From the NCBI GenBank assembly GCA_014729085.1, contig WJKM01000016.1, positions 1 through 36,597 on the forward strand: 36,597 bases of DNA, written 5' to 3'. The notes beneath the pieces were generated by a model. It saw only the letters and a program-made list of their open reading frames with translations, searched no databases and was not told where the DNA came from. The position numbers and the translations under genes are program-made. The stretch's first letter is position 1. Every line of letters starts with the position of its first letter. Positions 1 to 36,597 of this stretch are shown piece by piece. This DNA is from Candidatus Dojkabacteria bacterium. GTDB taxonomy: Bacteria; Patescibacteriota; Dojkabacteria; B142; WJKM01.

Positions 1-327
1 ACGTTTTTTCTTACGAATTACACGGGAAGATTTACAGAATTTACAAAGTGGTTTTTAGTCATTTGGGTACCTAAATTAATTTAAAAAGTAAGTATAGCAA
101 GTATTTCAGAAGAAAACAGGGGGCGGAAATGGAACACTGCCAACTTATCCCCAACTAATACTAATTATTTAAGCTTCCACGAAGTTTATTTATTGAAGGC
201 TTTGCGTAGGTAAACAAATGAACTAGCAACTTTCCATTTATTTTAGTAAAGCTATCGCCTTATGGCTTATCACTAGATAATATTATAAAATATAAATATG
301 CAATTTAATTAAACACCAAATCATAAA

Positions 328-2148
328 ATGAAAAAGAAAACAATAATTTTGTTTCTATTAGGTATTATTGTTTTAATCTCATTCTCCATTATCTGTCTAT
401 TAATTATTATTGTCCTTAAATTCATTCCTCAAGATCAAGTAATTTTAAATCTTTCTGCTCCTACGACTGTTCACACAGAGGAAGTCCCAAATTCAGGGCT
501 AGAGTTCACTATTGAAAGTCCTACATCGGATATTCATGGTACACAGATTACTATTCCACAAGAGGCATTATCAAAAAATCAGGAAATTACAATAAATACG
601 CAAAAAGTTAAAAATGTTAACCTTCCAAATTATGTAGACATTATAGGAGATGTTTTGGTATTTGAGGAAGAAGTTGATTTCGATGTACCAATTAAAATTA
701 TTGTTCCTTATTCTTCAGAAAATTTAGAAGATGGACAGATCGTTGCAGTATATGAATTGGATGAAGAGAATAATAGCTTAAATTCTACAACTACTGGTGC
801 AATTGATTTTGATAATGAGGAAGTAACTTTCTATACTACCCATTTTTCTAAATATGTACGTGCTACAGTTGCAGAAGAGAAGATACAAGCAGCACAAAAG
901 CACGGTTTTGATACTGGATTTAAACCATCTGAATATGGTTGGTATATTAAAAACTGGGGAAGTTTTGAGACAGTAGGCAATTGTATGGGAATGTCTGCAA
1001 TGGCTAAGTTTTATTATTACTATCGAAATAGAATAAATGGAAATTTTTATGATAAATTTCGTGTTGGTCTTGAGGATGAGGAGTTTGACGATATAACTGC
1101 ACAGCAATTGGCTGGTAGGGCAGATATAATTTTGGAGGATAAATTTGATAATTTTAAGAATGATACAAAAAGACTTGAATATAATTACCGTACAATTAAA
1201 GATTTGTATCCAAAATTAATACTTCAGAATATGGTTTTAACTGAGCAACCGGAAATGCTATATATAAGAAAGATAAAAAATTTGGGAAGAACGAAAGAAA
1301 CTACAACTTTTGTCCCATACAATAATCACGCTGTCTTGGCATATAAATATGAAAATGGAAAAATGTATTTTTATGATCCAAATTTTCCTTATCGTAAAGA
1401 TGGGAAAGCTAGAACAGTTGATTTTAGTTTTGAGAAAGGTTTTGGAACATATTATTCAGGTATAAATTCTGCTGAATCAAAATACACGTTTGATGCATTC
1501 ATACCGTTTGGAATGAATTTTATAATTCGCGAACGCAAACTTTATGAATTATTAAAAGACTCTTTTAATGGTTTTGAAGATGATTATTATCCTGAAATCA
1601 AAATAACAACAATTGAGCAAAAGAATTCAAACGTAATCAATATTAATGGAAAAGTAGAAGGAACAAGATATTTAAGCAATAGTTTGGGAAGGTTTGTGCA
1701 TGTATTTGTAGATACCTATGATCCATATACAGTTCATCCAGTAACGGAAGTCAATTCTCGCGGCCAATTTTCTTTAGATGTTAATGTCCCTAATACAGAT
1801 TATATCTTGCATATACTAGTTGCAGATCAAGGAGGTACTCAACAATGGTCTGCTTACAAAAAAATTGAAATGGATGAAAAAATTGAATCTTCTCCGGAAC
1901 CAACGGCTACATACGAAATAAAAAGCAGAATAGAAAGAATATGTGAAAATTTTACACCTATAGGCGGTGTTAATCAAAAATATTGTAAAGAATACAACAA
2001 TATAATGGGACTTGCATGCCAGAATATCGAGGAGATCGAAGTACTATCCGAAGAATATGATGATCAAGGTTTTTGGGATCAAATGGATGAGTATAAAGAC
2101 AAGTGCCAAGGGAAAGAAGCAGACTCTTATACTTTACATCCTAGTTAA
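328..2148 (+). CDS. Secreted or membrane-anchored multidomain protein: N-terminal TM, ZU5/hyalin-like beta domain, papain/C39-like cysteine peptidase-like core, C-terminal Ig-like domain
   Basis: 606-aa ORF; hydrophobic N-terminus (IILFLLGIIVLISFSIICLLIIIVL); 'GTQITIPQEAL...' ZU5-like pattern; 'GNCMGMSAMAKFYYYY' (candidate Cys) and 'NNHAVLAYKYENGKMYFYDPNFP' (candidate His and Asp). Confidence 0.6.
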   Translation: MKKKTIILFLLGIIVLISFSIICLLIIIVLKFIPQDQVILNLSAPTTVHTEEVPNSGLEFTIESPTSDIHGTQITIPQEALSKNQEITINTQKVKNVNLPNYVDIIGDVLVFEEEVDFDVPIKIIVPYSSENLEDGQIVAVYELDEENNSLNSTTTGAIDFDNEEVTFYTTHFSKYVRATVAEEKIQAAQKHGFDTGFKPSEYGWYIKNWGSFETVGNCMGMSAMAKFYYYYRNRINGNFYDKFRVGLEDEEFDDITAQQLAGRADIILEDKFDNFKNDTKRLEYNYRTIKDLYPKLILQNMVLTEQPEMLYIRKIKNLGRTKETTTFVPYNNHAVLAYKYENGKMYFYDPNFPYRKDGKARTVDFSFEKGFGTYYSGINSAESKYTFDAFIPFGMNFIIRERKLYELLKDSFNGFEDDYYPEIKITTIEQKNSNVININGKVEGTRYLSNSLGRFVHVFVDTYDPYTVHPVTEVNSRGQFSLDVNVPNTDYILHILVADQGGTQQWSAYKKIEMDEKIESSPEPTATYEIKSRIERICENFTPIGGVNQKYCKEYNNIMGLACQNIEEIEVLSEEYDDQGFWDQMDEYKDKCQGKEADSYTLHPS

Positions 2149-2171
2149 TATTTCCAATTTTAGAGTCAATT

Positions 2172-2696
2172 ATGAAAAATATTGAAATTAAAGCAAGATG
2201 TAAGAATTTAAATATTATTAGAAAGATATTAAAAGAAGAGAAAGCAAAAGATATAAGTAAGTCTGAGCAGATAGATACGTACTTTAATTCAATTAATGCT
2301 AGGCTTAAGCTAAGAGAGATCAACGGAAAAGAATTTATACTTATTCAATATAATAGAGCAAATAAAAAGAGTTCCAAGTTTAGCGATTACAAAATATACA
2401 AAACTGAGTCGCCAGAGGATCTTAAGGAATGTTTAAAACGTTCCTTGGGTATAAAAGTCATAGTGGAAAAGATACGAGAGCTTTACGAAATAGATAGTAC
2501 CCGTATACATCTAGATGAGGTGAATAATTTAGGTACATTTTTAGAACTTGAAACAGTAGTGAAAAATGAACTGGACACAAAAAAATATAAGCAAGAGAAT
2601 AAGAGAATTAAAAATTTGTTAGGAATAAAAAATTCCAATTTAATAGAAAGTTCATATAGTGATCTTTTATTAAAACGAAGACGTAAAGTTAATTAA
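2172..2696 (+). CDS. CYTH-domain protein (class IV adenylate cyclase / triphosphatase-like)
   Basis: N-terminal 'NIEIKAR' (ExExK-like), 'RLKLRE', 'LIQYNRAN', 'TRIHLDEVNNLGTFLELE' are typical CYTH motifs. Confidence 0.8.
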   Translation: MKNIEIKARCKNLNIIRKILKEEKAKDISKSEQIDTYFNSINARLKLREINGKEFILIQYNRANKKSSKFSDYKIYKTESPEDLKECLKRSLGIKVIVEKIRELYEIDSTRIHLDEVNNLGTFLELETVVKNELDTKKYKQENKRIKNLLGIKNSNLIESSYSDLLLKRRRKVN

Positions 2697-2745
2697 ATGG
2701 GGTTATACAAATTCAAACTATCAGTTGTCCAACCAGAATTTCAAT

Positions 2746-3525
2746 TTATTCTGAAGTAAATTTCGCTCCAACAAAATTATAGTACTCAACACCTGAGGGT
2801 TGGCTCTGCCCACCAGCAATTCGTTCGAGAATATCAGGTGATATTGGCGGAGGATTTTTAATATTATGTAAAAGAGTTGTGGGATCAACAACTGTTGGTA
2901 CAGCTATTTCTACCCCATTAATTGTTTTTACATGAAAATCCTGACCTGTTTCGACTGGATGTAAAGGATCATATAAATTTGTACCATAACCTATTAATGC
3001 AAGAGGACCATCTTCTCTACCTGTATAATAAGCCTTGTAGCCGTCTACTGGCCCTGTATTTGGAAGTTTAAAGACAACTGAACGCTCGGGTTGGTGTTCT
3101 TCTAATTCTTGATAACGATGTAGTGTATCAGGTTCTTGTCCACGAAATCCTAGGTTGCCTTTACTTATATGTTCCATTCTTTTAATTACCCCATCAACCC
3201 CTACTACTACGCCTACAGCTGGAAGTATCCCGGATTCTCCTGCACTATCGGGAAGTGGATAAGATCTAAGTTTATAATCATCTGACCACCAAGGTTTTTC
3301 GGTTGGTCGGAACAAACATGTTTCTACTTCTGTTCTCCCATCTCTGAATCTATGTCTATCAATTTCATATTCTTGGGTTCTTGAATGATTTTCAGTTCCC
3401 AGCGTAGCGTTTATTGTCTCTATGGGCCAATCTCCAAATAGCCATGGGGGAGTAATAGCAAATCTAGGCTCAACACCGGGAATAGTTAATTCTTGTAAAT
3501 TTGGGGGGCATGATAAATTCTCCAT
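2746..3525 (-). CDS. Hypothetical protein, lysine-poor, no recognised family
   Basis: 259-aa uninterrupted ORF, ATG start with AGGA upstream; co-directional with the next three genes. Confidence 0.7.
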   Translation of the reverse strand: MENLSCPPNLQELTIPGVEPRFAITPPWLFGDWPIETINATLGTENHSRTQEYEIDRHRFRDGRTEVETCLFRPTEKPWWSDDYKLRSYPLPDSAGESGILPAVGVVVGVDGVIKRMEHISKGNLGFRGQEPDTLHRYQELEEHQPERSVVFKLPNTGPVDGYKAYYTGREDGPLALIGYGTNLYDPLHPVETGQDFHVKTINGVEIAVPTVVDPTTLLHNIKNPPPISPDILERIAGGQSQPSGVEYYNFVGAKFTSE

Positions 3526-3594
3526 AGTAATCCTATTAACACATAATATGGAGAATATATCATAAGGGAATTTAGATTATAAAATAATACTATG

Positions 3595-4926
3595 TTAACC
3601 TAGCAGACTTTCCAATAAAAATCTATGTTTATGTACAAATTCATAAAGTCCATTTTTCATAATATGTTTGGCAGCGGCGAGATTGTGACCTTTTGTATCA
3701 TCAAAAGGGAGCCCAATTGATAAACCTACTCCGGCAGCTCTTATTGCAATAGTTCCAGATTCACTGTCTTCAAACCCTATTACATATTTAAATTCTTTCT
3801 GAGGTATCCCAAGTTTATACAAGGCTATGCTATAGAGATCTCTGTGAGGCTTTAGTCTAATCTCATGCGAGTCATCCGCAGTTACAACAACATCATAAAA
3901 GCTATTGTAACTTGAAAATATTTTTAAGGCTTTTTGTTTTACTTTAGAGCTAACATTCCAATGTTTAATGTCTGAATTTATTTTTCTAAAAATTTCAGTT
4001 AAAACAATATCTGCCTCATAAAATATTGAAGAAGTAACAAGCCCAATTTTTACAGGGTTATCTTGAAAATACTTGCCCAGTCTTTTCAGTACTGATTTTT
4101 CCTCACTATTTTTTCCAAAATATTCAGCCTCTTCTCCAAGTACTCCTTTTATTAATGGCAGGAATGTAGAAATGTAGTTCATAGGTTTAATTAATGCCTT
4201 CCCAGCCGTTAATTTTGTAGACAACTCTTGAGACTTTCCATTTGAAATTTGTTTTAGGATTTGATGGTAGTTTGCATAGTAAATATCAATAGCAGCCTTA
4301 ACTTTATATTCAAATCTATTTAGGTTGATTTTCCCCATATTTTTCAGGCATTTTATTATAATTGATTTAGGATTTTTAAATTTTGAAATATCTTGACCAA
4401 TTATATTTTCTAGAATTTGATAAGTACCTGTATTTTTCGAATTTGCTATAACCTCATTTTTTCTTTTTTGGTCCGCACTGTTTTTTACTGTCCATAAAAC
4501 AGCTTCTATATATTTTTTTATAAATTCTTTGGTGTCTATATCTTCTTGGTATTTATTTATGAGATACTCAACATGTTTGGTAGTACTGTTTCCAATTATA
4601 TTTGGATAATCCTTTTTCTGATCTAATTTTTCAATATTATGGTTAGTTATTAACCTAATCATCTCTGCAAGGGAATATAGACACAAGGTTTCTGTCGTAG
4701 TTGTTGTGCCATCCATATCAGTGAGAATAGCGCAAATTTTTTTCAGTGGAATTTTTGCTTGTGCCAAAGGGTATATTTCAAATTTTGGATATACACCTGA
4801 AGGATTTTGTACAATAGCAAACTCGGAGGTTTGATATAGATTATTTGCTATATTTTGCTTTAGAGTTTTAGTGATAGCATTTTTAAGGTCTTTATTTTGA
4901 AGCTTATCCAACCCAATAATTTTCAT
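3595..4926 (-). CDS. HAD-superfamily hydrolase (beta-phosphoglucomutase-like) with large cap/insert
   Basis: Motif I 'LTDMDGTTTTTE', motif II 'GLVTSS', motif III 'KPHRDLY', motif IV 'GFEDSESG' in canonical order. Confidence 0.85.
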   Translation of the reverse strand: MKIIGLDKLQNKDLKNAITKTLKQNIANNLYQTSEFAIVQNPSGVYPKFEIYPLAQAKIPLKKICAILTDMDGTTTTTETLCLYSLAEMIRLITNHNIEKLDQKKDYPNIIGNSTTKHVEYLINKYQEDIDTKEFIKKYIEAVLWTVKNSADQKRKNEVIANSKNTGTYQILENIIGQDISKFKNPKSIIIKCLKNMGKINLNRFEYKVKAAIDIYYANYHQILKQISNGKSQELSTKLTAGKALIKPMNYISTFLPLIKGVLGEEAEYFGKNSEEKSVLKRLGKYFQDNPVKIGLVTSSIFYEADIVLTEIFRKINSDIKHWNVSSKVKQKALKIFSSYNSFYDVVVTADDSHEIRLKPHRDLYSIALYKLGIPQKEFKYVIGFEDSESGTIAIRAAGVGLSIGLPFDDTKGHNLAAAKHIMKNGLYEFVHKHRFLLESLLG

Positions 4927-4974
4927 TGTTGATATTTTAATATTTAATATAATTCTAATAAGAATTCTTCAAGG

Positions 4975-5715
4975 TTACAATCGATTAAAAGTTTCTGTGA
5001 ATGCATCTCGTGTTTTTTGATGGTCGATTAATGTATAGTCAAGATCTACACCAAAAAAAGTTCCAGGTGCAGTACGTATATCATCCAAACTCTGGACAGG
5101 TTGTATAAAGGGTGGCAGATCAGCATGAATACCTTTACGATCTATCAAGAATAGTTGAAAAGGTATTTCATCTTTTAAAACCTCTGCTGCCATTTCTAGA
5201 TTGCTAGGCCGATCTTCTACAATGGCAATTTGTTCAAATCCGTATTCAGGTAATATTTGAGTTAGAGGTTCCAATGTTTGGGTTTTAGCTACTCCTCCGA
5301 TTACTGGGTTAAAGCCCATTACAGCAAGTTCGTCTGTCCAGGAACTCCCTGTTAGATCTCTTCTTTGTCTATCTAGTAAAGTTTGCCAATTTGTTGCATT
5401 GAATTTATCGACTTGGTATCCAGACATAGGACCAAGAGTAAAAGCTGGATCTAGTTCACCTTGGGTCCATATTGCAAAATTAATATCAGGTTGAGTTATA
5501 AGCTGTTGTACAAATGGTAAGGAATCCGAGTAAGGAAAAACTTGAGGGTGTTGAAAGATATCCAAGGCTTGCGATTCAGGTATTCGCCCCTTGCTTTTCT
5601 CTGCAATGAGTTGTGCAGCCCGTGCCGGTATAAATGCTCCATCATAAGCGGATGTAACTTGTCTGTATATATCAGGGAAATAAATTTGTCCAGTTGGTAT
5701 GCTTAAGTTTTCCAT
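4975..5715 (-). CDS. HAD-superfamily hydrolase with C-terminal motif I (candidate circular permutation)
   Basis: Motif II-like 'AIWTQGE', motif III-like 'GGVAKTQTLEPL', motif IV 'AIVEDRPSN' precede 'FFGVDLDYTLIDHQKTRDAF' (motif I DxDxT) at the C-terminus; ATG directly abuts the upstream TAA stop. Confidence 0.8.
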   Translation of the reverse strand: MENLSIPTGQIYFPDIYRQVTSAYDGAFIPARAAQLIAEKSKGRIPESQALDIFQHPQVFPYSDSLPFVQQLITQPDINFAIWTQGELDPAFTLGPMSGYQVDKFNATNWQTLLDRQRRDLTGSSWTDELAVMGFNPVIGGVAKTQTLEPLTQILPEYGFEQIAIVEDRPSNLEMAAEVLKDEIPFQLFLIDRKGIHADLPPFIQPVQSLDDIRTAPGTFFGVDLDYTLIDHQKTRDAFTETFNRL

Positions 5716-6840
5716 TTATAGAGTATCAAAATGAAAATCTAAATTACAAAGTGCCTGATTTAATAAATCTGAGTTTAGTGTCTTTGTACCTGGTATTCCA
5801 GCAGCTGCTCCTCCAATAGCTCCTGCAGCAATTAAAGCGGATTCAGGTTCTATTCCAAGTTGATCGGCCAGACCTATTGCTGTAATTACAGCATCGCCAC
5901 ATCCAGAAGGATATAAGGGAGGGGTATTCCCAGTAAAAGATGGAGAGTGTAGTATTTCTCCGTTATTTTGTCTCCAGAATATTCCATCCTGATCTAGTTT
6001 AAATACTGCATTCGTGCCAGGTAAAATTCTATCTAATCTTTGGTACGCTAATTTAATCTGTTCTGCTAAAGCAACAGGATCTTCCATGCTTAAATCTACT
6101 TCTAAACCTTCCATTGTTTCGTTTCTATTTGGAAATAAAGTCATCCCGGATATAGGACTATATTTATTAAATTTACCACGCGGATCAACCCAGATTGATC
6201 TTTGTGCGTTTTCATTTGTCCCAATAGCTTGTAACACTTGTGGTGTCACTGTGCCTCTGCCATAATCACTGATAGTTAATGGAGCTGAATGTTCAGATAA
6301 TACAGGTTGGACTTGTTGAAGCAAGGCATCAAAATATTCTGGAGAATGCCCTGAGCCCCATTTCTTTTGATCGTCTGTTCTTATAATCGATCCGTCAGGA
6401 CCTATTATACGGGTTTTCATTACAATTGGTTGGTCTGGGTTAAATATGATTCCATCCTGATGTACATGCGGAGGTAGAGAACTAAGTAGATCAACAATTG
6501 GAGCTTGGAGCCCCTTTGGAGAATTTCCGACAACAGAAAATGCATGTACTTGTCCATAATTATTTGCTAATCCACTGAGAACATTCCCTCCTCCTCCAAG
6601 ACACCAATCCATTGGAGATTCGACAAGAAAGTTTGGACCACCTTCCCTGCATCGCCCTACATGTCTTCCCCATGCAAAGCCATCTGTTATTATATCTCCC
6701 AGAAAGTTCATTTCATATCCTCTTTCGCTTGGTGGTTTTAATTGTTCAGCCTGCATTGCACATATAGCTTCACGTCCCCCTATGAAACTTTGAGCTTCTT
6801 TAGTATGAATAATTCCAGGTAATTGTGTCAGTTCTTGCAT
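5716..6840 (-). CDS. PfkB/ribokinase-family carbohydrate kinase, resembling the HldE/RfaE heptose kinase domain
   Basis: 'GGGGNVLSGLANNYG', 'TISDYGRGTV', 'WVDPRGKFNKY...TLFPNRNET', 'YPSGCGDAVITAIGLA' motifs. Confidence 0.8.
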   Translation of the reverse strand: MQELTQLPGIIHTKEAQSFIGGREAICAMQAEQLKPPSERGYEMNFLGDIITDGFAWGRHVGRCREGGPNFLVESPMDWCLGGGGNVLSGLANNYGQVHAFSVVGNSPKGLQAPIVDLLSSLPPHVHQDGIIFNPDQPIVMKTRIIGPDGSIIRTDDQKKWGSGHSPEYFDALLQQVQPVLSEHSAPLTISDYGRGTVTPQVLQAIGTNENAQRSIWVDPRGKFNKYSPISGMTLFPNRNETMEGLEVDLSMEDPVALAEQIKLAYQRLDRILPGTNAVFKLDQDGIFWRQNNGEILHSPSFTGNTPPLYPSGCGDAVITAIGLADQLGIEPESALIAAGAIGGAAAGIPGTKTLNSDLLNQALCNLDFHFDTL

Positions 6841-6849
6841 AAAAAATTT

Positions 6850-6870
6850 GGATATTAGTAAATAATATCC
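6850..6870. repeat. Perfect inverted repeat GGATATTA-gtaaa-TAATATCC upstream of the PfkB-like kinase start
   Basis: 8-bp arms read directly; ends 10 bp from the minus-strand start codon. Confidence 0.75.
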
Positions 6871-6936
6871 ATCAAAAGTAATCTCATGTTGTGTGTTAAA
6901 ATGCTTTAGTGAGTATAAAATTAAAATTTTCGTTTT

Positions 6937-6979
6937 ACTTGATAAATTTCTGGGATTATTCTGATATTTTTCTGATATT
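6937..6979 (+). promoter_or_regulatory. Tandem direct repeats of period 11 bp (TTCTGATATT-like), candidate operator
   Basis: TTCTGGGATT (6948), TTCTGATATT (6959), TTCTGATATT (6970), plus degenerate ACTTGATAAA (6937); TATAAT at 6992-6997. Confidence 0.6.
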
Positions 6980-6991
6980 CCAGTTTTTTTA

Positions 6992-6997
6992 TATAAT
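6992..6997 (+). promoter_or_regulatory. Putative -10 element TATAAT for the ATPase/wHTH gene
   Basis: Consensus hexamer ~55 bp upstream of the 7052 start; TTCTGA 16 bp upstream as a weak -35. Confidence 0.5.
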
Positions 6998-7051
6998 ACT
7001 CACCATAAATATAAGTAGACGAAGGTTAAAAAAGAATTTACCAAAACTTTA

Positions 7052-8344
7052 ATGATATTTACAAAGTATATAGAATCCAAATATTCAAAAAACTATAGGT
7101 CTGATATTGCAAAAAGATTAACAAAATTAATCAAAAATCGTCACGCCATTGAATTAATAGGTATGAAAAGAGTGGGTATTGCTAATTTTCTCCGATTTTA
7201 TCTATATAACGAAAACTGCAGAAAACATTATTTTGGAGAAAGCTCTTCGAAATTATTTATTCCTATTGATTTTGCTGAATTAGTTGAGCGTAAGCAGATC
7301 TATGTTTGGATTTCAATATTGCAAAGGATACTGGATCAGGTTATTTCTTCAGAACAGATCCCCGCAGATATTAAAAAAGAAGTTACCATGCTTTGCGAAA
7401 AATCATTGAAGGACAAAGAAATATTTGTAACTTATGACTCGATTCTTAAATCTTTACAAATGGTGTCTGAATTAGGTATCCATTCCGTCCTGTTTCTTAT
7501 TAGGTTTGATAGAATTTTGGATGTTCTGTCTCCTGATTTTTTTACTAACATGAAAAGTATTTCGGAAAGTACGTCAAATTATGTAACCCCTATTTTTACA
7601 ACTTACCGCTCTCTACAGGATCTATGCTCAGAAACTTTTTCTGAAAGTACAATGAATGTATATACGCACAAGATTTTTTTCAAGCCGGTTGGAAAGAAAG
7701 ATTTTAAGGAATTTTTTAAAAAAACAAAATATGGTTTAAAAATGGATAATGATGTCATAAATTATATTTATGATCAAATTGGCGGGTATATACATTATGC
7801 TTATTTACTTTTAACTATATTAAAAGAAAAATATTCGACAGAAACAATAAATAAATCCCATGTAGAAAAAATTTTAGTTGAAGATAGAAGAATAATTATT
7901 CAGTCCGAAGAAATCTATGATTCTTTGACCCATATTGAAAAAAATGTCCTCATAGATATCGTTAAAAAGAAGAAGGTTGATAAAGCAATGAAATTAAAAT
8001 CTATCTATCTTTGGAATGTAGGAATCTTAGATAAAGAAAACAAGATTTTTTCAGAAGTCTTTAAAAAATATCTGCTGAAAGAAACTAAAAGTTCGAAATC
8101 TGAAGAATTAGCTTTTACTAAAAAAGAACATTTACTCTATAAGTTTCTTTTAAGTAATAAAAACGAAATATGCACACGTCTGGAAATTATAAAAAATGTA
8201 TGGCCGGAATGTACTGGCTTTGGAGTAACAGACTGGACCATAGACAGTTTAATTTCCAGGCTTCGCAAAAAAATGAAGGCAATGAATTCAAAATACAAAA
8301 TTAATACAGTTAGAACCAGGGGGTTTAAATTAGTGAAAATTTAA
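7052..8344 (+). CDS. AAA/STAND-like ATPase domain (degenerate P-loop) fused to a C-terminal OmpR-type winged-helix domain
   Basis: 'ELIGMKRVGIANFLRF' resembles Walker A but lacks GKS/T; 'SVLFLIRFDRIL' Walker-B-like; C-terminus 'FTKKEHLLYKFLLSNKNEICTRLEIIKNVWP...TIDSLISRLRKKM...INTVRTRGFKLV' is Trans_reg_C-like. Confidence 0.7.
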   Translation: MIFTKYIESKYSKNYRSDIAKRLTKLIKNRHAIELIGMKRVGIANFLRFYLYNENCRKHYFGESSSKLFIPIDFAELVERKQIYVWISILQRILDQVISSEQIPADIKKEVTMLCEKSLKDKEIFVTYDSILKSLQMVSELGIHSVLFLIRFDRILDVLSPDFFTNMKSISESTSNYVTPIFTTYRSLQDLCSETFSESTMNVYTHKIFFKPVGKKDFKEFFKKTKYGLKMDNDVINYIYDQIGGYIHYAYLLLTILKEKYSTETINKSHVEKILVEDRRIIIQSEEIYDSLTHIEKNVLIDIVKKKKVDKAMKLKSIYLWNVGILDKENKIFSEVFKKYLLKETKSSKSEELAFTKKEHLLYKFLLSNKNEICTRLEIIKNVWPECTGFGVTDWTIDSLISRLRKKMKAMNSKYKINTVRTRGFKLVKI

Positions 8345-8511
8345 TAAATTTCTATTTATTTATTGGATTCAAGCAAGAAATTCAATGAGTAATTGAATAT
8401 TTTTTGCAATTATCAGTCCTCTCAAAATTTTGTAAATATAAGAATATCCCAAACGAATATTTAATTATCATTTATAATATTCTGATTACTTGTAAACATG
8501 ATGTATTAATT

Positions 8512-9450
8512 ATGCAGAAAAAGATCAGAAGGTACATCGAAATAGAATATGGTATCAAAATTAAAAAGATTGAAATCGCTCCACGCCAATTTGTTGCGGA
8601 AACTTGGTTTATAGAAACAGATTCAGGTATAAAATATTTTGTAAAAGTAGTAGAAAAACCATTATTCATTCCGGAAATCATTAAAAGTTTACCAGTGTTG
8701 GATGCAATGCACAAGGCGGGAATAAATAGAATCAACTGGCCTTTACGTACAATTTCTGGCAAACTTTTTCTTAAAAAAAGTACCAAGTTAATTGTTTTAT
8801 ACAATGCAATAGATGCTCCTCAATCTTACAATTACAGTGAAAAAGTACTTGGAAGACTTTTAGCAAAGATCCATGAAGTAACGAAACAAATTAAAATCTC
8901 TACTCCTGAAGAGAATTATGAATTTACTTACAAAGATTTGTTTGAGTATAGGTTTAATGGAATCATCAATGGTCAATTAGTAACCGATGACATTAATAAG
9001 CAATTCAAAAAGTTACTACGAGAATATGAAAAGAGGATTATCAAAGAATACAAAAGACTTGCAAATTGTTCAAAGAAAATGAAAAGACTAGATTTACCAA
9101 AAGTAATAACCCATGGTGATGCCGGAGGTAATGCTCTTGTTAAATCATTTACTGACATTTATATAATAGATTGGGATGGAATTCTTTTTGCTCCAAGAGA
9201 AAGAGATATTTGGGTGCCTGGTGAAAAATTTTTACAAGGGTATCGGGACGTAGTTCCGGATTTTAGTCCCAATCCTACATCAATTGCTTTTTATATTTTG
9301 ACCTATTATTTCAGATCAATTGTTCACTATATGGGTGAGATAATTTCGGAAAAATCAGATGAGCACAGGAAGAAAAATTTATATGATATTGAGCATGAAT
9401 TATTTAAAGGATGGATGGTTCCATATTTAGAACAAATCGATTTTGTATAG
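8512..9450 (+). CDS. Aminoglycoside phosphotransferase (APH)/choline kinase-like protein
   Basis: 'VITHGDAGGNALV' (HGDxxxxN) and 'IYIIDWDGILFAPRERDIW' (DWD/DFG-like). The ORF track starts at TTG 8404; ATG 8512 (MQKKIRRY) preferred. Confidence 0.8.
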   Translation: MQKKIRRYIEIEYGIKIKKIEIAPRQFVAETWFIETDSGIKYFVKVVEKPLFIPEIIKSLPVLDAMHKAGINRINWPLRTISGKLFLKKSTKLIVLYNAIDAPQSYNYSEKVLGRLLAKIHEVTKQIKISTPEENYEFTYKDLFEYRFNGIINGQLVTDDINKQFKKLLREYEKRIIKEYKRLANCSKKMKRLDLPKVITHGDAGGNALVKSFTDIYIIDWDGILFAPRERDIWVPGEKFLQGYRDVVPDFSPNPTSIAFYILTYYFRSIVHYMGEIISEKSDEHRKKNLYDIEHELFKGWMVPYLEQIDFV

Positions 9451-9468
9451 TATTAATACTTGTTTTTT
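9449..9468. terminator. Weak terminator-like palindrome between convergent genes
   Basis: AGTATTAATACT palindrome followed by TGTTTTTT. Confidence 0.4.
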
Positions 9469-11107
9469 ATAAATATTTTGTCCCCCACGGAATATCCCCC
9501 TCGTTGTAATCCGCCGGTGGTTGAGTTGGAGTTGGCGTAGTAGTCGGTGTCAAAGACTCTGTGGGAATAGGCTCGCTTTTGTTCTGGGAATATTTGCATA
9601 CTCCATTTACACAGTTTATTGATGTGCAGAACACTGAATATCCTGCATCCCACTCCTCTTGGGTTAAGTTGCAATCTTTATTGTACTGAGCTTGCACAAG
9701 GTCTTTTGGTCCAGAAACATTTTTCGAACCATCTGTATAGGTTATTGTAAGTTCAGTAGGAATTTCCGGAGTTTGTGTGGGGTTTACGGTTGGTGTTGCA
9801 TTTGCTGTAGTTTCGTGGTAATCAAGGATTTGCGGAATATATAAAAGTATTTGATCGACTGAAATTGTAGAGTTTTCGTCATCATGTCCAGCATTAATTT
9901 TTATTGCAGACTCTGAATCATTTGAAGCAGTAATCAGTTCCCATTCACCTTCAAGCTCAAAATTGGAATCAGAATTTTCTACATCAATTACAACCCCCAA
10001 GGCATCATCTTCTGGGAAACTGTCGAACAGATCTTCTAGGTCTTTAAAGTCCTGATCTGAATATTCATTTATGTCCTTTTCAATTTCTGGGATTATTTTA
10101 TTAATCTTGGACTTAATATCTTTTTTCATGCCTACACTTACATTTTTTGGTGTTGAGTTTGAGCCTACTGTGTCAATTTTTCCGTCTTCTTGAATATCTT
10201 TTACAAGATTGTCGTATGTATCTTGAGCTAAATTTGGTATATCACCTGAGGTAGTCATTTTAATGCCATCAACATAAGAATTCACACCAGCTTTTCCAAC
10301 ATCCTTTGAAATCTTCCCCCAATCAATACTTGACCTTAGTTCTGGATCCCTTCCCATATTTTCAATTGTAGAGTCACTTGCTTCTTGGATATCTTCTACA
10401 TTCGATAGGTGGAATTTCTTAAGCATGGCCTTTTGGTCTACTTCCGGCATTTTTTTAATATAGTCGTACATATTAGTTCGAGCGGTTTCGATTGATTGAT
10501 GCTTTGATTTTACAAAATGACCGATTACAGGTACCCAATAAAGCCAGCTATGTCTCTGTTTAGCGTTGGCTTGATACAATAAGCTTGAAGATCCCCTTAG
10601 TTCTCCTACAGCACCACCATACTGGTCAGAAAAAGAAGGCATGTAATATTCTTGTAGCTCATTTTCTTTTTCATATTCTTCTAAAGCATAAAGTCTACTG
10701 AAAATTTCCTCTGATTTATCTTTATATATATTAAGACTTTGGAAGAAAATATCTGAATCCTCTTTTTTAGCAGATTCCTCCAATAACAATTCAAGTAAAG
10801 ATAATTGATTGAGGTTGATATATAAACTTAAAATTTCATTTTTCATATCTTCTTGGCTCTGTATATTTACTTCTTTTAATAAAAAGTCATTGTTTTTTTC
10901 AGTTTCGTTTATGATTGAATTATCTGTTTTAGTGCTAGTCTTATTTGCTTCTCTGGGCTCTTGAAGGAACAACCAAGCAACAATTCCTGCACCAATTAAC
11001 ACTAAGATCAAAAGCATTCCAGCAATAAACGAAAGAGAAGTCATAGTGAACATTGACAAAAAGGAGTTGTTTTTAAAGTTAGTACTCATATTTATTTCTA
11101 CATTCAA
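9467..11107 (-). CDS. Membrane-anchored putative surface protein with T/P-rich linkers
   Basis: 546-aa ORF; one N-terminal TM segment (SFIAGMLLILVLIGAGIVAWLFL); 'PTESLTPTTTPTPTQPP' and 'ATPTVNPTQTPEIPTE' linkers; Cys-containing segment near the C-terminus. The start may be internal (MSTNFK). Confidence 0.65.
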   Translation of the reverse strand: MNVEINMSTNFKNNSFLSMFTMTSLSFIAGMLLILVLIGAGIVAWLFLQEPREANKTSTKTDNSIINETEKNNDFLLKEVNIQSQEDMKNEILSLYINLNQLSLLELLLEESAKKEDSDIFFQSLNIYKDKSEEIFSRLYALEEYEKENELQEYYMPSFSDQYGGAVGELRGSSSLLYQANAKQRHSWLYWVPVIGHFVKSKHQSIETARTNMYDYIKKMPEVDQKAMLKKFHLSNVEDIQEASDSTIENMGRDPELRSSIDWGKISKDVGKAGVNSYVDGIKMTTSGDIPNLAQDTYDNLVKDIQEDGKIDTVGSNSTPKNVSVGMKKDIKSKINKIIPEIEKDINEYSDQDFKDLEDLFDSFPEDDALGVVIDVENSDSNFELEGEWELITASNDSESAIKINAGHDDENSTISVDQILLYIPQILDYHETTANATPTVNPTQTPEIPTELTITYTDGSKNVSGPKDLVQAQYNKDCNLTQEEWDAGYSVFCTSINCVNGVCKYSQNKSEPIPTESLTPTTTPTPTQPPADYNEGDIPWGTKYL

Positions 11108-11162
11108 GTTAAATTATTTTTATTATATTTACAATTTGCTTAGGTAGCAATAATATTTTTGG

Positions 11163-11171
11163 TGATATAAT
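11163..11171 (+). promoter_or_regulatory. Extended -10 promoter TGATATAAT
   Basis: TGnTATAAT read directly, upstream of the small Cys-rich ORF; same motif at 11575 and 26009. Confidence 0.45.
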
Positions 11172-11202
11172 TCTTGTATATTTAAATATTAATTTTACTG
11201 AT

Positions 11203-11439
11203 TTGCAATATACAGAGACATTTGTTGTATCTGTTAGGAATGGTGAGGTTCAAAAAGCCAGGGGACTTTGTACTCAATGTCCACTGTTAAGTACCTGTGG
11301 TTCAAATATATTTGAAACTAGAATTAAAGCAAATGGAAACGGAAGACCTGTATACCATTTTGATGTTACAGGAAATTATACTGGTAGTGATGATTGTTTA
11401 TTCCAACAAAGATACAATGTTTGGGGACATTGCGTTTAA
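11203..11439 (+). CDS. Small cysteine-rich protein (CxxCx5C...C...C), possible metal-binding
   Basis: 78-aa ORF with TTG start; 'GLCTQCPLLSTCGS' and 'DDCLFQQRYNVWGHC'; extended -10 immediately upstream. Confidence 0.4.
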   Translation: MQYTETFVVSVRNGEVQKARGLCTQCPLLSTCGSNIFETRIKANGNGRPVYHFDVTGNYTGSDDCLFQQRYNVWGHCV

Positions 11440-11484
11440 TTTTATGATTTATATATACTTCATAAACATATATATTAATATGTA

Positions 11485-11513
11485 TTGATTAAATTTTTAA
11501 AATAAGGTAGAAT
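11485..11513 (+). promoter_or_regulatory. Putative sigma70-like promoter upstream of fusA
   Basis: TTGATT (11485-11490) - 17 bp - TAGAAT (11508-11513). Confidence 0.55.
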
Positions 11514-11574
11514 ACGCAGAACGTTTTTTGCGTTTATTTTTCTAGTTGCATATAAATATTTTATTGAGCAAAAA

Positions 11575-11583
11575 TGATATAAT
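11575..11583 (+). promoter_or_regulatory. Second putative promoter upstream of fusA, extended -10 TGATATAAT
   Basis: TGnTATAAT read directly; no good -35 at 17 bp. Confidence 0.45.
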
Positions 11584-11688
11584 CATTGGAACGAATGGAG
11601 ATAGATTAAGATAGGACTTCATTAATTAGTATATCCCGTTGCATAATTATTAATTAACAATTTTATTTATTATTTATTGAGAATTATT

Positions 11689-13830
11689 ATGGCTAAAAAA
11701 GTTGATTACAGTGCGGTAAAAGATCTGCAAAATTATAGAAATATAGGTATTATTGCCCATGTTGATGCCGGGAAGACTACTACTACTGAAAGGATTTTGT
11801 ACTTTACAGGAAAGAAACATAAAATTGGAGAAGTTCATGATGGAGAGGCGACAATGGACTTTATGAAGCAGGAGCAGGAAAGAGGTATAACTATACAGTC
11901 AGCTGCTACTACTTGTTTCTGGTCTGTTAATGATATTCTCCATCGAATTAATATTATTGATACCCCCGGTCATGTTGACTTTACTGCAGAAGTTGAGCGT
12001 TCACTTAGAGTGCTTGACGGAGCGGTTGTTGTTTTTGATGGGAAGATGGGAGTAGAACCACAGTCATATAAAGTTTGGGGACAAGCTGATAAATATAATG
12101 TTCCTCGAATTTGTTTTGTAAACAAACTCAATCTTCTTGGAGGAGATTTCGAGATGTCTCTCGAGTCTATTCAGAAGGAGTTAAGTGATAATGCAGTTGC
12201 TATTCAATACCCTATTGGAAAAGAGCATGAACTTAAAGGATATGTTGATTTAATAACTATGAAAGCTTACGAGTATTCGGGAGAAGAAAATATGGAGTAT
12301 GCTGAGATAGAAATTCCTGGAGATATTAAGGATAGATGTGAGGAATTACATCAAGAACTTATTGACAAAGTTGCTGATGCAGACGATGAACTTATGGAAA
12401 AATATCTTGATGATGGAGTATTAGAAGTAGAGGAAATTTATACAGCTATTAGAATTCACACATTGGCAAGTAAAATTTTTCCAGTAATGGGAGGAGATGC
12501 ACGTATGGGAATAGCCAAGAAGATTTTAGATGCTGTTGTTCGATTTTTACCTTCTCCTTTACAGAAAGCTTATGTTCTGGAAGATAAAGAGACAGGTGAA
12601 CCACAGGAATTTAAAGGTAAGGTTGCAGGTTACGATCCTGATACAGAAAAGCTTATTACCTTTGATACGCAGGTTGATGCACCTTTCTGTGGTTTGATCT
12701 TTAAAGTTGTCATTGATCCTCATGTTGGAACCTTAAATTATATGAGGGTTTATTCTGGTAAGCTTTCAGCTGGTAGTTATGTACAGAATTCTTCTCTTGG
12801 ATCAAAAGAAAGGGTAGGACGAATATTACTTATGCATGCAAATGCCCGAGAGGAAATTGAAGAGGTCCGTGCAGGAGATATTGTGGCCTTAATAGGCTTA
12901 AAAGATTCTACTACTGGACAGACTTTGTGCAATGAGGAAGATGAGATTATACTTGAAAGTATTGATTTCCCTGACCCTGTTGTTTCCATGGCGGTTGAGC
13001 CAAAGACCAAGTCAGATCAAGAGAAAATGGGTATTGCACTTATGAAGTTAGCAAAAGAAGATCCAACTTTTACAATCGAAACCGATAAAGATACCGGACA
13101 AACAATTATCTCAGGAATGGGAGAATTGCATATTGAAATTAAGGTTAATTTACTGGATGAAGAATATGATATTCAAGTTAAAACTGGTAAACCAAGAGTT
13201 GCATATAAAGAAACCATTGAAGCAGAAGTTGAACACAGAGAAATTTTAAAGAAACAGACTGGAGGAGCTGGACAATTTGCAGATATGACGATAGTGATGA
13301 GCCCTACAGCTCGAGGTGATGGATATGTATTTGAAAATGAAATAAGGGGAGGAGCAATCCCTACTGAATATATTCCATCTGTCGATAAAGGAATACAGCA
13401 GTCTTTGGTTTCAGGACCACTTGGTGGATATCCTGTTGTGGACTTTCAAGTTAAATTAATTGACGGTTCTTACCATGAGGTTGACTCTAATACGGATACT
13501 TTTAGAATTTGTGCTCAAAGAGCATTTAGAGAAGCAATGAAGAAAGCAAAGCCAATTCTTTTAGAACCTATTATGAAGGTTGTAGTCACATGTCCTGATG
13601 AGTTTGTAGGTGATGTTACGGGTGCTTTGTCATCTAAGCGAGGAATGATTAGAGGCATGAAAGCTAGAGGTAAAGTACAAGAGGTAACATCATTGGTTCC
13701 TCTTGGAAACATGTTTGGATGGATAAACGATTTACGATCAATGACTAAGGGAAAGGCCAATAGTGTCATGGAATTTGATAGTTACCAAAAAGTACCTGAT
13801 AATTTAGTGGATGAGATATTGAATCAATAA
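11689..13830 (+). CDS. fusA: Translation elongation factor G
   Basis: AHVDAGKTT, RGITI, DTPGHVDF, domain IV 'GSYHEVDSN'; G4 reads NKLN. The track starts at TTG 11677; ATG 11689 preferred. Confidence 0.97.
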   Translation: MAKKVDYSAVKDLQNYRNIGIIAHVDAGKTTTTERILYFTGKKHKIGEVHDGEATMDFMKQEQERGITIQSAATTCFWSVNDILHRINIIDTPGHVDFTAEVERSLRVLDGAVVVFDGKMGVEPQSYKVWGQADKYNVPRICFVNKLNLLGGDFEMSLESIQKELSDNAVAIQYPIGKEHELKGYVDLITMKAYEYSGEENMEYAEIEIPGDIKDRCEELHQELIDKVADADDELMEKYLDDGVLEVEEIYTAIRIHTLASKIFPVMGGDARMGIAKKILDAVVRFLPSPLQKAYVLEDKETGEPQEFKGKVAGYDPDTEKLITFDTQVDAPFCGLIFKVVIDPHVGTLNYMRVYSGKLSAGSYVQNSSLGSKERVGRILLMHANAREEIEEVRAGDIVALIGLKDSTTGQTLCNEEDEIILESIDFPDPVVSMAVEPKTKSDQEKMGIALMKLAKEDPTFTIETDKDTGQTIISGMGELHIEIKVNLLDEEYDIQVKTGKPRVAYKETIEAEVEHREILKKQTGGAGQFADMTIVMSPTARGDGYVFENEIRGGAIPTEYIPSVDKGIQQSLVSGPLGGYPVVDFQVKLIDGSYHEVDSNTDTFRICAQRAFREAMKKAKPILLEPIMKVVVTCPDEFVGDVTGALSSKRGMIRGMKARGKVQEVTSLVPLGNMFGWINDLRSMTKGKANSVMEFDSYQKVPDNLVDEILNQ

Positions 13831-13882
13831 AGGTTTAAATGTTAATATATAAAATATTAATAACAAAACATAGTTAAATATA

Positions 13883-13911
13883 TTGCATTTTATTCCTTGA
13901 TTTGGTATAAA
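13883..13911 (+). promoter_or_regulatory. Putative tuf promoter in the fusA-tuf intergenic region
   Basis: TTGCAT (13883-13888) - 17 bp - TATAAA (13906-13911) with TGG extended -10. Confidence 0.5.
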
Positions 13912-13950
13912 TATGTGCCTTTTTTGGGCATATTTCCTAATTGTACCAAA
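13901..13950. repeat. Interrupted inverted repeat TTTGGTA...AAATATGTGCC/GGGCATATTT...TACCAAA in the tuf leader
   Basis: Outer 7-bp arms and inner arms read directly; partly overlaps the putative promoter. Confidence 0.45.
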
Positions 13951-14019
13951 AGAATACACGCGCTAAAAAATTTTTGTGTATTAAAATTAACTTTAAATTT
14001 AATTTATTATTTAAATAAA

Positions 14020-15195
14020 ATGGCAGATTTTCAAAGAGATAAAGACCACTTGAATATTGGTACTTTGGGTCACGTTGACCATGGAAAAACCACTTTATTA
14101 CGTGGGATTCTTAATGTATTTGGGGGTGACGAACAAGATAAATGGAAAGAAAAATTGGATAAGTCACCTGAATCAAAGGCTAAGTCTATGACAATTTCTA
14201 CAGCTCATGTTGAAGCAGAAACAGAAAATAGACACTATGCGATTGTTGACTGTCCTGGTCATAAAGACTATATAAAGAATATGATTACAGGAGCTGCACA
14301 GATGGATGGAGCTATTCTTGTTGTTTCAGCTTCAGATGGTCCAATGCCTCAAACAAAAGAGCACATTCTTCTTGCTAAGCAAGTTGGTGTAAAACACATG
14401 GTTGTATACATTAATATTTTTGATGATGGTATGGACCCAGATCTTATTGATTTGGTTGAGGAAGAAATTAGAGAGGAATTGACAAAAAGAAAGTTTGAAG
14501 GGGATAAAGTATCAATAGTTAGGGGTAATGCTTTAAGTGCAGAAAAAGGTGATGAAAAAGGATTAGAATCTATTAAAGATCTTATGGCCGCAGTAGATGA
14601 GGATATTCCAATTCCTGAAAGACCACTAGACAAACCATTCTTAATGCCAGTTGAGGATGTTTTCTCAATAGAAGGTCGAGGAACTGTTGCAACAGGACGT
14701 ATAAGTAGAGGAAAAGTTCAAGTTGGAGAAGAAGTTGAACAAATTGGTCTTACAGAAAAAATTGAGAAAAGAACAATTACTGGAGTAGAAATGTTTAATA
14801 AAACTTTAAATGAAGGTATTGCTGGAGATAATGTTGGTCTTCTTATCAGAGGTATTAAAAGAAACGAGATTGAAAGAGGTCAAGTGTTGGCAAAACCGGG
14901 TTCAATTGAACCTCATATGAAATTTGAAGCTGAGGTTTATATTCTAACAAAAGAAGAAGGTGGAAGACATACTGCATTCTTAACCGGTTACAGACCACAG
15001 TTTTATATTAGAACAACTGATGTAACTGGAACTGTAAGTTTAAAAGAGGGAACAGAAATGGTTATGCCCGGAGATAATGCAGAATTATTAATTGAACTTG
15101 TTCAACCAGTAGCGGTCGAAGAAAAAATGAGATTCGCTATTCGAGAAGGTGGGAGAACAGTTGGTGCGGGAATTGTAACTAAGATTCTTGACTAA
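14020..15195 (+). CDS. tuf: Translation elongation factor Tu (divergent G2/G4/G5 motifs)
   Basis: [73 protein letters not shown] track start 13897 rejected in favour of ATG 14020. Confidence 0.95.
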
Positions 15196-15237
15196 TTCTT
15201 TAGTCAGTTTTAGATAATTATTTTAATTATTTAAATG

Positions 15238-15265
15238 ATTCCTATCACAGAGATGAGATAGGAAT
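15238..15265 (+). promoter_or_regulatory. Leader hairpin upstream of rpsJ
   Basis: Perfect 9-bp arms ATTCCTATC / GATAGGAAT with a 10-nt loop, followed by TATTTT. Confidence 0.55.
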
Positions 15266-15282
15266 TATTTTCTGAACTTAAT

Positions 15283-15582
15283 ATGGATCGAATCAGAATA
15301 AAAATAAAAGCATACGACTCAAAAATTATCGATAATGTTGTAAAACAAATTGTCGATACGGTTACCAGAACGGGCGCAAGAATTGCCGGACCAATACCTT
15401 TACCTACAAGGATATCGAGATGGGCAGTAAAAAGATCGCCTTTTAAATATGGGAATGCAGTAGATCATTTCGAGATGAGGACACATAAAAGACTAATTGA
15501 TATTATTGATCCAAATTCAAAAACTATAGAATCTCTCCGTCATTTACAATTGGCGGCTGGGGTGTCAATAGAAATAAAATAA
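15283..15582 (+). CDS. rpsJ: Ribosomal protein uS10
   Basis: '[39 protein letters not shown]'. Confidence 0.97.
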
Positions 15583-15604
15583 ATTAAATTAATATTTTCT
15601 CTTC

Positions 15605-15631
15605 AAAAAAGAGGGTTAACACCTTTTTTTT
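15605..15631 (+). terminator. U-tract hairpin between rpsJ and rplC (terminator/attenuator candidate)
   Basis: AAAAAAGAGG-gttaaca-CCTTTTTTTT, about 10-bp stem with one G-T. Confidence 0.55.
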
Positions 15632-15647
15632 CTTAAAGATAGATACT

Positions 15648-16244
15648 ATGAAAATTATTGGTAAGAAAAAAATTATGACGCAAATTTTTAAGGATACCGG
15701 AGAAGTCGTTCCTGTAACAGTGATTGCATGTGAAAATTTGGTTATTGCTAGGAAAGAAGATGACAAAGTTTATGTTGGTTTGGGTAAAAAGAAAAAAGCA
15801 AATAAAGCTGAAAAGGGAAAATATTCAAGTTTAGGCTTTGTACCTCAAAAAGTAGTAATGACAAAATATGAGGGTTTTAAAGATAAAAAAGTTGGTGATA
15901 ATATTGATTTGGATATACTTGACGAGGTCAAAAAAGTAGATGTGAGATCGATTTCAAAAGGAAAAGGGTTTGCTGGAGTTGTAAAAAGATGGGGTTTCTC
16001 AGGAGGGCCTAAAACACACGGACAATCAGATAGATTGCGTGCTCCTGGTTCAATTGGAGCAGGTACTGATCCTGCGAGGGTCTTTCCCGGGAAAAAAATG
16101 CCAGGACGGCTTGGAGGAAAAATAGTAACAGTAAAGAATTTAGAAGTCGTAAAAATTGATCATAAGAATAATTTAATTTTTGTTAAAGGTGGTGTTCCTG
16201 GAGTAAAAAACGCAATTGTAGAGATAAATATTAAAGATATTTAA
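15648..16244 (+). CDS. rplC: Ribosomal protein uL3
   Basis: 'KGFAGVVKRWGFSGGPKTHGQSDRLRAPGSIGAGTDPARVFPGKKMPGRLGG'. Confidence 0.97.
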   Translation: MKIIGKKKIMTQIFKDTGEVVPVTVIACENLVIARKEDDKVYVGLGKKKKANKAEKGKYSSLGFVPQKVVMTKYEGFKDKKVGDNIDLDILDEVKKVDVRSISKGKGFAGVVKRWGFSGGPKTHGQSDRLRAPGSIGAGTDPARVFPGKKMPGRLGGKIVTVKNLEVVKIDHKNNLIFVKGGVPGVKNAIVEINIKDI

Positions 16245-16256
16245 TAATATAAATAA

Positions 16257-16883
16257 ATGAAAGTAACATTTTTAGACACAAAAGGAAAATCGCAAACCAA
16301 TAAATATGACTTAACGGACGATTTATTTGTAGAAAGTCCAAATATTGATTTAATAAGTCAATATATATATGTATATCTCGGTAATCAAAGACAGTCAAAT
16401 TCCAAAACTAAAGGTAGGGGAGAAGTACGAGGAGGAGGAAGAAAGCCATGGAGACAAAAAGGGACAGGAAGAGCTAGACATGGTTCAATTCGAAGTCCTA
16501 TTTGGAGAGGTGGAGGTATAACTTTTGGACCTACTGGTAATCAAAATTACAAAAAAAAGATGACTAAAAAGATGAAGAAGAATGCTTTTAAATCAGTAAT
16601 GACATTAAAAGCAAACGAAAATAAAATATATGTATCGGAAGACCCTAAGGTAACAAAGACCAAAGATGCAAGAAAATATTTGGAAAATTTTAAGAAAGAT
16701 TACAGAAAAATTTTATTAGTACAACAAAATAAAAGTAGTTATCATAAGTACTTTAAAAATATTGATAATATCAATATTGTAAGGTCAGGAGAATTAAATA
16801 CGTACGATGTTTTTTATGCACAAGAAGTAATTTTCTTTGAAAGTGCTACAGATGATTTGAAAGGAATTTTTAAAAATAGTTAA
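16257..16883 (+). CDS. rplD: Ribosomal protein uL4
   Basis: 'GGGRKPWRQKGTGRARHGSIRSPIWRGGGITFGP'. Confidence 0.97.
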   Translation: MKVTFLDTKGKSQTNKYDLTDDLFVESPNIDLISQYIYVYLGNQRQSNSKTKGRGEVRGGGRKPWRQKGTGRARHGSIRSPIWRGGGITFGPTGNQNYKKKMTKKMKKNAFKSVMTLKANENKIYVSEDPKVTKTKDARKYLENFKKDYRKILLVQQNKSSYHKYFKNIDNINIVRSGELNTYDVFYAQEVIFFESATDDLKGIFKNS

Positions 16884-16900
16884 TATAAATTTTTGAAATA

Positions 16901-17188
16901 ATGAAAAACTTGGTTATACAACCAATAATTACAGAAAAAAGTTTAAATCTTGTAGAGACCGAAAATCAATATACGTTTATGGTTGGTGAGAAGACGAATA
17001 AATTTCAGATTAAAAAAGAGATAGAAAATCGTTTTGGAGTTACAGTATTATCAGTTAAAACTATGATTTATCTTGGAAAAAGAACCGCATTTGGTAGAAA
17101 ACGTATACCTGGTATTAGACCAGATTTTAAAAAAGCAATTGTAACAATAAAAAAAGGTGATACAATACCGGATTTTGATATTAAATAA
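16901..17188 (+). CDS. rplW: Ribosomal protein uL23
   Basis: 'IQPIITEKSLNLVE...YTFMV...NKFQIKKEIENRFGVTVLSVKT'. Confidence 0.95.
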   Translation: MKNLVIQPIITEKSLNLVETENQYTFMVGEKTNKFQIKKEIENRFGVTVLSVKTMIYLGKRTAFGRKRIPGIRPDFKKAIVTIKKGDTIPDFDIK

Positions 17189-17206
17189 TTTATAAATATT
17201 TGAAAG

Positions 17207-18067
17207 GTGCTTAAAGAATATAAACCTACAACACCAACAAGAAGGCACACAGTTTTAGTTAAAGATAAAAGATTAGCTAAGCGACCTGTACCTAAGAATT
17301 TGATTAAAAAGGTGAAGTATAATGCTGGTAGAAGCGGGGGGCGTGTTAGTACCCGTCATAAAGGCGGAAGAGTTAAGCGTCAATACAGGGTTATAGATTT
17401 TAAAAGAGATAAATATGATGTTGAAGGCATTGTCGAGGATCTCTTTTATGATCCAAATCGTTCTGCAAATATTGCACTGATAAAATATGAAGATGGAGAA
17501 AGAAGATTTATCTTGGCCACAAAAAAGATGGAGAAGGGCCAAAATGTGATTTCTGGAGAAAAAGTACCAATTCGAGAAGGTAATGCCATGCCTTTAAAAA
17601 ATATACCATCTGGAATTTTTGTGCATAATGTTGAATTGAAAAGAGGGAAGGGTGGAGTTATGGGAAGATCTGCTGGTGCTGCAATTCAAAAACAAGGAGA
17701 AACAGGAGAATATGTTCAATTAAAAATGCCGAGTGGAGAAATTAGATTAGTAAGAGGTGAAAATTATGCTACTATTGGACAAGTTGGAAACGAATTACAT
17801 GGTTTAAAGAAGTTAGGTAAAGCCGGAAGAAAAAGGAAGATGGGGATAAGGCCAACAGTAAGAGGTGTGGCACAATCCTGGAAGCATCCGCATGGTGGTG
17901 GTCAGGGTAAGGGAGGTCGAGTAGGGCCTGGAGGACCAGCTAAAACTCCATGGGGTAAGAAACAAGGCGTTAAAACTAGAAAGAATAAACGAACTAATAA
18001 GTACATTATTAAAAGAAGAACTTCAAAAAGAAGACGAAAAGTAAAGAGATATAAAACAATAGTATAA
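17207..18067 (+). CDS. rplB: Ribosomal protein uL2 (GTG start)
   Basis: 'YKPTTPTRRHTV', 'VRGVAQSWKHPHGGGQGKGG'. Confidence 0.97.
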   Translation: MLKEYKPTTPTRRHTVLVKDKRLAKRPVPKNLIKKVKYNAGRSGGRVSTRHKGGRVKRQYRVIDFKRDKYDVEGIVEDLFYDPNRSANIALIKYEDGERRFILATKKMEKGQNVISGEKVPIREGNAMPLKNIPSGIFVHNVELKRGKGGVMGRSAGAAIQKQGETGEYVQLKMPSGEIRLVRGENYATIGQVGNELHGLKKLGKAGRKRKMGIRPTVRGVAQSWKHPHGGGQGKGGRVGPGGPAKTPWGKKQGVKTRKNKRTNKYIIKRRTSKRRRKVKRYKTIV

Positions 18068-18101
18068 TCATTAAGTATTAAATTAATTTAATAAATCAAA
18101 A

Positions 18102-18413
18102 ATGAGTAGATCTCTAAAAAAAGGACCTTATATAGATGAAAAGTTATTACAAAAGGTTCAAAAAGCAAAAAAAGACAGTTCAACCCAAAAAATTAAAACT
18201 TGGGCTAGAGAATCAACAGTAACACCAGAAATGGTTGGGGTTACTTTATCTATTCATAACGGGAAACGATTTATTGATGTCTATATAACTGAATCAATGG
18301 TAGGACACAAGGTAGGCGAATTTGCACCAACTAGAAGATTTACTGGACATAGTAAGAAGGGTAAAATTGCTAAAGCTACTGGAACAACAGGTAGAATTTT
18401 AGATGAAGAATAA
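18102..18413 (+). CDS. rpsS: Ribosomal protein uS19
   Basis: '[16 protein letters not shown]...[29 protein letters not shown]'. Confidence 0.97.
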
Positions 18414-18430
18414 TTATAAAATTATAAATA

Positions 18431-18775
18431 ATGACTGACAAAATTTATGCAGTTGCAAAAAATGTAAGAATAGCTCCAAGGAAAGCCAGATTGGTTGTCG
18501 ATTTGGTAAGAGGAGAAAATGCGGAAGAAGCTAGTGAAAAGTTAAAGTTTGTAAATAAAAAAGCAGCACTTCATGTTAGAAAGGTTATTGATAGTGCAGT
18601 TGCTAATGCTATAAATAATTTTGATAAAGATGCAAAGAATTTGTTTATTAAAGAGGCACGGGTAGACGAAGGCTATACTCTTAAAAGAGGTAGAGCCGTA
18701 TCTAAAGGAAGATATCATAGAATTTTAAAACGGAATAGTCATATAGTAATTGGACTAACCGAAAAATCAGAATAA
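18431..18775 (+). CDS. rplV: Ribosomal protein uL22
   Basis: 'AVAKNVRIAPRKARLVVDLVRG...RGRAVSKGRYHRILKRNSHI'. Confidence 0.96.
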   Translation: MTDKIYAVAKNVRIAPRKARLVVDLVRGENAEEASEKLKFVNKKAALHVRKVIDSAVANAINNFDKDAKNLFIKEARVDEGYTLKRGRAVSKGRYHRILKRNSHIVIGLTEKSE

Positions 18776-18800
18776 TTTTTAAGTATTTATTAAATAAATT

Positions 18801-19439
18801 ATGGGTCAAAAAGTTAACGCAAAAGGTTTTAGAATAGGTGTAAATAAAAATTGGGAATCAATTTGTTATGTTGATAAATTGAATTACGCTGATAATCTTG
18901 CAGAAGATTTGAAGATAAGAAAGTATATCCAGGAAAATCTGAGGTCAGCAGGTATTGTGTCAACAAAAATTAAAAAATTCATGAACAAGAAATTGATTGA
19001 GATTTCTGTTGCTAGACCCGGAGTTGTTATCGGGAGAGGTGGTTCTGGAATTGATCAAGTAAACAAAGATTTAGCAAGAATTACAAAGGGTAAAGTTGAA
19101 GTAAAACTGTACGAAGTAAAAAAACCAGAATTATCATCTAAACTCATTGCAGAAAACATTTCCGACCAACTTGTAAGAAGAATTGTACCTAAATTTGCAG
19201 TAAGCAGGGAGATGAAGTCTGCACAAGGTGCTGGAGGAATTAAAGGAATAAGGATTTGGATATCTGGAAGAATAAAAGGGGTCGAAATTGCCCGGACTGA
19301 AAAATTTCAGTGGGGATCAGTCCCTTTACAAACTTTAAGAGCAGATATTGATTATTATCAGACAGACTGTTTGGTACCAAATGCAGGATTGCATGGAATT
19401 AAAGTGTGGGTTTATAAGGGTGAAAAACAAACAATTTAA
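18801..19439 (+). CDS. rpsC: Ribosomal protein uS3
   Basis: 'MGQKVNAKGFRIGVNKNWES', KH-like 'RPGVVIGRGGSGID'. Confidence 0.97.
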   Translation: MGQKVNAKGFRIGVNKNWESICYVDKLNYADNLAEDLKIRKYIQENLRSAGIVSTKIKKFMNKKLIEISVARPGVVIGRGGSGIDQVNKDLARITKGKVEVKLYEVKKPELSSKLIAENISDQLVRRIVPKFAVSREMKSAQGAGGIKGIRIWISGRIKGVEIARTEKFQWGSVPLQTLRADIDYYQTDCLVPNAGLHGIKVWVYKGEKQTI

Positions 19440-19459
19440 ATTACATTTATTGAATTGAT

Positions 19460-19867
19460 ATGTTACAGCCAAAGAAACGAAAATATAGAAAGTCCTTTCA
19501 ACCAAAGATGAAGGGAGTTGCTTATAGAGGTTCAAGATTAACACATGGAGACTATGGATTAAAATCTATGGGAAGATCTTGGTTAACGTCTAGACAGATT
19601 GAGGCTGCTAGAAAAGCAATTGTTCGAGAAGTGAAAAGAAAAGGAAAACTCTGGATTAAAGTTTTTCCTCATACACCAGTTACAAGCAAACCAAGTGAGG
19701 TGGGTATGGGAAAAGGTAAGGGAGAAGTAGATCAATACGTTTTAGGTCTAAAACCTGGAAGAATTATTTTTGAATTAGGAGGTGTTCCAAAACCAGTAGC
19801 GAAAGAAGCATTACGAAAAGCTGCACAGAAATTGCCCGTTATTTGTAAATTTATATCAAAAGATTAA
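19460..19867 (+). CDS. rplP: Ribosomal protein uL16
   Basis: 'MLQPKKRKYRKSFQ...RGSRLTHGDYGLKS...RQIEAARKAI'. Confidence 0.97.
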   Translation: MLQPKKRKYRKSFQPKMKGVAYRGSRLTHGDYGLKSMGRSWLTSRQIEAARKAIVREVKRKGKLWIKVFPHTPVTSKPSEVGMGKGKGEVDQYVLGLKPGRIIFELGGVPKPVAKEALRKAAQKLPVICKFISKD

Positions 19868-19871
19868 AAAG

Positions 19872-20066
19872 GTGGACATAGATAAACTTAGAAAAAAAAC
19901 AGAAGAGGAACTCAAAACTAGATTAACTGAAAAAAGAGGTGAATTAGTTGAGCTTAGGTATAATGTAAAGTTAGGTAAGGAAACCAGTTATTCGCAAGTC
20001 AAAGAACTAAAAAAAGAGATTGCAAGAATAAATACAATACTAAATGAGCAATCTTTTAAGAAATAG
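19872..20066 (+). CDS. rpmC: Ribosomal protein uL29 (GTG start)
   Basis: 64 aa, 'LRKKTEEELKTRLTEKRGELVELRYNVKLGK...VKELKKEIARINTIL'. Confidence 0.93.
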   Translation: MDIDKLRKKTEEELKTRLTEKRGELVELRYNVKLGKETSYSQVKELKKEIARINTILNEQSFKK

Positions 20067-20089
20067 TTTATTATATTAACTTGGATTTA

Positions 20090-20365
20090 ATGGAAGAAAA
20101 ACTCAAATCTAGAAAAAGACTGCAGGGTATAGTCACAAACATAATTGATGATAATACAGTTAAAATTCGTGTAGAGACTAAAAGTGCACATCCAATGTAT
20201 GGTAAGATTATGAAATCACATAAAACATATTTGGTACATAATACTAAGTTCGTAAAAGAAGACGGTATTGATATAGAAGTAGGGGAAGAAGTTGTAGTAG
20301 AAGAGTGTAAACCAATAAGTAAGAAAAAATCATTTATTTTGATAGATAAAATAGTAAGAAAATGA
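20090..20365 (+). CDS. rpsQ: Ribosomal protein uS17
   Basis: '[44 protein letters not shown]'; TGA stop overlaps the rplN ATG (ATGA). Confidence 0.95.
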
Positions 20366-20745
20366 TTCAGAAACTATCTCGTTTAAAAGTAGCTGATAAT
20401 ACAGGAGCAAAAGAATTAATGGTTATTAATGTCCTAAGTAGATGGAAAGGTAACTATTATCAAAGATTTGGTTCTGTCGGTGAAATTGTTGTAGGTTCAG
20501 TAAAAAAGAGCAGTCCGTTTTCGGAATTTGAAGAAGGTTCAGTTGTTTATGGTGTGATTGTCAGAACTAAAAAAGAAGTACGGCGAAAGGATGGTTCTTA
20601 TATCAGATTTGATGATAATGCTGTTGTTATTATTGGGAAGGAGTCTCAGGAACCAAAAGGTACAAGAGTTTTTGGTCCCATTGCCAGAGAAGTAAAAGAC
20701 AAAGGATATGATAAAATCGCAAGTCTTGCACCAGAAGTTTTATAA
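20362..20745 (+). CDS. rplN: Ribosomal protein uL14
   Basis: '[25 protein letters not shown]...[11 protein letters not shown]'. Confidence 0.97.
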
Positions 20746-20766
20746 TTTTTATATTTAATAGTTAAC

Positions 20767-21207
20767 GTGAAAGTTTTAAAAGGAGACACAGTAAAAGTAA
20801 TTTCAGGCAAGGATCGCAATAAAACAGGTGAGGTACTTGTCGCATTGCCAAAACAGAATAAAGTAGTTGTTAAGGGTGTGAATATAGTGACAAAACATCA
20901 AAAAGCTAGAGGGAAGGATAAGCCTGCAGGAAGAATTAAGTTCGAACTACCGATAGATGTATCAAACGTTCAAGTAATTGATCCAGCAACAGGCAAACCT
21001 ACGAGAATTAAATATACATTTAAAGATGGTAAAAAGGTAAGACAGATAGGAGAACATTCAGAGGATAAGAAAAAAACCGAAAAGACGAAATCAACAAGCA
21101 AAAAAACAAAAAGTAATAAATCCAAAAAGAAAACAAATAAAAAAACTGAGAAAAAATCAAAATCTACAAAAAAAGATAAAGCGACTAAGAAAAAAAGTAA
21201 AAAATAA
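20767..21207 (+). CDS. rplX: Ribosomal protein uL24 with a long Lys/Thr/Ser-rich C-terminal tail
   Basis: KOW 'LKGDTVKVISGKDRNKTGEVL', 'GVNIVTKHQKA'; tail from ~21065. Confidence 0.94.
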   Translation: MKVLKGDTVKVISGKDRNKTGEVLVALPKQNKVVVKGVNIVTKHQKARGKDKPAGRIKFELPIDVSNVQVIDPATGKPTRIKYTFKDGKKVRQIGEHSEDKKKTEKTKSTSKKTKSNKSKKKTNKKTEKKSKSTKKDKATKKKSKK

Positions 21208-21224
21208 CATTAAAAATCAATTAA

Positions 21225-21776
21225 ATGAAACTTGAATCGCAATTAAAAAAACAATATCTTAAGAAGTATAGACAAGGGCTTAAAGAAGAGCTGGAACTTG
21301 AAAATATCAATGCTGTACCTAATCTGGAAAAGATAGTTATAAATAGCGGTATTGGAGAGGCAAAAGAAAATCCGGAACTTATAGATGAGTTGATGAAGGA
21401 TTTCACAATATTATCTGGTCAAAAACCAGTAGTTACGAAATCTAAAGAGTCAATATCAAACTTTAAAGTTAAAGAAGGTATGCCTATCGGGTTAAAGGTT
21501 ACTTTGAGAGGAATGAGAATGTGGGCATTTTTAGAAAAATTAATTCATATTGTTTTACCAAGGGTAAAAGACTTTAGAGGATTATCAAGAAAAAGTTTCG
21601 ATGGTGCTGGGAATTATAGTATGGGTTTGAAAGAACAATTAGTTTTCCCAGAAATAGATTCAACTAAGGTAAAGAAAAGACAAGGAATGCAAATAGTTAT
21701 TTGTACTACAGCTGACAATAACGAGGCTGCAGAGATATTATTAGAAAAATTCAATTTTCCTTTTGTTAAACAGTAG
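21225..21776 (+). CDS. rplE: Ribosomal protein uL5
   Basis: 'VINSGIGEA...[34 protein letters not shown]...RDFRGLS'-like. Confidence 0.96.
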
Positions 21777-21778
21777 AA

Positions 21779-21988
21779 ATGAGTACAAAAGCTCAAGAAG
21801 CAAAAGAAAAGAAATTAAAAAAGAAATATAAAAGCAACACTTTAAAGTATAAAACACGTTTATTTAACAGATGTAAGGTAACAGGAAGAGCTAGAGGTTA
21901 TATGAGAAGATTTGGTATTTCAAGAATAACTTTTAGGGAATTTGCCTTAAAAGGTTTATTACCAGGAGTAAGAAAAGCAAGTTGGTAA
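21779..21988 (+). CDS. rpsN: Ribosomal protein uS14, short form lacking zinc-ligand cysteines
   Basis: '[39 protein letters not shown]'. Confidence 0.95.
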
Positions 21989-22018
21989 TTTTTAGTTATT
22001 ATTTTATTTAGAATTATT

Positions 22019-22414
22019 ATGGTAAATGATCCAATAGGAGATGCGTTAACTAGAATTAGAAATGCATACCTGCGTGGTCATAATCAAGTTTCAATTCCTT
22101 ACTCGAAAATGATAAGTGCTATTGTTAAAATTTTAGAGGAAGAGAACTATATTCAGGATTATGAAATTACGGAAAATGACAAAGGATTCAAAGTTCTAAC
22201 AATTGAGTTGTTATACTTTGGTAAAAATCCAGGGATTAAAAGTTTAAAACGAATATCTAGACCAGGTGTTAGGCAGTATGTCGGATATAAAGATATTCCA
22301 CGAATTATTGATGGGATGGGAATATGTATTCTATCAACGACAAAGGGTGTAATTAGTGGAAAAAGGGCAAAAACAGAGAGAATAGGAGGCGAATTACTAT
22401 GTTCAATTTATTAA
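22019..22414 (+). CDS. rpsH: Ribosomal protein uS8
   Basis: 'NDPIGDALTRIRNAYLRGHNQVSIPYSKM...GICILSTTKGVISGKRA'. Confidence 0.96.
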   Translation: MVNDPIGDALTRIRNAYLRGHNQVSIPYSKMISAIVKILEEENYIQDYEITENDKGFKVLTIELLYFGKNPGIKSLKRISRPGVRQYVGYKDIPRIIDGMGICILSTTKGVISGKRAKTERIGGELLCSIY

Positions 22415-22428
22415 AATTATAATGAAAA

Positions 22429-23001
22429 ATGTCAAGAATCGGATATAAACCAATAAAATTTGATACTCCAGTGGAAATTAAAGTAGAGAAAGGAGGTTCC
22501 TTCGGAAATATTCTTGTGACTGTTAAGGGACCAAAAGGTGAACTGAAACAAGATATTAGAAATGGAATTAATGTAGAGGTGGATCAAGAGAATAAAGTCA
22601 TTGAGTTAACACGAGAGAATGATTTACATCAAATGAAGGCATATCATGGTCTTTACAGATCTTTGATTGCCAATATGATAGAAGGGGTAACAAAAGGATA
22701 CGAGAAAAATTTAGAAATTCATGGTGTCGGTTATCGTGTAAAACTTACAGGTAATAAATTAGATTTTAGTCTAGGTCAAAATCACCCTATTGAGATTGAA
22801 GCTCCTGAAGGTATTGAATTTGAAGTAAAAGATGAAGTTAAGATTAAGGTAAAAGGTATAGATAAACAATTAGTAGGCAAGATAGCTGCTCAGATTAGAG
22901 AAATTAAGAAACCTGAACCTTACAAGGGTAAAGGAATCAGGTATGTTGGTGAATATGTACGTAGAAAAGCTGGAAAAGCAGCAATTAAAGCTACTGTTTA
23001 A
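22429..23001 (+). CDS. rplF: Ribosomal protein uL6
   Basis: 'MSRIGYKPI...VTVKGPKGEL...YEKNLEIHGVGYRV...EPYKGKGIRYVGE'. Confidence 0.96.
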   Translation: MSRIGYKPIKFDTPVEIKVEKGGSFGNILVTVKGPKGELKQDIRNGINVEVDQENKVIELTRENDLHQMKAYHGLYRSLIANMIEGVTKGYEKNLEIHGVGYRVKLTGNKLDFSLGQNHPIEIEAPEGIEFEVKDEVKIKVKGIDKQLVGKIAAQIREIKKPEPYKGKGIRYVGEYVRRKAGKAAIKATV

Positions 23002-23020
23002 ATAATTTAATACATTTATT

Positions 23021-23365
23021 ATGAGAGAAAAAGAAGAATATAGAAAACGAAGAAAAATGAAAATTAGAAAAAAAATATCTGGAACTGCTGACAGACCAAG
23101 ATTAGCAGTTTTTAGATCAAATGCACATATTTATGCGCAATTAATTGATGATGAAAATAACGTTACACTTGGAAGTGCCAGTGATTTAGATTTAAAAGCA
23201 AAAGGGACGAAAACCGAAAGAGCGGAAACTGTAGGTAAGGAAATTGCAAAAATTGCAAAATCAAAGAAAATTGAGACAATAATATTTGATAGAGGAGGAT
23301 ATAAATTCCATGGACGTGTTAAAGCTTTGGCCGATGGTGCAAAAGAAGCAGGATTAATATTTTAA
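23021..23365 (+). CDS. rplR: Ribosomal protein uL18
   Basis: '[30 protein letters not shown]...[24 protein letters not shown]'. Confidence 0.96.
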
Positions 23366-23382
23366 TTATTTTAAATTTTCCA

Positions 23383-24066
23383 GTGACTGAATCAAAAAAA
23401 GACGAAAACAAAAAAGAAAAGAAAAAAAATGAATCTGGAGATAGTAAAAAGACAGATTCCAAAAAACAGACGCAGAATAATGTCAAATCTGATAAGAGTA
23501 AACAAAAAAAAGTCCAAGTAAAAAGAAAGAAGTCTAGCAGATCTTATAAAAGAAAGAAAAAGAAAAGACGAAGAAGAAATCAAGAAGAATTTGAGAAACG
23601 TATAATATCTATTCGAAGAGTTTCTAGAGTAAATAAAGGCGGTAGAAGGTTAAGGCTTAGTGTTTGCATTGTTATTGGTGATAAAAAAGGAAGAATAGGG
23701 ATAGGATTAGCCAAAGGAGAGGATGTTAGAAGTGCTGAGGAAAAAGCTTATAAATATGCAAAGAAACATATGAAAAAAATTCCATTGAAGAATAATACTA
23801 TTCCTCATGAGTTTTATCATAAGAAGGGAGCAGCAAGAGTATTTATGAAGCCCGCTTCCCCGGGTACTGGAATTGTGGCAGGAAGTTCACTTCGAGCTGT
23901 AATGGAAGTACTTGGTGTAAAAGATGTTTTAAGTAAAATCATTGGTTCTAATAATGCTATTAATAACGCTTATGCTGCCATCGAAGGTTTATCACAAATG
24001 AAACATACAGTGAATACTAAAAAAGATAGTAATAATAAAGTTAAATCTAAAACAGACAAAAAATAA
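23383..24066 (+). CDS. rpsE: Ribosomal protein uS5 with a long Lys-rich N-terminal extension (GTG start)
   Basis: 'RRVSRVNKGGRRLRLSVCIVIGDKKGRIGIGLAKGEDVR'; ~60-70 aa K/S/R-rich leader. Confidence 0.95.
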   Translation: MTESKKDENKKEKKKNESGDSKKTDSKKQTQNNVKSDKSKQKKVQVKRKKSSRSYKRKKKKRRRRNQEEFEKRIISIRRVSRVNKGGRRLRLSVCIVIGDKKGRIGIGLAKGEDVRSAEEKAYKYAKKHMKKIPLKNNTIPHEFYHKKGAARVFMKPASPGTGIVAGSSLRAVMEVLGVKDVLSKIIGSNNAINNAYAAIEGLSQMKHTVNTKKDSNNKVKSKTDKK

Positions 24067-24518
24067 TGGATTTACCATCACCAAAAACAAAGAAAAAAAG
24101 CAAAAGAAAAGGTAGAGGTTACGCCTCTGGAGTTGGAGGACATACTGTAGGAAAAGGACAAAAAGGTCAATTATCGCGTTCAGGATATAAAAAACCAAGA
24201 CCAGGATTTGAAGGCGGACGAATGCCTCTTTCCAGAAGAATCCCTAAATTACCAGGTTTTCGGAGAGGATATTTTAAGTCTAAATATATTCGTATCGAAC
24301 TTGGCCTCGATGACCTAGATGCTCTATACAAAGACGGTGAAAAAGTAAATTTTGATACCTTGATTGAGAAGGGAGTTAAAATGAGTAAAACTAAAGATGT
24401 TAAAGTAAAGATTTTAGCTAACGGTGAGATTAGCAAAAAACTAATAGTAGAAGGTATTAAAACTTCTGAGACTGCTCAAAAAAAGATTGAAGCAGCGGGA
24501 GGAAAAGTTGAGATTTAA
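24066..24518 (+). CDS. rplO: Ribosomal protein uL15
   Basis: 'KRKGRGYASGVGGHTVGKGQKGQ...PRPGFEGGRMPLSRRIPK'; start overlaps the rpsE stop (TAATG). Confidence 0.95.
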   Translation: MDLPSPKTKKKSKRKGRGYASGVGGHTVGKGQKGQLSRSGYKKPRPGFEGGRMPLSRRIPKLPGFRRGYFKSKYIRIELGLDDLDALYKDGEKVNFDTLIEKGVKMSKTKDVKVKILANGEISKKLIVEGIKTSETAQKKIEAAGGKVEI

Positions 24519-24532
24519 ATTACTAATATTAA

Positions 24533-25969
24533 GTGAAAAATAAAATCAAAACTAAGAAAAAAACTAAAGTAAAGAAGTCTAAAGGCAAAGATAAGTCCAA
24601 AAAGAATTTCATTGAAACGCTTAAGACTTTTTGGAACAACAAAGTAATAAGGAAGAGGATCTTTTTTACAGCTGGAATCATATTGCTTTATAGATTGTTG
24701 GCAAATGTACCGCCTCCAGGTATAGACATTGAATCATTTGTTTCAGTATTTAAAGATAATCCTTTAACAAATATTTTTACACTAGCAACTGGAGGAAGAT
24801 TAGACAACCCATCACTTGTTATGATAGGGCTTGGAGCAAATGTTAATGCTTCAATCATAATTCAACTTTTGTCAACTGTAATTCCTAAATTGGAGGAATT
24901 GTCAAAAGAAGGTGCAAGCGGTCGTCAAATTTTAAATCAATATACAAGATTTTTGACAATTCCCTTGTCAATAATTCAGGCGATTGTAATTTATGTACTG
25001 TTAAGTAGATCATCAACATTTGTAGGACAAGACGTAGGAATTGATGTAGTTAGTTTTGTTGCTACTGTAAGTGCGGGAAGTTTGGTATTAATGTGGTTGG
25101 GTGAATTAATTAGTGAAAATGGAATAGGAAATGGAAGTTCCGTGATTATTGCGTTTTCGATAATTAGCTCATTGCCAACTTTAATAAAGACAGATATAGA
25201 AAGTGTATATCCTATTATAGATTCTTTTAGAGCAGGAAATATTGCACTTTGGGAATTGTTGACAGCAAGAGATTTCTTATATATTTATGGATTAATAATA
25301 GGTCTTGTTGCTATGGTTGTGATTTTGGTTCTAATGAGTGAAGCTGTTCGGAAGATTACTATACAATATGCTAGAAGGGGGACTGGCCGTCAGACTAATT
25401 ATCTCCCTTTACAAATTAATCAAGCCGGTGTCGTACCGATAATTTTTGCATCTGCTATACTTACTTTCCCAAGTATAGTATCACAATTTTTTATAAATAT
25501 ATTTGATGAAGGTACTGCACTTTATAATTTTGCTAATCTTTTCATTGCAGAAGATTCGCCATTGGCTTTTTTGAGCAATGTAAGTTCAATTGAATATAAT
25601 ATTTTATATTTTATCTTGATTATTGCATTTACATTTTTCTATACTTTTGTTATTTTAAAACCTTCTGAAACTGCTGAAAATTTAAAAAAGAGTGGAGGTT
25701 TTATTCCTGGAATAAGGCCGGGGAAAAGCACAGAAAAATATATTACTGGAATTATGATAAGATTAGCAACGATAGGTTCATTATTTTTAGCATTTATTAC
25801 AATTGTTCCTTCAATTGCAAGGACACAATTAACTTTTACAACTCAAAGGATCGGTATACTTTCGGGGATTGGTGGAACAAGTTTATTAATTGTTGTATCT
25901 GTAATCTTGTCAGTTTATCGCCAGCTTAAGTCCATGAAAGTTGAGAAGAGTTACGATCAATTTAGATAA
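24533..25969 (+). CDS. secY: Preprotein translocase subunit SecY (GTG start, Lys-rich N-terminus)
   Basis: 'LYRLLANVPPPGID', 'GLGANVNASIIIQLLSTVIP', 'NQAGVVPIIFASAILTFP', multiple TM segments. Confidence 0.96.
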   Translation: MKNKIKTKKKTKVKKSKGKDKSKKNFIETLKTFWNNKVIRKRIFFTAGIILLYRLLANVPPPGIDIESFVSVFKDNPLTNIFTLATGGRLDNPSLVMIGLGANVNASIIIQLLSTVIPKLEELSKEGASGRQILNQYTRFLTIPLSIIQAIVIYVLLSRSSTFVGQDVGIDVVSFVATVSAGSLVLMWLGELISENGIGNGSSVIIAFSIISSLPTLIKTDIESVYPIIDSFRAGNIALWELLTARDFLYIYGLIIGLVAMVVILVLMSEAVRKITIQYARRGTGRQTNYLPLQINQAGVVPIIFASAILTFPSIVSQFFINIFDEGTALYNFANLFIAEDSPLAFLSNVSSIEYNILYFILIIAFTFFYTFVILKPSETAENLKKSGGFIPGIRPGKSTEKYITGIMIRLATIGSLFLAFITIVPSIARTQLTFTTQRIGILSGIGGTSLLIVVSVILSVYRQLKSMKVEKSYDQFR

Positions 25970-25987
25970 AAAGTTGAAATTTTAGAA

Positions 25988-26017
25988 TTGCTCAAAGTTG
26001 AGTGTTTTTGATATAAT
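25988..26017 (+). promoter_or_regulatory. Putative promoter upstream of infA
   Basis: TTGCTC (25988-25993) - 18 bp - TATAAT (26012-26017) with TG extended -10. Confidence 0.55.
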
Positions 26018-26046
26018 CGAAAGTTATTTATTAGATTAATGCCTAA

Positions 26047-26280
26047 GTGGCCAATAAAAATAAGAAAAAAAAGATAAAAGCACGAGGTGTAGTAACTGAT
26101 GTTTTAGCAAATACTCAGTTCAAAGTAAAAATCGAACTTGATGATAAGGAATGGGAGGTTATTGCACATTTATCTGGTAAAATGCGAATGAATTATATTC
26201 GTATTCAAAAGAATGACGAGGTGGATGTTATGATTTCACCTTATGATTTAAAAAGAGGAATTATTGTTTATAGACATTAA
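26047..26280 (+). CDS. infA: Translation initiation factor IF-1 (GTG start)
   Basis: '[65 protein letters not shown]'. Confidence 0.95.
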
Positions 26281-26309
26281 ATTATTTATCTAGTTCAAAA
26301 TATACTAAA

Positions 26310-26441
26310 ATGAAGGTAAGCCCATCAGTAAAACGAAGATGTCCGAAGTGCCGGGTAGTAATTCGAAGGAATAAAGCCGGTAAACGGGTTGTAAGAATTG
26401 ATTGTCCTGCTAATCCTAAACATAAACAAAGGCAGGGGTAG
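26310..26441 (+). CDS. rpmJ: Ribosomal protein bL36 (absent from the supplied ORF track)
   Basis: Translation [43 protein letters not shown], 43 aa, Zn-type CxxC...C...H. Confidence 0.95.
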
Positions 26442-26470
26442 TTTATTTATATTATTAATTATATTTAACA

Positions 26471-26854
26471 ATGGCACGTATAAGCGGAGTAGAATTACCT
26501 CAAAACAAGAGAATTGAAATAGCATTGACCTATATCTATGGTATTGGTATTACATCTTCAAGAAAGATTCTTAAAATAGCCAATATCGATCCAGATACAA
26601 GAGTTAAAGATCTAACTGAAAATCAGATAAAAACTCTTTCTGGTATAATTGCTGAAAATTACAAGATTGAGGGAGAATTAAAACAGATGATCGATAAGAA
26701 TATTCGAAGATTAAAAGAGATTAAATGCTATAGGGGTTTAAGACATAAGCTTGGACTTCCGGTGAGAGGACAGCGCACAAGAACAAACGCAGTTACTAGA
26801 AAAGGAAAGAATATTGCCGTTGGAGGTTTAAAGGTTAAAATTACAAAGACTTAA
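26471..26854 (+). CDS. rpsM: Ribosomal protein uS13
   Basis: '[25 protein letters not shown]...[19 protein letters not shown]'. Confidence 0.97.
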
Positions 26855-26870
26855 ATTGTATTAATAAATT

Positions 26871-27284
26871 ATGGCTAAATCAAAATCAAAAGAATCAAAA
26901 ACTAAAACCAAGAAGAAAAAGAAAGTAAAGAATCTTCATCCAAAAGTAGATATATATATTAAATCAAGTTACAATAATACAATCATTAGCGTAACCGATT
27001 TTGATGGAAATTTAATTGCTTCATCTTCTCCCGGACAAATAGGATTTAAGGGTAGTAGAAAAAGTACTGCTTACGCAGCTACAAAAGCGGCAATGGATTT
27101 AGCCGAGGAATTGAAAAGATACGGAGTGAAAGAAGCAAATGTAAAAGTAAAGGGAACTGGCATGGGTAGACAAGCTGCTGTAAAAGGTTTAGCTTCAGCA
27201 GGGATAAAAGTAAAAACCTTAATGGATGTTACACCAATACCTCATGGAGGTTGTAGGCCAAGAAAGAAACCAAGGGGTAGTTAA
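26871..27284 (+). CDS. rpsK: Ribosomal protein uS11
   Basis: 'SSYNNTIISVTDFDGNLIASSSPGQIGFKGSRKSTAYAA...DVTPIPHGGCRPRKKPRGS'. Confidence 0.97.
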   Translation: MAKSKSKESKTKTKKKKKVKNLHPKVDIYIKSSYNNTIISVTDFDGNLIASSSPGQIGFKGSRKSTAYAATKAAMDLAEELKRYGVKEANVKVKGTGMGRQAAVKGLASAGIKVKTLMDVTPIPHGGCRPRKKPRGS

Positions 27285-27318
27285 TTCGTTGATTTATTTA
27301 TAAAAAATATTATTTCAG

Positions 27319-27915
27319 ATGGCAAGGTATACTGGACCAAAAAGAAAATTAGAGCGTAGAGAAAACGCGACATTATTTGGAAGTGATGAGTGGAGAAAAA
27401 GACCATATCCTCCAGGGCAACATGGTGCCAGACGGAGGAGACCTTCAGCTTATGCTGTTCAATTCCGAGAAAAGCAAAAAGTTAAGAGAATGTATGGATT
27501 GTTAGAAAGACAATTTAAGAATTTATATAAAAAGGCTATGAATGCAAAAGGTAATACGGGATTAAATATGTTACAATTGCTTGAATTAAGGCTTGATAAT
27601 ATTGTATATAGACTCGGTTTTGCAAAAACTCGAATGCAGTCTAGACAAATGGTGAACCATGGGCATATACTTGTTAACGGTAAAAAAGTTGATATACCTT
27701 CATATACATGTGAAGTTGAGGATGAGATTCAACTTTCCCCAAAGTTTAGAAAATCTGAGATGTTTAAGATCCTAAATGCAGAAATAAAGGATCCCCAAAT
27801 CCCCAAATGGTTAAATAGATTAAGTTTGGGAGGACAGGTTGTTTCTATGCCGGAAAGAGATAGTATAGATCGTGGTATACAAGAGCAGTTAATTATTGAG
27901 CTTTACTCTCGATAA
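27319..27915 (+). CDS. rpsD: Ribosomal protein uS4, cysteine-free N-terminus
   Basis: 'MARYTGPKRKLERRENATLFG...RPYPPGQHGARRRRPSAYAVQFREKQKVKRMYG'. Confidence 0.97.
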   Translation: MARYTGPKRKLERRENATLFGSDEWRKRPYPPGQHGARRRRPSAYAVQFREKQKVKRMYGLLERQFKNLYKKAMNAKGNTGLNMLQLLELRLDNIVYRLGFAKTRMQSRQMVNHGHILVNGKKVDIPSYTCEVEDEIQLSPKFRKSEMFKILNAEIKDPQIPKWLNRLSLGGQVVSMPERDSIDRGIQEQLIIELYSR

Positions 27916-27948
27916 ACATTTGAATTAATAAATTTTAATACTAATTTT

Positions 27949-28896
27949 ATGTACTCACTGGATAAATTTAAAATAAAAACTGTAGAAGATTCTGATACAT
28001 TAGCAAAATTCGAAATAGGTCCATTACCAAAAGGCTTTGGGCATACTATCGGTAATGCGTTACGAAGAATACTTATGACAACAATATCAGGAAGTGCAAT
28101 TACTTCAGTTAAAATTAAAGGTATTGATCATGAATATTCAACATTAGAGGGTATGCAAGAGGACGTTTTGTCTTTTGTTCTGAACTTGAAAAAAATAGCG
28201 TTGAAAACTCATTCAGATGAACCTATTACACTAAAATTAAAAACAAAAGGAAAATCCAGTAAAGATACAGTTGAAGTTAAAGCCGGAGATTTTGAAAAAC
28301 ATAGTGATGTAGAAATTGCTAATCCAGATCTTGTACTAGCGAAACTAACGAAACAGAATGCAAAATTAGAAGCTGAAGTAACTATTGAAAAAGGTGTTGG
28401 TTATGCTCTTCCAGATGAAGAAAAAAGAGCAGAGATTGGTGTTATCCCAGTTGATTCAATTTTCAGTCCAGTAAAGCATGTGAAATTTGATGTAGTATCG
28501 GTTCGTGTTGGTCAACAGACAGACTTAGATCAAATAGATATGGAGGTACACACAAATGGAGCTTCCACTCCAAGAGATACACTATTGGAATCAACAGAAA
28601 TATTTGATCTAGTAGCAAACCGTTTGGTTGACTTAGCAGGAGGAGATTCGGAAGATAATTCTCTTGAAGTTGAAGAAGAAGAACCTGAAGAAGAAGAGGA
28701 AAAAGTATTATTAGTTTCTGATTTGAATCTTTCAACCAGAACTACAAATGCACTACATAATGCAGATGTACTTGATCTTTATGCTCTAGAAGGTAAATCC
28801 AAGAAAGAGATATTGAGTTTCAAAGGTATGGGGAAAAAATCATTTGAGGAATTGGAACAAGTATTAACAGAAAATAATATAAAAATCAGCTATTAA
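27949..28896 (+). CDS. rpoA: RNA polymerase subunit alpha
   Basis: 'KFEIGPLPKGFGHTIGNALRRILM', alpha-CTD 'LNLSTRTTNALHNADVLDLYAL'. Confidence 0.97.
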   Translation: MYSLDKFKIKTVEDSDTLAKFEIGPLPKGFGHTIGNALRRILMTTISGSAITSVKIKGIDHEYSTLEGMQEDVLSFVLNLKKIALKTHSDEPITLKLKTKGKSSKDTVEVKAGDFEKHSDVEIANPDLVLAKLTKQNAKLEAEVTIEKGVGYALPDEEKRAEIGVIPVDSIFSPVKHVKFDVVSVRVGQQTDLDQIDMEVHTNGASTPRDTLLESTEIFDLVANRLVDLAGGDSEDNSLEVEEEEPEEEEEKVLLVSDLNLSTRTTNALHNADVLDLYALEGKSKKEILSFKGMGKKSFEELEQVLTENNIKISY

Positions 28897-28899
28897 ATT

Positions 28900-29451
28900 A
28901 TGAAACATCAGATTAAGAAAAATAAATTTGCTAGTTCTTTTTCTCAGAAGAAATCAATAGTTAGAAATCTTGCTATAGATTTAATTAATCATAATCATGT
29001 GACCACTACTGTTGGAAGAGCGAAGGCAGTACGACCATTTTTTGAGAGAATGATATCAAAATATAAAAAAGATAAAAATAACACACGATACATACATAAA
29101 AAATTAGGACAAGTTAATTCACAGTTGATTGAGAAAATTGATGAATTATGTTCGAAGAATTTTTCTAAAATTGATTCAGGGTTTGTTAGTATGTATAAGC
29201 TAGGTTTTAGAAAAGGAGATGGAGCTGAGATTGTTAAGTTGATCTTAGAAGGTTATGAACCAGTAGTAAAATCAAAACTTAAAAAAGTTGGCAGAAAACA
29301 AAAGGAAACAGAGGAAAAAAAGGAAAAGAAATCAGGATTCCAGAAATTTAGAGATGTGATAAAGAAAAAGGATACAACAAAATCCAGCCAACGAAAATCG
29401 GTAGATTCAACAGAAGGTGACGCTAAAGCAAGATCACGTTCAGGTATATAA
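28900..29451 (+). CDS. rplQ: Ribosomal protein bL17 with a charged C-terminal extension
   Basis: 'FSQKKSIVRNLAIDLINHNHVTTTVGRAKAVRPFFERMI', 'YKLGFRKGDGAEIVKLILEGYE'. Confidence 0.94.
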   Translation: MKHQIKKNKFASSFSQKKSIVRNLAIDLINHNHVTTTVGRAKAVRPFFERMISKYKKDKNNTRYIHKKLGQVNSQLIEKIDELCSKNFSKIDSGFVSMYKLGFRKGDGAEIVKLILEGYEPVVKSKLKKVGRKQKETEEKKEKKSGFQKFRDVIKKKDTTKSSQRKSVDSTEGDAKARSRSGI

Positions 29452-29474
29452 AATATATTTTTGATTTAAAAAGT

Positions 29475-29909
29475 ATGAAAACAAGAGCTATTAAAGCAAG
29501 CGAAATAAAAGAAGAATGGTATCTTTTAGATGCCAGTGCAAAGCGTCTCGGAAGACTTGCTTCAAAAGCAGCGAGCTTATTATTGGGCAAAGAAAACCCA
29601 ATTAATGATTCCAGTTTAACACCAAAAGTTAAGGTTATTATTATTAACTCAACTAAGGTTGATATACATCCAAGGAAAAAGATTAGAAAGAAGTATTACA
29701 GACATTCAGGTTATGTTGGGAATTTAAAAGAAATTTCTTATAAAAAAATGTCTGAGTCACAGCCAAATAAAATAATTGAGCTGGCAGTAAAGGGAATGGT
29801 TCCTCGAAATAAGCATCATAAAAAAATTATGGGTAATTTGTTTGTATATGAAGATGATCAAACAGATAAACATAAGGCACAAAAGCCCAAAGAAGTAGAA
29901 ATTAAATAA
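29475..29909 (+). CDS. rplM: Ribosomal protein uL13
   Basis: 'WYLLDASAKRLGRLASKAASLLLGKENP...KKYYRHSGYVGNLKEISYKKM...VKGMVPRNKHHKKIMGNLFVYE'. Confidence 0.96.
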   Translation: MKTRAIKASEIKEEWYLLDASAKRLGRLASKAASLLLGKENPINDSSLTPKVKVIIINSTKVDIHPRKKIRKKYYRHSGYVGNLKEISYKKMSESQPNKIIELAVKGMVPRNKHHKKIMGNLFVYEDDQTDKHKAQKPKEVEIK

Positions 29910-29925
29910 TCATTTAAACAATATT

Positions 29926-30336
29926 ATGGCAAAGAACAATACTAAAAAAGAAAAATATTATTATGCCCTTGGCAGAAGAAAAACAGCAGTTGCAACTATA
30001 CGTCTTTATGAAGGTAAAGGAGAGGATACAATTAACGAAAAACCTATAAAATCTATTTACACTTCTAAAACCGAAATTTCTGATCTTTATAAACCTTTTA
30101 GAGTTACTGACACAAAAGGCGAATTCCACTTTACAGCAAAAACTAGTGGAGGCGGAAAGCAGGGGCAACTGGGAGCTATGATATTAGGCATAGCAAGAGC
30201 TTTGGTTGAATATGCACCTGAGTTCAAGTCAAAATTAAAGGAAAAGGATTTATTGACTAGGGATCCAAGAATGGTTGAAAGAAAGAAAGCAGGTCTTAGA
30301 AAAGCTCGAAAGGCTCCTCAATACTCAAAGAGATAG
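29926..30336 (+). CDS. rpsI: Ribosomal protein uS9
   Basis: 'YYYALGRRKTAVATIRLYEGKG...GGGKQGQLGAMILGIARAL...RKAGLRKARKAPQYSKR'-like C-terminus. Confidence 0.97.
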   Translation: MAKNNTKKEKYYYALGRRKTAVATIRLYEGKGEDTINEKPIKSIYTSKTEISDLYKPFRVTDTKGEFHFTAKTSGGGKQGQLGAMILGIARALVEYAPEFKSKLKEKDLLTRDPRMVERKKAGLRKARKAPQYSKR

Positions 30337-30424
30337 AGCAAATTCTCATTTATAAGTATAAATAGAAAACGATTATTCCTTATGAAATAATAATTACCCC
30401 CTTAATCTTTCTCTTATTTGTCTT

Positions 30425-30430
30425 TATAAT
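30425..30430 (+). promoter_or_regulatory. Putative -10 (TATAAT) upstream of the PEGA-like gene
   Basis: Consensus hexamer in the 131-bp rpsI-30468 gap; weak TTAATC at -35 spacing. Confidence 0.35.
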
Positions 30431-30467
30431 ATAAATGCGTATTTAAATCTAAATATGTAATTTAAAG

Positions 30468-31184
30468 GTGGCAAAAAAAATTATTTATACAACCCTAATA
30501 ATACTCTTTCTGATATCTTTGGCCTTATGGTCACCTTGGGAAGAGTATGATATTTCATTTGCTAGAATATTTGGAGTTAAGGAAATTGAACATCTTTCCG
30601 GTCTGGAACTCTTTTCTTTAAAAGGAGAGCTAGAATTATATTTAGATGATGAGTATAAAGGTAGTATAACCCCAGAAGGTGGTAGTTTTGTATTAGATGA
30701 TATAGAAAAAGGTAATCATATACTTAGAATATCTAGAAAGTCCGATAATCCAAATGAATACTTTGAAGTAGTTAAATCAGTCAACTTTGTTGAGAATCTT
30801 AAAGTAGTTCTTGCCTATGAACTTGGGCCTTCGGAAGAATTTTCACAAGGGCATATATTCTACGCCAGAAAAAATAGTATTGCAAATCCTGATTCTACAA
30901 CAGCTATGCTGAATATTAATTGTCAAGGGTGTGAAGAAGCCAATGTATTTTTAGATGAGATTGAAATTGGTAAAACTCCAGTAGAAGGATATCAACTTGA
31001 TTTAGGTAAGGTACATAATCTTAAGTTGGAAAAACAGAATTATGAAGATTTAGAGTTTACAATTTTACCCGATTCGCAGGAGGATAGAGATAAGTTGAAA
31101 GGTATTGAGTTATTTATCGATGTAAATCTATTCTTAATTCCAATAGAAATAGAACAAGAAACTGTTATAAATAATACAGAATAA
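30468..31184 (+). CDS. PEGA-domain-like secreted or membrane-anchored protein
   Basis: N-terminal TM; 'GELELYLDDEYKGSITPEGGSFVLDDIEKGNHILRISRK' and 'ANVFLDEIEIGKTPVEGYQLDLGKVHNLKLEKQNY' resemble two PEGA repeats. Confidence 0.65.
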   Translation: MAKKIIYTTLIILFLISLALWSPWEEYDISFARIFGVKEIEHLSGLELFSLKGELELYLDDEYKGSITPEGGSFVLDDIEKGNHILRISRKSDNPNEYFEVVKSVNFVENLKVVLAYELGPSEEFSQGHIFYARKNSIANPDSTTAMLNINCQGCEEANVFLDEIEIGKTPVEGYQLDLGKVHNLKLEKQNYEDLEFTILPDSQEDRDKLKGIELFIDVNLFLIPIEIEQETVINNTE

Positions 31185-31186
31185 AA

Positions 31187-34100
31187 ATGTTAGTAAACGA
31201 TTTAAAACAAACAATAAAGTATCCAACTTCTCTAATCGTCCGCGGCGCTGATGTGATCGGTATTGAATTAGCTAAATCATTGCTGGACCAGGGAGGTTAT
31301 GTGATTATAGTAGATTTTCCTAGTGACTATACAAAGCAAATGATAAGTGAATTAAGTGATTATAGTTTATTCACTTTTATTGATTTTTCGAAACTGCCTT
31401 TACTGGAAGATTCTCTAAGAAGATTAGATTATGTCTTTTATTTGAATCATAAAATTGAAAATCTGGAGGAGGAAATTTCGTCTCAGGAGTTTTTAGAATT
31501 TTCTAAATTTTTGGATCTTGTTTTAGGATTGGCAAAGAACTTTGAAGCTAAGTTTTTGGCCACAACCTCGATTAAGGCCCATCAATATATGTTTGCAAAA
31601 AGTGATTATGAAGTGAATTTGGATTCGAAAACCGAAATTCACAAAGTTTATACAGAAACAGAGATACAAAGATATATAGAAAGTTTAACTCTGGAATATA
31701 TTCAAAAATCTACATTGGATGCGCGTATAATTAGACTTGGTGAAATTATAGGAAAAGATATTGAATACAATCCTGATTCCACTGTGGGTAGAATAATTAA
31801 GGATGGGTTGGTTGAAGATGAAATTACAATATACGGGGATGGTCTCCAATCTGAATACTATGTTCATATTCAAGATGCAGTATATGGAATAATAAAAGCT
31901 CAATTTACCAAAAATACAAGAGGGGAGATTTTTTCGTTGTGTTATGAATTTGAGATAACATCCCTAAGTATTGCTTATAAAATAAATGAATTTATCGATC
32001 CTCCAAAAGAAATCGTTTTTTCATCTGAGGAAGAGTCAGAAGATATCCCCTTAAGGCTTTATACTCCAGCGCCAAATCTTATGAGAATTGGTTGGAAACC
32101 AAGAGTAAAATTTTCACGGGCATTAAAACAGACATTTGAATATGTCCAAAAACTTCTTGAGTTTAAGGAAGAGATGATAGAAGAGCAATTTGAACAAAGA
32201 ATCACCGAAAAGCATAAAAAAAAGAAAAAACAAACTGGTTTAAAAGACTTTCTGAGGAATATATTCTTTGTCCCATCTGAAAGCGAAGCAAATGATTCTG
32301 AATTCGATGATGAACAGGGAGCTTTAAGTAGATTGATTGCTGAACGTAAAGTACAAGAGAATGGACGTAAAGGAAGCATTTTATTAGCTACTCAAGAATT
32401 ACGAAAACAAAATAAACGGCAGTTTAAGAAAAAAAGATCAATAACTTTTAAAATTTCAAATTTTATCACAAGGAAATTCGATAATTTCACCAAGAAGTTT
32501 GATTTACTAAGATATATTACAATCAAACAATTTATTTTTCTTCTGGGAATGTTTGTGGGAGTTGTTTTTATCTATATAAATGTATTTGCACCTGTAATTT
32601 CATTTGGAAGACATATGTTTGTTGCTTATATGATTGCTGAAGATATTGAAGAAAATATCAAGATTGGTGATTATGTAGAAATCCAAACTTATTTTGAAAA
32701 TCTATCAGCTGAAATAACGGCGGGAAATCAAAAAATTTTAAGTTTCAGAAAAGTATTAAAAAACTGGAATTTATATGCAGAGTTTTTGGAGAACTACAAC
32801 GCGTTGTATCAGGGTGTTAAGTTACTAGATGAAGGAATAAGTGATAGTTATTATGGAACCGAGAATACTGTAAAATATGTTGAATCTTTTGATCCTCAAA
32901 TTGTATATAAACCTAGCGGTACTTCTCTCTTAAATGTAAAGAACAGTGAAAATTATTCAGAATTAATTTCTAATATCAAATCAAAATCCCAGATAGTTGG
33001 AGGCGGTATAGAAAAGATTAATAAGGGGATACAGGAACTCGAGGAACTCAACATGTCTCCTGTAAATGAAAATTTAGGGAACAAATATCAAAAATTTTTA
33101 AGTAATATTAAAACAATAAGGGATAAATATGAACTATATTATAAAATTAGCAGAATTATCCCAGAATTAGTAGGGACAAACCAATCAAGGACATACGCAT
33201 TTATCTTAGTCGATACATCTTATTATTTGCCAGCTGGCGGTACTCCTACATCTTTGGTTTTGATTACTTTTAAAGATGGCGGTATTCAAGAAATAAGTAC
33301 TCAGGTATTAACTGAACAGTCGTTTGATCTAAGTAACACCGACCCCATTTTAATTGAAGAAATAAATCTGGTTTCCTCATCTTTGATAGATACATCAAGT
33401 TTGGATTTTAATAAGTTGTTTTATTTACAGCAAGGAGATCTTTATCTTGATGAGATATCAAGACTTATTTATGAACAGAAGGGAAAAACATTAAATGGTA
33501 TTTTTATTTTTGATTCATCTTTTCTTCAGGAATTGATGAAAATTGTAGGGACATTAGAGATAAAAAATATCACTTTTGATGAAACTAATTTGATTGTCAA
33601 CATGGATTTGCTGATGCAAAACACTTTATCTAAAAAAGAAGTGTTGAATGATATTACCGCTTTATCTACGCAGGCGGTACTAAATGATTTGGATACCAAT
33701 ATAGGTCAATTTTCAAATATTTTTCAAAATGCTCAAAATAATAAGGATGTTATATATAAATTTTACAATACCGATTTGACAACCACATATGAGAGTTCTG
33801 ACAATTTAGCAAGTGTATCTCAGGATTTTATTAATATCATTGCGGTGGCAGATTTAGATAATTATCAGGGGCTTGAGATTCCATCCATTAGATCAGAGGT
33901 TGATGTTTATATCAAAGATGATTTATCAAGTCGTAAAACAGTTACTGTTTATTTAAATGATTTAAGGAATCTCGATACATTATCTATTTGTTTACCAAAT
34001 GGGGTAACAAATTTCAGTTTCCGTGAGGAAGATAGAGCTAATATTTCTGAGAGTTTTGGCCAACTGAAAACATGTATTAAATTTATTGATTTTGAAAGTG

Positions 34101-34327
34101 AGAAGGTAAGCTTTAGTTATGATTCGCCTTACATAGAAAATTCGGATTATGATTATTCTTTGGGTTTGAGAAAACAGCCTGGCCTAGCAATGCAATATGA
34201 ATTAGTTATAAGAAGCGAAGAAGGGAAAATTGGGGATTATACTGAGGGAGGATTTGTAAATAAGAATCAAGTAAGTTATTCTGATACTTTGAAAACCGAC
34301 AAAATATTTACTGTTGAGATTGAATAG
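31187..34327 (+). CDS. Fusion: N-terminal extended-SDR/epimerase-like domain, central TM, C-terminal DUF4012-like domain
   Basis: 'LIVRGADVIGIELAKSLLDQGGYVIIVD' Rossmann-like; 'ARIIRLGEIIG', 'YVHIQDAVYGIIKA'; TM 'FIFLLGMFVGVVFIYINVFAPVISF'; DUF4012-like 'RTYAFILVDTSYYLPAGGTPTSLVLITFKDGGI'. Confidence 0.7.
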   Translation: MLVNDLKQTIKYPTSLIVRGADVIGIELAKSLLDQGGYVIIVDFPSDYTKQMISELSDYSLFTFIDFSKLPLLEDSLRRLDYVFYLNHKIENLEEEISSQEFLEFSKFLDLVLGLAKNFEAKFLATTSIKAHQYMFAKSDYEVNLDSKTEIHKVYTETEIQRYIESLTLEYIQKSTLDARIIRLGEIIGKDIEYNPDSTVGRIIKDGLVEDEITIYGDGLQSEYYVHIQDAVYGIIKAQFTKNTRGEIFSLCYEFEITSLSIAYKINEFIDPPKEIVFSSEEESEDIPLRLYTPAPNLMRIGWKPRVKFSRALKQTFEYVQKLLEFKEEMIEEQFEQRITEKHKKKKKQTGLKDFLRNIFFVPSESEANDSEFDDEQGALSRLIAERKVQENGRKGSILLATQELRKQNKRQFKKKRSITFKISNFITRKFDNFTKKFDLLRYITIKQFIFLLGMFVGVVFIYINVFAPVISFGRHMFVAYMIAEDIEENIKIGDYVEIQTYFENLSAEITAGNQKILSFRKVLKNWNLYAEFLENYNALYQGVKLLDEGISDSYYGTENTVKYVESFDPQIVYKPSGTSLLNVKNSENYSELISNIKSKSQIVGGGIEKINKGIQELEELNMSPVNENLGNKYQKFLSNIKTIRDKYELYYKISRIIPELVGTNQSRTYAFILVDTSYYLPAGGTPTSLVLITFKDGGIQEISTQVLTEQSFDLSNTDPILIEEINLVSSSLIDTSSLDFNKLFYLQQGDLYLDEISRLIYEQKGKTLNGIFIFDSSFLQELMKIVGTLEIKNITFDETNLIVNMDLLMQNTLSKKEVLNDITALSTQAVLNDLDTNIGQFSNIFQNAQNNKDVIYKFYNTDLTTTYESSDNLASVSQDFINIIAVADLDNYQGLEIPSIRSEVDVYIKDDLSSRKTVTVYLNDLRNLDTLSICLPNGVTNFSFREEDRANISESFGQLKTCIKFIDFESEKVSFSYDSPYIENSDYDYSLGLRKQPGLAMQYELVIRSEEGKIGDYTEGGFVNKNQVSYSDTLKTDKIFTVEIE

Positions 34328-34381
34328 ATTTTAATATCGGATATTTTGTATAAGTTATTTTATTTTGGTTATTATATTATT

Positions 34382-34855
34382 ATGGACAAAGATAATCTTA
34401 CATTAACAAAAGAAGGATACCAAAAAATAGTTGAAGAGCTGGAAGAGAGAAGGAACGTAACACGGAAAAAAATTGCCGATGATATAGAAACTGCAAGGGA
34501 GCAAGGAGATTTATCTGAAAATGCAGCTTATCACTCTGCCTTGAAGGCAAAGGAATTTAATGAGAAAAGAATTAATGAATTAGAATTTATCGCTAAGCGT
34601 GCTGAAATTACTAAGGGAAATCCAAGGAATAAAAAAATTGAATTGGGGGAGGAATTTATGCTCAGAGAGTTGCAATCGAAAAAGGAAAAGAAGTATCAAT
34701 TAGTTGGCGGTAATGAAGCTGATACAGATCAAGGAAAGATTTCAATTAATTCACCAATAGGTCGTGAAGTCAGAGGAAAAAAATATGGTGATAAAATCAA
34801 AGTCTCATTTCCAGGTGGAGAGAAAGAGTTTGAGATAACAAAGCCAAAAAAATAA
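34382..34855 (+). CDS. greA: Transcription elongation factor GreA
   Basis: 'LTKEGYQKIVEELEERRNVTRKKIADDIETAREQGDLSENAAYHSALKAKEFNEKRI', 'SPIGREVRGKKYGDKIKVSFPGGEKEFEI'. ATG 34382 preferred over the track start 34346. Confidence 0.95.
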   Translation: MDKDNLTLTKEGYQKIVEELEERRNVTRKKIADDIETAREQGDLSENAAYHSALKAKEFNEKRINELEFIAKRAEITKGNPRNKKIELGEEFMLRELQSKKEKKYQLVGGNEADTDQGKISINSPIGREVRGKKYGDKIKVSFPGGEKEFEITKPKK

Positions 34856-34872
34856 TTTGAGAGAAGGATACT

Positions 34873-35826
34873 ATGGAGCAACATCCAATTCCTAAAAATT
34901 TAATGGACGTAGAGTTTAAACTTTTTGGGAGTATGACATTGAAGGAATTTGGAAGCTTGGCATCTTGTTTTGTTTTCGCTTTGTTTATATATCTACTAAA
35001 GTTGCCCAAGATAATAGCTTGGCCATTAATCGGCGCATTAGTAGTTTTAGGTATTGGACTTGCTTTTATTAAGGTAAACGGACAGACTTTTGGAAAATGG
35101 TTGACAAATTTTATTCTGGCTTTGTTTTCCCCTAAACAACGAGTTTGGAAAAAGCAGCCGTCAATTCCCAAGTCTTTTGTACAGTCTTTTAATGTTCCAA
35201 AACGTATAGATAAGAAGAAAAGTAGATCAAGGAATGTTAAGGATGAAATTATTTTTGGAACAAGAGAAGATCAGCACAATAAAGCTCTTAGTAAATATGA
35301 AAAAAGAATTTTTAGTAATATAAATAGATATATTGGGAATGATTCAATGATGAGTAATTTTAACAATAATGTTGATACAACTAGGACAGAAGTAGATAAT
35401 CGCCTGAAGAAACAAAACATAAGTACTCAGGAGGATGGTGCTGGAGATAAAATAAAAAATAAAGTAAAAGTAGAAAGTAATAAACAGAATTCTGCAAATC
35501 AAACTGGATCAAAGAAACAAAAAGAAGACCAGGGTAATCAGCAGACTGATAACAAACAAGGGGCCTTAAATTTGATTGGTGGGAAAGTACTTGATAAAAA
35601 TGGTCAGGTTTGTACTGATTGTGAAATTATCATACAAGATGGTAAGTACGATCCGGTACGTAGAATACGTATAAATCCTAATGGTATGTTTTCTATTCAA
35701 AATGGCTTACCAGATGGCGTATATCATGTTAAAGTAGTAAGTGATAATCCCGATGTAAGATTCAAGATGGTAGATATTGAAGTATCTGGAGGAGAGAATA
35801 AAATTGTTACAATAAAAGCAGAATAA
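34873..35826 (+). CDS. PrgI-family protein with a C-terminal carboxypeptidase-regulatory/CNA-B-like domain
   Basis: 'QHPIPKNLMDVEFKLFGSMTLKEFGSL' plus two TM segments; C-terminus 'LIGGKVLDKNGQVCTDCEIIIQDG...PNGMFSIQNGLPDGVYHVKVVS'; upstream GAGAAGG is SD-like. Confidence 0.75.
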   Translation: MEQHPIPKNLMDVEFKLFGSMTLKEFGSLASCFVFALFIYLLKLPKIIAWPLIGALVVLGIGLAFIKVNGQTFGKWLTNFILALFSPKQRVWKKQPSIPKSFVQSFNVPKRIDKKKSRSRNVKDEIIFGTREDQHNKALSKYEKRIFSNINRYIGNDSMMSNFNNNVDTTRTEVDNRLKKQNISTQEDGAGDKIKNKVKVESNKQNSANQTGSKKQKEDQGNQQTDNKQGALNLIGGKVLDKNGQVCTDCEIIIQDGKYDPVRRIRINPNGMFSIQNGLPDGVYHVKVVSDNPDVRFKMVDIEVSGGENKIVTIKAE

Positions 35827-36015
35827 TCCCCTCCTTTGATGGGAGAGAAAGCAAAGAATTGACACTCCTCTGACTTTGTTCTGGGTTAGTGGTGTAGAAG
35901 TTAAATAAAAAAGGATTATTTTATCTTGATAGTTTATGAGCTAGCGAACAATCCTATTTTACTTCGCAGCATTCTGCGGAGATGATATATTTTATTAATT
36001 TTTTAATTTTGGAAA

Positions 36016-36597
36016 TTGGCAAATTCTTCAACTCAACAACATCTTGCAATTGAAGATATAAGGAATGACCTAGTAATATTGAGGAATGGTAATGTTGCCT
36101 TGGTAATGGAATGTACAGCTTTAAACTTCGATTTATTATCGGAAAGCGAACAGGATGGTCGGATTACTGCATTTGCTGGGCTTATGAACTCGCTTACTTT
36201 TCCAATTCAAATAGTAATTCATACTCAAAGAACAGATGTAACAAAATATATTGAAAAATTAAGATCTATCCAATCAAGGCATACCTCTGTTGCTTTAAAA
36301 AGACAAATAGAAATTTATATTAAATTTATTAAAAATCTCACAATTAATAATGAGGTATTGGATAAACGTTTTTTTATTGTAATACCCGCCTTACTTGGAG
36401 CAGTACAGAGACCAAGTTTTATTCAATCAATTTTTGGTAAACAAAAAGAAGTAAGTATAGATATTGACAAAATATTAACGAAAGCTCAATTAGAGTTATA
36501 TCCAAAAAGAGATCACATGTTACGCCAGATTAAAAAAATGGGATTAGCAATTAAACAGCTGAATACAGATGATTTAATTAGGTTATATTATTCAATG
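36016..36597 (+). CDS. VirB4/TraC-like conjugation ATPase, N-terminal part (runs off window end; TTG start)
   Basis: Translation LANSSTQQHLAIEDIRNDLVILRNGNVALVMECTALNFDLLSESEQDGRITAFAGLMNSLTFPIQIVIHTQRTDVTKYIEKL...; adjacent to the PrgI gene; absent from the supplied track; in-frame TAA at 36004. Confidence 0.7.
   Translation, partial: MANSSTQQHLAIEDIRNDLVILRNGNVALVMECTALNFDLLSESEQDGRITAFAGLMNSLTFPIQIVIHTQRTDVTKYIEKLRSIQSRHTSVALKRQIEIYIKFIKNLTINNEVLDKRFFIVIPALLGAVQRPSFIQSIFGKQKEVSIDIDKILTKAQLELYPKRDHMLRQIKKMGLAIKQLNTDDLIRLYYSM

Follow-up and report, generated by a model that had tools for sequence, protein, structure and literature searches.

Analysis of the window, the whole stretch of 36,597 nucleotides at the start of a 103.7-kb contig (genome size 1.6 Mb), revealed an ORF of 246 aa in which the four motif types of the HAD phosphatases are found in the order II-III-IV-I, with the DxDxT motif near the C-terminus. 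Our leading reading, to which we assign a probability of roughly 0.5, is that the product of this ORF is a highly divergent C1-cap HAD phosphatase that underwent circular permutation in nature. The ORF and its motif arrangement are real, and membership of the HAD superfamily is plausible but unproven, the evidence being suggestive rather than proof. The coordinates assigned to it by the initial annotation (4975–5715) were right, the gene itself lying on the minus strand. The small genome, relatives of 0.5–1.6 Mb, and the ribosomal gene content fit a member of the Patescibacteria. The candidate and the two genes adjoining it are as follows:

4975–5715, minus strand: candidate circularly permuted HAD protein, 246 aa (residues 1–246 correspond to 5715–4978; ATG at 5715, stop at 4977–4975).
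5716–6840, minus strand: PfkB-family kinase, HldE1/RfaE domain I-like, 374 aa (TIGR02198, E 5.9e-27; GxGD motif conserved).
3595–4926, minus strand: separate canonical HAD gene, 443 aa (TDMDGT motif I; PF00702, E 3.3e-06; PF13419, E 9e-06).

Within the candidate, the following segments were distinguished:

5536–5715, minus strand: residues 1–60, putative major part of a C1-type cap, reaching the helix that precedes strand S2 and placed between motif I and motif II when the sequence is read as a circle.
5458–5481, minus strand: residues 79–86, NFAIWTQG, proposed strand S2 and motif II (T84), from the sequence and with a strand in the partial model.
5278–5298, minus strand: residues 140–146, GGVAKTQ, motif III (K144), 24 residues upstream of the Asp of motif IV (D168).
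5200–5232, minus strand: residues 162–172, QIAIVEDRPSN, proposed strand S4 and motif IV (E167, D168), from a MAFFT alignment with 36 HAD motif III-IV fragments and with a strand in both models.
5131–5160, minus strand: residues 186–195, FQLFLIDRKG, proposed strand S5 (compare FTIYLDRK in L011, a canonical HAD of the same genome).
5077–5109, minus strand: residues 203–213, FIQPVQSLDDI, HAD-like C-terminal element (compare FQTISSLKEL at the end of L011), with a strand and a short helix predicted.
5059–5076, minus strand: residues 214–219, RTAPGT, putative linker between the old C-terminus and the old N-terminus (the best rotation of 246 is 219).
5023–5058, minus strand: residues 220–231, FFGVDLDYTLID, proposed strand S1 and motif I (D224 as putative nucleophile, D226 as putative acid/base, T228), from hhalign and a weak NCBIfam match.
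4978–5022, minus strand: residues 232–246, HQKTRDAFTETFNRL, putative first cap helix and end of the chain, a helix in both models at low confidence.

The motif residues follow one another as T84 (II), K144 (III), E167-D168 (IV) and D224-x-D226-x-T228 (I), the last of them near the C-terminus; the linear order I-II-III-IV is absent, and the order read, II-III-IV-I, gives no linear match. All the segments from which a permutation had originally been proposed were present in the order quoted, namely NFAIWTQGE at residues 79–87, GGVAKTQ at 140–146, QIAIVEDRPSN at 162–172, and TFFGVDLDYTLIDHQKTRDAFTETFNRL, followed by the stop codon, at 219–246. Motif I, DxDx(T/V), corresponds to FFGVDLDYTL (residues 220–229), where a strand is predicted at low confidence, and the Ser/Thr of motif II stands at the end of the proposed S2 (NFAIWT84), this being a weak motif present in 90% of shuffles. 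A reading of IVEDRPSNLEMA as a CheY-like response regulator was ruled out, as the next strand comes too early for that fold.

A single motif carries little weight (strict motif I and strict motif IV were found in 0.15% and 0.28% of same-composition shuffles, respectively), and all four were therefore required together, in circular order and with spacings seen in HADs. Read circularly, the candidate showed spacings of 106 (I-II), 84 (II-IV), and 24 (K-IV) residues, all three within the ranges (61–128, 54–103, and 23–28) of the 19 out of 37 canonical HADs from its own and related genomes that pass the pattern linearly. The four-motif circular pattern with HAD-like spacing appeared in 57 of 100,000 shuffles and in 3 of 1,312 windows drawn from real non-HAD proteins, an apparently homologous pair among them, against 0 of 1,312 for the linear order; these rates are optimistic, as the motif patterns were written after the candidate sequence had been seen. 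The circular pattern is improbable by chance, at about 1e-3 per protein, and not impossible. Among the 2,298 ORFs of the loci examined, no other one had a convincing motif I in its last 60 residues.

These rates bear on the alternative that the candidate is an orphan alpha/beta (Rossmann-like) protein outside the HAD superfamily, whose DLDYTLID and IVEDRPSN are chance resemblances. We consider this unlikely, but by no means far-fetched: Rossmann-like folds often have acidic residues after a strand, and a pattern expected by chance at about 1e-3 per protein was here chosen by eye among many proteins, whereas the presence of four motifs at the right circular spacing argues for a HAD, as do the HAD-like S5 and end elements (LFLIDRK and PVQSLDDI).

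A rotation test, in which all 246 rotations were aligned globally to a 37-sequence HAD profile, gave its best score at rotation 219, starting with FFGVDLDYT at residue 220 (−11.2, versus −32.0 in the native order), with a second peak of about equal score near 186–189. The maximum was reached by none of 500 shuffles of the candidate, and when canonical HADs were permuted likewise and left out one at a time, the true cut was recovered to within about 25 residues, in most cases within 10. The raw score was reached by 65 of 350 real non-HAD windows and, after correction for composition by comparison with their own shuffles, by 32 of 160 real non-HAD proteins, and true HADs scored from 56 to 210 in the scan versus −11 for the candidate. 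The position of the peak supports the permutation hypothesis, whereas its height does not. Accordingly divided is its bearing on the non-HAD alternative, which is favoured by the many real non-HAD proteins that reach the same score and disfavoured by the fall of the best rotation at the predicted point.

No significant match to Pfam or PHROGs was detected for the candidate in either native or rotated order, and NCBIfam returned sub-threshold matches only. The rotated N-part aligned weakly with the motif I segment of the HAD-IG 5'-nucleotidases (TIGR02244, E 0.16, not significant), the only NCBIfam HAD model listed for it, which describes proteins that, unlike the candidate, are larger (343 profile positions) and of canonical order. 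A PDB sequence search with the candidate yielded nothing significant. With hhalign against a HAD profile, the tail of the candidate aligned to motif I (P 0.002), the best match of its core was the motif III-IV region (P 0.18, which by itself is not significant), and shuffles seldom scored as high as the whole sequence, whereas the scores of short motif HMMs stayed at background level. No profile search gives statistical significance to the HAD homology of the candidate, which again favours a protein from outside the superfamily.

Homologues of the candidate were found neither elsewhere in its own genome nor in 86 genomes of the class, 380 genomes sampled from the phylum, 353 genomes of another class plus 13 more genomes, or viral contigs, phages, and plasmids, and pattern scanning across 85,462 species genomes, which detects close relatives only, revealed none either. 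Low-scoring matches (L002 to L005, L028, and L029) were rejected as homologues, corresponding to other proteins, non-coding frames, or low-complexity sequence.

Compared with the C1-capped HADs of subfamily I (PF13419 HAD_2, PF00702 Hydrolase), the candidate shares the four motif types and the circular spacings, as well as a I-II segment of the size of a C1 cap and HAD-like end elements such as those of L011, but its motif I lies near the C-terminus instead of at the N-terminus and its similarity falls below every database threshold. If the protein is a circularly permuted HAD, S5 and the SLDDI element would lead up to the old C-terminus, which the short RTAPGT linker would join to the old N-terminal S1, and the new termini would have opened inside the cap, after the first cap helix; the C1 cap, interrupted by these new termini, would then consist of residues 232–246 followed by residues 1 to about 60. 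The C-terminus of canonical HADs is close to the N-terminal end of S1, both at the end of the sheet away from the active site, so a short cis linker would be feasible. This weighs on a further explanation, by which the candidate is HAD-like but functional only when domain-swapped into an oligomer, each chain completing the sheet of the next with its C-terminal S1. The same motif order and the shortness of the linker (RTAPGT, about 6 residues) would fit such an arrangement; nevertheless, with a cis connection feasible and nothing that specifically favours an oligomer, we regard it as very improbable.

Folded as a single permuted chain, the protein would still hold S1 between S4 and S2, in the sheet order 54123 described for the HAD Rossmannoid fold, in which a squiggle and a flap follow S1 (PMC8069645), and the usual HAD active site would be formed by D224, D226, T84, K144, and E167/D168. 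Following the HAD mechanism (PMC8069645), D224 would form the phospho-aspartate and D226 would act as acid/base, while T84 and K144 would stabilise the intermediate and E167/D168 would hold Mg2+. The substrate would probably be a small phosphate ester linked to the upstream sugar kinase, which is our best guess.

AlphaFold2 on the single candidate sequence produced a poor model (mean pLDDT 41.6, pTM 0.30), and a second one, for residues 60–246 with rows of HAD motif III-IV fragments added, was better and still weak (mean pLDDT 56.2, pTM 0.49). The latter showed strands at S2, S4, S5, the PVQS element, and S1, with helices where expected and alternating helices and strands over S4-S5-S1, but it carries little weight, as the added HAD rows bias it towards a HAD. 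Both models are too weak to place S1 between S4 and S2. Foldseek gave only non-significant matches to other folds for both models, mostly DHFR; a DHFR-type fold was rejected, the match reflecting a generic strand-SLDD-strand pattern. That the best of these non-significant fold matches are other alpha/beta enzymes is a further point in favour of the non-HAD alternative.

The genetic context lends support to a HAD. The upstream kinase, encoded by 5716–6840, scored 94.6 bits against TIGR02198, below the curated cut-off of 345, and by its sequence it is a divergent HldE1/RfaE1-like member of the PfkB family. Its TAA abuts the ATG of the candidate, in frame (window 5713–5718), where a single base change would produce a kinase-phosphatase fusion. 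Read-through of this TAA into a kinase-HAD fusion was considered as well, and it would give no N-terminal motif I. In four out of four patescibacterial relatives of the kinase (L023 to L026), a gene for a canonical GmhB-type HAD phosphatase was found directly downstream on the same strand, in the same slot as the candidate; unlike the latter, these phosphatases are 176–181 aa long, easily recognised, and canonical in order, with an N-terminal DRDGT or DRDGV. A HAD beside this kinase type was detected by a simple motif test in 3 of 75 loci, mostly from other phyla, and is uncommon outside Patescibacteria. The adjoining sugar kinase, whose relatives carry a HAD in that place, thus speaks against a non-HAD protein. 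Taken with the results above, the motif order, the circular spacings, the best rotation, and the operon slot agree with the permutation as initially claimed, whereas the HAD match is not significant, no homologue in the collections searched shows the order to be conserved, and the structural models are too weak to back it.

On the other side of the candidate, the initial annotation had stated that no second HAD copy follows the stop. This was wrong, as the HAD gene running from 4926 to 3595 (PF00702/PF13419) begins 48 bp downstream of it. This gene is complete and K-rich, with a K/R ratio of 6.1 versus 0.64 for the candidate, and because it has its own TDMDGT motif I besides this composition, it is neither a continuation nor the missing rest of the candidate ORF, nor a tandem remnant of it. 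A reading of the candidate tail as part of the downstream gene was ruled out on the same two grounds.

The proximity of this gene is nonetheless one of the points that would fit a decaying or inactive HAD remnant, whose N-terminal motif I was lost and in which tandem trimming, recombination, or misassembly placed the motif I of another HAD at the C-terminus. The candidate is, in addition, an orphan known from a single uncorroborated assembly, and HAD-fusion ORFs occur in genomes of the same class. However, the ORF is intact and its codon composition is even from end to end (GC3 0.20–0.27), it contains exactly one set of motifs in 246 aa, the length of one HAD domain, its spacing to the downstream gene is normal and its coupling to the kinase tight, all of which makes a remnant improbable. 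The fusion ORFs encode two HADs in 450–461 aa and were detected in three genomes of the class (L187, at G010:C1 near 432936–434864; G018:C137:322–1566; and G024:C99:18509–19753), a third HAD gene adjoining the two-HAD ORF in G010. They are plausible intermediates of a permutation and indicate that a duplication route to it was available (PMC3320104); duplication and fusion followed by trimming would be the simplest path to a circularly permuted HAD.

Among hydrolase superfamilies, that of the HAD proteins is one of the most abundant, and its annotation by motif order presumes an N-terminal nucleophile. We know of no circular permutation previously described in this superfamily, and no circularly permuted HAD phosphatase was found in the open-access literature searched. 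The fuller proposal, that the candidate is a functional permuted HAD, coupled to a sugar kinase in a patescibacterium, with DxDxT near the C-terminus and the termini inside the C1 cap, and the first of its kind in the superfamily, is put forward tentatively, at somewhat less than even odds. If true, S1 can come last in a HAD chain, the protein would allow ideas on how HADs fold and how their caps evolve to be tested on a natural case, and other permuted HADs may hide among "hypothetical proteins", going unrecognised because linear profiles miss them. Natural circular permutations are known in saposin/swaposin and in DNA methyltransferases (PMC3320104), and the rearrangement proposed here would be of the same type, also with plausible duplication intermediates.

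Finally, the candidate, the kinase at 5716–6840, and an orphan ORF at 2746–3525 showed a common composition, with K/R ratios of 0.64–0.79 and 39–40% GC, rich in R and P and poor in K. The correctly framed neighbours measured had K/R ratios of 1.6 or more and 27–37% GC, with a GC3 similar to that of the three genes. Composition thus suggests that the three correspond to an acquired gene set with adapted third codon positions, and they may have been acquired jointly and since ameliorated; the K-rich HAD gene at 3595–4926 sits between members of this K-poor set. The orphan ORF, on the minus strand, encodes 259 aa without a match in Pfam, NCBIfam, or PHROGs and with a single doubtful one (E 0.007) in 323 genomes of the phylum; its product starts with MENLS, as does the candidate (MENLSIPTG and MENLSCPPN). 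Further along the window, positions 7052–8344 encode a protein of 430 aa that ends in a Trans_reg_C DNA-binding domain and whose N-terminal part reaches the threshold of no Pfam family; a 33%-identical homologue of the protein was found in a genome of the same order (G004).
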